Shown in pieces: positions 1-64,000 of a stretch of 64,000 nt of DNA. This DNA is from Candidatus Marithrix sp. Canyon 246. Lineage in GTDB: Bacteria > Pseudomonadota > Gammaproteobacteria > Beggiatoales > Beggiatoaceae. Within the stretch, counting starts at the first letter, position 1; each line of letters starts with the position of its first letter. Under the pieces are notes generated by a model that saw nothing but the letters and a program-made list of their open reading frames with translations, was not told the DNA's origin and searched no databases. Position numbers and translations under genes: made by a program. Where the stretch lies: contig NZ_MCBX01000004.1 in assembly GCF_001723685.1 (NCBI RefSeq), positions 124,001-188,000 of the forward strand, given 5' to 3'.

Positions 1-1
1 C

Positions 2-85
2 AATCTGGCTAAGAAGTGGTTTAAAAAAGCGTCTACACTTGGACATGCACAAGCACAACAGAACTTAGATGCTTTGCAGCATTGA
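2..85 (+). CDS. Sel1-repeat protein, C-terminal end only (partial)
   Basis: An open frame enters from the left edge and ends at TGA 83-85. The 27 visible residues contain AKKWFKKASTLGHAQAQQNL, which matches the end of a Sel1-like (TPR-related) repeat, a helical protein-interaction module. Nothing can be said about the rest of the protein. The stop codon lies exactly at the start of a 48-bp copy of the neighbouring phosphoribosyltransferase gene (84-131), so the gene end may itself be a junction. Confidence 0.6.
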   Translation, partial: NLAKKWFKKASTLGHAQAQQNLDALQH

Positions 86-131
86 AAACTGGTGGCAACA
101 ACAGTTCGCTTTTGGGCTTGACTGCCTTACA
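84..131 (+). repeat. Scar: copy of an internal 3' segment of the phosphoribosyltransferase gene
   Basis: These 48 bases repeat 970-1017 with one difference (GCT against GGT, Ala for Gly in the source frame). The source encodes ENWWQQQFGFGLDCLT near the C-terminus of the phosphoribosyltransferase. The copy is in the same orientation, has no gene around it, and is followed directly by an inverted repeat. Confidence 0.85.
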
Positions 132-147
132 AATTAATTATTTAATT

Positions 148-246
148 AGTACAACGAATTTAGAAATAAACTAATTAGTACATAGTTTTAGCAGTCATGC
201 AATTACTTCGTTACTTCGTTTCGTTTATTTCTAAATTCGTTGTACT
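148..246. repeat. TA-flanked inverted repeat, GTACAACGAATT family (copy a)
   Basis: Left arm 148-170 and right arm 224-246 are reverse complements over 23 bases starting AGTACAACGAATT. The centre holds tandem ACTTCGTT-type motifs that also occur, in the other orientation, in the copy at 7463-7563. Both ends are bordered by TA. The size and shape are those of a MITE-like element; no transposase is present in the window. Confidence 0.8.
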
Positions 247-261
247 ATAATATTATATTCT

Positions 262-375
262 ATGTGTGCTATAGCAGCTATATATAATTACCATTACGCC
301 GCCCCAGAAGTTAATCGCAAAGAATTGTGTGCAATTCGCGATCATATGTCTGCGAGAGGCCCTGATGGTAAATAA
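262..375 (+). pseudogene. Scar: first 37 codons of asnB followed by a stop
   Basis: Bases 262-372 repeat the first 111 bases of the asnB-like gene at 1184-1294, beginning with the same ATG and the catalytic Cys2. A TAA follows at 373-375. There are three differences, all third-position and all synonymous (Leu TTA/TTG, Ala GCT/GCA, Arg CGT/CGC). The copy lies upstream of the phosphoribosyltransferase gene, so that gene sits between two copies of the asnB start. Confidence 0.9.
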
Positions 376-390
376 ATATCTAAAAACAAA

Positions 391-1098
391 ATGATAATCC
401 GTTATACATGGAATACAGTTCCACTCGTGTGGATTCACAACAATGAGTCAGCAGTAAAGCAACACTATGCTTACCGCGCCGCCAAATCGGGAGATCCAAG
501 CTCGGCTTACATCTTAGTTAATTCCTTGCTGAATCCAATGATTGTTGAACAATTGGCGAAATCATACAATCAACAAAAGCCCATTCTAGTATCTGCTCAC
601 GCTGTAGAAAGAATGGGTGTTAATGCAATTCCCGAAGCATTGGCGGATGTTCTTGCTCAACTATTGGGTTGGACTACTGACAACAGCATTATACAAACCA
701 ACATCGTTGGACACACTGGAGCTGATGGCTTTTCCCGTCTGGCGAGGCAAGCAAGGTTCGATGGGAAGGTATTAGCTGGGTATGATTATTTGTTGGTTGA
801 TGATTTTGTCGGGCAAGGCGGAACCTTGGCAAATTTGCGGGCACATATCATACAAGGTAATGGCACAGTGTTGGGAGCAACCGTATTAACTGGAAAACCA
901 CACTCAGCAAATTTAGCTTTAACATCACAAACACTTGAATACTTGAGGTTGAAACATGGAGAACAACTTGAAAACTGGTGGCAACAACAGTTCGGTTTTG
1001 GGCTTGACTGCCTTACAGAGTCTGAAGCACGTTACTTGCTCAACACCCCGAATGTTGAACGCATCCGAAATAAAATTACTGAGGCAAGCCAAAGGTGA
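391..1098 (+). CDS. Phosphoribosyltransferase-domain protein
   Basis: The 235-residue protein has a type I phosphoribosyltransferase PRPP loop, YLLVDDFVGQGGTLANLR, at about residues 131-148: two acidic residues after a hydrophobic strand, then a Gly-rich turn. The substrate cannot be told from the sequence. No clear ribosome binding site precedes ATG 391, and a later start is possible. The gene lies between two copies of the asnB 5' end (262-372 and 1184-1294), and part of its own 3' region is copied at 84-131. It therefore looks like an inserted cassette, not a native member of the polysaccharide cluster. An overlapping shorter frame (956-1162) is probably spurious. Confidence 0.7.
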   Translation: MIIRYTWNTVPLVWIHNNESAVKQHYAYRAAKSGDPSSAYILVNSLLNPMIVEQLAKSYNQQKPILVSAHAVERMGVNAIPEALADVLAQLLGWTTDNSIIQTNIVGHTGADGFSRLARQARFDGKVLAGYDYLLVDDFVGQGGTLANLRAHIIQGNGTVLGATVLTGKPHSANLALTSQTLEYLRLKHGEQLENWWQQQFGFGLDCLTESEARYLLNTPNVERIRNKITEASQR

Positions 1099-1183
1099 GA
1101 TTGCACAACGAATTAATGAACTAGTAGCACAACAGAATATAACTCCAGTTAATCTAACTTAATATTGTATATTATTTAATAAT

Positions 1184-2473
1184 ATGTGTGCTATAGCAGC
1201 TATATATAATTACCATTACGCCGCCCCAGAAGTTAATCGCAAAGAATTATGTGCTATTCGTGATCATATGTCTGCGAGAGGCCCTGATGGTAAAGGAGCA
1301 TGGTTTTCTAAAAATGGCAAAATTGGTTTAGCCCACCAACGCTTGTCTATTATAGATATTAATGAGCGTGCTGCTCAACCTATGAGTAGCACTGATGGAC
1401 AGTGTGTTATCAGTTTTAATGGTGAAATTTATAATTATAAAGCATTACGCCAACAGCTTGAATCTCAAGGTATTCAATTTAGAACTCAATCTGATACCGA
1501 AGTTTTGCTGCATCTTTATAAACAAAAAGGTGTGGCTATGTTGTCAGAACTGAGGGGGATGTTTGCATTTGCACTATGGGATGCTAAGAAAAATAAACTC
1601 TTGCTGGCTCGTGATCCTTATGGTATAAAGCCACTGTATTACGCTGATGATGGTTGGACAGTACGAGTTGCTTCACAAGTCAAAGCTCTTTTAGCTGGTG
1701 GTAAAATATCCAGTTCCATTGAGCCTGCTGGCATTACTGGCTTTTTATTATTTGGCAGTGTTCCAGAACCTTATACGATTTACCAACAAATACGAGCGGT
1801 TCCAGCCGGCAGTTTTATCTGGGTGGATGAGATTGGTACACATACACCAGAGCATTACTTTTCTTTGGCGAAGGTTTTTTGTCAAGCGATTGAAAATCCT
1901 CAAGCATTCAATCAAGAGGCGGCTAGCGAGGCTTTATTAGATTCAGTGAGTCACCATTTAGTTGCAGATGTTCCTGTTGGTGCTTTTTTATCATCAGGAG
2001 TGGATTCAGGCGCATTAGTTGCCCTTATGAAAGATGCTGGACAAAAGGATATTCAAACTGTTACCTTAGCCTTTGAAGAATTTCAGCAACAACATAGAAA
2101 TGAGGCTCCTTTAGCAGCTGAGATAGCCAAAAGGTATGACACCCAACATACTACTCGAATTGTCACAGAAGCGGAATTTGTAGCGGAGCTACCCAAAATT
2201 CTAGCGGCTATGGATCAACCTTCTATTGATGGCATTAATACATGGTTTGTCAGCAAAGCTGCCAAAGAGCTTGGATTAAAAGTTGCTGTTTCAGGATTGG
2301 GGGGTGATGAATTATTTGGTGGTTATCCGGCATTTTTTGATATTCCCCGTTGGGTTAAACAATTATCTATGCCAGCAAAAATACCTTTTATAGGTGATAT
2401 AATTCAAAAACTAAGCACGACTTTTATTACTCCCTATAGTTCACTCAGCCCTAAAATGGCTGGAATGACATGA
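1184..2473 (+). CDS. asnB: Asparagine synthase-type glutamine amidotransferase, C-terminally truncated
   Basis: The protein has the N-terminal class II glutaminase domain (Met1 removed to expose Cys2, MCAIAAIYN; SARGPDG; FNGEIYNYKALR) and an ATP-pyrophosphatase domain (LSSGVDSGALVAL, then GLGGDELFGGYP). Homologues in exopolysaccharide clusters transfer amide groups to sugars or build asparagine, and are usually about 600-650 residues. This one ends after 429 residues at SSLSPKMAGMT, so roughly the last 200 residues of the synthetase domain are missing and the flippase starts 32 bases later. It may be inactive. Its 5' end is duplicated at 262-372. The glutaminase half looks intact. Confidence 0.8.
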   Translation: MCAIAAIYNYHYAAPEVNRKELCAIRDHMSARGPDGKGAWFSKNGKIGLAHQRLSIIDINERAAQPMSSTDGQCVISFNGEIYNYKALRQQLESQGIQFRTQSDTEVLLHLYKQKGVAMLSELRGMFAFALWDAKKNKLLLARDPYGIKPLYYADDGWTVRVASQVKALLAGGKISSSIEPAGITGFLLFGSVPEPYTIYQQIRAVPAGSFIWVDEIGTHTPEHYFSLAKVFCQAIENPQAFNQEAASEALLDSVSHHLVADVPVGAFLSSGVDSGALVALMKDAGQKDIQTVTLAFEEFQQQHRNEAPLAAEIAKRYDTQHTTRIVTEAEFVAELPKILAAMDQPSIDGINTWFVSKAAKELGLKVAVSGLGGDELFGGYPAFFDIPRWVKQLSMPAKIPFIGDIIQKLSTTFITPYSSLSPKMAGMT

Positions 2474-2505
2474 GGATATTTACTAAACTGGAATTGATAA
2501 ACTGA

Positions 2506-3834
2506 ATGGATAAAACGTTCATAATATCCCGTTCAAACTTTTCACGTTTCCAACGTTTAGGACGTGAATTGCTATGGGTGGGGTTAGGTCAATTTATGAC
2601 TGCCTTGGGTGTAATAGTAGGGATACGGCTGTTAACTGAGGTACTTCCACCAAATATTTATGGTGAAGTAGCACTGGGTATGACAATAGTGATGCTTTTC
2701 ATACAAGTGCTATTATCACCAATAGCTAAAGCTTCTTCGCGTTTTTTTAATCCTGCTCAAGAAGTTAAGCAGTTACCAGCGTTGTTGCATGGAATTCGCA
2801 AAATGTTAATTTATGTAACGGTTCTGTTGCTAGTTATTACAAATGTTGGCTTTTTTTTAGGATTATTAATATATGGATATTCACAATGGTTGTGGTTAGT
2901 ACTAGCTGCGTTTATTTTTGCATTATTATCAGGTTATAATTTAATACTGGATGGAATACAAAATGCCGCACGCCAACGCTTAATAGTGGCATGGCATCAA
3001 GGACTGGCATCATGGTTACGGTTTTTGAGCGCAGTGGGACTTATTGGAATTATTGGCTCGTTTAGCTATGTGGCTATGTGTGGATATGTTTTAGCGTCAC
3101 TGGTAGTTCTTGGATCACAGTTATGGTTTTTTAATCGCAAAATTATGGTGTTAAGTTTTGATAAATCAACAGTTATAGCTAGTGATATTAAAAACTGGAA
3201 CAAGCGGATGTTTAGTTATGCTTGGCCCATTGCCACATGGTCAATATTTATTTGGGCACAAGTAGCATCGGAACGTTGGGTATTGCAAATTTTTACTTCA
3301 ACACATGAAGTAGGTTTATATACTGTGCTATATCAACTTGGTTATTATCCAATTCCATTACTTTCTGGTATAATGTTACAATTTGTATTACCAATATTGT
3401 TCAAGCGTGCTGGTGATGGTTCTGATCAAGCACGTATAGAGCATACACATGTATTAATAAGTAGAATCGCGGTAGTGGGGATATGCATAACTTTCACTGG
3501 AATCTTGATTAGTTTTTGGCTGCATGAACTTATATTTAGTCTGTTAGTTGCTCCAGAATATCGAACAGTCTCATATTTACTCCCTCTCATGGTTTTATCA
3601 AGCGGCTTTTTCTCTGTTGGAGAAATTATTTCTCAAAAAATGATGACTAGTAATAAAACTCGTGACTTAATTGTACCAAAAATTGCCATCGCGCTATTAG
3701 GTATTGTACTTAATTTCATGGGGGCAAAATGGTTTGGCTTGATTGGTGTGGTTGGCGCAAGTGTCTGTCTTTCATTTTTGTATTTTGTATGGATCATATT
3801 GTTGGCTAGAATGAGATCACAATGTAGCAGTTAG
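2506..3834 (+). CDS. Wzx-type oligosaccharide flippase (MOP superfamily)
   Basis: This 442-residue, very hydrophobic protein has about 12 predicted membrane spans, starting around residues 25-45 (LLWVGLGQFMTALGVIVGIRLL). It fits the polysaccharide transporter (Wzx/RfbX) branch of the MOP exporters, which flip undecaprenyl-linked repeat units across the inner membrane. It begins 32 bases after the truncated asnB stop and is followed after 6 bases by a Wzy/WaaL-type membrane protein, a typical Wzx/Wzy pairing. Only the family, not the substrate, can be inferred. Confidence 0.8.
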   Translation: MDKTFIISRSNFSRFQRLGRELLWVGLGQFMTALGVIVGIRLLTEVLPPNIYGEVALGMTIVMLFIQVLLSPIAKASSRFFNPAQEVKQLPALLHGIRKMLIYVTVLLLVITNVGFFLGLLIYGYSQWLWLVLAAFIFALLSGYNLILDGIQNAARQRLIVAWHQGLASWLRFLSAVGLIGIIGSFSYVAMCGYVLASLVVLGSQLWFFNRKIMVLSFDKSTVIASDIKNWNKRMFSYAWPIATWSIFIWAQVASERWVLQIFTSTHEVGLYTVLYQLGYYPIPLLSGIMLQFVLPILFKRAGDGSDQARIEHTHVLISRIAVVGICITFTGILISFWLHELIFSLLVAPEYRTVSYLLPLMVLSSGFFSVGEIISQKMMTSNKTRDLIVPKIAIALLGIVLNFMGAKWFGLIGVVGASVCLSFLYFVWIILLARMRSQCSS

Positions 3835-3840
3835 AAGTTA

Positions 3841-5136
3841 ATGAATAAAAAAGAACTAATTTCTTGGGGAATTGCCTTGCTTTATGCTTTAACCATAGCA
3901 GGATATCCACTAGTTTCATCATTACCACTTATCTTGAAAGTAGATAGTCAGGTTGTTTCTATACCATATCGTGCCTTTGTATTGGGGTTAAGTATAGTTA
4001 TAATTTTATCATATATTTTCGGAGAAAAGCATAACTATAAAGGCATTTTTTTGTTGCCACTTTTTGTGTTTTGGTCATTTTACATTTTGAGATTGTTGTC
4101 AGATACAATCTTATTTCCGATATATTTGGGACGCGAGGTATCCACATATTATTTATTCACTTTTGGAGTTTGCTTAATCCCAATGCTTGCGTTTCTGGTT
4201 AATGTTGACAATAAAACGCTGAAACGCATGTTTAATATGACTGTAATCGTGATCACTCTAGCTTGTATTTTTAGTTTGTATTTAAATTGGTTGGGTATTG
4301 TTGCAGGAGTAAATGAACGCAGTTTAGCAGTGGGGAGAATGCAAAGCGAGACTCTTAATCCTATTTCTTTGGGGCATCTTGGTGCTTCGTTAGCAATTAT
4401 TAGCAGTTTATATTTATTATTAAATAGAACTAAGTTATCGTTGTCCGTCAATCTTGTTTTTGGAGTTTTTCTTATATTGGGATTATTTGCTGTTGGTGTT
4501 GCTGCATCAAAAGGTCCTGCATTGGCATTAATTTTATGTTTAATGATTTTAATATTTTCAGAATTTAAACTAAGAAGTAGCCTAACAATACTGATTTTTG
4601 TCACCCTATTGTCCATCATTATATACATAGGTGCCCAATATATCGAAGAAAAGTTGGGTTTTACACTTATTACGCGAATACAAGGAGCAGTAGAGATAGA
4701 TCAAAGTACTGGTGCAAGAATGCGATCCTTTACAGACGCATGGAACCAATTTCTTGATAATCCTTTATTAGGTAGTGCATTGGAAGAGCTGAATAGTCAT
4801 TTTTATCCTCATAATGTGGTAATTGAAAGCTTTATGGCAACAGGCATTATTGGCGGGATTGCATTCTGTTTAGTCATTGCTATGAGTGTGATGGCTGCTT
4901 TCCAATTGATACGTACTAATTCCATTAGTTATAGCTGGATTGCGTTACTTTACATGCAATATTTGATAGCTGCGCTTTTATCTGGTTCTTTGTGGGGAAG
5001 CGGTACAATGTGGGGTTTAATGGCTGCTGTCATTACTATTTATGTTCAATGTCACCAAACTCACCAGAGAAAAATATTATTGCCACGATATTTAAGATTC
5101 CGACCAAATAAGTTTAAAAAATATTTAATAAATTAA
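3841..5136 (+). CDS. O-antigen ligase/polymerase family membrane protein (Wzy/WaaL-like)
   Basis: The protein has 431 residues, about 11-12 membrane helices and a large periplasmic loop at about residues 270-325. The loop contains STGARMRSFTDAWNQFLDNP and NSHFYPHNVVIESFMATGI, the Wzy_C-type pattern with a conserved His-Asn pair. Such proteins polymerise repeat units or ligate polysaccharide to lipid A-core. It lies 6 bases downstream of the flippase and 6 bases upstream of a glycosyltransferase, so it is almost certainly cotranscribed with both. Polymerase and ligase cannot be separated from sequence alone. Confidence 0.75.
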   Translation: MNKKELISWGIALLYALTIAGYPLVSSLPLILKVDSQVVSIPYRAFVLGLSIVIILSYIFGEKHNYKGIFLLPLFVFWSFYILRLLSDTILFPIYLGREVSTYYLFTFGVCLIPMLAFLVNVDNKTLKRMFNMTVIVITLACIFSLYLNWLGIVAGVNERSLAVGRMQSETLNPISLGHLGASLAIISSLYLLLNRTKLSLSVNLVFGVFLILGLFAVGVAASKGPALALILCLMILIFSEFKLRSSLTILIFVTLLSIIIYIGAQYIEEKLGFTLITRIQGAVEIDQSTGARMRSFTDAWNQFLDNPLLGSALEELNSHFYPHNVVIESFMATGIIGGIAFCLVIAMSVMAAFQLIRTNSISYSWIALLYMQYLIAALLSGSLWGSGTMWGLMAAVITIYVQCHQTHQRKILLPRYLRFRPNKFKKYLIN

Positions 5137-5142
5137 ATTGTT

Positions 5143-6282
5143 ATGATAAGAGTTCAAATTATTCAGCCAGTTGTTCTTGAGTATAGAGTGGCTTTTTTTA
5201 ACGCGCTAGCTTGCGTAGATGGATTGCAAATTCAGGTATATGCAAGTAAAAGATTACCCTATGCTGATTTGAAAAGTGTCAGTAAATTTGAGGATTTTAT
5301 CCATTTAAATCATCCATGTATTGGTTTTATTGGTAACCGCTTATTGTGGCAGAAAAGATTGCGTCTTAGCGAAGATTTGCAATCTGGTGATGTACTAGTG
5401 GTGTCAGGTAATCCTCGCTTTCTAAGCAATTTCCCGCTAATTTTGAAGGCTAAACGGCGCAATATAGGTGTAGTCTGGTGGGGACATGGTTGGTCAGCAA
5501 GTTCAAGCCAAATCACTGCAACAATCCGCCGAAGTATTATGCGTTGGATGGATGTTATTTTACTTTATACGGATAAGGAAGTAGAAGAATATAAACAGCG
5601 TGGATTTTCCCCTGACAAACTTTTTGCCACAAACAATACAATTGACCAGAAACCGATACAAAAAGCGATGCTTGCGTGGTCAGCTTCCAGATTAGATAAA
5701 TTTAAAATTCAAAATAATCTACTGGACAAGCGAATACTTTTGTTTTGCGGTCGCCTGACTGCAAATAAAGGGTTGGATCTTATGTTGGATGCCTTAGCTA
5801 GGATATCCAAAATTGATAGTAATTATTTGCTAGTAGTTATTGGTGAAGGTAAAGAAAAACAACGTTTAATGAAACAGGCATCAATGCTAGGCATTGATGG
5901 TCATATACGGTGGGTTGGCTCCCTGTTTGATCAGATGCAGATGGCACCTTGGTTTATGAGTGCAGAATGTTTGGTTTACCCCGGGGCTATTGGTTTGAGC
6001 TTGATACATGCTTTCAGTTATGGTTTACCAGTTATTACACACGGGAATATGATTAATCAAATGCCTGAAATTGCAGCTTTACAGAATGGGGAAAATGGTT
6101 TGCTGTTTTCTGAAGGAAATGTTGATAATTTGGTAGAAAAGATATTATTTTTGGCAGAACATCCTGATGTTCGTTCCAAAATGTCTACACAAGCTCTCAA
6201 TACTGTAGCCAATAAGTTTTCAATGGACAATATGGTTAAACAGTTTGTTAATGCTATTTACGCGGCGGCGCAAAAAAAGTAA
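5143..6282 (+). CDS. GT4-family glycosyltransferase
   Basis: The protein has 379 residues and a GT-B fold layout. The N-terminal acceptor half contains VVWWGHGWS. The C-terminal donor half has RILLFCGRLTANKGLDLMLD at about residue 195, VVIGEGKEKQRL, and an Ala/Gly-rich motif near MSAECLVYPGAIGLSLIHAFSYG. The usual E-x7-E of GT4 enzymes is weak here (IGLSLIHAFSYG in place of EGFGLVxLEA). It is probably a cytoplasmic enzyme adding one sugar to the polysaccharide repeat unit. It is in one operon with the flippase and polymerase. Confidence 0.75.
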   Translation: MIRVQIIQPVVLEYRVAFFNALACVDGLQIQVYASKRLPYADLKSVSKFEDFIHLNHPCIGFIGNRLLWQKRLRLSEDLQSGDVLVVSGNPRFLSNFPLILKAKRRNIGVVWWGHGWSASSSQITATIRRSIMRWMDVILLYTDKEVEEYKQRGFSPDKLFATNNTIDQKPIQKAMLAWSASRLDKFKIQNNLLDKRILLFCGRLTANKGLDLMLDALARISKIDSNYLLVVIGEGKEKQRLMKQASMLGIDGHIRWVGSLFDQMQMAPWFMSAECLVYPGAIGLSLIHAFSYGLPVITHGNMINQMPEIAALQNGENGLLFSEGNVDNLVEKILFLAEHPDVRSKMSTQALNTVANKFSMDNMVKQFVNAIYAAAQKK

Positions 6283-6334
6283 TAATGTTCCTATTCTATA
6301 TTAGTTAATAGAAGCAGTTAAATAGAAATATCTC

Positions 6335-7477
6335 ATGAAAATACTCCACATAGTCCCTTTTTACATCCCAGCCTACCGTTACGGTGGCCCAATTTGGGTA
6401 GTGCATGGTTTATGTAAAAGCTTAACACTGCAAGGCCATGAAGTCCATGTATTCACCACCAATGTTGATGGCCCTAACAATTCTGATGTGCCTTTAGGTG
6501 TGCCAGTAGATATTGACGGAGTCAAGGTTTGGTATTATCCATCTCAGCGACTCCGTAGATTGTATTATTCTCCAGACATGAAAAAGGCGTTAAAACAGTC
6601 TATCAATTCTTTTGATCTTGTGCATTTACATTCTGTTTTTCTCTGGCCCACTCTTCTAGGCGCAAGGATTTGTCAAAAAAAACAAGTACCGTATCTAATT
6701 ACACCACATGGTATGTTAGTTAAGGATTTAATCAAACGAAAAAGCTTTTGGATAAAATCCTTATGGATAAAATTATTTGAACAATATACCTTAGAACATG
6801 CCAGTGGAATTCATGTCACCAGTAAGCTTGAAGAAGAAGAATTAAAGCCGTTTGCTTTTAAACTTCCGCCTATTTTTATGATTCCTAATGGAATTGATAT
6901 ACCAGATGCAATTACTCAAAAAAGAGCTAAAGATAATGAGAACACAATTTTATTTTTAGGTCGTGTTAATTGGGAAAAAGGCTTAGATAGATTAATTGAA
7001 ACGATGGCTTATGTTCCCAAAGGCAAACTCATTATTGCTGGTAATGATGAAGAAGCTTATCAAAAAACGCTTGAGCAAATAGCTATAAAAAATGCTGTGA
7101 CTAATCGTATTAAATTTATAGGCCCTGTTTATAATCAAGATAAAGAAAATGTATTAAAAAGCGCGTCTATGTTAGTCTTACCATCTTATTCTGAAAATTT
7201 TGGGATTGTGGTATTGGAAGCGATGTCTTATGGATGCCCGGTTATCGTAACGCCAGAAGTTGGACTAGCAGATGTAGTGGCAAAATCTGAAGCCGGCTTG
7301 GTTTGTGAAGGTGATCCTGATATTTTAGGGAAAAATATTAATAGACTGTTAGATAATCCAGATTTAGGTGTAGAAATGGGAAATATGGGGCAACGGGTGG
7401 TTAAAGAGCAATTTAGTTGGGCGGTGATTGCTGGTCAAATGGAAGGGGTTTATCAAAAAGTTAGTACAACGAATTAA
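6335..7477 (+). CDS. GT4-family glycosyltransferase
   Basis: The 380-residue GT-B enzyme starts MKILHIVPFYIPAYRYGGPI, with the Gly-Gly acceptor loop of this group. It carries ILFLGRVNWEKGLDRLIE (about residue 208), IAGNDEEAYQ, and the donor-site motif PSYSENFGIVVLEAMSYGCP (E-x7-E) at about residues 288-307. It should transfer a nucleotide-activated sugar during polysaccharide assembly. The last codons (Ser-Thr-Thr-Asn) and the TAA stop are supplied by the left arm of the inverted repeat at 7463, so the natural C-terminus may have been replaced when the repeat arrived. Confidence 0.8.
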   Translation: MKILHIVPFYIPAYRYGGPIWVVHGLCKSLTLQGHEVHVFTTNVDGPNNSDVPLGVPVDIDGVKVWYYPSQRLRRLYYSPDMKKALKQSINSFDLVHLHSVFLWPTLLGARICQKKQVPYLITPHGMLVKDLIKRKSFWIKSLWIKLFEQYTLEHASGIHVTSKLEEEELKPFAFKLPPIFMIPNGIDIPDAITQKRAKDNENTILFLGRVNWEKGLDRLIETMAYVPKGKLIIAGNDEEAYQKTLEQIAIKNAVTNRIKFIGPVYNQDKENVLKSASMLVLPSYSENFGIVVLEAMSYGCPVIVTPEVGLADVVAKSEAGLVCEGDPDILGKNINRLLDNPDLGVEMGNMGQRVVKEQFSWAVIAGQMEGVYQKVSTTN

Positions 7478-7563
7478 GAAATAAACGAAACAAAGTAACG
7501 AAGTAATTATCACATAATTATTAGGAACTAATTAAATTAGTTTATTTCATAATTCGTTGTACT
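7463..7563. repeat. TA-flanked inverted repeat, GTACAACGAATT family (copy b)
   Basis: Left arm 7463-7485 (AGTACAACGAATTAAGAA...) pairs with right arm 7541-7563 (...CATAATTCGTTGTACT) with few mismatches. The interior motif ACGAAACAAAGTAACGAAG resembles the interior of copy a in opposite orientation, so these are members of one element family. The left arm contains the stop codon of the upstream glycosyltransferase. Confidence 0.8.
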
Positions 7564-7630
7564 ACAGTATCATAAAATGGTGCAAGTCATAGCACATTAG
7601 ATCAATCACAGTTCACACTTGGAAAAAATA

Positions 7631-8413
7631 ATGCTTGAACAAATTACACCAATTTTACTGACCTATAATGAACAGCCTAATATTGAGCGTACTTTAACCA
7701 AGCTCTCTTGGGCAAAAGATATTGTCATTGTAGATAGTTTTAGCACAGATGACACTCTCAATATTATTCAGCAGTTTAAACAAGTCAGATTATTTCAAAG
7801 AACTTTTGACAGTCATGCAAATTAATGGAATTATGCCCTTCAAAATACAGATATTAAAACAGAATGGGTACTTGCCTTAGATGCAGACTATGTATTAACA
7901 AATGAAATCATTGAGGAATTACGAACACTCAAATCAAATCAAGAAATTAATGCTTATTCCGCCTCTTTTCAGTACAGTGTTTTTGGTAAAACATTGAAGG
8001 GTTCTCTTTATCCACCGGTTACGGTTTTATACCGTCGTACTCAAGCTAACTATAGACAAGATGGACATACACAGCGCGTTGTTATACAGGGAACGGTAAG
8101 TTCATTAAAAGCATCAATATTACATGATGATAGAAAACCATTATATCATTGGCTACAGGCACAAGATCGGTATATAAAACTTGAACTGGAAATAATAACG
8201 ACAAAGCATTGGCGTGAACTCCGGTGGGCTGATCGGATACGAAAATTACGCTTTTTTTCTCCGTTTGTTATATTATTATATTGTTTGTTTATCAAAGGTG
8301 GTATTTTTGATGGACGTGCCGGTTGGTTTTATGCGTTTCAACGTATGTTAGCTGAAATGCTTTTGTCGTTGTATCTATTGCAGAAGGATATTGGTTCTAG
8401 TCAAGAGCAATAA
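7631..8413 (+). pseudogene. GT2-family glycosyltransferase interrupted by one in-frame stop
   Basis: The frame runs from ATG 7631 (or TTG 7619) to TAA 8413 and is broken only by TAA at 7823-7825. Before the stop are PILLTYNEQPNIERTL and DIVIVDSFSTDDTL (GT-A nucleotide-binding part). After it the same frame continues WNYALQNTDIKTEWVLALDAD, with the catalytic DxD-like LDAD. Related enzymes have Gln before WN (H-A-x-Q-W-N), so the lesion is probably a single CAA to TAA change. Family members transfer sugars to core lipopolysaccharide (WaaE-like). The gene is likely dead unless the stop is read through. A 30-bp copy of its tail is at about 10371-10400. Confidence 0.8.
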
Positions 8414-8414
8414 A

Positions 8415-8444
8415 AAATTCGTTGAATTCTTAATTAGTTGTACT
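8415..8444. repeat. Single arm of the GTACAACGAATT-family repeat
   Basis: The sequence AATTCGTTGAATTCTTAATT, then AGTTGTACTA, matches the right-arm type of the family. It begins just after the GT2 gene stop codon, with no partner arm immediately to its left. It may be half of an element whose left part was lost. Confidence 0.6.
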
Positions 8445-8450
8445 AACATA

Positions 8451-8499
8451 ATATAGTATAGTATAGTATAGTACAACGAATTAAGAATTAAACGAATTA
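8451..8499 (+). repeat. 49-bp direct repeat bordering the GxxExxY gene, left copy
   Basis: A run of AGTAT units followed by GTACAACGAATTAAGAATTA matches 9367-9415 at 48 of 49 positions and in the same orientation. The two copies bracket the GxxExxY gene as one cassette. The left copy also forms an inverted repeat with 8541-8570. Confidence 0.85.
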
Positions 8500-8540
8500 A
8501 GTATAGTTGAACAGGGTTGTAAACTCTGTCCAGTTTTAAA

Positions 8541-8570
8541 ATTAGTTGAATTCTTAATTAGTTGTACTAA
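8541..8570. repeat. Right arm of GTACAACGAATT-family repeat (copy c, pairs with 8469-8499)
   Basis: ATTAGTTGAATTCTTAATTA, then GTTGTACTAA, is complementary to 8469-8499. The element 8469-8570 is about 100 bp, like copies a and b, and ends 7 bases before the GxxExxY start codon. Confidence 0.7.
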
Positions 8571-8577
8571 ATACCTT

Positions 8578-9372
8578 ATGGCCCAACTTATCCACAAACA
8601 ACTAAGTTATACAGTGCGCGGAGTTTTGATTGATGTCTATAATCAACTTGGCCCTCTATTACCAGAGAAAATTTACCAAAAGGCTATTACCTATGGACTA
8701 AGAGAACATGGTATAAGTTGTACACCAGAAAAACAATTTGAAGTTAGCTATAGAAACATATCAGCAGGCAAATATTATGTTGATCATTGGCTTGAGGAAG
8801 GCAAAATAATTTTTGAAATTAAAGTAGCTCCTAAAATTATGCCAATTCACCAAGCTCAAACCATTTCTTACCTAAAATTGACGAATGCTGATTTAGCCAT
8901 TATCGCGAATTTCGGAGCTAAATCATTTGAAGATCAACGCTTACCTAATTTCATCCGCGATAAAACTGCCAAGTTTCAATGGCAATCACCACCATTGGGC
9001 AAAGATATTTTATATGCTGAACTTACTGAAGGTATTTTAAAAGTTTTATACCAAGTATATGTTATACTTGGTCCCGGTTTTATTCACCGCATTTACCAAC
9101 GAGCCGTGATGATTGAATTACAATATCAAAATTTGGGTTATGAATATATTAACAAGATTCAACTTTATTATCATAAGCATTACCTTGATGTACAATCAGT
9201 CCGAGTTATTAAAGTGGAAAATAAGGTATTGTTAGGTGTTTTTGCAATTAGTAGCATTGATGAAGTTATGCAAGTTAGAATGAAAACACGATTAAAACAA
9301 TTTAATATGAAATTAGGGATTTTAGCTAATTTTTATGGAAATCAGTTAGAGCTTAAGATTGTACGAATATAG
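8578..9372 (+). CDS. Tandem GxxExxY protein (PD-(D/E)XK-related fold predicted)
   Basis: The protein has 264 residues and two tandem copies of the GxxExxY domain. The first (about 1-125) has the expected motif in GPLLPEKIYQKA, and FEIKVAPKI, whose Glu-x-Lys resembles a nuclease active site. The second (about 140-264) is degenerate: GPGFIHRIYQRA has His in place of the motif Glu, and KVENKVLLGVFAIS replaces the ExK strand. The family is widespread with unknown function, and most members are single-domain proteins of about 125 residues. The TAG stop (9370-9372) lies inside the right 49-bp direct repeat. The gene behaves as an independent cassette. Confidence 0.75.
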   Translation: MAQLIHKQLSYTVRGVLIDVYNQLGPLLPEKIYQKAITYGLREHGISCTPEKQFEVSYRNISAGKYYVDHWLEEGKIIFEIKVAPKIMPIHQAQTISYLKLTNADLAIIANFGAKSFEDQRLPNFIRDKTAKFQWQSPPLGKDILYAELTEGILKVLYQVYVILGPGFIHRIYQRAVMIELQYQNLGYEYINKIQLYYHKHYLDVQSVRVIKVENKVLLGVFAISSIDEVMQVRMKTRLKQFNMKLGILANFYGNQLELKIVRI

Positions 9373-9415
9373 TATAGTATAGTATAGTACAACGAATTTA
9401 GAATTAAACGAATTA
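9367..9415 (+). repeat. 49-bp direct repeat bordering the GxxExxY gene, right copy
   Basis: Matches 8451-8499 with one mismatch (T for A). It overlaps the last codon and stop of the GxxExxY gene and forms the left arm of the next inverted repeat (9386-9412 with 9521-9549). Confidence 0.85.
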
Positions 9416-9549
9416 TATTTGCTAAATAGCAACTATTTTAGATATAAATACCTATCATGGGGATGCTTCTAGCTGATAGACAGTTGCTGAAGATAAGGGT
9501 ATTTTAATAATCGATTAAAAAATTCGTTTAATTCTAAATTCGTTGTACT
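9386..9549. repeat. TA-flanked inverted repeat, GTACAACGAATT family (copy d)
   Basis: Left arm 9386-9412 (GTACAACGAATTTAGAATTA...) and right arm 9521-9549 (...TTCTAAATTCGTTGTACT) are nearly perfect reverse complements. The longer interior holds carbamoyltransferase scar 1, so the gene fragment lies inside the element or between two half elements. Confidence 0.75.
9429..9498 (+). pseudogene. Scar 1: decayed start of the carbamoyltransferase gene
   Basis: The frame from 9429 reads ATILDINTYHGDASS then stops, followed by a TVAE remnant. It is recognisably the N-terminus of a NodU/CmcH-type carbamoyltransferase (consensus ATILGINAYHGDASAALV), but the start codon is lost and substitutions have accumulated. 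It lies between the arms of inverted repeat copy d. It is the most decayed of three such fragments. Confidence 0.75.
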
Positions 9550-9598
9550 AAATTGGTCTTAGCCACTTGATTCACTATTGCAGAAAGCTTATGTATTT

Positions 9599-10221
9599 AT
9601 GTCAAATTATAACAATGTATTCCAAAATTACCACTATTCCAACACAGAAATTGGATGTGCCCACCGTTATTTGTGGCCAGTTTTACAAAAACAATTAAAA
9701 AAACAAGTGTTTATAAAGTATTTGAAATTGGTTGTGGAAGCGGCGTAACGGCAAATATGCTCCATCAATCAGGCTACAAAGTTGTTGGTATTGATGCCTC
9801 AAAGATGGGCATTGAACAAGCAAATAAGGCATTTCCTCAACTACAACTTTATCATGGCTCAGCTTATGATAATTTGTCTGATGTTTATGGGCAATTCCCT
9901 ATTGTTGTAAGTTTGGAAGTTGTTGAACATTTATATGATCCAAGGCAGTTTGCGAAAACCTTTTATAACCTGTTAGAAGAAGATGGTTTAGGCATTATCT
10001 CAACCCCTTATCATGGTTATTTCAAAAATTTAGCCTTGGCTATCACTGGAAAAATGGACGCACACTTTACAGCACTTTGGGATGGAGGACACATAAAATT
10101 TTGGTCAATGGAGACACTTAAACAACTCCTTTTGGAGGCTGGTTTTCGAGATATTTATTTTATACGTGTTGGACGTGTTCCTATGTTGGCGAAATCAATG
10201 ATTGCTGTTTTTCGTAAGTAA
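9599..10221 (+). pseudogene. SAM-dependent methyltransferase with an A7 frameshift
   Basis: The natural N-terminus is read from ATG 9599 (MSNYNNVFQNYHYSNTEIGC...). The catalytic part continues in the -1 frame with VFEIGCGSGVTANML (motif I, SAM binding), IDASKMGIEQA and VSLEVVEHLYDP. The switch falls on seven consecutive A at 9697-9703. An in-frame ATG at 9655 gives an open frame of 188 residues but lacks the conserved N-terminal segment. It may be a real one-base loss or gain, a sequencing error, or slippage at the A run. The substrate is probably a polysaccharide or lipid intermediate, inferred only from context. Confidence 0.7.
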
Positions 10222-10231
10222 TCTTAAGATC

Positions 10232-10307
10232 CCTCCCGTTGGTTGGGACGGGATGACAGTAATACTAGTAAATTACAATTAGTTGACTTCTAAATTAGTT
10301 GTACTAA
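10232..10307. repeat. Degenerate GATCCCTCC hairpin and GTACAAC-family arm
   Basis: GATCCCTCCCGTTGGTTGGGACGGGATGAC is a variant of the GTCATCCCGACG...GGAGGGATC element. It is followed by a segment (about 10258-10286) that recurs at about 10477-10506 and then by a right-type arm of the GTACAAC family ending at 10307. This 487-base gene-free stretch (10222-10708) is a mosaic of repeats and gene fragments. Confidence 0.6.
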
Positions 10308-10370
10308 ACAAGGTATATACTAGTACAACTAATTTAGAAACGAAGTAACGAAGTAAATAAACGAATTAAG

Positions 10371-10400
10371 TTTTTGTCCTTGTATCTATTGCAGAAGGAT
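10371..10400 (+). repeat. Scar: copy of the GT2 glycosyltransferase tail
   Basis: TTGTATCTATTGCAGAAGGA and the bases just before it repeat about 8366-8392 near the 3' end of the broken GT2 gene (encoding LSLYLLQKD). The only substitution in the shared codons is Ser TCG/TCC, which is synonymous. The copy sits after the methyltransferase, about 2 kb from its source. Confidence 0.7.
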
Positions 10401-10426
10401 TTTGAACTGTGAAAAGTACAGGATTT

Positions 10427-10479
10427 GTCATCCCGACGATAGGAGGGATCTTAAGATTCCTCCTATCGTCGGAATGACA
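10427..10479. repeat. GTCATCCCGACGATAGGAGG palindrome
   Basis: A long hairpin: GTCATCCCGACGATAGGAGG at the left pairs with CCTCCTATCGTCGGAATGAC at the right, with one mismatch and almost no loop. The same element occurs at 17766-17833. It is an intergenic extragenic-palindrome type repeat and not an obvious terminator (no T run). Confidence 0.85.
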
Positions 10480-10531
10480 GTAAGACTAGTAAATTACAAT
10501 TAGTTGTACGAAAAATTAAAGGACATTATAA

Positions 10532-10640
10532 ATGGCAACTATTCTAGGCATAAATGCCTATCACGACGGGATTTCCCTCTGAAGCAATTAGCTATTGTTT
10601 GCAAGCTGGCAATATTGGTTTAAGTAAGTTATACTGCTAA
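10532..10640 (+). pseudogene. Scar 2: carbamoyltransferase N-terminal fragment with internal deletion
   Basis: From ATG 10532 the frame reads MATILGINAYHDG. A shifted frame then continues GFPSEAISYCLQAGNIGLS and stops at 10638-10640. Both parts are recognisable in NodU-family carbamoyltransferases but are normally separated by about 25-30 residues, so this fragment has an internal deletion. Its upstream bases (GGACATTATAA) match those before scar 3, so the leader is included in the copied piece. Confidence 0.8.
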
Positions 10641-10708
10641 TAAAAATAAATTGTTAAATAAGATAATAACACTTTTATTTTTCCCTAAAAATAAATTGGA
10701 TAAATACT

Positions 10709-10972
10709 ATGGAACTAATTATTGAAATTCCCGAAAAATATGTAATCTCTCAATCGCCGGAAAAATTTATAAAATTATTAAAATTGAATACTGCCATTGA
10801 TATGTATAAAAATGGGCTACTTTCGGTAAGAGCAGCAATTGAATTTATTGGAAAAATAGATCGCTATGAATTTTTATACGAATGTCAACAAAGAGGTATT
10901 GAACACCAAACCTATGAAAATAATGAAGAATTAAAAACAGAAGTTGCTATGTTGGATAAGGAATTATCATGA
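10709..10972 (+). CDS. UPF0175-family antitoxin
   Basis: This 87-residue protein contains LLKLNTAIDMYKNGLLSVRA followed by AAIEFIGKIDRYEFLYECQQRGI, the helical core typical of UPF0175 proteins, which pair with DUF3368 PIN-like toxins. It overlaps the next gene by 4 bases (ATGA), so the two are translationally coupled. It probably neutralises the partner and represses the pair's own promoter. The module sits between two carbamoyltransferase scars, which marks it as an inserted cassette. Confidence 0.85.
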   Translation: MELIIEIPEKYVISQSPEKFIKLLKLNTAIDMYKNGLLSVRAAIEFIGKIDRYEFLYECQQRGIEHQTYENNEELKTEVAMLDKELS

Positions 10973-11442
10973 TTGTAGTAGCTGACGCATCACCTTTAGT
11001 GGCATTGGCAATCTGCGAAAGTTTAGATATTTTAGAAAAACTATTTGATGAGGTTAAAGTTTCGCTAGAGGTTTATAAAGAAGTAACTGTTAGTGGCAAA
11101 GTTGGAGCAGCTCAACTTAAAGAATATTTACAAGAAAAAGTCACTGATTTGGATTTGAATAGTTTTGTAATTGAAGGAAGTTCACTGGATAAAGGTGAAT
11201 TGAGTTCTATCGCATTGTATAAACATTTCCAAGCAGACTATTTGTTAATTGATGAAAAAGCGGGACGAAGGGTAGCAAAACTTAACCGCATAAAAGTCAT
11301 TGGAAGTCTTGGTATTCTTATTGAAGCCAAGAAAAAAGGAATACTTCAATCTCTTAAACCTCATATTGAAATTTTAAGGTCATCTAAAATTTATTTTAAT
11401 CCAAGCTTGTTAGATTATACTTTGAAACTGGTCAATGAATAA
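10969..11442 (+). CDS. DUF3368 PIN-like toxin
   Basis: The protein has 157 residues. It begins MIVVADASPLVALAICESLD, the PIN-domain first strand with conserved Asp6, and has LDKGELSSIALYKH (the central acidic pair) and ADYLLIDEKAGRRVAKL (third acidic cluster), then VIGSLGILIEAKKKG. This matches the DUF3368 group of PIN-like RNases that act as toxins with UPF0175 partners. The ribonuclease activity is inferred from the family. It starts inside the antitoxin's stop codon region. Confidence 0.85.
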   Translation: MIVVADASPLVALAICESLDILEKLFDEVKVSLEVYKEVTVSGKVGAAQLKEYLQEKVTDLDLNSFVIEGSSLDKGELSSIALYKHFQADYLLIDEKAGRRVAKLNRIKVIGSLGILIEAKKKGILQSLKPHIEILRSSKIYFNPSLLDYTLKLVNE

Positions 11443-11473
11443 TGATGAATTTCTCGATTAAAGGATATTATAA

Positions 11474-11542
11474 ATGGCAACTATTCTAGGCATAAACGCC
11501 TATCACGGTGATGCTTCCGCAGCTCTAGTTATTGATGGATAA
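11474..11542 (+). pseudogene. Scar 3: first 22 codons of the carbamoyltransferase
   Basis: The frame from ATG 11474 encodes MATILGINAYHGDASAALVI and DG, then stops at TAA 11540-11542. It is an undamaged NodU/CmcH-type N-terminus cut off after codon 22. It differs from scar 2 over the shared leading bases by a synonymous AAC/AAT. It is the best candidate for the original 5' end of the gene whose 3' half is at 14819-15754. Confidence 0.85.
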
Positions 11543-11553
11543 GGAAAAATATT

Positions 11554-12093
11554 TTGCGTTTAGATAGTTATAATTCAGAAGGTTTTGATCGGGGACGTTC
11601 TGTATGGATTGAAGCTTTATGGCTTTTATTACAAGAATTTTTTATTAGTTCTTGGATTCCCGGTTCAGCATATCGCGTGTTTTTGTTGCGCTTGTTTGGA
11701 GCTAAAATTGGAAAAGGTGTTAATATAAAACCTCGCTTTAGAGTTAAATTTCCTTGGCGTTTGGAAATTGGTGATTATAGTTGGATTGGTGAAGAAGTTT
11801 GGATTGATAATCTTGCTAAAGTACATATTGGTAGTCATTGTTGCCTCTCTCAAGGGGTATATATTTGTACTGGAAGCCATAACTGGAGTCAGGAAAACTT
11901 TGAACTAATTTATAAACCTATTTTTATAGAAGATAAGGTTTGGCTTTGTGCAAAATCTATTGTAGCCCCGGGTGTGAAAATAGCTGAAGGTGCAGTCTTG
12001 GGATTAGGTAGTATAGCTACAAAAAACTTAGATGCTTGGACAATTTATAGAGGAATGACAGCTTCAGTACTATCCCAACGAACAATAGTATGA
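11554..12093 (+). CDS. WcaF-like acetyltransferase (left-handed beta-helix)
   Basis: The 179-residue protein starts at TTG 11554, with AAGGA at 11541-11545 as ribosome binding site. It begins RLDSYNSEGFDRGRSVWIEAL, a segment shared with colanic-acid WcaF-type O-acetyltransferases. It has hexapeptide repeats (GAKIGKGVNIKP, IGDYSWIGEEVWIDN, VHIGSHCCLSQGVYI) and the catalytic-type TGSHNW, then VAPGVKIAEGAVLGLGSIA. It should acetylate a sugar of the exported polysaccharide, using acetyl-CoA in the cytoplasm. It starts 11 bases after carbamoyltransferase scar 3. Confidence 0.85.
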   Translation: MRLDSYNSEGFDRGRSVWIEALWLLLQEFFISSWIPGSAYRVFLLRLFGAKIGKGVNIKPRFRVKFPWRLEIGDYSWIGEEVWIDNLAKVHIGSHCCLSQGVYICTGSHNWSQENFELIYKPIFIEDKVWLCAKSIVAPGVKIAEGAVLGLGSIATKNLDAWTIYRGMTASVLSQRTIV

Positions 12094-12124
12094 AACACAA
12101 CCCCCTACTAGGGATTATTAAATA

Positions 12125-13099
12125 ATGGTAAAATGTGCATTAATTATGAGTATTTTAAATAAAAAGTCGCAATTTTTGTTGATTCTGATAGCAGTAAGTT
12201 TTGTTAGTGTTGAATTATTTGCTAGATTCGTCTTAGGTTTGGGTGATCCAGCTATTTCAATTGAACATTCCTCCATTGAGTACATGTTTAAACCTAACCA
12301 AGATGTTAAGCGTTTTGGCAATAGGATACTAATAAACCAATATGGAATGCGTAGCAATCACTTTGATAAAATTAAAAAACAAGCAAGTGAATTGCGTGTG
12401 ATGGTTTACGGAGATAGTGTTATTAATGGTGGTAACTTGACTGATCATAGTCAGTTAGCAACTAGTCTTCTTCAGCAAGAGTTGTCTAAACAGATTGAAA
12501 TACCTGTGATTGTAGGCAACATATCCGCTGGCAGTTGGGGGCCAATCAACATTCTAGCACATTCTAAGGAATTTGGATTTTTTAACGCTGATATAGTTAT
12601 ACTTGTATTGTCAAGCCATGATTATGCGGATATACCAACATTTTTACCATTAAATCCGAATACCCATCCTACTAATAAACCAATATTTGCTGTATGGGAA
12701 GGCATAACCAGATATTTGCCTAAATACTTACCATTGATATATAATAATGAAACGCATCCAGTACAAGCAAGCTTGACAAAACAGACAGCGATTGATTCAT
12801 CTCTTCAAGCATTAAGAAAGATGATTTTAAATGCAAAGACAACAGAGGCTAAGGTTATGCTGTTGTTGCACTGGACAAAACAGGAACTTGAATCTGGCTT
12901 GCCTAATGAGGGTCATGGTGCCATACGAGGGATCTTATCAAATCTACAAATTCCTATTTACCAAGATTCACAACTGTTCCAGAAGAATATTAACAAAGGT
13001 CAAAATCCATACCGTGACAATATCCATCCAAACGTTCTTGGACAACAGATTCTATCTTCAATAATGATGAAAATGATCCAAAATGTTCGGAATGAATAA
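12125..13099 (+). CDS. SGNH-hydrolase-like exported protein
   Basis: The protein has 324 residues and an N-terminal hydrophobic segment (about 15-35, FLLILIAVSFVSVELFARFV) that acts as a signal anchor. VMVYGDSVINGGNL is a block I GDS motif, and DNIHPNVLGQQIL near the C-terminus supplies the Asp-x-x-His of block V. LVLSSHDYADIP lies in the middle. The layout fits SGNH-type esterases or acyltransferases that act on polysaccharides in the periplasm. ATG 12146 is an alternative start. It follows the acetyltransferase gene by 31 bases, so it may act on the same acyl groups. The substrate is unknown. Confidence 0.65.
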   Translation: MVKCALIMSILNKKSQFLLILIAVSFVSVELFARFVLGLGDPAISIEHSSIEYMFKPNQDVKRFGNRILINQYGMRSNHFDKIKKQASELRVMVYGDSVINGGNLTDHSQLATSLLQQELSKQIEIPVIVGNISAGSWGPINILAHSKEFGFFNADIVILVLSSHDYADIPTFLPLNPNTHPTNKPIFAVWEGITRYLPKYLPLIYNNETHPVQASLTKQTAIDSSLQALRKMILNAKTTEAKVMLLLHWTKQELESGLPNEGHGAIRGILSNLQIPIYQDSQLFQKNINKGQNPYRDNIHPNVLGQQILSSIMMKMIQNVRNE

Positions 13100-13117
13100 C
13101 AAAGGTTTCTAAGGACA

Positions 13118-13161
13118 AAGATGGATGTGTTGGTAATGGGCAATTGGTTTATAAGACGTTC
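13118..13161 (+). repeat. Scar: 44-bp copy of the carbamoyltransferase 3' end
   Basis: Identical over 44 bases to 15701-15744, which encodes KMDVLVMGNWFIRRS just before the carbamoyltransferase stop. It lies in the gap between the SGNH gene and the GT-C-like gene, in the same orientation. Confidence 0.9.
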
Positions 13162-13240
13162 ATTATAATGGAGCAGTAGTCTATTTTTCAGTCGTCACAT
13201 TTTGAGTTCATAGATGACATTAATAAGGAAAAATTATATC

Positions 13241-14812
13241 ATGCATAAAAAAAATATGTTTTATTTGTTATTGTACATGTCGGTAGTATATTTGGTTTAC
13301 GGGTTATGGATAGCTTTTGGCTCACATACTGGTTTTCCTCTATCAATGTCTACAGGTATTTTTATGCCATTCTTAGCTGATAAACCTCTTGGTGAGGATG
13401 GGTACTACATGCTAACTGTGGCTTGGAACTTGGCTAGCGAACACGGCCTTTTTTACAACTATAGTAAACCAACAACTGGAATCCAACCTATGAGTACCTT
13501 CATTTATGCGGGACTTGCTTGGTTAGTACAGTGGTTTGGTGCTGATAAATGGACTTTCAGTCGAGTCGTAATAATTTTTGGTGTTACTAATTTGCTAGTA
13601 TTTGGACACGTTATAGGAAGCATTGTACGCTCGCTCTGCGATTCCAAAGGGGATAGTCATGGGCAATTTGCTTATATCTTGGCTTTTACGTGTATAATTT
13701 TCAATTTCTGGCTATTCAGGGCATTTACATACGGACTTGAAACCGGTATTTATCTAACTGTTCTGGCTGTTTGTATATTATACACTTTCCAACTACCAGA
13801 GAAAATCAAAATTCGGCAATTAATTATATTTGGTGCTTTGGCTGGCATGACTGGTTTGGCAAGAATTGATTTCGGTATAATATTTTTTGTATTCTTGTGC
13901 GCCCAACTGCTATATCGCCGATTAACTCTGATACAAACTCTTATCGTGGGGAGTGTTGCATTTTCATTTGTTAGTCCTTGGCTCATATGGGTACATTCTG
14001 TAACTGGTCATTGGATACCCTCTTCAGGTATTGCACAGGCAGGATTGATAAGTGTAGATAATACCTTTGGGCGATTCTGGATAATGGGAAAAGCAATCAT
14101 TGAGCACATGACACCGTGGATGTATACAGGTGGATTGACTACCCTTAGTGTGATTGCCTTCATATCTCTAATAGGTCTTATTGCTTGGGTACAACACCAA
14201 AATGGGGAGAGCAGTAGCAATTTTAGCGAGATGAAGCCATATCGAAGATTGTGGTATAGCTGGCTCTTTTCAATGTCTACATTGGTGCTAATTTACCCGT
14301 TCTTTTTTGCAGCAACTCATTTCTATGCAAGATACTCAGCACCAATTATTATCCTCCTGTTAACATTAATAGTTATTATGGTGTCTGGAAAAGTTAAAAA
14401 TAAGTCTATTCAATTCAAAACTGGTATTTTGTTAATTTTACCTATTTGCTTTTTTGTCTGGGCCTTCTTAAGCTTGCATACAGGTAGAATAGGCAATAGC
14501 CATTCTATAACAGCTAAATTTATTTACGAAGAGTTTTCACCCTTGGTGAAGGTAGGAGCTTTTCAAAGTGGAGTAATTGGTTTTTTCAATTCCAATGTCG
14601 TGAATCTTGATGGAAAAATTGACTTTGACGCCCTTAAATATTTAGAAAAGGGTGAACTTAAACGTTACCTTGATATAGAACAAATAAGCGTAATTGTCGA
14701 TTGGCCTGGATACATATATGGTGTCTTAGGCAAAGAGTATTTGGATAAGAGTTGGAAACCATGTCCTAAAGAAATTCCAAACGGAGTAAGCCTCTGCTTT
14801 GTTAGGAAATAG
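13241..14812 (+). CDS. Polytopic membrane protein, GT-C/GT39-like glycosyltransferase
   Basis: The protein has 523 residues from ATG 13241 (AAGGA upstream; ATG 13214 would add 9 residues). It has about 11 hydrophobic spans. The first periplasmic loop contains DKPLGEDGYYMLTVAWN, an acidic motif of the kind that is catalytic in GT-C enzymes (ArnT/PMT-like). A small C-terminal soluble domain of about 100 residues follows. It would use polyprenyl-phosphate sugars as donor outside the membrane. It is bracketed by the 3' carbamoyltransferase scar and the carbamoyltransferase 3' half, so it is another cassette inside that gene. The family call is moderate. Confidence 0.6.
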   Translation: MHKKNMFYLLLYMSVVYLVYGLWIAFGSHTGFPLSMSTGIFMPFLADKPLGEDGYYMLTVAWNLASEHGLFYNYSKPTTGIQPMSTFIYAGLAWLVQWFGADKWTFSRVVIIFGVTNLLVFGHVIGSIVRSLCDSKGDSHGQFAYILAFTCIIFNFWLFRAFTYGLETGIYLTVLAVCILYTFQLPEKIKIRQLIIFGALAGMTGLARIDFGIIFFVFLCAQLLYRRLTLIQTLIVGSVAFSFVSPWLIWVHSVTGHWIPSSGIAQAGLISVDNTFGRFWIMGKAIIEHMTPWMYTGGLTTLSVIAFISLIGLIAWVQHQNGESSSNFSEMKPYRRLWYSWLFSMSTLVLIYPFFFAATHFYARYSAPIIILLLTLIVIMVSGKVKNKSIQFKTGILLILPICFFVWAFLSLHTGRIGNSHSITAKFIYEEFSPLVKVGAFQSGVIGFFNSNVVNLDGKIDFDALKYLEKGELKRYLDIEQISVIVDWPGYIYGVLGKEYLDKSWKPCPKEIPNGVSLCFVRK

Positions 14813-14818
14813 CTTGCA

Positions 14819-15754
14819 TTGCTTACGGATCACCACCGAGATATTGCCCATTCTATACAGGCAATGTATGAAAAAGCATTTTTTCATTTATTGAACAGAT
14901 TACACCAAAATTATGCAATAGATAATTTGACTTTAGCAGGTGGGTGTGCTATGAACTCTGTGGCTAATGGTAAAGTGTATCGAAACACAGCATTTAAGCG
15001 AGTTTATATTCAATCAGCGGCTGGTGATGCCGGTGGTGCTATTGGTGCTGCATTTGTAATTGCTCAGCAACTTGATGGATATAATCGTGATTTTGTCATG
15101 GATCACGCTTATTGGGGCAGCAGTTTTAGTGATGAACAAATCAGTCAAGTATTAAACGCAAAATCTGAGGAATTAAAGGTACAAGCTTGTCAAATTGAAG
15201 CAATAGCAGATGAAGCGACTTTATGTCAACGCACTGCTCAGGCGATTGCCGATGGCAAAGTAGTTGGTTGGTTTCAAGGACGTATGGAATGGGGACCTAG
15301 GGCACTGGGTAATCGTTCCATTATTTGTGATCCACGGCGGGCGGATATGAAAGAAATTTTGAACCTGAAGATTAAGCGGCGAGAATCATTCCGCCCATTT
15401 GCCCCCTCCATTCTTCGCGAAGCCGTAAGTGAATGGTTTGAAGAAGATGACGAAGTGCCATTTATGATGAAAGTATTTCAGATTAGAGAAGATAAACGCT
15501 CAAAAATTCCAGCTGTGACACATGTTGATGGCTCTGGGCGATTGCAGACAGTGTTTAAAGCAACTAATGCTAGATACTATCATCTCATTGAAGAATTTCA
15601 TAAACTCAGCGGAGTGCCAATGGTATTGAATACTTCGTTTAATGAGAATGAGCCAGTGGTTTGTAAACCAGAAGAGGCTTTGGATTGTTTTCTGCGAACT
15701 AAGATGGATGTGTTGGTAATGGGCAATTGGTTTATAAGACGTTCTAAAAATTAG
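14819..15754 (+). pseudogene. Carbamoyltransferase (NodU/CmcH family), C-terminal half only
   Basis: The 311-residue frame lacks the first part of the roughly 570-600-residue family. It opens at LTDHHRDIAHSIQAMYEKAF, inside the Kae1-like domain, with a stop just upstream (TAG 14810-14812). It keeps LAGGCAMNSVANGKV and SAAGDAGGAIGAA, and the C-terminal domain GRMEWGPRALGNRSIICDPR and RESFRPFAPSIL. Intact homologues carbamoylate sugars using carbamoyl phosphate. Three N-terminal fragments (9429, 10532, 11474) lie upstream, but the middle (about codons 23-270) is nowhere in the window, so no complete gene can be rebuilt here. It is probably inactive. Confidence 0.85.
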
Positions 15755-15806
15755 TTGATTTCTAAATTCGTTGTACTAAATTATAGTATAACAAATTTAG
15801 AAATAA
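15751..15806. repeat. GTACAACGAATT-family repeat, compact copy
   Basis: A right-type arm (TTCTAAATTCGTTGTACTAA) is followed by a left-type arm (ATAACAAATTTAGAAATAAA) separated by TTATAGT. It marks the boundary between the carbamoyltransferase end, whose TAG stop it adjoins, and the ATPase/PIN cassette. Confidence 0.65.
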
Positions 15807-15854
15807 ACATTAAGATTAGCTTTAGTTAATAAATAATAAGGAGTAAACCAAACA

Positions 15855-17156
15855 ATGCAACTAAAAAGATTTGCAGTCAAAGGATTTAAAAACTTTCAAA
15901 CAGAAATTGTCCTTGAAAACTTAAATGCAATTGCGGTGATTCATGGAGAAAATAATGTTGGAAAATCGAATCTGCTTGAAGCAATGCAATTATTTTTTCA
16001 ACTGTTACTGGTTCAAGATGGTTTGGCAAAAAAAATGCGTTTCTCTGAACTTGAAGAACAGGGATTTTATCCCAGTAATATATTCAACCTAGAAAAACCA
16101 GTACCAATTGAAATCAACGTCACGTTCACGCTTCAACCTGAAGAACTCGAACTAGCCGATATTCAACCGCTACTTCCTAGCTCGAAAGTACAAATAGCGA
16201 TCCAATTAAAACACCTTAACTCAGATAATTTGGACTATAAAATCACCAAATATCAGTTTGCCAATGGAACTGATGTAAGTCATCATGAAGTTAGTGCTGA
16301 ACAGAAAACTTATGCAGCACGCTTAGCCCTCTTTCTTGCCCAACATTTTATACTAAAAACTAAAGAAACCAGTAATCGGTTTGCCTTAATTAGACTTGAT
16401 CGCCGGATTTCTCCAGATGAAATCGAAGCCGAGCGTAGTGTTGTTCCACAGGCTTTAAGCTTACAATTGTATGATGCCAAAGAATCTCCGGAACCTTCCC
16501 ATTACAAAAGATGGGAATTGTTTGTTAAAATCATGAAAAAATTCAATGATGTTTTGAATTTAGGCGAATTTGTGGTACTTTTTAATCGCCATACCGGTCG
16601 TGCCAACTTAGCCTTTCAATCGCCATCAACACGAATTCCTATTGATTTATTGGGTTCTGGTATTCAACAAATAATTGCCTTGATTGCGCGACTGTTGATG
16701 AGCAATGCGAATTTTGTAGCTATTGAAGAACCAGAATTAAATTTACGTTACACACTACAATTACGTTTACGAGAAATTTTTAAAGACATTATTGAAGCAC
16801 CGGTAGGTCCACAACAACTATTTTTAACCAGTCATTCACCAGCCTTTGAATTTGGTAAACATTTTTACGCCATGCGTCAAATCAATGGCATACCTACAGT
16901 GGAATTGAAATCAATTAAACAAGCCATCTTGTTTACTCATCATCATGCTGATTCACCCTACTTAGTAGGCAAAGAACATGCGCCATTGTGTTACGTGTCA
17001 ACAGATGGATTAGTCAGACTACCAGAACGAATTCGTCAACGGCTTGAACTTGAACAAGGGGGTGGTATCGTTCTGTTAGAACGAAAAGACACTGGACATG
17101 TAGAATTATTAACCGACAAGCAATTTGATAATTTGTTTGCAGAACCAGTGGATTAA
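15855..17156 (+). CDS. AAA_15/AAA_21-type ATPase (ABC-like, OLD-related), candidate defence protein
   Basis: The 433-residue protein has a Walker A (GENNVGKS, residues 31-38) after a KGFKNFQ strand typical of RecF/OLD-like ATPases. An LLGSGIQQIIAL signature-like segment is followed by Walker B FVAIEEPELNL (about 286-296) and the switch LTSHSPAF (about 324). About 90 residues follow, with no Toprim motif. RNA or DNA sensing ATPases of this type work with a separate effector in systems such as PARIS, Septu and Gabija. Here the partner is a PIN protein 2 bases downstream. An AAGGAG site at 15838-15843 precedes the ATG. The defence role is inference. Confidence 0.75.
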   Translation: MQLKRFAVKGFKNFQTEIVLENLNAIAVIHGENNVGKSNLLEAMQLFFQLLLVQDGLAKKMRFSELEEQGFYPSNIFNLEKPVPIEINVTFTLQPEELELADIQPLLPSSKVQIAIQLKHLNSDNLDYKITKYQFANGTDVSHHEVSAEQKTYAARLALFLAQHFILKTKETSNRFALIRLDRRISPDEIEAERSVVPQALSLQLYDAKESPEPSHYKRWELFVKIMKKFNDVLNLGEFVVLFNRHTGRANLAFQSPSTRIPIDLLGSGIQQIIALIARLLMSNANFVAIEEPELNLRYTLQLRLREIFKDIIEAPVGPQQLFLTSHSPAFEFGKHFYAMRQINGIPTVELKSIKQAILFTHHHADSPYLVGKEHAPLCYVSTDGLVRLPERIRQRLELEQGGGIVLLERKDTGHVELLTDKQFDNLFAEPVD

Positions 17157-17158
17157 AA

Positions 17159-17737
17159 ATGAACCAAAATGAAGTTTATAACTTACTTAATACATATGAT
17201 TTAACAGTGGTATTTGATACCAATGCATTATTTAGCAACCAACGTTTTATAAAATTGTGTAATAATATCAACCGTATTAAAGATTATGATAATAAATATC
17301 AATTCAATTTGGTTATTCCAGCACCGGCACATGCAGAAAAACTGCATGATTTGAAACAACAATACCAAGAACATTATAATTCCAACGAAATCATGAAAGG
17401 GCTGACAGATAAAGGCATCACTATTGCCTCATTTGAACCCCATCATGCTGATGTTGTCGCCAATTTGGTGGGAAAACAATTTGCAACTACACAAGCGTGG
17501 CGCAGATTTAAACGAAATCGTTGTATTGCCTGTCTGGGATTGAATACCAATACTCAAGGAAGCGGAAAAACATGCGGCGCGACAATAGATTGGTTAATTG
17601 CTGCATACGCTGAGGCAGAAGGCTGTGTGCTTGTCACTGGTGATACTAGAGAAGAATTTAAGAATATAAGGAAAACAACTTTAGAAGATTTAGAAGCCGC
17701 TGTTGATCAATTCATTAACTACCTTAATCTGAAATAA
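17159..17737 (+). CDS. PIN-domain protein, partner of the upstream ATPase
   Basis: The 192-residue protein has the four spaced acidic residues of a PIN nuclease: Asp20 (VVFDTNALF), Glu60 (APAHAEK), Asp144 (ATIDWLIAAYAEAEG) and Asp162 (VTGDTREEF). It also carries two Cys in RCIACLG and one in KTCG, in an insert at about 119-139 that may bind metal. The start codon is 2 bases after the ATPase stop, so translation is likely coupled. PIN domains are metal-dependent RNases, so this is probably the effector gated by the ATPase. It does not look like a standard VapC (longer, no small antitoxin beside it). Confidence 0.75.
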   Translation: MNQNEVYNLLNTYDLTVVFDTNALFSNQRFIKLCNNINRIKDYDNKYQFNLVIPAPAHAEKLHDLKQQYQEHYNSNEIMKGLTDKGITIASFEPHHADVVANLVGKQFATTQAWRRFKRNRCIACLGLNTNTQGSGKTCGATIDWLIAAYAEAEGCVLVTGDTREEFKNIRKTTLEDLEAAVDQFINYLNLK

Positions 17738-17765
17738 TTAGCTAAGTACAGGATATTTTTTATTT

Positions 17766-17833
17766 GTCATCCCGACGATAGGAGGGATCTTAAGTGCCTG
17801 ATAATTCAAGATCCCTCCTATCGTCGGGATGAC
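17766..17833. repeat. GTCATCCCGACGATAGGAGG palindrome, perfect 26-bp arms
   Basis: Arms 17766-17791 and 17808-17833 are exact reverse complements of 26 bases around a 16-base loop. It is the second copy of the element at 10427-10479 and ends 54 bases before the gmd start. Perfect arms suggest recent spread or strong maintenance. Confidence 0.9.
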
Positions 17834-17887
17834 AAGTTGGCCATTTATGGAACAACTATTGTAATCAGAAACTGTGGAATAATAAAA

Positions 17888-18967
17888 ATGAAAAAAGCCC
17901 TAATAACCGGAATAACCGGACAAGACGGCGCATACTTAGCCGAATTTTTACTCAACAAAGACTACGAAGTTCACGGCATTAAACGCCGTTCGTCTTTATT
18001 TAATACCGATAGAATTGATCATCTTTATCAGGATCCGCATGAAGATAATCAGCGGTTTTTTTTGCATTATGGTGATTTGACTGATTCTTCCAGTTTAATT
18101 AGAATTATTCAACAAATACAGCCAGATGAAATTTATAATTTAGCGGCACAATCGCATGTTCAAGTTTCTTTTGAAGAGCCTGAATATACTGCTAATTCTG
18201 ACGCGCTGGGTGCCTTGCGGATTTTAGAAGCTATTCGGATTTTAGGTTTAGAGAAAAAAACTCGCTTTTATCAGGCTTCTACTTCTGAACTTTATGGATT
18301 AGTTCAACAAACGCCACAAACAGAAACCACGCCATTTTATCCCCGTTCTCCATATGCAGTAGCAAAATTATATGCCTATTGGATTACTGTAAATTATCGA
18401 GAAGCTTATGGTTTGTATGCTTGTAATGGCATACTTTTTAACCATGAATCTAAGCTAAGAGGAGAAACCTTTGTCACCCGAAAAATTACTCGTGCCTTGA
18501 CACGAATCAGTTTAGGTTTGCAAAATTGTGTTTATTTGGGTAATCTTGAGGCGAAACGAGATTGGGGACATGCCAAAGATTATGTTGAAATGCAATGGCT
18601 GATGTTGCAGCAACAACAAGCTGAAGATTTTGTCATTGCAACAGGAGTACAATATTCAGTACGGGATTTTGTACAACAAGCGGCACAAGTTTTAGGTATG
18701 ACTATAGAATGGCAAGGGCAAAGTGAAGAAGAAATTGGCATCTGCAATGATAAAGTGATTGTCAGAATTAATCCGCGCTATTACCGCCCAACTGAAGTGG
18801 AAACTTTATTAGGTGATGCAAGTAAAGCCAAGGACAAATTGGGCTGGCAACCTCGTATTTCTTTTGAAGAATTAGTGAAAGAAATGGTGTTGAATGATTT
18901 AGAAGCGGCTAAACGGGATAGTTTGGTTAAGGAACATGGGTTTGGAGTGTTTGAATATAATGAATAA
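17888..18967 (+). CDS. gmd: GDP-mannose 4,6-dehydratase
   Basis: The extended short-chain dehydrogenase has 359 residues from ATG 17888 ([20 protein letters not shown]); a longer frame from 17837 adds an unlikely 17-residue tail. The NADP-binding GxxGxxG is at the start, [11 protein letters not shown] and [12 protein letters not shown] follow, and the catalytic triad comprises Thr/Ser in QASTSELYG and Tyr-x3-Lys in [29 protein letters not shown] differs from the usual HESPRRG at two residues. It converts GDP-mannose to GDP-4-keto-6-deoxymannose, which the next gene turns into GDP-L-fucose. Confidence 0.95.
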
Positions 18968-18983
18968 CTTGTTACAAGGCGAA

Positions 18984-19016
18984 AGACCTGACAGGTTTTT
19001 AAAACCTGTCAGGTCT
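18984..19016. repeat. AGACCTGACAGGTTTTTAAA palindrome (copy 1)
   Basis: Perfect short palindrome AGACCTGACAGG...CCTGTCAGGTCT around TTTTTAAAA, in the gmd-fcl gap. The same element recurs at 29684, 39811 and 45835, with half or variant copies at 28858 and 57856. It is a dispersed extragenic palindrome. Confidence 0.9.
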
Positions 19017-19055
19017 AAAACTTCGTACATTCCGACAAATCTTAGGATTAAGTAA

Positions 19056-20003
19056 ATGATACCAAAAAATTCAACAATATACATAGCAGGACACAGAGGC
19101 ATGGTCGGTTCAGCCTTACTAAGAAAACTCGACGCTCAAGCTTATCAAAATATCATTACCCAAACTCATTCTCAATTAGACTTAACTCGTCAAGCGGATG
19201 TGGATAATTTTTTTCAGTCAAACCAGATTGATTATATGATCATAGCTGCGGCTAAAGTCGGTGGCATTCATGCCAATAATACTTATCCAGCCGAATTCAT
19301 TTATCATAATTTGATGATTGAGGCTAATTTAATAAACGCAGCATATCAAAATGGAGTAGAAGGTTTACTATTTTTGGGTAGTTCTTGCATTTATCCCAAA
19401 TTTGCCACTCAACCAATGGCGGAATCTGAATTACTTACGGGCAGTTTGGAACCCACTAATGAACCATACGCGATTGCCAAAATTGCCGGAATAAAACTGT
19501 GCGAATCCTATAACCGCCAATATGGTACCAACTATCGTAGTGTTATGCCCACTAATTTGTATGGTCCAAATGACAATTTTAATTTGGAAAATAGCCATGT
19601 AATTCCAGCCTTAATTAGAAAATTTCACGAAGCCAAATTAAATAAGGCACCATCAGTGTCAATTTGGGGTTCTGGTAATGTGCGACGCGAATTTTTATAT
19701 GTGGACGATATGGCTGAGGCTTGTTTCTATGTGATGCAATTAGATGATGCCATTTATTCTGATCTGATGCTCTCACACTTAAATATTGGTACTGGAGTTG
19801 ATATTAGTATTTGTGAATTAGCAGAATTGATCAAAACTGTGGTAGAATTTGATGGCGAGATTGTCTTTGATGTCAGTAAACCCGAGGGTCCACCTAGAAA
19901 ATTATTAGATACCAAACGTTTGACATCGCTTGGTTGGCAGCCTAAATTTAGTTTTAAAAATGGACTTGCTGCTACTTATCAATGGTATTTAGAAAACTAT
20001 TAA
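19056..20003 (+). CDS. fcl: GDP-L-fucose synthase
   Basis: The protein has 315 residues. It begins with a Rossmann GxxGxxG ([13 protein letters not shown]) and has [18 protein letters not shown], the Ser in [10 protein letters not shown], and Tyr-x3-Lys in [20 protein letters not shown], all standard for the GDP-4-keto-6-deoxy-D-mannose epimerase/reductase. It makes GDP-L-fucose from the gmd product using NADPH. Its stop overlaps the start of the next glycosyltransferase (TAATG), so the three genes gmd-fcl-GT probably act together in fucosylated polysaccharide synthesis. Confidence 0.95.
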
Positions 20004-21211
20004 TGAAAATTATATTTATAAACCGTTACTTTTATCCAGATCAGTCGGCAACTAGTCAGTTATTGACTGATCTTGCGTTTGACCTATCTCAAGATAAAAA
20101 TATTCATATCATCACCAGTAGCCAACGCTATGATGATCCCAAACAAAAGCTCCCGCCGTTTGAAATCAAAAATTCCATTCAAATTCATCGTCTTTGGACT
20201 ACCCGTTTTGGGCGGCAACGTTTGTTGGGACGTGCTGTTGATTATTTGAGTTTTTATTTCTCAGCGGCGTGGCGATTGTGGCGTTTAACTTCAAAAGCTG
20301 ATGTGGTCATAGCTAAAACTGATCCACCATTTATTTCAGTTGTAGCGGCTGTGATAGTTAAATTGCGTGGTGCCACCTTAATTAATTGGTTACAAGATGT
20401 CTATCCTGAAATAGCCACATCTTTAGGTGTTGTTGGTATGCGACGAGGTCCACTACTGAGTATCCTACAATGGTTACGAAATCGTTCTCTACGCAGCGCG
20501 TTGACAAATGTGGTATTAGGTCACTTGATGGCAAAACGGCTAGAGCAGCTTGGAATAGCATCAAGTAAAATCAGGATAATACCTAATTGGGTAGATGGTG
20601 ATCATATTCAACCAATAGCAAAAGCTAATAATCCATTAACTGAGAAATGGGGACTTTCAAAGCAATTTGTAGTGGGTTATTCCGGAAATATGGGACGTGC
20701 TCATGAATTTGCGACTATATTAGAAGCGGCAGAAAAGCTGATTGAAGATAAACAGATTATCTTTTTATTTATTGGAGACGGACCAATGCGAACATGGATA
20801 AAGCATGAAGTCCAGAAACGCAGCTTAACCAATGTCATGTTCCGCCCCTATCAACCAAGGGAAGAATTAAGCAATAGTTTAACAGTACCTGATGTTCACC
20901 TAATTTCTTTACGTTCTGATTTAGAAGGTTTAATTGTACCCAGTAAATTTTATGGTATTGCTGCCGCTGGGCGAGCTACTCTTTATATTGGAGATAAAGC
21001 AGGCGAAATTCCACGTATTTTAGATAGCAATAATTGTGGTCTAACAATATCTGAACAAGATAGCGATGATCTTGCTAATCATATTAAACGATTAGCAAAC
21101 AATCCACAAAGTTGTCAAGAAATGGGTAACAATGCCCGTGATATTTTTGAGAAGTTATATAATAAACCTATTGCATTCGGCTTATGGCGACAAGTTTTAG
21201 ATATAAGATAA
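20003..21211 (+). CDS. GT4 glycosyltransferase, WcaI-like
   Basis: The chosen start is ATG 20003, overlapping the fcl stop. It gives [20 protein letters not shown], the WcaI-type N-terminus (FYPDxSATSxL). Further on are AKTDPPFISVVAA, INWLQDVYPEIA, VVGYSGNMGRAHEFATIL (donor domain), and VHLISLRSDLEGLIVPSKFY in place of the canonical E-x7-E. WcaI is thought to add fucose in colanic acid assembly, and the gmd/fcl context fits. The last 44 bases overlap the convergent wecA-like gene on the opposite strand. Confidence 0.8.
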   Translation: MKIIFINRYFYPDQSATSQLLTDLAFDLSQDKNIHIITSSQRYDDPKQKLPPFEIKNSIQIHRLWTTRFGRQRLLGRAVDYLSFYFSAAWRLWRLTSKADVVIAKTDPPFISVVAAVIVKLRGATLINWLQDVYPEIATSLGVVGMRRGPLLSILQWLRNRSLRSALTNVVLGHLMAKRLEQLGIASSKIRIIPNWVDGDHIQPIAKANNPLTEKWGLSKQFVVGYSGNMGRAHEFATILEAAEKLIEDKQIIFLFIGDGPMRTWIKHEVQKRSLTNVMFRPYQPREELSNSLTVPDVHLISLRSDLEGLIVPSKFYGIAAAGRATLYIGDKAGEIPRILDSNNCGLTISEQDSDDLANHIKRLANNPQSCQEMGNNARDIFEKLYNKPIAFGLWRQVLDIR

Positions 21212-22175
21212 AATATAATCCAAATAAAGCCATAAATGTCCAAAACATAACTTTATCAGAAACACCTAAATAAAATCCTAAAAGCCCAGAAACTGCTATT
21301 AAAATAGCAGTTCCGAATAGAACTAAAAGAGTTTTATGAACTGTAAAACCAAGCTCTAAGAGGATATAATGGATATGTTTCCTATCCCTAGCACATGGAG
21401 AAGATCCTTTTAAGGTACGGAATATCATAATGGTAGTTATCTCAAATAAAGGTAAAGCAAAAATCCACAGTGTTGTCACAGGAGACATAGCGGGTTGTTC
21501 ACCTTGAGATAGACTTATCAAAAACCACACAATCATAAATCCCAAAAACATGCTACCAGCATCGCCCATAAATATTAATGCTCCTGATTTCTTTCTATAG
21601 GGTGCATTAAATATCAAAAATGCCAGCAGGCAGCTAATTAATAACAATACAAGATTCAATTCTTGGTATAAATTTGCTTGCCAAGAGATAAAAGCTAAGG
21701 CAGAAATAGTAATCAGCGTTAATCCACCTGCTAAACCATCTATACCATCGGTCATATTGACAGCATTAATTGCACCAAGGATTGCTAAAATAGTTAAAGG
21801 TTCTGCAAACCAGCCTAATAAACCAATAGTTCCTAGATCGTGAATTACTATGTCACCACTTATAGTGATCAAGACTGCTACCATAATTTGAGTTATAAAT
21901 CGTATTGATACTGATAATTCATGAAAATCATCCAAAATCCCAACTATCACTAAAATGGTAGCTCCAGCAATTAGAAACCGTAATCCTGACAGTGGCATAT
22001 CTAAAGTCAACAGTGCTAAGATAAAACCACAAAACATAGCAATACCACCAATAAGGGGTATAGATTTCTGATAAGTATTATCAATAAGCTTAATACGCCT
22101 TGCCAAGGGTCTGAATTTATATAAAATAAACACTACAATGCTAAAAGCAATGATAAAACTAGTTAAATTAGCCAT
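21168..22175 (-). CDS. WecA/MraY-like undecaprenyl-phosphate sugar-1-phosphate transferase
   Basis: The membrane enzyme has 335 residues and about 10-11 helices. Family motifs are present: VGILDDFHEL (the D-D pair), NAVNMTDGIDGLAGG, FMGDAGSMFLGF, and the C-terminal His-rich loop RDRKHIHYILL. Such proteins start O-antigen or exopolysaccharide units by linking GlcNAc-1-P or a related sugar to undecaprenyl phosphate. Its start overlaps the O-antigen ligase gene by 8 bases. Its 3' end overlaps the opposing glycosyltransferase gene, leaving no room for a separate terminator. Confidence 0.85.
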   Translation of the reverse strand: MANLTSFIIAFSIVVFILYKFRPLARRIKLIDNTYQKSIPLIGGIAMFCGFILALLTLDMPLSGLRFLIAGATILVIVGILDDFHELSVSIRFITQIMVAVLITISGDIVIHDLGTIGLLGWFAEPLTILAILGAINAVNMTDGIDGLAGGLTLITISALAFISWQANLYQELNLVLLLISCLLAFLIFNAPYRKKSGALIFMGDAGSMFLGFMIVWFLISLSQGEQPAMSPVTTLWIFALPLFEITTIMIFRTLKGSSPCARDRKHIHYILLELGFTVHKTLLVLFGTAILIAVSGLLGFYLGVSDKVMFWTFMALFGLYFILYLKLVAISRMQ

Positions 22176-23571
22176 GATTGTGGGATCCTAGAAAATTGGC
22201 TATCCATGCCATTGCTAAAATTATAATAAAAGTCGCTGCATTCGCAGGAATTTGTAGATTAAAATCTACAGTACTATGAATAAGTATAGCCGTTATCCCC
22301 ATCACGGCACTAAAGGCTATGCCCCTGCATAAGGGATCGCGCCGTCGATATAGTGCTAATAGGGCCATAATGAAGGATAAAATCACACTGACCCCTATTA
22401 ATAACATTCCTATAATTCCAGTTTCTGCGCCAAATTCCAAATAATCATTATGAGCATGGTCAAAAAAACCAGTGACATCATGTTGTTGATAACTAGGAAA
22501 AGTCTGAGCAAAAGTACCTAAACCAGAGCCTGTCCATAAGTAATCTTGCCAGTAAGGAATAGTATATATATCAACTTCATCACGCTGTTCACTGGCAAAA
22601 CTGGTTTGTTCCAAGCGATCAGCTACTTTATCTATACCAAACCAAGCTCCGACAATTAACATATCAATCACAATCAAACTAACTAATAGTATGATGGTTG
22701 CTCGGGTAGCATGTCGGGATAGCACTAAACCGATAACACCAGCAATTAGCATACTAGCAAAAAAAGCGGTATTACCCATACGAGAACGTGTCAACACTAA
22801 AGCGATGACCATCATGGCAAGGTATAATCTCAAGCGCATTTTGTCACTCAGTAACCAATTAAAAAAAGCTAGTAAACGTTGCCGCCAAGTGGCACTAGTA
22901 GAATCCTTCAATTGAGCAATCAACAAACCAATTCCCACTGCCAAACACATTTCTAAGTAGCCAGCCAGATGATTGCGGTTAATGAAAGTACCAGTTGTTA
23001 GCCCTAAATTATGGATCTTTTGAATCAAAAAACCGTATTCAAGACCAGATAATGTCATTAAGCTGCCGTAAACCGCTTGAAATAGACCACTCAAGACTAA
23101 GGCGTAGGCTAACCAGCGTAGTCGTTTGCGTCGGTTGACAACTAATAGAATCAATACAAATAGCAATACATAACTAATACTTTTGAGTAAAGCAACAGTT
23201 GTTATATGAGGGATTACAGAGAGAGTTGCAGTAACTGGAGGCAATCCAGTTACCAAAGTATGTATTTCAGCGGCTTTTGGAGATAACAATTCAACAATTG
23301 AGAAAGGTAATGGTATGCACTGAAATGCAATGTATATAAGCCATAAAATAAATATTGCGATTATCAGTTTAGCTTTATGAAAAACCTGTGTAGGATTAAC
23401 CAAACCTCGCCGATACTTCCATAACCAAGCGATAAATAAGCTAAATATCCATACTTCCATGATAGCCCATGCCCAAGGGCGATTGCTGCCCAAAGGTAAA
23501 GGTAACCAGAATATTAAAATTAGTAAGCTGATAAAAATACCATGATCAGCGGCATTAGATTTTTTGGTCAT
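22168..23571 (-). CDS. O-antigen ligase/polymerase family protein
   Basis: The protein has 467 residues and many hydrophobic spans, beginning HGIFISLLILIFWLPLPLGS. The large periplasmic loop holds the Wzy_C-type WTGSGLGTFAQTFPSYQQHD and FDHAHNDYLEFGAETGIIGM, with the conserved His-x-His-Asn-Asp-Tyr. These features mark bacterial O-antigen ligases and polymerases. It is the second such protein in the window (the other is at 3841-5136), so two polymerisation or ligation activities, or two polysaccharides, are likely. Confidence 0.8.
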   Translation of the reverse strand: MTKKSNAADHGIFISLLILIFWLPLPLGSNRPWAWAIMEVWIFSLFIAWLWKYRRGLVNPTQVFHKAKLIIAIFILWLIYIAFQCIPLPFSIVELLSPKAAEIHTLVTGLPPVTATLSVIPHITTVALLKSISYVLLFVLILLVVNRRKRLRWLAYALVLSGLFQAVYGSLMTLSGLEYGFLIQKIHNLGLTTGTFINRNHLAGYLEMCLAVGIGLLIAQLKDSTSATWRQRLLAFFNWLLSDKMRLRLYLAMMVIALVLTRSRMGNTAFFASMLIAGVIGLVLSRHATRATIILLVSLIVIDMLIVGAWFGIDKVADRLEQTSFASEQRDEVDIYTIPYWQDYLWTGSGLGTFAQTFPSYQQHDVTGFFDHAHNDYLEFGAETGIIGMLLIGVSVILSFIMALLALYRRRDPLCRGIAFSAVMGITAILIHSTVDFNLQIPANAATFIIILAMAWIANFLGSHNHG

Positions 23572-23702
23572 ATAGATTGATAAATTAAAGTAATATTATT
23601 TATATATGACTTTAAGAGCATAAATCAATCCTTTCTTAATTTACTGATAATTGCTTGTTAAAATACTAATCAATAGCAATAATTACACCAAATTCCTATT
23701 GA

Positions 23703-24953
23703 TTAGTTAATCATCACCACTCTAAATCCTCCCATTCTTACTGGCACAAATGCTGTACCTTTGTAGCGATATGCTGAGCGTAAGCTGTGATGTTCTCCTC
23801 CCCATGAGCCTCCACGTAATACTTTATATTCATTAGATTCTTCGTATCCTGAAGCTGTCCATTCCCAGACGTTACCGTGCATATCATATAAACCAAAGGC
23901 ATTGGGGTAGTAATTACCTACTGAAATAGTTCCTTTTGAATTGCTATCATAGTTGGCTAATTGTGGTGTAATAGTCTCACCATAATGAAATGCGCTGGTG
24001 GTGCCAGCGCGACAAGCATATTCCCATTCTGCTTCTGTTGGTAATCTATAAAAATTTCCAGTTTTTTCAGATAGGCGTTCGCAAAATTTCATTGCGTCAT
24101 ACCAAGAAATTTTCTCTACTGGTAAATTTTTACCCCTAAAGCAGGATGGATTATTATTCATGATAATTTGCCATTGTGCTTGTGTAATGGCAAATTTACT
24201 CATAAAAAAACTATTTACTTGAACTTTCTGTTGTATTTCATCATGGTTTCTACCAATTTCTATTTCTGGTGAACCCATAGTAAATAATCCACCGGGAATA
24301 TAAATCATTTCTAAACTAATTGTATTATCTAAGCTTTCTAATTTACAATAACTTTGTTGACGCTGACGTTTAATAATATTGCCCGCCGCATTAACAGTTA
24401 CAAAGTCAAAATCAAATTGTTCTCCATAATCTAAAAAGCTGTTAATTTCAATGGGATTAGTTTTTGATAATAAATTATTATTTGGTTGCCATTGTGAATA
24501 TGATTGGCATCCTAATTCAGATAAATAATCTGGTGATTGCCAACCAATATAATTTATACCATTATCATGAAATAAAATTGGAATCCAATCTTTTGCTATT
24601 GGAATTGTTATATGTTTTAAGGGTGAAATGTCTTTTAAAAAGTGATGTGCTTGTCTTGAGGTGATTTGCTGAGGTGCTGAAACCAACGCGGAAGATAATA
24701 TTGGTTGGTTTAATTTAGTTTGAATTATTTCGAGTTGTTGACGAATATCACGTAGATTATTAATATATTGTTTATATTTAGTAGCTACTCCATCTAAATT
24801 GACAGCATATAAGATTGTATCAGATAATCGTTCTAAGTGAATATCATGATTTGGTTGTTTTTTGGTAAATTCTTGTAAATACTGTTTACGTTTATCTCCA
24901 AAAATTAAACTACTTATATGCTTGTCATATATATTAAGAGCTATTTCAATCAT
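23703..24953 (-). CDS. FGE-sulfatase (SUMF1)-fold protein without the catalytic cysteines
   Basis: The 416-residue protein has about 210 N-terminal residues of no recognised family, then an FGE/EgtB-type domain: LEMIYIPGGLFTMGSPEIEI, ITQAQWQIIMNNNPSCF, PVEKISWYDAMKFCERLSE, YRLPTEAEWEYACRAGT, GLYDMHGNVWEWTA, VLRGGSWGGEHHSLRSAYRY. The Cys pair that follows RGGSW in true formylglycine-generating enzymes is absent, so it is more likely a structural or binding member. Such C-type-lectin folds are common in large sulfur bacteria. Its ATG overlaps the upstream phosphorylase stop by 8 bases. Confidence 0.75.
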   Translation of the reverse strand: MIEIALNIYDKHISSLIFGDKRKQYLQEFTKKQPNHDIHLERLSDTILYAVNLDGVATKYKQYINNLRDIRQQLEIIQTKLNQPILSSALVSAPQQITSRQAHHFLKDISPLKHITIPIAKDWIPILFHDNGINYIGWQSPDYLSELGCQSYSQWQPNNNLLSKTNPIEINSFLDYGEQFDFDFVTVNAAGNIIKRQRQQSYCKLESLDNTISLEMIYIPGGLFTMGSPEIEIGRNHDEIQQKVQVNSFFMSKFAITQAQWQIIMNNNPSCFRGKNLPVEKISWYDAMKFCERLSEKTGNFYRLPTEAEWEYACRAGTTSAFHYGETITPQLANYDSNSKGTISVGNYYPNAFGLYDMHGNVWEWTASGYEESNEYKVLRGGSWGGEHHSLRSAYRYKGTAFVPVRMGGFRVVMIN

Positions 24954-25665
24954 TCATTTTAATAAAATTACTCAATAATGTTTGAACTTTAGCAATACCA
25001 TTAATTAAATTGGTTTCAATTTCTGCCATAGTAATTTCTGCTTTACCACGTCCAGCGGCTTCATTTGCTATCACTGCACAACAAGCATAACATAATTCTA
25101 ATTCACGAGCTAAAGCTGCTTCTGGCATTCCTGTCATGCCTACAATATCAGCTCCATCTGTTTCCAGACGATCAATTTCTGCCGCTGTTTCTAATCGAGG
25201 TCCTTGTGTTACCGCATGTACAGCTTTTGAATGAGCTTCCGTTGCTACTAATAATTTCTGACGCAGAGTTTCACAATATGGTTCGGTAAAGTCAATATGA
25301 GTTACAATTTCTTCATCAAAAAATGTATGTTCTCGTGAATATGTATAATCAATTATTTGATGTGGAATTACTATTTCAGTATTTTTAAATGCAGGATTAA
25401 TACTACCTACCGCTGCTACTGCAATAATATTTTTAATCCCAATTTGTTTTAATGCCCATATATTAGCGCGGTAATTTATTTTATGCGGGGCAATAGTATG
25501 CTTAGCTCCATGACGAGCTAAAAATACTATTTCTTGATTATTATATATTCCATAAACTACAGGGCTAGAACCATAAGGTGTTTCTACAACTTGCCGCTTA
25601 ATAATTTCTAAGCCTTGTAATTCGGTTAAACCAGAACCACCAATTATTGCTAATTTATTATTCAT
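24946..25665 (-). CDS. S-methyl-5'-thioinosine / methylthioadenosine phosphorylase
   Basis: The protein has 239 residues. It belongs to the trimeric purine nucleoside phosphorylase family: LAIIGGSGLTEL (phosphate loop), FLARHGAKHTIAPHKINYRA, AVAAVGSINP, TQGPRLETAAEI, DIVGMTGMPEAALARELELC. The VGMTGMPEA wording resembles methylthioinosine/MTA phosphorylases, which salvage purine from polyamine synthesis. It overlaps the hypoxanthine phosphoribosyltransferase gene by 4 bases, and the two steps are consecutive (hypoxanthine release, then IMP formation). Confidence 0.85.
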   Translation of the reverse strand: MNNKLAIIGGSGLTELQGLEIIKRQVVETPYGSSPVVYGIYNNQEIVFLARHGAKHTIAPHKINYRANIWALKQIGIKNIIAVAAVGSINPAFKNTEIVIPHQIIDYTYSREHTFFDEEIVTHIDFTEPYCETLRQKLLVATEAHSKAVHAVTQGPRLETAAEIDRLETDGADIVGMTGMPEAALARELELCYACCAVIANEAAGRGKAEITMAEIETNLINGIAKVQTLLSNFIKMND

Positions 25666-26201
25666 AATCCATGTACTGCGTAAATTCCGGGCACATAACG
25701 TAATTGCCCTTGATAATCCATACCATAACCAAAAACATAGCGATTTGGTACAGTTAATCCTGTAAAATCAGCTTTTTGTAATCCAGAACGTTGCTCTAAT
25801 TGTTTTTCTACTAATACTGCTGTAAATACTTCTTTAGCACCTGCTTCAAGGCAATATTTAACAATTGCTTGTAAAGTCAAGCCTTCATCTAAAATATCAT
25901 CAATTACTAAGACTGTGCGATTTTCTAAACTGATACTAGGATATTTAACCCATTCTAAATCACCGCCTGTAGTTGCCTTTTTGTAGCGAGTAGCATGAAT
26001 ATAGTCCATTTCTAAGGGAAAATTCATACGTGGCAATAATTGCCCGGCTGGAATTAAACCGCCATTCATGACAGTTAAACATATGGGCAATTTATCTTGT
26101 AATTGTTGATTAATTTCCGCTGCCATCTCATCCATTGTATCAGAGATTTCATGTTCAGTATATAATTGTTCAGCTTTAGCTAAAACTGTTTCAAGGTTCA
26201 T
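25662..26201 (-). CDS. hpt: Hypoxanthine-guanine phosphoribosyltransferase
   Basis: The protein has 179 residues. It carries the PRPP loop RTVLVIDDILDEGLTLQAIV at about residues 93-112, LTVMNGGLIPAGQLL, and VPNRYVFGYGMDYQGQLR near the C-terminus, as in purine-salvage HPRT enzymes (IMP/GMP from hypoxanthine/guanine and PRPP). It lies between a glycosyltransferase and the MTI phosphorylase with overlaps of 11 and 4 bases, so it is part of a polycistronic unit. The substrate preference is inferred from its neighbour. Confidence 0.85.
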   Translation of the reverse strand: MNLETVLAKAEQLYTEHEISDTMDEMAAEINQQLQDKLPICLTVMNGGLIPAGQLLPRMNFPLEMDYIHATRYKKATTGGDLEWVKYPSISLENRTVLVIDDILDEGLTLQAIVKYCLEAGAKEVFTAVLVEKQLEQRSGLQKADFTGLTVPNRYVFGYGMDYQGQLRYVPGIYAVHGL

Positions 26202-27372
26202 AGTTTAATTTCAATAACAAAGGTTCAACAGCGCGTTTAATATCAAATTCTGTTTCTACTCTTCGTTGCCCTTCTGTGGCTAAGTTGTTACGTAATTCTT
26301 TATCATTGCTTAGTTGTAATATACGTTCACTTAGTTGTTCCCAATTAGAAGGGCTAAATAATAAGCCTGATTTTCCATCTGTTACCAATTCTGGAATTCC
26401 AGCAACACAAGGTGCTATCACAGGTACTTTTATGGCTAAGGCTTCCATTAATACCACCGGTAATCCTTCCATAAAACTGGATATTACAAATATATCTGTT
26501 GATGTTAATTGTTTAAATACTTCTGTTTCTGAAGCCCGCCCAAGTAATTGGCAGTTTTTAGGCAGTTTTTGCTCTATAATAGGGCGATCTGAACCTTCTC
26601 CAATTATTCTTAATTCTAAATTCGGGTTTTGTTTTAGGGCTTTGTCAAAAGCTTCAATTAATCCAAGAATACCTTTTTCTGGAGATAAACGCGCTATACA
26701 TAAAATACGTATAGTATCATGATTATCTTCAATTCGCTGAGGCATATTTTCTAAATCTACTCCACAACGAGAAATAAATAGTTTTGACCAATGATTTGGA
26801 TTGACTAGACGCATTACTTGAGCACGACCAAAATAAGATACACAAGGCACAAAATCAGCCGCTGCTAATTTATCATTTAACAATGAACCAGCGGCACCAT
26901 CAAATTCACTGGTTCCATGAACAGTAAAACTCCATTTAATATCTAAATAGCGGCTTGCTAGCAAACCTACAATTGCACCTGCTTGAGCAAAATGATTATG
27001 TAAATGTGTAATTTTACGCTGCTTTAATTCTGCCGCTAAATAAATTGCTTCAACAAAATAAAACAGAGGATGTAAACTAATGCCCGGTGTACTATGCTTA
27101 AATGCTAATTTAAGAGTTTTAAAATATCGAATCGGATGTAGTATTAATGATACAAAATGTGCCCATATCAATAATAGCGGCGATGCTGGTAACAAATACC
27201 AAGTATTTTTATGTTCACGATGATCACTATCAGATATTACTTCTGCTTTTAAAGGTGATCTAATACTAAAGGTTTGAATGTCAAGCCCACGATTACGTAG
27301 TTCTTCAACTTCACGACGAATAAAGGTATGTGAAGGAGCGGGATATTGACTAACAAGATAAGCAATACGCAT
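26191..27372 (-). CDS. GT4-family glycosyltransferase
   Basis: The 393-residue GT-B enzyme starts MRIAYLVSQYPAPSHTFIRR, a start typical of a colanic-acid/exopolysaccharide transferase subgroup. THLHNHFAQAGAIVGLLASR lies in the acceptor domain. The donor domain has ILCIARLSPEKGILGLIEAF, LRIIGEGSDRPIIE and SFMEGLPVVLMEALAIKVPV (E-x7-E). Its start codon follows the deacetylase stop by 2 bases, and it overlaps hpt downstream. Confidence 0.85.
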   Translation of the reverse strand: MRIAYLVSQYPAPSHTFIRREVEELRNRGLDIQTFSIRSPLKAEVISDSDHREHKNTWYLLPASPLLLIWAHFVSLILHPIRYFKTLKLAFKHSTPGISLHPLFYFVEAIYLAAELKQRKITHLHNHFAQAGAIVGLLASRYLDIKWSFTVHGTSEFDGAAGSLLNDKLAAADFVPCVSYFGRAQVMRLVNPNHWSKLFISRCGVDLENMPQRIEDNHDTIRILCIARLSPEKGILGLIEAFDKALKQNPNLELRIIGEGSDRPIIEQKLPKNCQLLGRASETEVFKQLTSTDIFVISSFMEGLPVVLMEALAIKVPVIAPCVAGIPELVTDGKSGLLFSPSNWEQLSERILQLSNDKELRNNLATEGQRRVETEFDIKRAVEPLLLKLNYEP

Positions 27373-27374
27373 TA

Positions 27375-28340
27375 TTACATCCTCTTAGGAAAATATGGGC
27401 TTAATCGCCATGCCAAACGTGATTCAGATAAGTCTCCTAGTCTGGAGCGGCTAGTTTTACCTTGAATATCAAACCGCTTCAAGGTAAAAGGAGAATTACT
27501 ATTGTTATTTTGCCCCCATTTTGTGGTAACTGCTTTAGTATAACCAGCTTCCTCAACCAGATTAATTATGCGCTGATCAGCATCGCCATTGGGATAACAA
27601 AAAGATGTAATTGGAGTATTAAGATTTTCTTGAAGTATTTTACGTGATAAAACTATTTCATCTTGTAATGATGTGTCATTACATAAAGGTAAAATAGGAT
27701 GTGTCATAGAATGACAACCAATTTCATGACCATATTCTGCCAATTCAGCTAACTGTTGCCAATTCATCATACCATCCCAATCTGGGCGGGCTAAACCACC
27801 TACTTCTTGTTCAAATTTCTGAACTAAATTTAAACGTTCACCAACACTAAGAGTTTTAGCTTGTTCAACTATATTGACAGGAGATTTACCAGCCTTAACA
27901 GCAGCATAAGCTAAACGGTCATACCATAAAGTCTCATTATATTCAACACCATTTGTCACCGCAAAAAAAGTGGCAGGAATTTTAGCGGCTTTTAATATAG
28001 GTTGAGCATAAACAAAATTGTCTAATTGCCCATCATCAAAAGTAATACTAAGTAAAGGGCGTTCTGTAACTTCACCAGCTTGCCAGCGGGCAAAATTTTC
28101 AGACAAGGTTCCACAAATAAAATGTTTTTTAAAAAGTTTTACAAACCATTCAAACTCGCTGGGTGTCACTGCAATGCCATTAATAGGATATGATTTCAAC
28201 AGTTCTGCTGGCAATACACGATGAAAGGTGACAATAGAAAACGGATGATCTTTGATTCTCTTTGAAGGCTGTGTAATACCAGTAGCATAGAGCAAATCAC
28301 CTGCGAGATCACGTACAAAAGAACGAATATTCGGCGACAT
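27375..28340 (-). CDS. Polysaccharide deacetylase family protein (NodB domain)
   Basis: The protein has 321 residues. The NodB metal-binding motifs are present: LSITFDDGQLDN (Asp-Asp) and GHEIGCHSMTHPIL (His-x3-His). FCYPNGDADQRIINLVEEAG and a downstream AVTTKWG complete the fold. It would remove N-acetyl groups from a polysaccharide or sugar intermediate. No clear signal peptide is visible, so the site of action is uncertain. It is the first gene of the overlapping minus-strand operon that runs to the wecA-like gene. Confidence 0.85.
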   Translation of the reverse strand: MSPNIRSFVRDLAGDLLYATGITQPSKRIKDHPFSIVTFHRVLPAELLKSYPINGIAVTPSEFEWFVKLFKKHFICGTLSENFARWQAGEVTERPLLSITFDDGQLDNFVYAQPILKAAKIPATFFAVTNGVEYNETLWYDRLAYAAVKAGKSPVNIVEQAKTLSVGERLNLVQKFEQEVGGLARPDWDGMMNWQQLAELAEYGHEIGCHSMTHPILPLCNDTSLQDEIVLSRKILQENLNTPITSFCYPNGDADQRIINLVEEAGYTKAVTTKWGQNNNSNSPFTLKRFDIQGKTSRSRLGDLSESRLAWRLSPYFPKRM

Positions 28341-28478
28341 ATATTTAATTGTTTAATAGTGAAATAACATACCTATTAGCAATAAATAGACCATAGCATG
28401 AAACCTTGAACTCCAAAGTTTTAAGTGAGATAATAATATCTTTATTTGACTAAGCATGAAAGTTATAAGGTGAAGATT

Positions 28479-28733
28479 ATGAAATGGGTTGATATTAAGC
28501 AACGTTATCCTGATCAGTTTATTTTATTAGGTAATTTAGTAGAAGAACATATATCTTTGCACAGATATAAAATCTTAGGCGGAGAAGTTCTGAAAGTTAG
28601 TAATGATGCTAAAGAAATAAGAACAGAATATCAAAAATATAACAGTCAAGGAAAAGATGTACTTTACTCACTTCCCAGCACCACAGAAGAATTCATTGTG
28701 GAAAATATTCCATTTAAAGGTATATTTAAATGA
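28479..28733 (+). CDS. Conserved hypothetical protein, partner of a retropepsin-like gene
   Basis: The 84-residue protein starts at ATG 28479 (AAGGTGA upstream; a longer frame from 28446 is less likely). It reads MKWVDIKQRYPDQFILLGNL...DVLYSLPSTTEEFIVENIPF, a small family found mostly in cyanobacteria and filamentous sulfur bacteria, usually just before an aspartyl-protease-like gene. Its TGA overlaps the partner's ATG (ATGA), so coupling was intended, but the partner is broken here. The function is unknown; the arrangement resembles a small accessory module. Confidence 0.65.
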   Translation: MKWVDIKQRYPDQFILLGNLVEEHISLHRYKILGGEVLKVSNDAKEIRTEYQKYNSQGKDVLYSLPSTTEEFIVENIPFKGIFK

Positions 28734-28857
28734 AATTGAATTTGGAGCAATCAAAGAAAGTTTAGGAATTAATGGTTTCATTGGAAATGATATTTTGAGC
28801 CAGTTCATTATAACGATTGATTTCAATCAACAAATGATTAATCTTAAATCTAGCTAA
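28730..28857 (+). pseudogene. Retropepsin-like aspartyl protease remnant
   Basis: The start (ATG 28730, MKLNLEQ) is followed almost at once by the C-terminal end of the family in another frame, EIEFGAIKESLGINGFIGND, then ILSQFIITIDF, stopping at 28857. The catalytic DTGS part and most of the protein are missing. This is a large internal deletion joining the two ends of the gene, the same sort of end-to-end joining seen in carbamoyltransferase scar 2. Confidence 0.6.
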
Positions 28858-28863
28858 AAACCT

Positions 28864-28958
28864 GTCAGGTTTAATTGATTTTTAAGCGGAAAATGAGGAA
28901 CCACAACCACATGTAGTTGCGTTAGGGTTACGAATTACAAATTGTGAGCCTTCTAAGC
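28864..28958 (-). repeat. Scar: copy of the erpA 3' end
   Basis: Matches 29708-29805, the last 26 or so codons of erpA plus the adjoining half palindrome, in the same orientation. It has two substitutions, both synonymous in the erpA frame (Val GTG/GTA, Asn AAT/AAC), and lacks one Thr codon. The RHH/PIN toxin-antitoxin pair lies between this copy and intact erpA. Confidence 0.9.
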
Positions 28959-28997
28959 AATTATTATTTCATTTAGCTAAACTAATTTTGATATTTC

Positions 28998-29408
28998 TTA
29001 TAAATATATAATTTCAAATGTATTTTTATCTTTTATTCTATAAATTGAAAAATCAATGTCTATTGTTACAATCGTATTTATGTTAAGTTTTTCAGCTAAA
29101 AATACTAGACATGAATCTGCAAAATCCATAGGTAAATCACGATATTTTTCTGTCAAACCTTTAATTCTATTAAAGTCAGATATTTCAATATTCTGTATTT
29201 CCAAGGCTCCATTATTTATCCATTCTAAAAAATCAATTTGAGCATTACGATTGAAATCTAATAGATGCAAGGTTTCTGTTATTGAAGCTATTGTAGTTAT
29301 TAAAGGTAATTTATTATTTTGAATGAATTTAATAGCACTTTCATGATATTTATCTGACTTATCAAAAAGAGCAATCAAAGGACCTGAATCAATCAGAATT
29401 TTCTTCAT
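28998..29408 (-). CDS. PIN-domain toxin (VapC-like)
   Basis: The 136-residue protein begins MKKILIDSGPLIALFDKSDK (first acidic residue Asp7). TTIASITETLHLLDF carries the second (Glu), MDFADSCLVFLAE the third, and IVTIDIDFSIYRI the fourth. This is the standard PIN RNase pattern. The gene overlaps the antitoxin stop by 4 bases. It probably cleaves RNA when unopposed. The pair is inserted between erpA and a duplicated erpA end. Confidence 0.85.
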   Translation of the reverse strand: MKKILIDSGPLIALFDKSDKYHESAIKFIQNNKLPLITTIASITETLHLLDFNRNAQIDFLEWINNGALEIQNIEISDFNRIKGLTEKYRDLPMDFADSCLVFLAEKLNINTIVTIDIDFSIYRIKDKNTFEIIYL

Positions 29409-29647
29409 TTTCTTTTTTCTCTTAGCTTTAATTTCAATAATTCTTTTCGATCTTTAGATAAATTACCTTTTCCACTTGAATATTTACCAAAATAATGTTT
29501 ACCAAGTTCCCAAGGAGTTGGTTTTGATACTTTACTAATATATTCTGATATACTTTGATGAATTAATTCAGATGTTGTAATACCAAGAATATTAGCGGTA
29601 TGTTGTACATTATGTTCTAAATTTGGCTCTAATCTTAAAGTAATCAA
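29405..29647 (-). CDS. RHH-type antitoxin of the PIN toxin
   Basis: The 80-residue protein begins MITLRLEPNLEHNVQHTANILGITTSELI, a ribbon-helix-helix DNA-binding start. A basic, toxin-binding tail follows (GKGNLSKDRKELLKLKLREK). It precedes the PIN toxin with an ATGA overlap. It should bind its own promoter region (29648-29683) and the toxin. Confidence 0.8.
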   Translation of the reverse strand: MITLRLEPNLEHNVQHTANILGITTSELIHQSISEYISKVSKPTPWELGKHYFGKYSSGKGNLSKDRKELLKLKLREKRK

Positions 29648-29683
29648 TTTAGTTAGACTCCTATGAATTTATTTAACTAGCTA

Positions 29684-29716
29684 AAAACCTGACAGGTTTT
29701 AAAAACTTGTCAGGTT
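29684..29716. repeat. AACCTGACAGGTTTTAAAAA palindrome (copy 2)
   Basis: AAACCTGACAGGTTTTAAAA pairs with ACTTGTCAGGTTT, with one mismatch. It sits between the antitoxin promoter and the erpA stop codon. A half copy at 28858-28873 accompanies the duplicated erpA end. Confidence 0.85.
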
Positions 29717-29726
29717 TAATTGATTT

Positions 29727-30080
29727 TTAAGCGGAAAATGAGGAACCACAACCACATGTAGTAGTTGCGTTAGGATTACGAATCACAAATTGTGAGCCTT
29801 CTAAGCCTTCACTATAATCAATTTCTGCACCTACCATATATTGATAACTCATAGGATCAATCAATAGTTTTACATCTTGATTTTCAACAATAGTATCACC
29901 TTCTTCAATACTTTCAGCAAAGGTAAAGCCATATTGAAAACCTGAACAGCCACCACCTTGCACAAAAACGCGCAACATTAAATCATCATTCTGTTCTTCT
30001 TTGATTAATTCTTTTACTTTTACGGCTGCATTATCAGTAAATACTAAAGGGCTTGGTATTGCTTCTTCAACTGTACTCAT
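29727..30080 (-). CDS. erpA: A-type iron-sulfur cluster insertion protein ErpA
   Basis: The 117-residue protein carries the three conserved cysteines of A-type carriers: [13 protein letters not shown] and the C-terminal [24 protein letters not shown] at the start fits ErpA/IscA. It delivers [4Fe-4S] clusters to apoproteins, which a dsr-rich cell needs in quantity. It follows the MerR-type gene closely. The 3' end is duplicated at 28864-28958. Confidence 0.9.
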
Positions 30081-30092
30081 ATTTTGCTCCTG

Positions 30093-30449
30093 TTAATTTA
30101 AAATCTTCAATAATGTTTCAAGCTCTAAACGTAATTCAGAGATTAATTCATTATTTAATTGTTTGTGATTTAGTGAATTTGTTTCAAGTAATTTTTGTTT
30201 AGCACCACCAATGGTAAAACCATGATCGTATAATAAACTACGAATTCGACGTACTAAAACCACATCTTGCCGCTGATAATAACGTCTATTACCCCGGCGT
30301 TTTATAGGTTTTAATTGGGTAAATTCTTGTTCCCAATAACGTAAAACATGTGGTTTAATTGAACATAAATCACCCATTTCGCTAATTGTAAAATAACGCT
30401 TTCCCGGAATAGAAGGAAGTTCATTATTACTTTTTGCTATTTCCAGCAT
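30093..30449 (-). CDS. MerR-family transcriptional regulator
   Basis: The 118-residue protein has a MerR winged helix-turn-helix: [40 protein letters not shown] and [22 protein letters not shown]. The C-terminal part (about 80-118) is short, with no effector domain. It is the MerR gene commonly found after ihfA in gammaproteobacteria. It overlaps ihfA by 23 bases. Its target is unknown. Confidence 0.9.
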
Positions 30450-30729
30450 AAGATTCTACCCTAGCTCTAAGCTTTTGCCCGGGCTTAAAGGTGACAACAC
30501 GTCTAGCAGAAATTGGTATTTCTTCTCCTGTTTTAGGATTTCTTCCCGGGCGCTCTTCTTTATCACGTAAATCAAAGTTACCAAATCCAGAAAGTTTAAC
30601 TTGTTGCCCTTTTTCTAAGGATGAGCGGATTTCTTCAAAAAATAAATCTACTATATCCTTGGCTTCTCTTTTATTTAAGCCTACTTCGTCAAAAAGTTTT
30701 TCTGCTATTACAGCTTTAGTCAATGCCAT
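30427..30729 (-). CDS. ihfA: Integration host factor subunit alpha
   Basis: The 100-residue protein is of the HU/IHF family: [44 protein letters not shown] with the DNA-inserting Pro, and [17 protein letters not shown]. It pairs with IhfB (34919-35209) to bend DNA at specific sites. It starts 4 bases after pheT, as in other gammaproteobacteria. Confidence 0.95.
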
Positions 30730-30733
30730 TATT

Positions 30734-33088
30734 TTAATTCCTTAATTTTGCACCTAATTTAGTTTCCAAAGTATTTAGCAACTGTTCAACGACAGTTTCT
30801 ACATCTTGGTCAATAAGATTGCGTGAAAATGCTTGAAAAATCAAGCCTATTGCTAAACTTTTTTTATTTGAATCTATTTTTTCGCCCTGATATACATCAA
30901 ATAACTGCCATTCAATCAAGATTTCAGGTGCTGTTTCCTTAATACAATCCATTACTTGAATGGCTGTTACATCTTGTGGTAATATCAACGCAATATCCCT
31001 TCTTACATTAGGATATTTAGATAGTTCTTGAAATTTATGTGGTTTATTTTCTAATAATGGAGCCAGTTTTAATTCAAATAAAAATACTGGTGTTATTAAA
31101 TCTAATTGTTTTATTAAACTAGGATGTGCTGCGCCTAATATTCCTATATATTCATCACCACGATAAATAGCCGCTGTTTTGCCGGGATGTAAGGCAGGAT
31201 GTGTATCTGCTCTAAAATCAATATCATTAACATTTAATAATGCTTCTATATCTGATTTTACATCATAAAAATCAACTGGTTGTGAAACAGCAGCCCATTG
31301 TTCAGCGAATCGTGTTCCCGTTACCACACCGGCAATCATCAATTCTTGTAATAAACCTTCAGTTTGTGACTGTATAAAGCGTCTGCCAGTTTCAAATAAG
31401 CGCACTCGTGATTGTTGACGCTTTTGGTTATATTGTACCGCTGGCAATAAGCTTGACCATAAACTAGTACGCATTGCTGCCATATCGCTAGCAATTGGAT
31501 TAGCTAAAGTTATGGCTTTTAATTCTGGATTCAATTGTGCTTGTAATTTTGAATCAACAAAACTATAAGTAATCGCTTCTTGATAATCGCGCTGTACTAA
31601 TATTTCTTTTAATTGATTTACAGTTATAGTTTTTGAACTGTGCATTATTAAGCGCGATTTTGGTGCTTGGCTTGGTAAATTATTATAGCCATATAAACGC
31701 GCTAATTCTTCAATTAAATCAGCCTCAATGCTGACATCAAAGCGAAAACTTGGAGCTTGTATTTGCCAACTAGAGTCACCGCTTTCTACTTTCATACCTA
31801 AACGAGTGAAAATATCGGTAATATCGTTAGCCTTAAATGACTTACCAAGTATCCGTTTAATATTATGTGCGCGTAATTCAATATTGGAAGCTACTGGTAA
31901 ACTATCAGCTACTTTTTCAATAACTACTCCAGCTTCTCCACCAACAATTTCTAGTAATAATTCTGTAGCCCGTTCAATCGCATTAACTTGTAAATCTGAA
32001 TCAACACCACGCTCAAAACGATGAGAGGAATCGGTATGTAATCCGTAACGTCTCGCACAACCAGCGGCATATTCAGGAGCAAAAAACGCGCTTTCTAAAA
32101 AAATATCAGTAGTAGAATCAGTAACTGCGGATGCTTGCCCACCCATAACTCCAGCAATAGCTAAAGCTTGCTTCTCATCTGCTATTACTAAAGTTTGTTC
32201 ATCTAATTTTACAGTTTGTTCATCTAATAAAGTTAAAGATTCCCCAGCCCTAGCCATTCTGACTTCAATGCCACCTGATAAATTATTAAAATCAAAGGCG
32301 TGCATAGGCTGCCCTAATTCTAATAATACATAATTAGTTACATCTACCACTGCGCTAATGCTACGTAAGCCGCTACGACGTAAACGTTCTTGCATCCATA
32401 AAGGAGTTGTGGCTTTCGCATCAATATTTTTAATGATACGTCCAACATAACGAGGGCAAGCCTTATCAGCTTGAATATCCACTGAAAAACTATCAGTTAT
32501 GCTAGCACTAATATTTGAAATCTTAGGATAATTTACAGCAGTGCGTGTTAAAACACCAACTTCTCGTGCAATTCCAGCAACACTTAAACAATCACCACGA
32601 TTAGGAGTTAAATCAACATCAAAACTGACATCATCTAATTTCAAATATTCACGTAAATCTTCACCAAGCGGCGCATCATTCGCTAAAGGCATTAAACCTT
32701 CAGAACTATCAGCTAAGCCTAATTCTTCAGCCGAACATAACATGCCATAAGATAAAACCCCACGTAATTTAGACTTTTTGATTTTTATCTTACCAATACG
32801 CGCACCAATTACAGCAGTAGGTGCCCGCATTCCGACATGCACATTAGCGGCACCACAAACTATAGTTAAAGGCTCAGCACCTGTATTAACCTGACAAACT
32901 TGTAGTTTTTTAGCATCAGGATGAGCAGCAATAGAAATAACTTCTCCAATCACTACTTTATTAAATACAGCGGCTACAGGTTCAACAGCATCAACTTCCA
33001 AACCCGCCATAGTTAATTGTGCTACTAATTCTTCTCGTGAAATTGAGGGGTTGACTAATTCACGTAGCCAATTTTCACTAAATTTCAT
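30734..33088 (-). CDS. pheT: Phenylalanyl-tRNA synthetase beta subunit
   Basis: The protein has 784 residues, the usual length. It begins [20 protein letters not shown], followed by a tRNA-binding OB domain (about 40-150, [15 protein letters not shown]), B3/B4 editing domain, B5 domain, catalytic-like core and C-terminal anticodon-binding domain ([17 protein letters not shown]). It charges tRNA-Phe with PheS. Unusually, pheS is not upstream: pyrF overlaps the pheT start by 11 bases, so the alpha subunit must be encoded elsewhere. Confidence 0.95.
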
Positions 33089-33776
33089 TAATAATATCCA
33101 TTAATGCTTGTAAGGGATCCGGCGCAGCCGTAATTGGACGACCAATTACTAAATAATCAGCTCCTAAATTTACAGCTTCCGCTGGTGTCATAATCCGTTT
33201 TTGATCATCTAAACCACTATGAACTGGACGAATTCCGGGTGTAACTAATTTAAAATCATTAGCAATTGCTTTACGTATAGTAGAAATTTCATGAGGAGAA
33301 CAAACAACACCATCTAAACCACAAGCATCAGTTAAACGAGCTAAACGCAATACATTTTCTTCCACACTACCATGTAAACCAATTGCATATAAATCATGTT
33401 TTTCTAAACTAGTTAGAATTGTTACAGCAATTAATAAAGGGCGTTGTGAATGTTTTTCCAAGGCTTCACGAGCTGCTAATAACATACTACGACTGCCTAA
33501 AGCATGAACATTTACCATCCACACACCTAAATCAGCGGCTGCTAAACAAGCGCGTGCCACCGTATTAGGTATATCATGATATTTTAAGTCTAAAAAAACA
33601 TCAAAACCTAAATTTATTAATTGCTCAATTAAAAGTGGACCACTTCGAGTAAATAATTCTTTGCCAACTTTAACTCGGCAAAGTGTAGGATCTAATTGTT
33701 TTGCTAATGCTAATGCTGATTTTGCATCTGCAAAATCTAAAGCAATAATTAAAGGAGACATATTAATCGCCATCAA
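33078..33776 (-). CDS. pyrF: Orotidine 5'-phosphate decarboxylase
   Basis: The protein has 232 residues. It contains the catalytic [16 protein letters not shown] (Asp-x-Lys-x-x-Asp type) at about residues 60-75, [14 protein letters not shown] at the start, [10 protein letters not shown], and [17 protein letters not shown] (phosphate binding). It makes UMP in pyrimidine synthesis. It overlaps lapB upstream by 14 bases and pheT downstream by 11. The lapB-pyrF order is normal; the pyrF-pheT junction is not. Confidence 0.95.
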
Positions 33777-34893
33777 TGCCTTGTATAGATTTCATAGTAT
33801 TCCATTTCTTACAACTTGGGCAATGCCAATATAATTTACGAGCAGTAAATCCACAATTATTACATTTATAAAATGCTTTATTGTTTAATAATTGCGTAAT
33901 AGTATTATGTAATAATGTGTTATCCGCTTTAGATAAAGCTAAAAAACTATTAATACTACATAATGAAGGACGTTCAAGCATTTGTTTTGAAACAAAATCT
34001 ATAGCTTGTTGTCTGCCTAACTGTTGTTGAATAATTTTTACGAAGCTTAAAATTGGTGTAATCTCATCATAACGATTCAAAATTGCTTGCAAATAGACTT
34101 GAAATTGATCAATTTGTCCAATTGCATGATAACAATCATGTAAATCATCTATGATTTCAATAATATATTTATGATCTTGCTTTTCTACCCGCTTAAATGC
34201 AACAATTGCTTGCCTATAATCATTATTTTCTAATGCTAAGCTAGCCTCTATAATACTTGCACGTACACAAAAAGGATCTGTATCTAGTGCTTTCTGTATA
34301 AGTTGTTGCACTCTATTAGTATTTCCTTGCTCTCGATAGTTTTCTGCTTGTTCACAATAATATTGCGCAATTGGCATCTTCTTACCTGAGAGTTTTGCTA
34401 ATTTTTGCGCAACCTTAATTGCTTTTTCCCACTCTTGCTCTTGTTCATAAATTTTTAATAATTGAGATAATGCAGGAATTTGATAATTTTCAACAATCAA
34501 CAGATTTTTAAATACATCTTCTGCTCTGTCAAACAAACCTGCATTTTGATAATCATGAGCAAGTTCAAATAGTGCTAGATTACGTTTTTGCGGATCAAGG
34601 GTGGGTATTTTAATAATATTTTGATGAATATGAATTGCTTGATTCACTTCACCACGTCGGCGAAATAAAACACCTAAAGCCAAATGAGTTTCAAAAGTTT
34701 CATTATTAACATCAATTAACTTTATGAAAATATCAATTGCTTTATCAGGTTCTTCACGTAACCAATAATTTAAACCTTTTAAATAATCAGGTGATAAATG
34801 AGAACTTATTGGTTTTCGCCGTTTTTGATGCTGTGCTACTAACCATCCAGAGGCAGCAGCTACAGGCAACAACAGCCATAACAAAAAACTCAT
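33763..34893 (-). CDS. lapB: Lipopolysaccharide assembly protein LapB (YciM)
   Basis: The 376-residue protein has an N-terminal membrane anchor (about 2-20, [17 protein letters not shown]), about 9 TPR repeats, and a C-terminal rubredoxin-like metal site, [21 protein letters not shown] (two Cys pairs). LapB regulates LpxC turnover with FtsH and links lipopolysaccharide synthesis to transport. The usual small partner lapA, normally between ihfB and lapB, is missing: only 25 bases separate them. Confidence 0.9.
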
Positions 34894-34918
34894 GGCTAAT
34901 CATAAGCTGACGCTAAGA

Positions 34919-35209
34919 CTAAAAACCGCCACTGGTATTAATACGATCTCGCATTTCTTTACCCGGTTTAAAATGAGGTACATATTTTTCAGATAATTTA
35001 ACAGCAGCACCAGTTTTAGGATTACGTCCCTTTCTAGGTGGGCGATGATGAAGTGAAAAACTACCAAAACCACGTATTTCAATCCTTTCACCTTGCTCTA
35101 AAGCTTGTGCCATATTTTCTAAAATAGTTTTAATGGCAAGATCAATATCTTTTTGAGATAAATGGGTTTGTTTTAATGAAATTGCTTCAATTAGTTCTGA
35201 TTTTGTCAT
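34919..35209 (-). CDS. ihfB: Integration host factor subunit beta
   Basis: The 96-residue protein is of the HU/IHF family: [45 protein letters not shown] with the intercalating Pro, and [17 protein letters not shown]. It is the partner of IhfA and is in its conserved place after rpsA. Confidence 0.95.
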
Positions 35210-35245
35210 TGCTATATGGGCAATCGTTAAAGATTGCCTCTTGCG

Positions 35246-36922
35246 TTATTGTTTATCTGCTTGTTCTTTAATTAAATCACCTAAAGTAGCAGCAGTATTG
35301 TTCTCTTGTTGTGAATTGCTATAATTTTCAAGAACAGCGGATTCTTCATCTGATACTAATGCTTTAATAGATAAGCTAATGCTACGTTTCTTACGATCAA
35401 CATTAATGATCTTAGCTTGAATTTCTTGATTCTCTTTTAAGACATGGTTAATATCTTCTACACGCTCACGAGCTAGTTCTTGAATTCGTAACACGCCATC
35501 AACTTCAGTATCTAGTTGAACGATAGCTCTATTATTTGCTATTTCAGTTACAACTCCTTTAACTACACTACCTTTAGGATATTGACTTATATAATGAGAA
35601 AATGATTCTTTTTCTAGTTGCTTTATTCCTAAAGAAATTCTTTCGCGTTCAGCATCTACAGCTAATACAACTGCTTCAACTTCATCACCTTTCTTAAATT
35701 GGCGTACAGCTTCATCACCCGGGATATTCCAAGAAATATCTGACATATGTACTAAACCGTCAATACCGCCATCTAAACCAATGAATATACCAAAATCAGT
35801 GATAGACTTAATACGACCAACCACTTTATCATTTTTATTATGGGTTGCAGCAAATTCTTCCCATGGATTAGGATGACAATGTCTGATACTTAAAGATATA
35901 CGACGAAGTTCTTCATCAATCTCTAATACCATTACTTCTGTTTCATCGCCAATCTGAACTACTTTCGATGGATGTACATTTTTATTAGTCCAATCCATTT
36001 CGGTAACGTGTACTAAGCCTTCTACACCTTCTTCAATTTCTACAAAGCAACCATAATCTGCTAAATTCGTTACCTTACCAAATAAGCGTGAATTAACTGG
36101 ATAACGACGTGCAATATCAACCCAAGGATCTTCACTTAATTGTTTCAATCCTAGAGATACTCGAACACGTTCACGATCAAATTTTAGCACTTTAACATCA
36201 ACATCATCACCAACACTAACAACATCACTAGGATGTTTAACGCGCCGCCAAGCCATATCTGTTATATGTAAAAGTCCATCCACACCGCCTAAATCCACAA
36301 AAGCACCGTAATCGGTTAAATTTTTCACTACACCACGCAATTTCATTCCTTCTTGCATGGATTCTAATAAGGCTTCACGTTCTTGGGAATTTTCTGTTTC
36401 AACCACTGCGCGACGTGATACAACTACATTATTACGTCGTTGATCTAATTTAATAACTTTAAATTCTATCGGGTTTTCTTCTAAATAAGTAGTATCACGC
36501 ACTGGGCGTACATCTACTAATGAGCCGGGTAAAAAGGCACGAATGTTATTGACATTAACAGTAAATCCACCTTTAACCTTTTCACTAATTAAACCTGTAA
36601 TAGTTTCATTAGTTTCATGGGCTTTTTGCAACACAGCCCAAGCAGCAGCTCGTTTAGCTTTTTCACGCGATAATTTGGTTTCTCCAAAACCATCTTCTAC
36701 AGCGTCTAAAGATACATCTACTTGATCACCAATTGCAACTTCCAATTGTCCAGCGTCATCATAAAATTGACTTATAGGGATAACGCCTTCAGATTTTAGC
36801 CCTGTATCTATAATAACTAAATCTTGACGTATTTCTACAACTGTACCCGGTATAATACTACCGGTTTTCATGGATTTTTGTGATTGACTCTCGTTAAATA
36901 ACTCGGCAAAGCTTTCGTTCAT
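35246..36922 (-). CDS. rpsA: 30S ribosomal protein S1
   Basis: The protein has 558 residues and six S1/OB RNA-binding repeats. Successive repeat signatures include [40 protein letters not shown] and [20 protein letters not shown], and the sixth repeat is divergent. S1 brings mRNA to the small subunit. It lies in the conserved cmk-rpsA-ihfB order. Confidence 0.97.
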
Positions 36923-36972
36923 TCTAAATGTAAATCATTGACTTGTTGTGTGACAATAACAAGTCGATATTG

Positions 36973-37584
36973 TTAAAGGTTAATGATTTGTGCTACCACT
37001 TGATCTATTGATAAATTTGTTGTATCAATTATAAAAGCATCATCGGCAGCACGGCATGGTGCAATAGATCTAGTACGATCACGTTTATCACGTTCAGTAA
37101 TGTCTATCACTATGTCGGATAGCTTAGCATTTATCCCTTTTTCTTTCAACTGTTTATAACGTCTTTGTGCTCTTTCTTCAGCCGTCGCAGTTAAAAATAT
37201 TTTTATTTTGGCATCAGGAAATACTATAGTTCCCATATCACGCCCATCTGCAACTAAGCCGGGAGCAACACGGCAAGCGCGTTGTCGAGCTAATAATGCT
37301 TCGCGTACTTTTGCTAAAGCAGCAACTTTTGAGGCTGCTGCTGCACACTCTTCAGTGCGTAATTCTTCTAATGCTTTGAAATTTAAGTCTAAATTAATAG
37401 CTGAAATAGCTAATTCAATCTCATCATCTAGTGCTATTTTATTTTTTATGGCAGTTAAGGCGAGTATTCTATATATTGCTCCACTATCTAATATATGCCA
37501 ATTAAAATGTTTTGCTACTCTTGAACTTACAGTGCCTTTACCAACTCCACTAGCTCCATCTATGGTTATAACAGGTATTATCAT
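36973..37584 (-). CDS. cmk: Cytidylate kinase, short form
   Basis: The 203-residue protein has the P-loop TIDGASGVGKGTVSSRVAK at residues 7-25, HILDSGAIYRILAL, PGLVADGRDMGTIVFPDA, and the RYKQLKEKGI lid. It phosphorylates CMP/dCMP. The usual length is about 220-230 residues. Here LDLNFKALEELRTEE appears to lack roughly 15-20 residues of the CMP-binding insert, where homologues have a beta hairpin (...G.....LDGE.V...IRT). The reading frame is intact, so it is either a natural variant or an in-frame deletion. Confidence 0.9.
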   Translation of the reverse strand: MIIPVITIDGASGVGKGTVSSRVAKHFNWHILDSGAIYRILALTAIKNKIALDDEIELAISAINLDLNFKALEELRTEECAAAASKVAALAKVREALLARQRACRVAPGLVADGRDMGTIVFPDAKIKIFLTATAEERAQRRYKQLKEKGINAKLSDIVIDITERDKRDRTRSIAPCRAADDAFIIDTTNLSIDQVVAQIINL

Positions 37585-37616
37585 GTCTTATCATGTATTT
37601 TATGTAGTCACAAAAT

Positions 37617-37662
37617 GGTGGGTTTAGCTTCGCTGACTTCGTATCGCTTCGCTCTACCCACC
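37617..37662. repeat. GGTGGGT...ACCCACC hairpin repeat
   Basis: GGTGGGT at 37617-37623 pairs with ACCCACC at 37656-37662, with CTTCGCT/GCTTCGC motifs between. It lies in the aroA-cmk gap. The shape is that of a dispersed intergenic repeat; no T tract follows for a classic terminator. Confidence 0.6.
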
Positions 37663-37691
37663 CTACTCATGATATGATTATATCAGGAATA

Positions 37692-38990
37692 TTATTGCTC
37701 ACTTAGATTTATCCCTGCTTGTTGTGATAGTTTAACAAAATTTGGGAATGATGTTGCAACATTAGCGCAATCTGTTACTGTAATCGTCTCATTGGCACGT
37801 AAAGCGGCTATTGTAAATGCCATTGCAATACGATGATCGCCATGACTATTTATTATACCACCTTGTATTTTACCACCTTGGATTATCATTCCATCAGCTG
37901 TAGCTTCTGCCTTAATACCAATAATATTTAAGCCATCTGCCATGACTTGAATTCGATCACTTTCTTTAACTCGTAATTCTGCTGCTCCTGTTAATACTGT
38001 TTTTCCTTCAGCACAGGCAGCAGCTATAAATATCGCAGGAAATTCATCTATTGCTAATGGTACTTGTTGTGGTGGAATATGGATTCCATGCAATTGACTG
38101 GAACGTATATGAATATCTGCTACTAATTCGCCGCTAACTTCATGTTGATTAGTCAAACTAATATCAGCTCCCATTTGTTGCAAAATATTAATAATTCCAA
38201 TTCTAGTTGCATTAATACCCACATGGGTTAAAGACAATTCAGAATCTTTAGCAATACAAGCTGCAACTATAAAAAAAGCCGCTGAAGAAATATCAGCCGG
38301 TACATCAATTGAATGTGCTTGTAATTTACCACCACCTTGTAAACAAATAGTATTTGCATCTCTTGTCACTGAATAACCAAAACCTGCTAACATACGTTCT
38401 GTATGATCACGAGTCGGTGCTGGTTCAGTTACACAAGTTTTACCATTTGCATATAAACCCGCAAGTAATATAGCAGATTTAACTTGGGCACTGGCAATTG
38501 GTAAATTATAATTAATTGCTTGTAAAGAATTGCCATTAATTTTAAGTGGCGGGGTGCCATCTGCATTAGTTGAGATATTTGCACCCATTAAAGATAATGG
38601 TTTGGTAACGCGACGCATAGGGCGACGCGATAATGAGGCATCACCAGTCATTTCTACGGAAAAATTTTGACCTACCATTAATCCTGATAATAGGCGCATC
38701 GAAGTTCCAGAATTACCAAGATATAGAGGAGAATTAGGTGCTTTTAAACCATGTAAACCTACACCTTGAATGCTGATTTGCCCATTATTTCGACTGATAT
38801 TTACTCCCATTGTTTGAAAAGCGGCTAATGTTGCTAGAGTATCTTCGCCTTCTAAAAAACCACTAATTTCTGTCGTTCCTTCAGCTAAAGCACCTAACAT
38901 TATAGAACGATGAGAAATAGATTTATCGCCGGGAACACGCAAACTACCACGCAAACATCCACCCGGATTTATTATAAATTTTGTTGACAT
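37692..38990 (-). CDS. aroA: 3-phosphoshikimate 1-carboxyvinyltransferase (EPSP synthase)
   Basis: The protein has 432 residues. It contains GSLRVPGDKSISHRSIMLGA, LYLGNSGTSMRLLSGLM, SLSRRPMRRVTKPL, ADISSAAFFIVAA, AIDEFPAIFIAAACAEG and VKESDRIQVMADGL, all standard EPSP synthase motifs. It catalyses the sixth step of the shikimate pathway. It heads the minus-strand housekeeping run, divergent from adk. Confidence 0.97.
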   Translation of the reverse strand: MSTKFIINPGGCLRGSLRVPGDKSISHRSIMLGALAEGTTEISGFLEGEDTLATLAAFQTMGVNISRNNGQISIQGVGLHGLKAPNSPLYLGNSGTSMRLLSGLMVGQNFSVEMTGDASLSRRPMRRVTKPLSLMGANISTNADGTPPLKINGNSLQAINYNLPIASAQVKSAILLAGLYANGKTCVTEPAPTRDHTERMLAGFGYSVTRDANTICLQGGGKLQAHSIDVPADISSAAFFIVAACIAKDSELSLTHVGINATRIGIINILQQMGADISLTNQHEVSGELVADIHIRSSQLHGIHIPPQQVPLAIDEFPAIFIAAACAEGKTVLTGAAELRVKESDRIQVMADGLNIIGIKAEATADGMIIQGGKIQGGIINSHGDHRIAMAFTIAALRANETITVTDCANVATSFPNFVKLSQQAGINLSEQ

Positions 38991-39152
38991 AGGGATTAAT
39001 TAATATGTCTGATTCAGACAAATGAGTTATATACTATAATGTAATTTTGGAGACCAAATTCAATGAATTATAATACGACAATTAAAAAATTACCTGATTA
39101 TATTAACTATTTGCGGTAAAATATACATTTTTTAACATGTAGGACTATATAA

Positions 39153-39800
<648 letters not shown>

Positions 39801-39810
39801 TCAATAAACT

Positions 39811-39843
39811 AAACCTGACAGGTTTTTAAAACCTGTCAGGTTT
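39811..39843. repeat. AAACCTGACAGGTTTTTAAA palindrome (copy 3)
   Basis: Perfect palindrome between adk and the patatin-like gene, same family as 18984-19016. The T/A-rich centre and its position after adk would allow weak terminator activity. Confidence 0.9.
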
Positions 39844-39859
39844 GTCTGCAAAGTTCGCT

Positions 39860-42070
39860 ATGTTAAAACCACATTTTTTTTTCATATTCTTTCTTATATC
39901 AACTCAACTTCAAGCCTCTGAAAGACCAAAAATAGGTATTGCCTTTTCAGGCGGTGGCGCACGAGGTATTGCTCATATTGGGGTTTTGCAAGCCTTAGAA
40001 GAATTAAAAATTCCAATAGATTATATCGCTGGCACTAGCATGGGTAGCATTGTAGGTGGATTATATGCTAGTGGTTTATCAAGCCAAGAATTGGCTAAGG
40101 CTGTCAAACAAATCGACTGGGAAAGTATTTTTAATTTAAAAAGTGATCGAAATCAACTGTCTTATCGTGAAAAGCAAAATCAGCGTCGCTTTTTTCAACT
40201 AGAATTTGGTTTAGATAAAAATTATAGTTTAACATCTTCGGCTGGATTAGTAGGTGGGCAAAATTTATTATTAGCCCTGAAACGTCTAACCAGAGGAATT
40301 CGGCTTAAAAACTTTTCTCAATTACCAATTCCATTTCAAGCTGTTGCCACTGATATAAATACGGCTAAACCCTTTATCTTAGAAAAAGGTGATTTAGCTT
40401 TAACTCTTCGCGCTTCTATGGCAGTTCCATTTGCGTTTTCACCAGTAGAAATTGATGGTCATTTATTGGTTGATGGTGGCATTCTCAATAATTTACCCGT
40501 TGATGTAGTTAGAGCAATGGGAGCTGATATTGTAATAGCTGTTAATATTTCCATGCCACTAAAGGAAATTAAAGCCAACAGTTCCTTTTTGACTATCGCT
40601 TCACAATCTCTTGATGCTGCCCTAATTCAAAATACTAGACGCGCTTTAGAACATGCAGACATTATCATCACACCTGAATTGAAAGGCTATAGTTTTACCG
40701 ATTTTGCCAAAGGGGTTGAGATGATCAGTAAAGGTTATGAAGCAATTATAAAAAAATCGGCAGTTTTCAAAGGTTTTGCTTTAAATACAAATAATTATAA
40801 TAAGCATCGCGCTGATATCACAGCAAAAAAACCTCCTTTACCTAAAAAAATTACACCATCGTTTTTGAAATTCACTGGTAATAATCGCACTAGCAATAAG
40901 TTATTACAGAATAAATTAGAAGGATTAATCGGCAAACAACTAGATATAGAACAACTGGAAAAAGAAACTAATAGTTTAATGTCATTAAATGATTTTGAAC
41001 AAATTACTTATGATATTATTCAAAATAAACAAGGAGATAGTGGCTTATTATTTGATATACGTGAAAAAAGCTGGGGTCCTAATTATTTTCGTTTTGGCTT
41101 GAATACTACTACCAGTTTTAGTGATAAAGCTGAATTTATAAGTTTATTACGTCATGAACAATTAAATATTAATCGTTTTGGTGCTGAATGGATAACAGAA
41201 TTAGGCATGGGAGCCGGTTATGGTTTTTTTACGGAATTTTATCAACCTTTAGATTATAAACGACGTTTTTTTATCGCGCCTTATGCAAAGTTTAGTAGAA
41301 GTTTTACTGATATTTTTCAAAACAAACAAGGTATTGCTGAATATGATTTAAAACGTTTTCTACTAGGTGTAGATATAGGTATGAACTTTGGTAACTACGC
41401 TGAATTACGTGTAGGAATGCAACATAAGCGGTTACAAGCTAACTTAAGAATTGGTGATCCAAGCATATTACCTATAGGTACTACAGAAGAACACTTACTA
41501 ACTCTAAGTTTTGGCTACGATACTCTTGATGATCGGGTATTTCCGAGAAAAGGTAGAAGAATTAAATTTAACAGCGAAATTTATAATCAATCATTTGGTT
41601 CAGAATCAGATTATCAAAAAATAACCTTAGATATGCGCGAAATGTTTCCTATAAATCGCCGCTTAACTTTAATAACAAATGCCAGTTTGTTTACTTTTCT
41701 ACATTCAACTCCTCCAATATATGAAAGTTTTTCAATAGGCGGCTTAAATTACCTAGCTGGTTATCCTGAAGGTGACATAGGTGGCAAACATGCTTTAATA
41801 TTTCAATTTGGCGGCTTATACAATCCTACTAACTTACAAACAACACACAAACAACGAGAAGTGTTAAGTGCATTAGGAATCAGACTAGTAGGATTATTAC
41901 ATGCTGGTAATGCTTGGGATAGCTACCAAGATATAAATATGACAGATTTACTATATGGAGGATTAGCAGGCTTTGTATGGGAGACACCATTTGGATCACT
42001 ATTCTTAGGAACAGGATATACCAAACAAGGTAGTCTTAATTATTACTTGTCATTGGGTAATTTGTTTTAA
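39860..42070 (+). CDS. Patatin-like phospholipase with Omp85-type barrel (PlpD-like, type Vd secretion)
   Basis: The protein has 736 residues from ATG 39860 (a TTG at 39842 would add six). The signal peptide is MLKPHFFFIFFLISTQLQAS. The patatin domain has the oxyanion loop FSGGGARGIAHIG, nucleophile GTSMGSIVGG and catalytic Asp LVDGGILNNLP. A POTRA-like linker (about 345-410) and a 16-strand-type Omp85 barrel (RFGLNTTTSF...LGTGYTKQGSLNYYLSLGNLF) follow. Family members export a lipase through their own barrel. The gene stands alone after adk. Confidence 0.9.
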   Translation: MLKPHFFFIFFLISTQLQASERPKIGIAFSGGGARGIAHIGVLQALEELKIPIDYIAGTSMGSIVGGLYASGLSSQELAKAVKQIDWESIFNLKSDRNQLSYREKQNQRRFFQLEFGLDKNYSLTSSAGLVGGQNLLLALKRLTRGIRLKNFSQLPIPFQAVATDINTAKPFILEKGDLALTLRASMAVPFAFSPVEIDGHLLVDGGILNNLPVDVVRAMGADIVIAVNISMPLKEIKANSSFLTIASQSLDAALIQNTRRALEHADIIITPELKGYSFTDFAKGVEMISKGYEAIIKKSAVFKGFALNTNNYNKHRADITAKKPPLPKKITPSFLKFTGNNRTSNKLLQNKLEGLIGKQLDIEQLEKETNSLMSLNDFEQITYDIIQNKQGDSGLLFDIREKSWGPNYFRFGLNTTTSFSDKAEFISLLRHEQLNINRFGAEWITELGMGAGYGFFTEFYQPLDYKRRFFIAPYAKFSRSFTDIFQNKQGIAEYDLKRFLLGVDIGMNFGNYAELRVGMQHKRLQANLRIGDPSILPIGTTEEHLLTLSFGYDTLDDRVFPRKGRRIKFNSEIYNQSFGSESDYQKITLDMREMFPINRRLTLITNASLFTFLHSTPPIYESFSIGGLNYLAGYPEGDIGGKHALIFQFGGLYNPTNLQTTHKQREVLSALGIRLVGLLHAGNAWDSYQDINMTDLLYGGLAGFVWETPFGSLFLGTGYTKQGSLNYYLSLGNLF

Positions 42071-42142
42071 AACCACATGTGACTTTGTATGATGTTAAAT
42101 CATATTTGTAGGGTCATGAAAGTTAAAAAGTTAGTTAAATGA

Positions 42143-43411
42143 TTATTTTTTTTTGCCACCAAAATATTTTAAATCTACAACTTTTAAAGGGCGTTCCAAA
42201 TAATCATATAAACGATCATCTAAATCACTAAAGCGTTTAATTGTAAGATATACCTTTTTGTCTTGTAATTTAGCCGCTTTTAGATAAGCAAATAATTGTT
42301 TTAAATTTTTCATTGGTTTTCTATCAATAGATACTAGGTTATCCCAATTTTGAATTTTTTGATCGTCTCCTATAGAGCCAGCTTCTACATTATGAATTAC
42401 TAGTGGCGGTAAATTCACTTCTTGCCAATCACGTATCCACCAAGGTGCAATCACTATTCCTGATACAAATATACCTTTACGTTCTGTAACTAATTGCATG
42501 GCATTGAGTCTGCCTGATAGAATCATTTTTTTATTTTGACGAGTAATAGCTAAACTAAAATTGTCTAAATTACCTCTAAGCGCATGAATAAATTGAGTTT
42601 CATTTTCAAATTTTTCAATTATATCACCGTTTTCTAATGCTATTAAATCTGAAGCTAAGTGGGTGCTAGCAACTATCAATTTATTACTATCATCAATATC
42701 AAGCTGAAATAGGATTGGTAATTCTGGTGGTGATGGATTTTTGCCTATTTGTAATAGTTCTAATACTCTACAAGCATATTTCATTGGTGTGGCAAAATTG
42801 GTATTTTGATCTTGATTTTTATTTAAACTAGATGTATTAATACCTACTACTTTTGCGGTTTTCATACTAATTAATGGTCCACCTGAGTTGCCGCTATTTA
42901 TTGGAGCGTCAGTTTGTAAAAATTCTCCTCCAAATTTATCAGTAATGCCAGAAATAACCCCACGAGTTCCGGTAAAAAATATACCCCAAGGATGTCCTAA
43001 TGCGCCTACTGGATGTCCGACTGCTGGAATATTTTTACATTCTAATTGCGCTGCTTTTATCCCTTTAGGTATAGAATTTTTAGGTAATTTTAATAAGGCT
43101 AAGTCTAAAACTGGATCAACATAAAGTTTTCGCGCTTTATAATAATGTCCATTATAAAATGCAACTGACACATGTGAAGGAGAACGCGCTACTACATGTG
43201 CATTTGTCATTACTAATCGTTGTTTAGCATCAACTAAAAATCCAGCGGCAGTAAATGCGCCTTTTTCATCTCCAAGAAATGGTTTATCAACTCTAGCTTT
43301 AATTTTAACTGTATAAGCAAGAGCTTGTTTAAAAATATCTTCTTCACTAGCCAAAATTTCATTATTCAATAGGAGGATACCAAATAATGTATATATTATT
43401 TTTTTAATCAC
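42143..43411 (-). CDS. HtrA-like periplasmic serine protease with PDZ domain
   Basis: The 422-residue protein has a signal peptide (IIYTLFGILLLNNEILAS). The catalytic triad is visible: His in VMTNAHVVA, Asp in PVLDLALLKL and Ser in SGNSGGPLIS. A middle region (about 230-320) is unlike DegP, and a C-terminal PDZ-like part follows (VEAGSIGDDQKIQNWDNLVS, then IDRKPMKNLKQL). It probably takes part in envelope protein quality control. The family is clear; the exact subtype is not. Confidence 0.8.
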   Translation of the reverse strand: MIKKIIYTLFGILLLNNEILASEEDIFKQALAYTVKIKARVDKPFLGDEKGAFTAAGFLVDAKQRLVMTNAHVVARSPSHVSVAFYNGHYYKARKLYVDPVLDLALLKLPKNSIPKGIKAAQLECKNIPAVGHPVGALGHPWGIFFTGTRGVISGITDKFGGEFLQTDAPINSGNSGGPLISMKTAKVVGINTSSLNKNQDQNTNFATPMKYACRVLELLQIGKNPSPPELPILFQLDIDDSNKLIVASTHLASDLIALENGDIIEKFENETQFIHALRGNLDNFSLAITRQNKKMILSGRLNAMQLVTERKGIFVSGIVIAPWWIRDWQEVNLPPLVIHNVEAGSIGDDQKIQNWDNLVSIDRKPMKNLKQLFAYLKAAKLQDKKVYLTIKRFSDLDDRLYDYLERPLKVVDLKYFGGKKK

Positions 43412-43583
43412 GTTTATTTATGGATAATTTTATGAAAGGAATCAAATATATGACGATTAATCTGGTCTAATCGTCTATATCTTATATATAAGATTATTAT
43501 AGCAGCTAAGCTCAAGCTTTTCAGAATAAGTCTAATAATGCTCTGAGTTAGCATTAATTATGCTATAATTATCACCTGATGAT

Positions 43584-43967
43584 ATGAAAATAACTAATTG
43601 TATGTGTGATAACAAAGATTATGGATTAGAAACACTTCTTGACTTAGATGGAGTGATTATAGATCAGGGAAATGGTTATTGGGTAAAATTTGAGGTGTCA
43701 AAAACAAAGGTTACAAAAGAACGTTCTCATGGGCTTCGATATAGCCTCACTCTTCATGATAAATATGGTAAACGACTCATGGGTTATGATAATGCTCATG
43801 CAGTAAAATTACCAAAGAAATATAAATACTCTGGTCGTATCATTGAATATGATCATTATCATCGTCATAGTTTAGATAATGGTATTCCCTATGAGTTCAA
43901 AGATCCTTATCAACTTATTCAAGATTTTTTTGAAAAAGTTGATGAAGTATTAAAGAAGCAGGAATGA
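43584..43967 (+). CDS. DUF6516-like protein, candidate toxin
   Basis: The 127-residue protein contains LDGVIIDQGNGYWVKFEVSK, LRYSLTLHDKYGKRLMGYDN, AHAVK and YDHYHRHSLDNGIPYEFKDP, then QLIQDFF. Charged and His-rich, it resembles the small DUF6516 family that occurs with a winged-helix partner, as here. It overlaps the next gene by 4 bases (ATGA). A toxin-antitoxin role is inferred from size, coupling and context, not from a known active site. Confidence 0.65.
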   Translation: MKITNCMCDNKDYGLETLLDLDGVIIDQGNGYWVKFEVSKTKVTKERSHGLRYSLTLHDKYGKRLMGYDNAHAVKLPKKYKYSGRIIEYDHYHRHSLDNGIPYEFKDPYQLIQDFFEKVDEVLKKQE

Positions 43968-44332
43968 TAGATATGAGTAACGAATATAAAGTACGTATTG
44001 GCATCATGCCACAAGAAAAAATAAGGGAAAGAATGTTGCTAATCGCAAAAGGAAGCTATAAACCAGAACCTAATGAACCAAAAATCTGGTTTACTTCCAT
44101 GCGTTCTTTAGCTGAAGTATTAAGCGATGAAAACCGTGCATTATTACACATTATTAAAGATACAAAACCCAATTCAATAAAAGAACTATCTGAAACCACA
44201 GGAAGAAAACAAAGTAACCTTTCCCGCACATTAAAAACACTATCAAGCTATGGTATTCTTGAGTTGATCAAAGAGAGCAAGCAAGTAAAACCTGTAGCTA
44301 AAGCGGTTGAATTTGAAATTTTAGCCGCTTAA
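43964..44332 (+). CDS. Winged helix-turn-helix regulator, candidate antitoxin
   Basis: This protein of up to 122 residues (ATG 43964 or 43973) contains SIKELSETTGRKQSNLSRTL and KTLSSYGILELIK, a MarR/ArsR-like winged helix. RSLAEVLSDENRALLHIIKD precedes it. It is the likely DNA-binding antitoxin or autoregulator of the DUF6516 gene. Its stop overlaps the convergent acyltransferase end by 4 bases. Confidence 0.75.
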   Translation: MIDMSNEYKVRIGIMPQEKIRERMLLIAKGSYKPEPNEPKIWFTSMRSLAEVLSDENRALLHIIKDTKPNSIKELSETTGRKQSNLSRTLKTLSSYGILELIKESKQVKPVAKAVEFEILAA

Positions 44333-45198
44333 TAGTTTACCGACATTTTAAAACGTTTATAACTCCATAGATATTGTGCCGGGCAATTTTCTACGCAGTG
44401 TTCTATGCCTTTATTTAGTGCTGTACAAGCCTCCTCCAAATTGGAACTTGTAATCTCGGTTGGTGCTGGAAAAAAATGAATTTTAAATCCCTTGCTGTTT
44501 GGCAGACGTTCTGCATAAGTAAAAATTATGCTAGCACCAGTTTTATTGGCTAAACGAGAAACTAATACGGTAGTAAAAGCTTTTACGCCAAAAAAAGGCA
44601 CAAAAATTCCAGCATTATTATCAGTTGGAACTTGATCAGGTAAAATACCAGCGGCTTTTCCTTGCCGTAATTGTTGATATAAAGCTCGTACACCTGCACG
44701 ATTTACTGGCATCAAATTCCCACCTGCTCGCTCACGAGCTGTATGAATTAAGTCATTTAATCCATGTAATTTGGGTGGACGATATAAGGCACTCATAGTA
44801 TAACGTGAAGTTGCATATAAGGCTGCCATTTCCCAAGCCCCAAAATGTGGTGTTAAAAATATAACTCCTTTGCCTTGCTCGAATGCCTGTTGTACACATT
44901 CTTCACCTTTTACTTCACACACCAAAGCTAATGCTTTATCAAGCGGTGATAACCAGATTTTACCTATTTCTATAAAGGTTTTACAGGTTTCAATTAAGCT
45001 GTGTTTAACTAAATCTGCTTGTTCAGCGGCAGATAGCTGAGGAAAACACAAACTAATATTGGTACGTGTTACATTAGTGATGCGTAATGATGAAGATCGC
45101 GCTAATAATCTACCTAATATGTTGGCAATAGTGTGTGTTATGGCTAAGGGTAATAAGGCAAATAGGTGTAATAATAATTTTATGAATAAAACTCGCAT
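44329..45198 (-). CDS. Lipid A / lysophospholipid acyltransferase (LpxL/HtrB family)
   Basis: The 289-residue protein has an N-terminal hydrophobic anchor (LLHLFALLPLAITHTIANIL) and the acyltransferase motif His-x4-Glu in FLTPHFGAWEMAAL. Further family motifs are MSALYRPPK, GILPDQVPTDNNAGIFVPFF (substrate-binding) and CPAQYLWSYKRFK at the C-terminus. It adds a secondary acyl chain to lipid A in the inner membrane. Confidence 0.9.
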   Translation of the reverse strand: MRVLFIKLLLHLFALLPLAITHTIANILGRLLARSSSLRITNVTRTNISLCFPQLSAAEQADLVKHSLIETCKTFIEIGKIWLSPLDKALALVCEVKGEECVQQAFEQGKGVIFLTPHFGAWEMAALYATSRYTMSALYRPPKLHGLNDLIHTARERAGGNLMPVNRAGVRALYQQLRQGKAAGILPDQVPTDNNAGIFVPFFGVKAFTTVLVSRLANKTGASIIFTYAERLPNSKGFKIHFFPAPTEITSSNLEEACTALNKGIEHCVENCPAQYLWSYKRFKMSVNY

Positions 45199-45204
45199 TA
45201 TTGT

Positions 45205-45789
45205 TTAGGATATTTCCTGAAATATCCAATTAATTATATTAAAAACCAATTGTAATTCAGTAGTGGCAGATATATACCTTGGATCTATTACAAAAATACC
45301 TTGATCCAGTTTGCCAAATTGCCAGATAGCCCCGGTAGTTACAATACCATAGCAGATATGCGCATCTAGCAGAGAAGATGCGACCATTTCAGACAAAGCT
45401 TGTGCCCAGCCTTGATTAAAATCATCTTTTTTAGCTTCTATGACACAAAGTGAAGGTTTTGCCATTGCGCCATATTTAGTTTTAGGCGCAATTAAATAAT
45501 CTGGTTCGCCTACCAAACCTTTTTTTTCATCTATATTGTAAGGCATATGTGACCATACTTTTAAATTGTAATTTTCTGCCACTATCCCCAAAATAGGTCT
45601 TATAATTGTCTCACAAATCGCAAATTCATTAATATAGTTTGTCTCATCCTGCAAATTTTTTGTGATCATAGAAAAGAAAACGTCTAAAATTTCAAGTTCT
45701 ATTTCATTTAAAAATGCAGTTCTATCCGCAACTTCAATATCAAATTTTGTTGCAACTTCCTCAACTGATTTAAATTTTCCGTAAGACAT
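45205..45789 (-). CDS. Predicted PD-(D/E)XK-fold protein
   Basis: This 194-residue protein belongs to no named family that I recognise. The core GEPDYLIAPKTK...SLCVIEAKKDDFNQGWAQAL has the Asp, then Glu-x-Lys, spacing of PD-(D/E)XK nucleases, followed by a helix with Gln, as in many restriction-like folds. A remnant of the GTACAACG repeat lies just upstream (45808-45823), as for other accessory cassettes, so the gene is probably mobile. No methyltransferase or partner gene is beside it. Confidence 0.6.
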   Translation of the reverse strand: MSYGKFKSVEEVATKFDIEVADRTAFLNEIELEILDVFFSMITKNLQDETNYINEFAICETIIRPILGIVAENYNLKVWSHMPYNIDEKKGLVGEPDYLIAPKTKYGAMAKPSLCVIEAKKDDFNQGWAQALSEMVASSLLDAHICYGIVTTGAIWQFGKLDQGIFVIDPRYISATTELQLVFNIINWIFQEIS

Positions 45790-45807
45790 ATTAATATACC
45801 TATATAG

Positions 45808-45867
45808 TACAACGGATTTACTTCACTTCGTATCAGACCTGACAGGTTTTTAAAACCTGTCAGGTCT
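45808..45867. repeat. GTACAACGGATTT remnant plus AGACCTGACAGG palindrome (copy 4)
   Basis: AGTACAACGGATTTACTTCACTTCG resembles the left arm and interior of the 0-16 kb inverted-repeat family but has no right arm. It is followed by a perfect AGACCTGACAGG...CCTGTCAGGTCT palindrome at 45835-45867. Two dispersed repeat families therefore meet between the nuclease-like gene and the dsr region. Confidence 0.75.
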
Positions 45868-45877
45868 AACACTTTGC

Positions 45878-46096
45878 TTACTTTTTAATAATAGAATAAA
45901 TACTTTTCAACAACAATAACAATGGAAAAGTACCATGTAAAAACAAATCAAAAATATCAATTGGTTTATGTAAATTACCTTCAAATAACATTCTGACTTT
46001 TTCAAATAAATGTGGTTCAGGCATAAAAGGTGATAAACCTAAAAACAGTGAACCTATAATTAACATCGCCCAAGGCAGTTTATTTAACCATGACAT
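45878..46096 (-). CDS. Small two-helix membrane protein (often annotated RND transporter)
   Basis: The 72-residue protein starts at ATG 46096 (MSWLNKLPWAMLIIGSLFLG). Two hydrophobic helices flank a PEPHLFEKVRMLFEGNLHKPIDIFDLFLHG segment, which is conserved in many gammaproteobacteria. The RND label in databases is not supported by anything visible. It overlaps the upstream TrpD2-like gene by 13 bases, so it is the last gene of the dsr transcription unit. Function unknown. Confidence 0.7.
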   Translation of the reverse strand: MSWLNKLPWAMLIIGSLFLGLSPFMPEPHLFEKVRMLFEGNLHKPIDIFDLFLHGTFPLLLLLKSIYSIIKK

Positions 46097-47085
46097 ATAC
46101 GATTCTCCCACATCTGTTGCGCTAATTCTAGTGCCTGATCAACACTAGCCGCTTTTTCCATCAATCTCAAAGCAATAGCAGTGGTTCCCAAGATGGCTGC
46201 TTGAGCATATTCATCTTCAATTTCTCCACGCCATAAGCTTGCTAAGCGTTCAGGTTCCAAAATTGGTTCTTTGACATGGCGTTTTTTAAATAATGGTGGC
46301 CACACTTCATCGGACAGTTCGCCATTATGGACGCTTTGTACTAAACATTCCATATCTGGATTACGCTCAATTTCGCCGCCTTCTCCTTTCATCACAGCAA
46401 GGTGAGGCATATTTAGCAATAAAGCCGCTTCTTGGTGAACTGGGCTATAACCCGGATGGAAAATACCTTGAATTACATAAGGGGCATTCAATGGATTTAT
46501 CATACGCGCCAAAGTATGCACCGGCGAACGTAAACCCATTAATGAACGCATTTCAATAATTTCATGTAATTTAGGGCTTAGATATTTTAGCGGCAAATAA
46601 CTAAAATTGGTTTGTTCTAATTGTTCAGATGCTTGTTCAAATGAAGTCGCATAGTCAATATTCAAATATGACAATACATCTTGAGTATAAATACGATCAT
46701 TGGTATGTCCTCCAGCACCGTGCATAAAAACCTTAATTCCTTTATCTGCTAATAACAACGCAGACAATAGAAACCAAGGCAAATGACGACGCTTACCAGC
46801 ATAAGATGACCAATCTAAATCAACTTTTGCCATGCCGCTTGGCAATTGAAATGAATCACGCGCTGCTTGAATAAAACCCGCAAGTTCTTCACGTGTTTCT
46901 TCCTTCACGCGCATCAGCATCATAAATGCACCTAATTGCACTGGTTCAACTTCGCCTTTAAGAATCATAAGCATAGATTGATAAGCTTCATCTTGTGTTA
47001 AAGGACGGGAACCATTTTTACCCTTACCTAAAATACGGACATATTGTGCAAAAGGATGTTCTTCATAGAATGTTTTTGTTGGCAT
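46084..47085 (-). CDS. TrpD2/YbiB-like (anthranilate phosphoribosyltransferase-related) protein
   Basis: The protein has 333 residues and the fold and motifs of the TrpD family with altered substrate sites: MRVKEETREELAGFIQAARD, VFMHGAGGHTNDRIYTQDVL, GLRSPVHTLARMINPLNAPY and VMKGEGGEIERNPD. In E. coli YbiB, related proteins bind nucleic acid and have no TrpD activity. It starts 33 bases after dsrP. Its position after dsrP replaces the dsrN-R-S genes found in some purple sulfur bacteria. Any role in sulfur oxidation is unproven. Confidence 0.8.
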   Translation of the reverse strand: MPTKTFYEEHPFAQYVRILGKGKNGSRPLTQDEAYQSMLMILKGEVEPVQLGAFMMLMRVKEETREELAGFIQAARDSFQLPSGMAKVDLDWSSYAGKRRHLPWFLLSALLLADKGIKVFMHGAGGHTNDRIYTQDVLSYLNIDYATSFEQASEQLEQTNFSYLPLKYLSPKLHEIIEMRSLMGLRSPVHTLARMINPLNAPYVIQGIFHPGYSPVHQEAALLLNMPHLAVMKGEGGEIERNPDMECLVQSVHNGELSDEVWPPLFKKRHVKEPILEPERLASLWRGEIEDEYAQAAILGTTAIALRLMEKAASVDQALELAQQMWENRICHG

Positions 47086-47118
47086 AATCAGATTGCCCCT
47101 TTAGGGGGCTTAAGAAAA

Positions 47119-48330
47119 TTAATTTCTAAATTCAGGCTCAATATCACTATCAGCCAAACTGCGAGGTAAAAAAGGAAGGATTTTTAAAGCTAAAGTGGTT
47201 AGTAACACAAACAGAGAAATTCCACTAATACCCAATAATATTTCCCAACCGCTAGGAGTGTAACTATTTACAACACCATCAAAAAAATTTGAAGATGTTA
47301 CTTCCATTCCCGGAAATATATCTAAAGGATATGCTTGACCACCTATAATAATGACATACAATAATGAAAAACCACCTACGATAGTCAATAAAGCAGCAGC
47401 GGCAATACTTGCACGACTATGAGTAAATTTTTCATGATAAAGCAATAATAGCGGCATTATTGTTCCTAAGAATATATAACCACCCCAAAATAAAGCTGTA
47501 TAAATACCACCACTTGCTAAAATAAAGTATTCAATTCCATGACGACCAGTTATATATAAATTAGTCAAATGATAAGCTAATACAAAATAAAATACAGCTA
47601 CAATAAATACAGCTAATAACTTTTTAGGACGTTCTAATACACCTTCTCCTAATGAGCAATGTGTTTTCCAACAATCAATCAATAAGACTAATAAAAATAC
47701 TGCTAATCCTAATGCTAACGATAAGGCAATAAATAAAGGTGCCATAATTGCAGTATTATAAGCTTCTCGTGCTACTAGAAAACCAAAAATAGAACCAGTA
47801 CCTGTGGTTAAAATAATACGCCAAATAAAAGCAACTAAACCCGCTGTAGGATAATATTGCTTCATCCGTCGTTCCATCATAAACCACAAATAAATAATAG
47901 AAATTAGCAAAAACCCATTATACAGAATGATATTCCATGCAAAAATAGATTTAAAATTGTAAATGGTCATTGCAACTATTAAGCGATCAGGGCGGCCTAA
48001 ATCAAGCACTAACACCATTAATCCACTTACCAATAAGGTTATGGCTAACAATACTGATAAACGCGCTAATGGATGATAAAAGGTTTTACGAAATACCGAA
48101 CTGATTGAGGCAACATTCAAGACACCAGAAGCGGCTAAAATAAGAAAAATTGCAAAAACATGTGGTATTCCCCACACAATTTGATTATTCATACCAGTTA
48201 TAGCATGACCATAATGTTCCATGTTATAAACAGCATATAAACCCAGCAACAGGAAGAAGCCTGATACTGCTAATAATGCATAAAAACCTGCACTCTTGCC
48301 TTCAAGTTCTTGAAATTGAATTTCCTTCAT
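47119..48330 (-). CDS. dsrP: DsrP, NrfD-like membrane quinone-interacting subunit
   Basis: The protein has 403 residues and about 10 membrane helices, with the NrfD/PsrC family order (FLLLGLYAVYNM..., VLVLDLGRPDRLIVAMTIYN). It forms the membrane part of the DsrMKJOP complex and is thought to exchange electrons with the quinone pool. It starts 3 bases after dsrO and is close to the usual family length. Confidence 0.92.
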   Translation of the reverse strand: MKEIQFQELEGKSAGFYALLAVSGFFLLLGLYAVYNMEHYGHAITGMNNQIVWGIPHVFAIFLILAASGVLNVASISSVFRKTFYHPLARLSVLLAITLLVSGLMVLVLDLGRPDRLIVAMTIYNFKSIFAWNIILYNGFLLISIIYLWFMMERRMKQYYPTAGLVAFIWRIILTTGTGSIFGFLVAREAYNTAIMAPLFIALSLALGLAVFLLVLLIDCWKTHCSLGEGVLERPKKLLAVFIVAVFYFVLAYHLTNLYITGRHGIEYFILASGGIYTALFWGGYIFLGTIMPLLLLYHEKFTHSRASIAAAALLTIVGGFSLLYVIIIGGQAYPLDIFPGMEVTSSNFFDGVVNSYTPSGWEILLGISGISLFVLLTTLALKILPFLPRSLADSDIEPEFRN

Positions 48331-48333
48331 AAA

Positions 48334-49056
48334 CTATATTCCTTGATAACGCACACCGGGATTTAACTTCATATCAGCACGTAAAGCAGTACTACTTACT
48401 TCAGCTAATTTCTTAGAAATTTCACTTTCAGGATCTTTTATATCCCCAAAGATCATAGCTTTACCACAGGCTTCTACACAAGCTGGCTTTTCACCCTTAT
48501 CTACTTTATGCACACAAAAAGTACAGCTTTCTACAGTACCTTTACCGCGTGGAGAATGTGGTTTTTGGTTTTCTAAGTTTTCATGAACAAAAGATCGTGC
48601 TTTATAAGGGCAAGCCATCATACAATAACGACAACCAATACAAGTATGCTTATCTACTAATACAATTCCATCAGCGCGTTTAAATGAGGCTCCAGTTGGG
48701 CAAACATCAACACAAGGTGGGTGTTCACAATGTTGACATAACATCGGCAAAGTTGTTTCTTTACCAGTTTGCTTATCACGTAAACCTACTTTACGTATCC
48801 ATTGTGGTGCAATTTCAGCACGAACATTATCATTTAAACCGTGTTCTTTGGTACAAGCATTCACACAGTCATTACAACCATCAGCACATTTAGTAGTATC
48901 AATCAACATACCCCAACGCACTTTAGAAGTGACTGCTTCACCATCAGGTTTAGCCTGAGAAACACTATAAAATAACATGCCGGGGGCAACTGTTGTTAAT
49001 CCGGCAACTGTTGCAGTTTTTTTAAGAAAATCACGGCGATTTTGAGTCGGTGACAT
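48334..49056 (-). CDS. dsrO: DsrO, periplasmic iron-sulfur protein with Tat signal
   Basis: The 240-residue protein begins with a twin-arginine signal, NRRDFLKKTATVAGLTTVAP. Four ferredoxin-type cysteine groups follow (CADGCNDCVNACTKEHGL, CQHCEHPPCVDVCPTG, CIGCRYCMMACPYKAR, CTFCVHKVDKGEKPACVEAC). It carries electrons between DsrJ and DsrP on the periplasmic side. It is separated from dsrJ by an extra gene (49114-50265) that is not part of other dsr operons I know. Confidence 0.93.
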   Translation of the reverse strand: MSPTQNRRDFLKKTATVAGLTTVAPGMLFYSVSQAKPDGEAVTSKVRWGMLIDTTKCADGCNDCVNACTKEHGLNDNVRAEIAPQWIRKVGLRDKQTGKETTLPMLCQHCEHPPCVDVCPTGASFKRADGIVLVDKHTCIGCRYCMMACPYKARSFVHENLENQKPHSPRGKGTVESCTFCVHKVDKGEKPACVEACGKAMIFGDIKDPESEISKKLAEVSSTALRADMKLNPGVRYQGI

Positions 49057-49113
49057 TAATATTTACTCTCTCAAATAACCCCCTATCTGTAAAGATAAGG
49101 AGAATAGATTAAA

Positions 49114-50265
49114 TTAAAATTCAATCCATTGATTTAATAATTCATCTAACATTTGCTTATTAAATGCTAGTTGATTACCTATATTTAGGTTCTTCCATAA
49201 TTTCCAATGCAGATTGTCCTTAGAATCTTTAATCAATAACATCATATGTTTATGACCATCATCATCAGGAGCAATATGTGTAACATCAATTCTACCGATT
49301 GCACCTATGAAACCAATTTCCATTGGTTGAAATACAATCTTATGACCACCCAGAATATCTAATTCCAGAGCATTTACTTCATAATTACCAACATCTTCAT
49401 CATGTAGTTTAACCTTACTAGTACTAAAAGATATATAGCCATTTTTACTATAATCATTTAGCCATGTTTTTATAGTTTTATGCAAACCATTTACTTCTTT
49501 CGCCCATACTTGTTTCTCAGAGCCTGTCTTTACAGAAGTTTTTGGTTTATTGGCAGTAGCCATTTTTTTGAATTTATCTGCAAGTGTTGCGGATCGCTTA
49601 GATGTTGCTGCAGGCTTTTTAGCCACCTTGGCTGCAACAACTTTCTTAGGTGCTGCAACAACTTTCTTAGGTGCAGCAACAACTTTTTTAGGTGCTGCAA
49701 CAACTTTCTTCTTAGGTGCAGCTTTAGCTTTTGGCTTTGCTTTTGGTTTTGCAGCAGCAAATATAGTATCCCATGCAGACTTAGTTTTATTTTTTGCCTT
49801 GAAATAATTATTTTTTTCAGCAAATTTCATGATCTGGCTATTGATAGTAATTTTTTCAAATTCTTTCAAAGCAGCTACATTATTTTCAAAAATTTTAGCT
49901 TCAGCAGTAACATTAAAGAGTTTCTTTCTACCAAAGATAGCTACGCCTTTACCAATTTCAGTAAAACCAAGTTTTTTTAAAGACTCCAAATATGAATCTA
50001 TAGCAGTGTAAATTTTTTTATATTCCGTTTCAGAAACACCCAGCATTTCATTCATGCGGTTAATTCTTGAAGCTGTATGGAATTTTTCAATCTTGGTTTC
50101 AAAACGCATACGCTTTTTATTAAAGCCCCATAAAAACAATCCTTCATTAAGAGGATAAACTTTATCATCAGGGATTAAACATGAAAATCCTTCATTAAAA
50201 CGAAAACCGTGTAGGTCTATAATTTTTATTGCAAATTTTTCAACTTGTGTTTCAAACTCTGGCAT
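49114..50265 (-). CDS. Unrecognised protein with Lys/Ala/Pro-rich repeat linker, inserted in the dsr operon
   Basis: The 383-residue protein starts at ATG 50265 (GGAGA five bases upstream; a longer frame from 50325 adds 20 residues). The N-terminal region (about 1-165) is charged and alpha/beta in character. A low-complexity linker at about 168-245 is built of repeated A-A-P-K-K-V-V units, histone-H1-like and strongly basic. The C-terminal domain (about 260-383) is compact, with LELDILGGHKIVFQPMEIGF and IGRIDVTHIAPDDDGHKHMM. No known domain is recognised. The linker could bind nucleic acid or polyphosphate. It lies 57 bases before dsrO and 211 bases after dsrJ, same strand. Confidence 0.7.
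   Translation of the reverse strand: MPEFETQVEKFAIKIIDLHGFRFNEGFSCLIPDDKVYPLNEGLFLWGFNKKRMRFETKIEKFHTASRINRMNEMLGVSETEYKKIYTAIDSYLESLKKLGFTEIGKGVAIFGRKKLFNVTAEAKIFENNVAALKEFEKITINSQIMKFAEKNNYFKAKNKTKSAWDTIFAAAKPKAKPKAKAAPKKKVVAAPKKVVAAPKKVVAAPKKVVAAKVAKKPAATSKRSATLADKFKKMATANKPKTSVKTGSEKQVWAKEVNGLHKTIKTWLNDYSKNGYISFSTSKVKLHDEDVGNYEVNALELDILGGHKIVFQPMEIGFIGAIGRIDVTHIAPDDDGHKHMMLLIKDSKDNLHWKLWKNLNIGNQLAFNKQMLDELLNQWIEF
49635..49735 (-). repeat. Tandem 24-base repeat encoding AAPKKVVA
   Basis: At least four copies of the unit GGTGCTGCAACAACTTTCTT (plus four bases), read on the plus strand, translate on the minus strand to A-A-P-K-K-V-V. Copies differ at only a few positions, so copy number could vary between strains by slippage. 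Confidence 0.8.
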
Positions 50266-50476
50266 TCTTTTCTCCAAAACAAAGACTATTAAAAAGCATT
50301 GATTTTTTATCCTGTCAGTAATCAATGTGGGCTTTATCTTAAAAGCAAATTAACAGAAGTGCAAGCAAAACCTTGTGATTAGTTCTAATTTAATGAGGAT
50401 GGGGTGATGATAATTCAAAGGATAAAGTTAATAAAATCAATAGCAAGCGAGGCTAATCGCTTGCTATATTTTTTAT

Positions 50477-50851
50477 TTATTTTTTCTCTGGTTTGCTAGC
50501 ATGACATTGAAAACAATCAATCGTTACTGCCGCATAATTATGACAACTTCGACAGAAATGTTCTGAGCCTTCATTAACATTAGGATAATTTCCATCATCA
50601 TCTGCTGTAACATGACAATTAATACATTCAATCAGACTATGTTGTGTGGTACGTACACCACTATGCATAGTATCATTACGATGATGCTTTAGAAAATGCC
50701 CATGATAACGGCGCATAATTTCAATTGGTTCTACACAAGATTGTTCAGTAGAAAATTGTTTATTAGCTTTTGGTGGGTTTGGTGTTTCAACAGCATTAAC
50801 AGCCACACTTAATAATAACCCAAATCCTATTTGGCTTATTCTTAAATTCAT
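50477..50851 (-). CDS. dsrJ: DsrJ, triheme cytochrome c
   Basis: The 124-residue protein has a signal sequence (MNLRISQIGFGLLLSVAVNA) and three CxxCH heme sites: CINCHV, CRSCHN and CFQCHA. SCVEPIEIMRRYHGHFLKHH contains the conserved Cys that, in Allochromatium vinosum DsrJ, is an axial ligand of one heme with unusual His/Cys coordination. It is periplasmic and part of DsrMKJOP. Its ATG overlaps the dsrL stop codon by one base. Confidence 0.93.
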   Translation of the reverse strand: MNLRISQIGFGLLLSVAVNAVETPNPPKANKQFSTEQSCVEPIEIMRRYHGHFLKHHRNDTMHSGVRTTQHSLIECINCHVTADDDGNYPNVNEGSEHFCRSCHNYAAVTIDCFQCHASKPEKK

Positions 50852-52842
50852 TATTCACCTAAACCCATATTGATGTAACCAGTTGGACAAACGTCTGCGC
50901 AAATATGACAACCAACACAACGATTATAATCGGTATAAACATAACGTCCAGTTGTTGAAACTTTTTTCGGAGTACGCAAGACAGCGTCTTGTGGGCAGAA
51001 TAAAACGCAGTTATCACACTCAAAGCACATGCCGCAACTCATACAACGCTTAGCTTCATCCACTGCTTGATCAGTAGCTAAACCATTCATACGTTCACCA
51101 AAGTGTCCTAATACTTCGTCAGAACTGACTGGCATATCTTCACGTAACCTACGTTCTTCATAAGGAAAATGTCCCAAGAACAAGGCTTCTGGTGCAATCA
51201 CATCGTTGGCTGAACGATCTTCATAATTATGCACTGCATAATTATTATCAGAGGTACCACGTAAATCCCCTGCTTCTTCAACAACAAATGCTTCTGGTTC
51301 TAAATCTGTTTCATTAAGCTTAGCTAATAAGTTAAAATGATGTACATCGACTTTTGGACGCTTGCTTTGTTCTTGATGTTTCAAGTAATGATCAATAGTA
51401 TCAGAAGCAACAGAGGCTTGACCAATAGCAGTTGTTAATAGATGTGGTCTAACAATATCCCCAGCTACAAAATGACCTTCACGCCCTTTGACTTGATAAA
51501 CTGCATCAGCGTCAATAAAGCCACGTCCATTGTTTAAATCTTCTAAGCCGCCAGTTAAATCACCATATTGTCCAATTGCAGAAACTACTAAATCGGTTTC
51601 AATGGTATATTCTGTGCCTTCAATCGCTGTAGGAGCACCTTTACTATCCAATGTACATTTAACCATCTTCAAAGCAGTAGCACGCCCTTGATCGTCTAAT
51701 ATGACTTCTGTAGGCATCACACTACCATGAATATCCACACCTTCACGAATAGCATCTTGAACTTCATGTTCAGCAGCAGTCATACTTTCAATTGGGAATA
51801 ATGATGTCAAAGTAACATCAGCCCCTTCACGCGCACTTAATTCAGCAGCATCATGAGCTACATATCCCAATTGTGAGCCTTGAGATGAATTATCTTGTAC
51901 GGAATTTTTTAATTGCTCTTCAGTTATATGGTTATAACCTAAGCGTCGTGCTACAGATGCAACATCGATAGAAGTATCACCACCACCAACTACTACAACT
52001 CGTTTAGGTACTGAATCTTTAGTTTTATGATTGAATTCACTTAAGAAAGCAACACCAGAAACACAATTAGCTGCATCACCGCCGGGTACTGGTAAAGCGC
52101 GACCAGATTGACAACCAATCGCCCATAATATAGCATCATATTCTTTTTCTACATCAGCAATGCTAATATCTTTACCAACCCATGTATTCATACGGATTTC
52201 AACACCCAGATCCAGAATACGTTGAATTTCACCACCAAGTTTATCACGAGGAGTACGATATCCGGGAATACCATACATCATCATGCCGCCTAACTCTTCA
52301 TGATCATCAAAAACAGTACAGGCATGACCTTTACGACGTAATTGATAAGCAGCAGCTAAACCAGCTGGTCCACCACCAATAATAGCTACTTTTTTACCAG
52401 TTTCTGCACCAGCAGCAGCTAATTTATAACCTTGATCTAAAGCATTATCACCAATAAACTGCTCAACCGCATTAATACCCACAAAATCTTCAACAGCATT
52501 ACGATTACAACCAGTTTGACAAGGTGCTGGACAAACGCGACCCATTATAGATGGAAATGGATTAGCGTCAGTGGAACGTTGAAAAGCATATTCTTGCCAT
52601 TCTACACCTTCAGGTGGTTTTTCCATACCACGCACAATACCTAACCAACCACGTATATCTTCACCGGATGGACAACTACCTTGACAAGGTGGTGTACGGT
52701 GTACGTAAGTTGGACATTTATGAGTCCAACTAGCTTGGAAAATTTCGTCTTTCCATTCAGGATGAGCGTCATCGCCATCTTCATATTTACGGAAAGTTAG
52801 ATCAGTTGTTTTTGATTCTATTTCTTCGGCTTTAACAGACAT
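50851..52842 (-). CDS. dsrL: DsrL, NAD(P)H:acceptor oxidoreductase of the oxidative Dsr pathway
   Basis: The 663-residue GltD-like flavoprotein has N-terminal Fe-S cysteines (CQGSCPSGEDIRGWL, CPAPCQTGCNRN), FAD-binding KVAIIGGGPAGLAAAYQLRR, an NAD(P)-binding VVVGGGDTSIDVA, and a C-terminal two-cluster ferredoxin part (CMSCGMCFECDNCVLFCP and CVGCHICADVCPTG). DsrL receives electrons from DsrAB and reduces NAD(P). It is typical of sulfur oxidisers and is essential in A. vinosum. It is linked to dsrK by 11 bases. Confidence 0.95.
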   Translation of the reverse strand: MSVKAEEIESKTTDLTFRKYEDGDDAHPEWKDEIFQASWTHKCPTYVHRTPPCQGSCPSGEDIRGWLGIVRGMEKPPEGVEWQEYAFQRSTDANPFPSIMGRVCPAPCQTGCNRNAVEDFVGINAVEQFIGDNALDQGYKLAAAGAETGKKVAIIGGGPAGLAAAYQLRRKGHACTVFDDHEELGGMMMYGIPGYRTPRDKLGGEIQRILDLGVEIRMNTWVGKDISIADVEKEYDAILWAIGCQSGRALPVPGGDAANCVSGVAFLSEFNHKTKDSVPKRVVVVGGGDTSIDVASVARRLGYNHITEEQLKNSVQDNSSQGSQLGYVAHDAAELSAREGADVTLTSLFPIESMTAAEHEVQDAIREGVDIHGSVMPTEVILDDQGRATALKMVKCTLDSKGAPTAIEGTEYTIETDLVVSAIGQYGDLTGGLEDLNNGRGFIDADAVYQVKGREGHFVAGDIVRPHLLTTAIGQASVASDTIDHYLKHQEQSKRPKVDVHHFNLLAKLNETDLEPEAFVVEEAGDLRGTSDNNYAVHNYEDRSANDVIAPEALFLGHFPYEERRLREDMPVSSDEVLGHFGERMNGLATDQAVDEAKRCMSCGMCFECDNCVLFCPQDAVLRTPKKVSTTGRYVYTDYNRCVGCHICADVCPTGYINMGLGE

Positions 52843-52853
52843 ATTATCTCCAT

Positions 52854-54356
52854 TTAGTTATCAGTTTTATCATCTAAGATCAGTGCATCACCTACTAATT
52901 GATGAAGGCTGATGATTTGATCCATTTCAAATCCATAAAATGGTAATGTTTTAAGAAATTGAGTTTTACAAATAGCACAAATAGCCGCTATGTGAGTAAC
53001 ACCATGAGTTTCAACCACATGTTTTAAGGCTTCCATACGCGGCAAGGCACCTTTAACACGTAATTCCATCAGATCATCAGTTAATAACCCGCCACCACCA
53101 CCACAACAATATGTTTGATCATGAATGGTATCAGAAGGCATATCATAAAAATGATTACAAGTTGCCTTAATAACTTCACGAGGAATTACAAATTGACCAC
53201 CCGGTATATCACCCATACGAGAAGCGCGTGCTACATTACAGGAATCATGAAAAGTCATTCGACGATCATCATTCTTCGATTTATCAAACTGCAATTTGCC
53301 TTGTTTAATTAAATCGTAAGTATATTCACAAATATGTTGCGGAATCGGATAACGTTGATCCAGAAAATCAAAAGGACCAGCTAAAGTATTTAAGAAGCTA
53401 TAAGCTACCCGCCAAGCATGACCACATTCGCCAAACACTATTCGTTTTACTTTAAGATCTATCGCAGCCTTACGAATACGTAAGGAAATTTCTCGCATAT
53501 TCTCATAACTACCGATAAACATACCGAAATTAGCAGCTTCGGAAGCATAAGAACTGACAGTCCAAGAGGCTCCTGCTTGATGAAATACCTTAGCATAACC
53601 AATTAAACCATCAACATGTGGTTCAGCAAAAAAGTCAGCAGATGGAGTAACTAATAGTATGTCAGCACCTTCTACATCTAAAGGTAAACGTACATCAATA
53701 CCAGTTTCATCTTTAATATCTTCTTCGATGCCTTCTAAAGTATCGCGTAATGCAGGTTCTGGTAGTCCTAAATTATTACCGATTTTAAAGACTTTACCGA
53801 TAATTTCATTACAATATTTCTGGCCTTTACCGACTGTATCCAAGATTTCACGGGCTGCCATTGAAATATCAGCAGTATCAATTCCATAAGGACAATATAC
53901 TGAACAGCGGCGACATTGTGAACATTGATGATAATAATTATACCAATCATCAAGAACATCTTTAGTTAAATCTTTTGCACCAACTAATTTTGGAAACAAT
54001 TTGCCTGCTACAGTAAAATAGCGACGATAAACTTGTCGTAATAAATCTTGACGAGCCACTGGCATATTTTTAGGATCTTGTGTACCTTGCATATAATGGC
54101 ACTTATCAGTACAGGCACCACATTTAACACAAGAATCTAAATATACTCGTAAGGAACGATATTTACCTAACAAATCGCCCATTTTTTCAATGGCTACTTC
54201 TTGCCAATTATCAACCAATTCTCCCGGATAACCTAATGCTGCTTGCATTGGCGGCTTAGCAACAAAAGGACCATCACCTTTCATTGAATCTTGTTTCAAG
54301 ATTGGTATTACCGGATATGGTCTTACATCAGGTGTTTCAAATTTTACCTTAGCCAT
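52854..54356 (-). CDS. dsrK: DsrK, HdrD-like iron-sulfur subunit
   Basis: The 500-residue protein has two [4Fe-4S] sites (CVKCGACTDKCHYMQGTQDP and CSQCRRCSVYCPYGID) and CCG-type motifs of the heterodisulfide-reductase catalytic cluster (FGECGHAW, HDSCNVARASR, YCCGGGGGLL). It is the cytoplasmic partner of DsrM, thought to oxidise or reduce the DsrC disulfide/trisulfide and pass electrons to the membrane. It starts 9 bases after dsrM. Confidence 0.95.
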   Translation of the reverse strand: MAKVKFETPDVRPYPVIPILKQDSMKGDGPFVAKPPMQAALGYPGELVDNWQEVAIEKMGDLLGKYRSLRVYLDSCVKCGACTDKCHYMQGTQDPKNMPVARQDLLRQVYRRYFTVAGKLFPKLVGAKDLTKDVLDDWYNYYHQCSQCRRCSVYCPYGIDTADISMAAREILDTVGKGQKYCNEIIGKVFKIGNNLGLPEPALRDTLEGIEEDIKDETGIDVRLPLDVEGADILLVTPSADFFAEPHVDGLIGYAKVFHQAGASWTVSSYASEAANFGMFIGSYENMREISLRIRKAAIDLKVKRIVFGECGHAWRVAYSFLNTLAGPFDFLDQRYPIPQHICEYTYDLIKQGKLQFDKSKNDDRRMTFHDSCNVARASRMGDIPGGQFVIPREVIKATCNHFYDMPSDTIHDQTYCCGGGGGLLTDDLMELRVKGALPRMEALKHVVETHGVTHIAAICAICKTQFLKTLPFYGFEMDQIISLHQLVGDALILDDKTDN

Positions 54357-54365
54357 ATATCATCC

Positions 54366-55106
54366 TTAATTCTGTTTGGTTTCAAATTGTTTAATCGCCC
54401 ATTTGGCAACATGGCGTTTTTCTCTTGAATTATCCACTTGATTACGACTTGGACTAAAGAATACCCCGGGTGCATGTAGTAATTTACTAAAAGGAAAAAT
54501 TATCATTAATAATAAAATTGCACCTAAATGTATTAATAACATGCTATCTGTAGGAATTTCTTGCCAATCAAAAGACATTACACCTAATACAAATGTTTTA
54601 AATTGAACAATATCGGTATGTGCAACAAAAGTCATCATCATGCCACTACCACCAATAACTAGTAATAAAATCAGCATTAAATAATCAGAAGGACTACTTA
54701 TATAACGAATTCTTTCAACAACAATGCGTCGTACTAATAAGCCTACTAAACCCAGCATCATTGCAAAACTAGCATATTGACCAATAGGTTGTATTAATAC
54801 CACCCAAGTCCAGACAGGTTCGGTGAAATAACGTAAATGACGCATCAGAACTAGCCATAAAGCACCATGAAATAACATGCCGAACAGCCAAATCCATTTA
54901 TTAGCACGAAATAAACTACGAAAGAAAATAACCTCACTCAATAGACGCAAAACAACACCGCGTTGCGTTAAAGGAGCCGGCATGGTGGGTACTTTTAAAG
55001 GGGCAGGTGTTTTAGCGTATTGATAAATCTTGTGAGCTAAGCCCGCTAATAAAATTAGAGTAGCTAGATAAAATGAGAGAGCATAAAACTCCGTCCAAAA
55101 TCCCAT
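54366..55106 (-). CDS. dsrM: DsrM, membrane cytochrome b subunit
   Basis: The protein has 246 residues and about five or six membrane helices (NarI/DsrM-like). Conserved histidines include those in FGMLFHGALWLVLMRHLRYF and LLIHLGAILLLM. It would bind b-type hemes and exchange electrons between DsrK and quinone. It is the shorter form usual in sulfur oxidisers. Confidence 0.93.
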   Translation of the reverse strand: MGFWTEFYALSFYLATLILLAGLAHKIYQYAKTPAPLKVPTMPAPLTQRGVVLRLLSEVIFFRSLFRANKWIWLFGMLFHGALWLVLMRHLRYFTEPVWTWVVLIQPIGQYASFAMMLGLVGLLVRRIVVERIRYISSPSDYLMLILLLVIGGSGMMMTFVAHTDIVQFKTFVLGVMSFDWQEIPTDSMLLIHLGAILLLMIIFPFSKLLHAPGVFFSPSRNQVDNSREKRHVAKWAIKQFETKQN

Positions 55107-55188
55107 TATGTTTATATATCCTCATTCCCCCTCACTCTGGTTATGATTTACCATGAGTCGGGTCCAGAGTAAGGGATGATCTTAAATT

Positions 55189-55521
55189 TTAGATACAACC
55201 AGTTGGTTTAGGTAAACCAGCAAAACGACATGCTTGTTTGCCGGGACCATAAGGGAATAAAGTATATAAATATTTACTATTACCCTTATCTTTACCAAAT
55301 TTCTTACCAATTGCTTTGGTCAAGACACGAACTGCTGGAGCAATTTGGTATTCTTCGTAGTAATCACGTAAATAATTAATAATTTGCCAATGTTGCTCTG
55401 TAAGTTCTAATTCATCTTGCTTTGCTAAAACTTCAGCGATTTCCTTAGTCCAATCGGATAAATTTACTAAGTAATCTTCTTCATCAGTTTCGATTGTTTT
55501 TCCGTTTACTTCAATTGCCAT
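55189..55521 (-). CDS. dsrC: DsrC, sulfur carrier protein
   Basis: The 110-residue protein ends with the two conserved cysteines ten positions apart, GPGKQACRFAGLPKPTGCI, which carry sulfur as a persulfide or trisulfide. LTEQHWQIINYLRDYYEEYQ and AVRVLTKAIGKKFGKDKGNS are the family core. It receives sulfur from DsrEFH and hands it to DsrAB. It lies between dsrH and dsrM, the normal order. Confidence 0.97.
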   Translation of the reverse strand: MAIEVNGKTIETDEEDYLVNLSDWTKEIAEVLAKQDELELTEQHWQIINYLRDYYEEYQIAPAVRVLTKAIGKKFGKDKGNSKYLYTLFPYGPGKQACRFAGLPKPTGCI

Positions 55522-55557
55522 TTTATATTGACCTATTTTTGTGTTGTGTATTAAAAT

Positions 55558-55860
55558 TTATAACCAAGCTTGTACTGATTTGTTATCTGCAACTAGATCT
55601 ACAAAACCAGCATAATCAACTGTTTCTACGCCATCAATAACGTTGTCTTTATTCATGCCTCTTGCTTCAAGATCAGAAACTAAGACATAAATTTTATTAT
55701 TGCTTAGAGCATTAGAAACAGTTGGTTCAAAACGTGTGCCTTTTACTGCGCCATAAACACCATCTTCAAATAATAAAACTGCGTTACCGGCACTGGCTAA
55801 ACGCAAGCAAGTTTCTAATGAATTTTTTTCAAACGGTGATTTATTTACTGTATGTAACAT
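55558..55860 (-). CDS. dsrH: DsrH, sulfurtransferase subunit
   Basis: The 100-residue protein is of the TusB/DsrH family. It has Cys18 in SLETCLRLASAGNAVLLFED, the position of a conserved cysteine in DsrH, and KIYVLVSDLEARGM. It forms the hexameric DsrEFH complex that passes sulfur to DsrC. It follows dsrF by 13 bases. Confidence 0.93.
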   Translation of the reverse strand: MLHTVNKSPFEKNSLETCLRLASAGNAVLLFEDGVYGAVKGTRFEPTVSNALSNNKIYVLVSDLEARGMNKDNVIDGVETVDYAGFVDLVADNKSVQAWL

Positions 55861-55873
55861 ATTATTCTCCCGC

Positions 55874-56260
55874 CTAGAAACTTAAGACAACGTCTTGTTG
55901 TCCCATCATTTCAGCCATTTTTGCTTCGTCTAAAATCTCTACATCTACAAGTAAATCATCAACAGACAATCCACGTTCATCCATAGATTTCTTATCTACA
56001 TAGAGTTTTTCAACATCATAAGCTTCAAGAGCGCGATAAGTTTTAGAGAAATTCTTCATACCAGCGCCAGCATCTACTGATGTGTTTTGATCTTTTTTGA
56101 GTTGGTACACACCATCATCAATAAAAGCTAAACTCACATCTTGGTCAAATGCTGCGCCAATCAATACTACTTCTAATGATTCTAACGCATAAACAGTACC
56201 ATAAGGTGCTTTACGGTTGACATAGAGGAATTTTTTAATTATTTCTTCATCTTCTTCCAT
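55874..56260 (-). CDS. dsrF: DsrF, sulfurtransferase subunit
   Basis: The 128-residue protein is of the TusC/DsrF family, with APYGTVYALESLEVVLIGAAF and VSLAFIDDGVYQLKKDQNTS. It lacks a functional cysteine, as expected for DsrF, and has a structural role in DsrE2F2H2. It lies 12 bases after dsrE. Confidence 0.93.
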   Translation of the reverse strand: MEEDEEIIKKFLYVNRKAPYGTVYALESLEVVLIGAAFDQDVSLAFIDDGVYQLKKDQNTSVDAGAGMKNFSKTYRALEAYDVEKLYVDKKSMDERGLSVDDLLVDVEILDEAKMAEMMGQQDVVLSF

Positions 56261-56272
56261 TATATTCTCCTT

Positions 56273-56665
56273 TTAGTCTCCGAATACTACCAAACGTTCT
56301 GATTGGATACCAGCTTCAATCAATTGACCTAAACCGGAAATACGAAAACCTTCAGCGATATTATTCGCATCTTTGCCTTGACGTTTAGCTTCATTTTCAT
56401 CTAACAGACCACGTCGTTGCGCAGCAGCTATACACACAACTAAATCTAAGTTATGCTCTTTAGCTAATTCAGACCAACGATCCACAATATTACGGTCATC
56501 GCGTGGTGGTACTGTTAGACGTGTAGCGTTATTAACACCATCATGATAAAAAAAGACACGAAAAATTTCATGCCCTTTCTCTAAAGCTGCTTTAGTAAAT
56601 TGATAAGCAGAATCAGAGGCTTGATGTTGATATGGTCCTTCATTGACCAATATACCAAACTTCAT
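56273..56665 (-). CDS. dsrE: DsrE, sulfurtransferase subunit
   Basis: The protein has 130 residues from ATG 56665 (MKFGILVNEGPYQHQASDSA), matching the usual DsrE length; an upstream ATG at 56698 would add an atypical tail. The active Cys is in LDLVVCIAAAQRRGLLDENE. In the DsrEFH complex this cysteine accepts sulfur and passes it to DsrC. Confidence 0.95.
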   Translation of the reverse strand: MKFGILVNEGPYQHQASDSAYQFTKAALEKGHEIFRVFFYHDGVNNATRLTVPPRDDRNIVDRWSELAKEHNLDLVVCIAAAQRRGLLDENEAKRQGKDANNIAEGFRISGLGQLIEAGIQSERLVVFGD

Positions 56666-56747
56666 TGTATAGACTTCTCCTAAAGTATTAAGAGCCAAAA
56701 GTGAAAAGTGAAAATATTGTTTTCACTTTTCACTTGGTTCTATTTAT

Positions 56748-57818
56748 TTAAAAACGAATATGTGTAGAGGAATTCAAGCTGCGACGAGCACCACGCCAGT
56801 TATCAATATGGAACTTGGTAAATGGTAATTCTGTCAATTCAAAGAAACGCGGCCAACCAATACGTTCTACCCAATCAGAAATACGTTCCCAATCTTTAGC
56901 GTCTTTTTTATAGACATTTAAGATATTTTTAACAACTTCGGCAGCTTCAGGCCAACGAGGTGGATTATTAGGAATCCCAGCAGCTACTAATTTTTGGAAA
57001 CTTGGCTTGCTACGAGCATTAGAGTGATTTCCACCAACCCATACTGCTAATTTAGAATGTTCAGGATCATTAATTTGCATTGGTGGGCATGGAGGGAAAC
57101 AAGCACCACAACAAATACATTTTTTCTCATCTACTTCTAATGTAGGTTTACCATTCACTAGAGCTGGACGAATCGCGGCAACTGGACAACGTGCTACAAC
57201 TGAAGGACGTTCACATACGTTTGCAACTAAGTCATGATTAATTTTTGGTGGCTTAGTATGTTGAATATTAATTGCAATGTCACCTTGACCACCGCAGTTA
57301 ATTTGACAACAGGAAGTTGTGATGTGTACGCGGTTAGGCATATCTTCTTTGATGAATTCTTCATGCAATTCATCCATCAATGATTTTACAACACCTGAAG
57401 CATCAGTAGCAGGAATATCACAATGTAACCAACCTTGAGTATGAGCAATCATGGTTACAGAAGGACCAGTACCACCTACAGGAAATCCTTCTGCTATTAA
57501 TTTTTCAATTAATGGATTAACTTTTGATTCTTCATCAACCATGAATTCAATGTTACTGCGAATAGTAAAACGCATGTAACCATCTGCATATTCATCGGCA
57601 ATATCACATAATGTACGAATGGTATATAAATCCATTTGACGCTGAGTACCAGCACGTACAGTCCAAATTTGATCACCGCTTTTAGCTAAGTGACATAAAA
57701 CACCGGGGCGAGGACGATGATGTGATTTCCAAGCACCGTAGTTTTTGATCATTACGGGGTGCATGTATTGAAATGGATCAGGTACTCCACTTTCGATTGG
57801 CATCCTTGGTGCAGCCAT
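56748..57818 (-). CDS. dsrB: DsrB, dissimilatory sulfite reductase beta subunit
   Basis: The 356-residue protein has siroheme/[4Fe-4S] region cysteines in TTSCCQINCGGQGDIAI, the substrate-side RFTIRSNIEFMV, and a ferredoxin domain, EKKCICCGACFPPCPPMQ. Together with DsrA it oxidises the sulfur bound to DsrC towards sulfite in sulfur oxidisers. It starts 67 bases after dsrA. Confidence 0.97.
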   Translation of the reverse strand: MAAPRMPIESGVPDPFQYMHPVMIKNYGAWKSHHRPRPGVLCHLAKSGDQIWTVRAGTQRQMDLYTIRTLCDIADEYADGYMRFTIRSNIEFMVDEESKVNPLIEKLIAEGFPVGGTGPSVTMIAHTQGWLHCDIPATDASGVVKSLMDELHEEFIKEDMPNRVHITTSCCQINCGGQGDIAINIQHTKPPKINHDLVANVCERPSVVARCPVAAIRPALVNGKPTLEVDEKKCICCGACFPPCPPMQINDPEHSKLAVWVGGNHSNARSKPSFQKLVAAGIPNNPPRWPEAAEVVKNILNVYKKDAKDWERISDWVERIGWPRFFELTELPFTKFHIDNWRGARRSLNSSTHIRF

Positions 57819-57855
57819 AAAGTTCTCCTATTAATATTGTTATTTAAAATACCAT

Positions 57856-57876
57856 AAGACCTGTCAGACAGGTCTT
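57856..57876. repeat. AAGACCTGTCAGACAGGTCTT palindrome, variant of the ACCTGACAGG family
   Basis: AAGACCTGTC and GACAGGTCTT form a perfect hairpin around a single A. It lies in the dsrA-dsrB gap, inside the operon, so it could form a processing or partial-termination hairpin in the mRNA. Confidence 0.75.
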
Positions 57877-57885
57877 TGAAATTAA

Positions 57886-59139
57886 TTAAGCAGCTTTTTC
57901 TTCAGCTTTACGTTCATTCCATTTATCAGCTTCTTCTTCCCATGTATCAATTCTAACATAGGAAGATTGACGAGGTTCTGATATCATATTTGGATCAACT
58001 TCTAAGCCAATACCTTCAAGGAAGTTGACTAAACCAATACGTTCAATCATTTCCCCAGTACGTTCATGTTCTAAAGCATTTTCAGCAAAGAAATCAATAG
58101 TTTCTTCAGCTATTTCAGTGATACGCTCATAATCTTCTTCGGTTTCTAATTTCATGAATGGTACCACAACTGTACCCATTAAATCACCGATTTTAAGAGT
58201 ACGTTTACCACCCATTAAAATAGTAACACCTTTATCATCACCGGGAGATAAAGCTTTAGTCATAACGTTAACGCAATGCATACAACGCACACAGTTACGA
58301 TTATCAACAGCTAAAGTATTATCATCATTTAATGATAATGCTTGAGTAGGACAACGACTAATGACGTTATCAACTACATATTTACTGCCATTTTTAGCTA
58401 CAAAAGCCTTGACTTCTTCTTGATCGACTTTCATGTCGTCACGCCAAGTACCAATGACAGCCATATCAGCGCGTTCGATTGCATTCATACAATCGTTAGG
58501 ACAACCTGATACTTTAAATTTAAATTTGTAAGGTAGAGCTGGACGATGCATATCATCCAAGAAGTTATTTACCAAAGTACGAAGAATCTTTTGTTCATTC
58601 GCGCAAGATTGTTCGCAACGTGCTGCACCTACACATGACATACCTGTACGTACTGCTGGACCTGCTCCACCTAAGTCAAAACCGATTTCATTGAAATCAT
58701 TAAATGCGTCTTGAACTTTCTCAGTACTAGCACCTTGGAACATAATGTCGCCACTTTGTCCATGAAATGCTATTAAGCCTGAACCATGTTTTTCCCAAAT
58801 ATCACACAAATTACGCATGAGTTTGGTGTCATAATGCATACCTGCTGGTGGTTGAACACGTAAGGTATGGAATTCTTTAGATGCTGGATATTCAGCAGCA
58901 ACCTCAGAAAAACGAGGGATAATCCCGCCACCATAACCAATAACACCTACAGTACCGCCTTTCCAATAACCTTTACGGGTTTTGTAGGAATGCTCTAATT
59001 GACCTAATAGATCAACTACCATATCTTGATATGTAAGGCTCTCATCATTTGCTAGACGTTTTAACCCAGTCACAAAACTAGGCCAAGGACCACTTTCCAA
59101 TTGATCTAGCATTGGGGTATCGTGCATTGCTTTACCCAT
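57886..59139 (-). CDS. dsrA: DsrA, dissimilatory sulfite reductase alpha subunit
   Basis: The 417-residue protein has siroheme-[4Fe-4S] ligands in GMSCVGAARCEQSCANEQK and VSGCPNDCMNAIERADM, and an inserted ferredoxin domain with NRNCVRCMHCVNVMT. The start has AAGGAG seven bases upstream. It is the first gene of the operon. The accompanying dsrEFH and dsrL indicate the reverse, sulfur-oxidising enzyme. Confidence 0.97.
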   Translation of the reverse strand: MGKAMHDTPMLDQLESGPWPSFVTGLKRLANDESLTYQDMVVDLLGQLEHSYKTRKGYWKGGTVGVIGYGGGIIPRFSEVAAEYPASKEFHTLRVQPPAGMHYDTKLMRNLCDIWEKHGSGLIAFHGQSGDIMFQGASTEKVQDAFNDFNEIGFDLGGAGPAVRTGMSCVGAARCEQSCANEQKILRTLVNNFLDDMHRPALPYKFKFKVSGCPNDCMNAIERADMAVIGTWRDDMKVDQEEVKAFVAKNGSKYVVDNVISRCPTQALSLNDDNTLAVDNRNCVRCMHCVNVMTKALSPGDDKGVTILMGGKRTLKIGDLMGTVVVPFMKLETEEDYERITEIAEETIDFFAENALEHERTGEMIERIGLVNFLEGIGLEVDPNMISEPRQSSYVRIDTWEEEADKWNERKAEEKAA

Positions 59140-59228
59140 ATTAGTTACTCCTTAGTTTAATGATTTTAAAAGTTAGTTCATTTATTTTAACATTGAATAA
59201 AATATAGGACTAATTCTTCCATTATTTA

Positions 59229-59297
59229 ATAGTATATCATACTATACTAATTTTGTTTTAATCAATTTTGAAAAAAATTTATGAACATATCTATAAT
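59229..59297. promoter_or_regulatory. Divergent promoter region between dsrA and the TauD-like gene
   Basis: Plus strand: TTGAAA (59268-59273), 18 bases, TATAAT (59292-59297), 30 bases before ATG 59328. Minus strand: TTGATT (59260-59265), 18 bases, TATGAT, leading to dsrA. A dyad ATAGTAT-ATC-ATACTAT (59229-59245) overlaps the dsrA -10 area and could be an operator. All are pattern matches in AT-rich DNA. Confidence 0.45.
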
Positions 59298-59327
59298 ATA
59301 CTATTTTAGTCAAGAATTCAGAAATTT

Positions 59328-60191
59328 ATGAAAAACATACAAAAATCAAGCCGATCAATGAACTTTTCATTAGCTGATGAAGATTTATATTTGAAATGGC
59401 GTGATGAAAAATTAGATCAGTATCCTTCTAAGCTAATATCTGTTTCTATAAAAAATCCCTATAATTTATCATCCAATGAATATAATCAGATATGTCATAG
59501 TTGTAATAAAACAAATATGGTTATTTATAAGCTAGAGGCAAAGATTGATAAATCTGGATTACTAGCATTAGCGGCGCAGTTTGATTTATCTTGTTTAGAT
59601 AAAAATTTATGCGCTAATGATGATGGTATTACCGCTGTAGAGGTGAATGATAATCACTCTCAAGAATATATACCTTATACGAATAGGAGTATAAATTGGC
59701 ATACAGATGGTTACTATAACACTCTTGAACAGCAAATACATGCTTTTTTGCTTCATTGTATTCAACCTGCTATCAGTGGTGGGGAAAATGGTTTATTAGA
59801 TCCTGAGATTGTTTATATTAAGTTACGGGATGAAAATCCTGAATATATTGCAGCTCTGATGGATCCAACTGTGATGACGATTCCGGCTAATACTGAAGTA
59901 CGCCCAGAACAAACTGGACCAGTGTTTTGTTTTAATGAGAGTTTGCATATGCGTTATACAGCCCGCACTCGTAGTATTAAGTGGAAATCAAAAGCGAAAG
60001 AGGCTTTGGAATTTTTGAGTGATTTTTTGAAATCTGATTCTCCTTATATTTTTAAATGTAAATTGGAAGCTAATCAAGGGGTACTATGTAATAATGTATT
60101 ACATAGTCGTACTGCATTTACTGATGATACAAATCAAAGTAGATTATTGTATCGTTTACGCTTTTATGACCGTATTAAGTTAAAATTATGA
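59328..60191 (+). CDS. TauD/TfdA-like Fe(II)/2-oxoglutarate dioxygenase
   Basis: The protein has 287 residues. It carries the iron ligands His-x-Asp in INWHTDGYYNTL and the distal His in NNVLHSRTAFTDD, followed by Arg in QSRLLYRLRFYD for 2-oxoglutarate. TauD-type enzymes often release sulfite from organosulfonates, which would suit a sulfur oxidiser, but the substrate cannot be read from sequence. It is divergent from dsrA with a short shared promoter region. Confidence 0.75.
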   Translation: MKNIQKSSRSMNFSLADEDLYLKWRDEKLDQYPSKLISVSIKNPYNLSSNEYNQICHSCNKTNMVIYKLEAKIDKSGLLALAAQFDLSCLDKNLCANDDGITAVEVNDNHSQEYIPYTNRSINWHTDGYYNTLEQQIHAFLLHCIQPAISGGENGLLDPEIVYIKLRDENPEYIAALMDPTVMTIPANTEVRPEQTGPVFCFNESLHMRYTARTRSIKWKSKAKEALEFLSDFLKSDSPYIFKCKLEANQGVLCNNVLHSRTAFTDDTNQSRLLYRLRFYDRIKLKL

Positions 60192-60192
60192 A

Positions 60193-60218
60193 AATTTTAT
60201 TAATTGCAACATGGCAAA
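60193..60218 (+). repeat. Scar: short copy of the heptosyltransferase 5' segment
   Basis: AATTTTATTAATTGCAACAT and the bases that follow match 60389-60414 (encoding ILLIATRQI) with one mismatch. An ATG at 60188 gives MKILLIATWQM, then unrelated codons to a stop. It may be the old start of the glycosyltransferase or another gene-end copy. Confidence 0.6.
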
Positions 60219-60317
60219 TGGTTCATTACAAATATGTAGTGACTTCATACGAAGTAATGTTATTAAATATCGGTCACATTAACAAGTTTGAGCAGAAACA
60301 ATGCAAGGGTTTTTGAT

Positions 60318-61394
60318 ATGAAGGATAACTATGATTTTTCACTATCAATACAAAATCCATATGCAAAACGATCAAAGAAACAGCTTAGAATTTTATTAAT
60401 TGCAACACGGCAAATAGGTGATGTGTTATTAGTTACGCCGCTATTACGTTCTTTGCGTCGTGCATATCCTGATTCGATCATAGATGTGTTGGTTTATGAT
60501 AATAAGGGGGGTATGTTAGAGGGTAATCCTGATTATAATAGTCTGATTTCTGTGGCTGAGCATCCGAATTTTAGTCAATATAAAATTTTATTTAAGCGGA
60601 TTTTTCGTCACTATGATTTGGCTGTTTCTACTTTAGCTGGTGATAGACCTTTAATTTACGCTCTATTAGCTGCACGGCAACGAGTTTCATTGGTTCCTGC
60701 TAAACGCTGGCAAGATGCTTGGAAGCGTTGGATAACAGCAGCTTATACTGAGTTAGATAATGATAGTACGCATACGGTTCTTCAAAATCTTAGATTGGCT
60801 GATTTGTTGGGTATTAAGAGATATTATGAGGTAGTAATTCCAAAAGCTGATGATTCAGTATTACATAATTATTTTGATTGGCAACAAGCGAGATTTGCGG
60901 TATTGCACTTATTACCTATGTGGCATTATAAGCGTTGGACAATCAGCGGCTGGTGTCAGTTAATTGACTATTTACTAGAAATGGATTTATATGTAGTACT
61001 TACTGGTGGTAATAGTGAAGTAGAAAAGGCTTATATTAATGATGTGTTATTAAAACAACAATCTGAGAAAATCATAAATTTAGCAGGCAAGTTACGTTTT
61101 AGTGATGTAGCTGAATTAATTAGTAAAAGTCAAATATATGTGGGTCCAGATACGGCGGTTACTCATTTAGCGGCTGCAACTGGTACTAAGACTATAGCGT
61201 TGTATGGACCAACTAATCCTGTAAAATGGGCACCTTGGTCAGATAAAAATAATGTGGTATTAGTGCAGGGTGTGGGTGATTGTGTGCCGTGCCATCAAGA
61301 GGGTTGTGAGCGGCATAAGCAAAGTTATAGTCGATGTTTAGAACAGTTAGATAGTTCTGTGGTTATTAGGGAGGTAAAAAATGAACTTTCATGA
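60318..61394 (+). CDS. Glycosyltransferase family 9 (heptosyltransferase-like)
   Basis: The protein has 358 residues from ATG 60318 (TTG 60288 would add ten). The GT9 core begins RILLIATRQIGDVLLVTPLL, about 22 residues later than in typical members, which start at MKILLI. The donor half has YVGPDTAVTHLAAATGTKTI and ALYGPTNPVKWAPW. ADP-heptose transferases of this family build the lipopolysaccharide core. The extra N-terminal 22 residues and the upstream short copy suggest the 5' end was rearranged. Confidence 0.85.
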   Translation: MKDNYDFSLSIQNPYAKRSKKQLRILLIATRQIGDVLLVTPLLRSLRRAYPDSIIDVLVYDNKGGMLEGNPDYNSLISVAEHPNFSQYKILFKRIFRHYDLAVSTLAGDRPLIYALLAARQRVSLVPAKRWQDAWKRWITAAYTELDNDSTHTVLQNLRLADLLGIKRYYEVVIPKADDSVLHNYFDWQQARFAVLHLLPMWHYKRWTISGWCQLIDYLLEMDLYVVLTGGNSEVEKAYINDVLLKQQSEKIINLAGKLRFSDVAELISKSQIYVGPDTAVTHLAAATGTKTIALYGPTNPVKWAPWSDKNNVVLVQGVGDCVPCHQEGCERHKQSYSRCLEQLDSSVVIREVKNELS

Positions 61395-61490
61395 TTTTAT
61401 TGTTTCTCTTACTAAGGAAGATTTAGAAGAAATTTTTGTAAAGCAGGAAGTGCTAAGCGTAACATAACACAATATGGATAATTAACAATA

Positions 61491-63821
61491 ATGCAAGAGT
61501 TTTTATGGCACATACGTTTAAAATTGCTAGGTTTTTATGAAGAATTTCGTCATATTATTTGGCATTATAAAATAACTTTAGGTATATATGATCCAAAATT
61601 TATAACTAATCGGTATTTATATTTTTTTGCTCTGTTTCTCGAAGTGTTACTGATATTACTAGCACTGTTGCTATGGCGTAGAACTGTCTTAGTAATTGCA
61701 CTAGTTTTTGCTGTAATTGGAGTTTTAATTTATAGTTATGCAATCAGTACTAATTCTTTTGTATTTGAAGATTATCGCATAGCTCATCAAAGATTTCATG
61801 GTACTGGTGTCTATGATCAAACTGATAAATTCTTAGGTATTATTCCACCGCAATTGGATGTTGAAAGTGCGGAGCAAGATCATAAAAGTTTATATGTTAG
61901 TGAGGTTCCAGAGGCTTGGTGGGAGGTGCTGAAGGCTTTAGAAGATCGACATATTGATGATCCTAGCCGCTCATGGGGTGGAATTGATGTTTTTGCTTTA
62001 GCTCAACGTAGTTTGGGATTTTTAGGTGGTGACGATTCTAAAGGCGCATCATCATTAACCATGATGTTAATTCGTTCTATGCGTCATGAAAGTGCTAACC
62101 CTAATGATTCTAAATTGAAAAAACTGCGACGTAAATTCACCGAATTATTACACGCGCCGATTTTATTTAAAAATTTATATCCTGATGATTTGAAAATTTG
62201 GTTAGCCATGCACGTTCCATTAGTAAATGGCACCCCGGGTTCTAAAATGGGAGCCGCTCTGTATGGAATTGGTATTACTGCTAGGATTGTATTTGGTAAA
62301 GCACCCAAAGATTTGACTGTAGCTGAACAAGCTATGTTAGCGGCTGCCTTTAAAAAACCAATTTTATTAGCTCCTTTAAATGATGAATCAGCTCAAAAAT
62401 TGGCAATAAAACGTTGGGAATATTTAAAAGCACGTGCTAAAGAAGGTATTAAAATCGCCTACCCAAAGGCTAATCTACAGGCTGTTGATGAATTGAAATT
62501 TGCTTCTCAACCATACAGCCCAGTTAAAGTGGCAAGCTTATTACCAAAAGATGAACTTAAAAAATTTGGCATTTTGGCTAATCCTTATAGACGCAGTTTA
62601 TTTTTTGTGCGTGGAGAAATGATTCAAGCAATTGGAGAATTGCAAGAACAGTATGGTATGAAATGGCGCGATAAAGTTTATGCTATCCATTTAAATACTA
62701 ATACAATTGATAATGTAAAATTTAAACGCCGAGTAGAAAAAACCTTAAAAAGCATAGAAACCAGTCTAAAAATAGAACAACGTTTAGCACTAAACCTATT
62801 GCCAACTAAAAATGCTGAAGTAGCACAAGTAGTTTTAGCATTAGCCAATGCTGATGGTAAATTATTGCGTTACTATTCTAATTCACAAGACACTATTTAT
62901 TCTGGCGAACAATCAGAACGTAAAGATGGAAAATATATTATAGACAATGAAACACGCCAAGTAGCATCAATAGCAAAACTAGCAGCGGCAGTATTTTTAG
63001 GAGCGGCAGGAGATAATGCTAACAAACCCAATTATTGTAATAAAGCAATTAATGGTGTACATAACCCTGGACCATATGGTAGTCCAAAAGGCTTAAAAAA
63101 TTGTTCAGTAAGATTCTCCAATTATAGCCCTAAAATGGTGTTTGGACGTTCATTGAATTTACCTCTTATTAATAGATTAAAAACCATTAAGAAACAGCAA
63201 TTAGCTTTATTATTAAACAACTTTGGTTTGCAATTCAATGTCAAAGATAAAACTCCTTTAAGTACAGCAATAACTTTAGGCTTAGTCAGTGCTTCACCCC
63301 ATACTCTGCATGGAATAATACATAGTATTACAACAGGTATTATTGCGACTCCGACAGCTTTGCAACCAAGTATAGTGCAAGAAGTAGAACTAATTACAGA
63401 AAATGGTGTAATTGTAAAACGACAAATGCCAACTATGAATAACCCCGATCTAAGTGGAATAGCAGATTATTTTGCGAAACCTAATACCATTGAATTTGTA
63501 AAAACAGTATTAAGTGCAGGATTAAAAGGCGGTAATATGCGCGGCACTTTAAAATCCTTACAAGATTGGACACCTGAATACAACAGTGAAGTAGAATTAC
63601 ATATTGCCAAAACCGGTACCTCGACTTTAGGAAAAACATCCAAAAACTGGATTTCACCAATATTAGATAAATATATAGTCGGAGGTATAATTTGGAAAGG
63701 CAGACTTTACAGTTATTTGGTATTAGTTGGACATTCTGATCCTAAAAAACCACTTGGTAAGCGGATTAGTGGTAATCATTTATCACCGTTGGTTCGGGTG
63801 ATGTTGGATAGTTTGAATTAA
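61491..63821 (+). CDS. Class A penicillin-binding protein-like (GT51 plus transpeptidase)
   Basis: The 776-residue protein has hydrophobic segments at about 45-85, unusually late. The GT51 domain has VLKALEDRHIDDPSRSWGGI (catalytic Glu), GASSLTMMLIRSM in place of GGSTITQQ, KLRRKFTELLHA and PKDLTVAEQAMLAAAFKKPI. The C-terminal transpeptidase part keeps Ser-x-x-Lys (VASIAKLAAA), Ser-x-Asn (RSLNLP) and Lys-Thr-Gly (IAKTGTSTLG). It probably polymerises and crosslinks peptidoglycan in the periplasm. Sequence and N-terminal layout are far from PBP1a/1b/1c. Confidence 0.8.
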   Translation: MQEFLWHIRLKLLGFYEEFRHIIWHYKITLGIYDPKFITNRYLYFFALFLEVLLILLALLLWRRTVLVIALVFAVIGVLIYSYAISTNSFVFEDYRIAHQRFHGTGVYDQTDKFLGIIPPQLDVESAEQDHKSLYVSEVPEAWWEVLKALEDRHIDDPSRSWGGIDVFALAQRSLGFLGGDDSKGASSLTMMLIRSMRHESANPNDSKLKKLRRKFTELLHAPILFKNLYPDDLKIWLAMHVPLVNGTPGSKMGAALYGIGITARIVFGKAPKDLTVAEQAMLAAAFKKPILLAPLNDESAQKLAIKRWEYLKARAKEGIKIAYPKANLQAVDELKFASQPYSPVKVASLLPKDELKKFGILANPYRRSLFFVRGEMIQAIGELQEQYGMKWRDKVYAIHLNTNTIDNVKFKRRVEKTLKSIETSLKIEQRLALNLLPTKNAEVAQVVLALANADGKLLRYYSNSQDTIYSGEQSERKDGKYIIDNETRQVASIAKLAAAVFLGAAGDNANKPNYCNKAINGVHNPGPYGSPKGLKNCSVRFSNYSPKMVFGRSLNLPLINRLKTIKKQQLALLLNNFGLQFNVKDKTPLSTAITLGLVSASPHTLHGIIHSITTGIIATPTALQPSIVQEVELITENGVIVKRQMPTMNNPDLSGIADYFAKPNTIEFVKTVLSAGLKGGNMRGTLKSLQDWTPEYNSEVELHIAKTGTSTLGKTSKNWISPILDKYIVGGIIWKGRLYSYLVLVGHSDPKKPLGKRISGNHLSPLVRVMLDSLN

Positions 63822-63867
63822 AATTAATTGATAGGCTTATCATACCACTTTTAGCCCTTTTGGTGTT

Positions 63868-63885
63868 GGTCGGTTTTCACCGACC
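63868..63885. repeat. GGTCGGTTTTCACCGACC hairpin
   Basis: GGTCGGT pairs with ACCGACC around TTTC. It lies between the convergent PBP-like gene and the partial gene on the minus strand. It could act as a bidirectional transcription end or be a dispersed repeat; the surrounding TTGGT...ACCCTAC is typical of intergenic repeats. Confidence 0.55.
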
Positions 63886-63894
63886 CTACTTAAA

Positions 63895-64000
63895 TCAAAT
63901 ATCCAAACGCGCCATAGTTCTTTCTTGTCTATGCTTAACCTTACTTAATAAATAATCATAAATATTATGCAATACTGCTCTATGCAATGCTTGTAAAATA
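63895..64000 (-). CDS. Partial gene, C-terminal end of an unrecognised protein
   Basis: A minus-strand frame enters from the right edge and ends at the stop 63895-63897. The visible 34 residues are ILQALHRAVLHNIYDYLLSK and VKHRQERTMARLDI, basic and helical. It is too short to assign. Confidence 0.5.
   Translation of the reverse strand, partial: ILQALHRAVLHNIYDYLLSKVKHRQERTMARLDI

What the first reader, a model, noticed from the sequence alone, without database searches (positions are those of the whole stretch)
49114..50265. Lys/Ala/Pro-repeat protein embedded in the dsr operon between dsrJ and dsrO
dsrJ and dsrO encode partner subunits and are normally adjacent. Here a 383-residue protein of no known family with an H1-like basic linker separates them, same strand, with its own ribosome binding site and longer gaps (211 and 57 bases). 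It has no signal peptide. It could be a DNA- or polyphosphate-binding protein coexpressed with sulfur oxidation, or an insertion.
Basis: partly seen in the sequence, partly recalled or inferred. Interest (0 to 1): 0.6.

Follow-up and report, generated by a model that had tools for sequence, protein, structure and literature searches.

The report
Toxin-partner domain in sulfur-oxidation operon
In part of a family of large sulfur bacteria, an undescribed gene sits at one fixed place inside the sulfur-oxidation gene cluster; half of its protein is related to the companion protein of a suspected RNA-cutting toxin, so a piece of a mobile defence-type module seems to have been put to work beside core energy metabolism, though its actual job is unknown.

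Summary
The gene is real and is not a recent insertion. A 383-residue ORF lies between dsrJ and dsrO. Its N domain occurs in 21 of 42 held genomes of the family (Beggiatoaceae by its one named relative). All 22 loci lie between dsrJ and dsrO, one split over two contigs. Samples of 274 class and 398 phylum genomes gave it only in the own genome, bar one broken chance-like hit. Selection is purifying.

The protein has three parts: a lineage-specific N domain with a cysteine (C29) invariant in 17 of 17; a positively charged repeat linker without conserved sequence; and a C domain homologous (hhalign E 1.9e-24) to a stand-alone protein followed, in 21 of 31 loci, by an HEPN-like gene with an Rx4H motif. 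That pair also occurs on small Klebsiella plasmids and in a CRISPR III-B operon. No HEPN-like gene lies by the dsr gene.

Best reading: a domesticated module partner fused to a new cysteine domain, acting as a cytosolic regulator or adaptor. The C-domain homology is well supported; the mechanism is inferred.

The parts
49114..50265 (-). The gene: 383-aa two-domain protein between dsrJ and dsrO
   Evidence: 22 of 22 orthologous loci at this place, one split over two contigs
49771..50265 (-). N domain (residues 1-165), lineage-specific; 35 columns invariant in 17 orthologues
   Evidence: alignment A1; found in 21 of 42 family genomes; in 274 class genomes only the own; in 398 phylum genomes the own and one broken hit at E 0.0055
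50179..50181 (-). Codon of Cys29, invariant in 17 of 17 orthologues and the only cysteine in 15 of 17
49555..49770 (-). Basic Lys/Ala/Pro linker (about residues 166-237), positively charged but not conserved in sequence or length among orthologues
49631..49710 (-). 21-bp tandem repeat, 3.8 copies, coding the KKVVAAP units of the linker
49117..49554 (-). C domain (residues 238-383), homologous to stand-alone partners of HEPN-like proteins
50271..50275 (-). Ribosome binding site GGAGA; the same motif precedes the start in 13 of 17 orthologues (not in L045, L051, L052, L055)
50440..50467 (-). Hairpin (11-pair stem) with T-rich tail in the dsrJ-gene gap
   Evidence: background of such hairpins is high
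49079..49102 (-). Hairpin (10-pair stem) in the gene-dsrO gap; not clearly beyond shuffles here (4 of 60 as strong)
50477..50851 (-). dsrJ, upstream neighbour
   Evidence: best hit, below the model's cut-off
48334..49056 (-). dsrO, downstream neighbour
   Evidence: above cut-off

Best explanation
The gene is a long-kept accessory of the rDsr locus in one subclade of the family. It was made by joining a new N domain, through a fast-changing positively charged linker, to a C domain related to the upstream partner protein of a two-gene HEPN-like (probably toxin-antitoxin or abortive-infection) module; no HEPN gene stands at this place. Most likely working: a cytosolic regulator or adaptor. The N domain, with its invariant cysteine and a set of invariant polar residues (H19, D33, E41, R54, E56, T57, H63, R67, K106), reads a redox or sulfur signal or meets an rDsr partner; the linker and C domain carry this to a nucleic acid or to a protein surface. 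Shown here: position, clade, purifying selection, homology of the C domain, invariance of C29. Inferred: HEPN identity and toxin-antitoxin nature of the module, direction of descent (module first), single origin, and every step of the working.
For: 22 of 22 loci in 21 of 42 family genomes lie between dsrJ and dsrO (G029 split over two contigs). On a dsrK+O+P tree the 18 gene-bearing rows (17 genomes) fall in one 21-row clade (100/99). dN/dS against Ca. Marithrix BB16 (YN00): N 0.048/0.51, C 0.059/0.38; for scale dsrO 0.030/0.31. Profile of the dsr C domains against stand-alone proteins only: hhalign probability 99.6, E 1.9e-24; the dsr-only profile finds stand-alone ORFs at E down to 9e-20 with no reversed decoy. 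The dsr C domains group together at SH-aLRT 98 on a long stem. Of 31 loci fetched by their C domain (duplicates left out), an HEPN-profile ORF follows or overlaps in 21. Rx4H stands in 37 of 39 distinct HEPN-profile hits by a loose pattern, one of them (L169) doubtful. Linker net positive in 17 of 17. C29 invariant in 17 of 17.
Against: HEPN membership of the partner rests on a motif and on Pfam hits below cut-off; for one member a non-HEPN model scores better (tRNA-synt_2b, E 1.4e-4, also below cut-off), and the PDB profile search named no HEPN protein. 10 of 31 C-domain loci show no HEPN ORF next to them. AlphaFold with the two sequences allowed gave pLDDT 36 (N) and 58 (C), and no PDB fold match for the C model at E 0.001. 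Low cysteine content alone is not rare: 2 of the other 25 window ORFs of 350 aa or more have at most one. The dsr tree needs at fewest two changes, that is two gains; a single origin needs one gain and two losses. Gene-tree against dsr-tree agreement was not tested. The C-domain tree is unrooted. 9 of 21 gene-bearing genomes have no HEPN match at E 1e-5.
Confidence: 0.4

Rival explanations
1. Nucleoid-like or polyphosphate-binding protein: the basic linker binds DNA or polyphosphate and the two globular ends only dimerise or anchor it.
For: Linker net charge positive in 17 of 17, +11 to +29 per 100 residues; no signal segment by eye.
Against: Linker of only 47 residues and net +8 in L051, mixed acidic-basic repeats in L050, L052, L055. 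The globular ends, not the linker, carry the conservation. No linker-histone or other DNA-binding family above cut-off.
Confidence: 0.2
2. True subunit or sulfur carrier of the rDsr pathway: C29 takes up a persulfide from the DsrEFH/DsrC relay or from DsrL and the protein docks on DsrMK.
For: Invariant cysteine and fixed place among dsr genes.
Against: 15 of 32 family genomes with dsrO lack the gene, as do the 5 outgroup genomes with dsrO; no sulfurtransferase family hit. dsrL itself is missing between dsrK and dsrJ in several gene-bearing loci.
Confidence: 0.15
3. Still an antitoxin: the C domain neutralises HEPN-like toxins encoded elsewhere in the genome, and its place in a much-needed operon secures supply.
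For: C domain homologous to the module partner; 12 of 21 gene-bearing genomes have HEPN-profile matches against 3 of 21 others.
Against: 9 of 21 gene-bearing genomes have no HEPN match at E 1e-5, among them the close relative G001; the dsr C domains are far from the module partners (stem 0.92 changes per column).
Confidence: 0.1
4. A passenger: a fused remnant that hitch-hikes in the operon without a role.
For: These genomes hold many hairpins in dsr gaps; Thiomargarita is rich in mobile elements (PMC4853749, passages).
Against: Purifying selection on both domains and 22 of 22 retained places, even where the gaps reach 1.4 and 3.1 kb.
Confidence: 0.05

Closest known systems
Module without a curated family found here: C-domain protein followed by HEPN-like protein (L024-L028, L030-L034, L036, L123, L124, L163-L166, L168-L170)
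   Same: C domain homologous over 133 aligned columns, with a shared W...W...GxxGRxD...W pattern
   Different: The dsr protein carries an extra N domain and linker and has no HEPN-like gene next to it
MAE_28990/MAE_18760-like, RiboL-PSP and Apea HEPN families (PF18737, PF18735, PF18739; PMC3710099, passages)
   Same: Some of the module's second proteins hit these models below cut-off and they carry Rx4H; PMC3710099 describes MAE_18760 genes paired with a postulated ParA/Soj-like antitoxin
   Different: Below cut-off; no ParA/Soj family was hit by the C domain; the dsr protein itself has no HEPN-profile hit
rDsr cluster dsrABEFHCMKLJOP
   Same: The gene sits inside it in all bearers found
   Different: Absent from 15 of 32 family genomes with dsrO and from the 5 outgroup genomes with dsrO
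Lysine-rich histone H1-like / AlgP-like tails (named from recall)
   Same: Lys/Ala/Pro repeats, net positive
   Different: No H1 globular domain hit; repeats not conserved

Membership tests
Partner (C-domain) family of the HEPN-like module | Homologous C domain | tested here: met
   hhalign E 1.9e-24; hmmsearch with dsr-only profile, no reversed decoy
Partner (C-domain) family of the HEPN-like module | HEPN-like gene directly downstream | tested here: not met
   No HEPN-profile hit in the dsr loci or the window; dsrO follows. The feature itself holds in 21 of 31 stand-alone loci
Partner (C-domain) family of the HEPN-like module | Stand-alone protein of about 150-200 aa | tested here: not met
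   348-571 aa with N domain and linker
Partner (C-domain) family of the HEPN-like module | Neutralises or controls its HEPN-like partner | not testable with these tools
   needs expression tests
HEPN superfamily (for the module's second protein) | Rx4-6H motif | tested here: met
   R-x4-H invariant in 9 of 9; 37 of 39 by a loose pattern, of which L169 is doubtful
HEPN superfamily (for the module's second protein) | Match to a curated HEPN model above cut-off | tested here: not met
   best 19.4 bits against 26.8 for PF18737
HEPN superfamily (for the module's second protein) | All-helical HEPN fold and RNase activity | not tested
Histone H1-like DNA-binding protein | Basic Lys/Ala/Pro-rich tail | tested here: met
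   net positive in 17 of 17; Pro and Ala content varies
Histone H1-like DNA-binding protein | Linker-histone or other DNA-binding domain | tested here: not met
   no such Pfam hit above cut-off
rDsr component | Conserved place in the dsr cluster | tested here: met
   22 of 22 loci, one split over two contigs
rDsr component | Present wherever the pathway is | tested here: not met
   17 of 32 family genomes with dsrO, 0 of 5 outside
rDsr component | Co-transcription with dsr genes | not testable with these tools
   hairpins in the gaps are near background

The most novel reading that the evidence does not exclude
Large sulfur bacteria have domesticated the partner protein of a mobile RNase-toxin module and wired it into the sulfur-oxidation operon, where a new cysteine domain senses sulfur or redox state and the former module domain, with a charged linker, controls RNA or DNA, so that core energy metabolism and a defence-derived RNA switch are joined in one protein.
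Probability: 0.2. Interest if true: 0.75.

Novelty: new variant of a known kind. Interest (0 to 1): 0.5.

Why it matters
The dsr cluster is among the best-studied gene sets of sulfur oxidation (from general knowledge). A fixed extra gene in it, kept through half of the held genomes of one family, points to a step or control that the known pathway lacks in these bacteria. The same work brings out a two-gene HEPN-like module for which no curated family scored above cut-off, present on small plasmids and in a CRISPR III-B operon, and shows its partner domain joined to a metabolic locus. Both can be tested with genes of uncultured bacteria expressed in laboratory strains.

Tried and rejected
Recent insertion: rejected (22 of 22 places, selection). 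Own transcription unit judged from hairpins: hairpins beat shuffles (at most 3 of 60) in 12 of 17 dsrJ-gene gaps and 11 of 17 gene-dsrO gaps, gaps cut at 400 bases, but also (at most 2 of 40) in 24 of 38 control gaps of the same clusters, so nothing follows. N domain as a hidden HEPN or a copy of the C domain: hhalign finds no relation. Relic of the gene in clusters that lack it: none in the six gaps searched by tblastn nor as ORFs in the three largest. Structure of N and C domains: models too poor to interpret. Viral-contig relatives of the N domain: none; phage records with the whole protein: none. Known family for the N domain: only scattered weak hits. Pfam gave nothing above cut-off for the stand-alone C domains or their HEPN-like partners. 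Rfam at gathering scores: nothing in the window, L056, L046, L052.

Full report
What is there. A 383-residue ORF (49114-50265, minus strand, ATG, GGAGA beginning ten bases upstream) lies between dsrJ and dsrO with gaps of 211 and 57 bases. It hits no Pfam, NCBIfam or PADLOC family above cut-off. dsrJ, dsrO and dsrP were checked against NCBIfam; the other dsr labels are from recall of sequence and order. The window is part of contig C40 of a 3.24-Mb genome.

Distribution. With the whole protein, 17 of 57 genomes (36 of the family, 21 outside) hold a relative with both domains, all 17 in the family (my count; the tool's tally of 24 at E 1 includes C-domain-only and chance matches). dsrO at E 1e-60 is in 32 of the 36 family genomes and 5 of the 21 others. 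The N-domain profile A1 finds 21 of 42 family genomes, 22 loci. In a class sample of 274 it finds only the own genome; in a phylum sample of 398 it finds the own genome and one hit at E 0.0055 with stops inside, which I take as chance. G057 and G062 lack it although other species of their genera have it; they are 87% and 52% complete, and dsrO was not sought in them.

Position. All 22 loci have dsrJ upstream and dsrO downstream (for the larger stretches, for the short loci, for G060 and G061). In G029 the gene is cut by contig ends, with dsrJ and the N part on one contig and the C part and dsrO on another. In the 17 loci measured, gaps run from 176 to 1391 bases on the dsrJ side and from 54 to 3093 on the dsrO side, so the gene stayed in place although the gaps changed. 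Of the 15 family genomes with dsrO and without the gene, 13 show both dsrJ and dsrO on the fetched stretch, with gaps of -4 to 885 bases; two stretches have no dsrJ hit; five outgroup genomes have gaps of -8 to 49. No ORF of the family stands in the three largest gaps, and tblastn into six gaps finds no relic.

Descent. On a tree of dsrK, dsrO and dsrP (38 rows), the 18 gene-bearing rows (17 genomes) lie in a clade of 21 rows (support 100/99) with G011, G003 and G027 lacking the gene. The fewest changes are two, that is two gains, one on the way to G007 and one at the base of the 17 other rows; a single gain needs three changes, with losses in G011 and in G003+G027. The same place and the same three-part build favour one origin, but this is inference, and transfer of the stretch is not excluded. 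Against L056 the N domain has dN 0.048 and dS 0.51, the C domain 0.059 and 0.38, the whole gene 0.098 and 0.48; dsrO has 0.030 and 0.31 (YN00). The gene is under purifying selection; the higher whole-gene dN implies that the linker changes fastest.

Anatomy. The N domain (A1, 17 rows) has mean column identity 70% and 35 invariant columns; the C domain (A2) has 60% and 12. Cys29 is invariant in 17 of 17 and the only cysteine in 15 of 17; for scale, 2 of the other 25 window ORFs of 350 aa or more also have at most one cysteine, so the invariance is the point, not the low count. The linker is net positive in 17 of 17 rows (+8 to +52) but runs from 47 to 274 residues with unrelated repeats; in the window part of it is a 21-bp tandem repeat of 3.8 copies. 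'H1-like' therefore describes charge, not descent.

The C domain. Stand-alone relatives of the C domain occur in many copies in the family (27 of 42 genomes have a C-domain match, dsr copies included, up to 11 matches in one genome) and thinly elsewhere (19 of 398 phylum genomes including the own; 3 of 274 class genomes, two of them of the family). Because profile A3 mixes both kinds, I tested them apart: dsr-only A2 against stand-alone-only A7 gives probability 99.6 and E 1.9e-24, the N domain against A7 gives nothing, and the A2 profile finds stand-alone ORFs with no hit to reversed decoys. In a quick tree of 65 C domains (67 before near-copies were dropped) the dsr copies form one group (SH-aLRT 98; the one row labelled solo inside it, L054, is the split G029 copy) on a long stem; the root is not known and several stand-alone rows have long branches.

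The module. Stand-alone C genes are typically followed by a gene of about 180 codons, overlapping by 4 to 11 bases in the ten family pairs L024, L025, L027, L028, L030-L034 and L036 (8 bases in seven of them) and by 8 on the Klebsiella plasmids. The aligned partners (9 rows, A4) share RxWxAHGRY, an Rx4H motif as in HEPN RNases (the motif's meaning is from recall). Of 31 loci fetched by their C domain, duplicates left out, an HEPN-profile ORF follows or overlaps in 21; in L023 and L030 it is truncated; L029, L035, L037, L120, L121, L125, L167, L171, L172 and L173 show none within the fetched stretch, which is short in L167 and L172. Many more C-domain matches were not looked at for neighbours. 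Pfam hits to HEPN_MAE_28990, HEPN_RiboL-PSP and HEPN_Apea are all below cut-off, and for some members other models score better, also below cut-off; HEPN identity is an inference. One module (L033) lies among type III-B genes cas10/cmr2 and cmr4. The same pair lies on Klebsiella and Raoultella plasmids, small ones and larger ones (17 records with the C match, 18 with the partner; layout seen in two). No HEPN-profile hit lies in the dsr loci or the window.

What it may do. The HEPN-like partner is missing next to the dsr gene, and 9 of 21 gene-bearing genomes have no HEPN match at E 1e-5, so a plain antitoxin role is not general, though 12 of 21 bearers against 3 of 21 others do have such matches. 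The strong constraint on the N domain, its invariant cysteine and polar residues, and the fixed place in a sulfur pathway make a sensing or adaptor role likelier to me than a merely architectural one. This part is inference. Structure could not help: with the two sequences that were eligible, pLDDT was 36 and 58 and no PDB fold match of the C model reached E 0.001; the N model was not searched.

Literature. I read passages only: PMC4853749 (Thiomargarita; reports a group I intron in dsrA and lists dsr genes; the words dsrJ and dsrP do not occur on their own), PMC3710099 (HEPN survey), PMC4971068 (Marithrix; lists dsr genes), PMC11172852 (Beggiatoaceae genomes; lists dsr genes, no extra gene in the passages) and PMC7159879. 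Searches for dsrJ/dsrO with Beggiatoa, for dsr gene order, for the phrase 'between dsrJ and dsrO', and for toxin-antitoxin with HEPN or Beggiatoaceae gave listings whose titles and abstract starts do not describe this gene; most of the listed papers were not opened, and the library lacks most subscription journals.

Verdict. The new result is that a domain of the partner family of a mobile HEPN-like module is a fixed part of the rDsr locus in one clade of these sulfur bacteria.

Noticed in passing
L056 86-2362 (dsrA), also L046 and L052: dsrA is split by an insert in these relatives; in L056 two group I intron matches below Rfam's gathering score (E 4e-9 and 1.3e-8) lie at the two ends of the insert, around or overlapping an ORF of 246 aa; the window's dsrA (57886-59139) is uninterrupted. 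A dsrA group I intron is reported in Thiomargarita (PMC4853749, passages).
   Followed up: partly
L023 4909-5651 (own genome, contig C1): Apparent remnant of a C-domain/HEPN-like pair: a stop inside the C-domain match and only the end of the HEPN-like gene left. A second, diverged pair stands on contig C34 (L123, L139).
   Followed up: partly
window 43584-44332: Probable TumE-type toxin gene with a winged-helix gene directly after it (Pfam TumE E 7.6e-8; HVO_A0114 E 5e-20).
   Followed up: no
L046, L049-L053, L055, L175: dsrL is not between dsrK and dsrJ in these relatives; whether it lies elsewhere was not checked.
   Followed up: no
L046 213-2875 and L047 12811-15683: Two tandem dsrP-like genes.
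   Followed up: no
L033 2809-8195: C-domain/HEPN-like pair sits inside a type III-B CRISPR operon between cmr4 and cas10/cmr2.
   Followed up: partly
dsr gaps in L038-L055: Strong hairpins in many intergenic gaps of these clusters (24 of 38 control gaps beat shuffles); perhaps MITE-like elements, as reported for Thiomargarita.
   Followed up: partly
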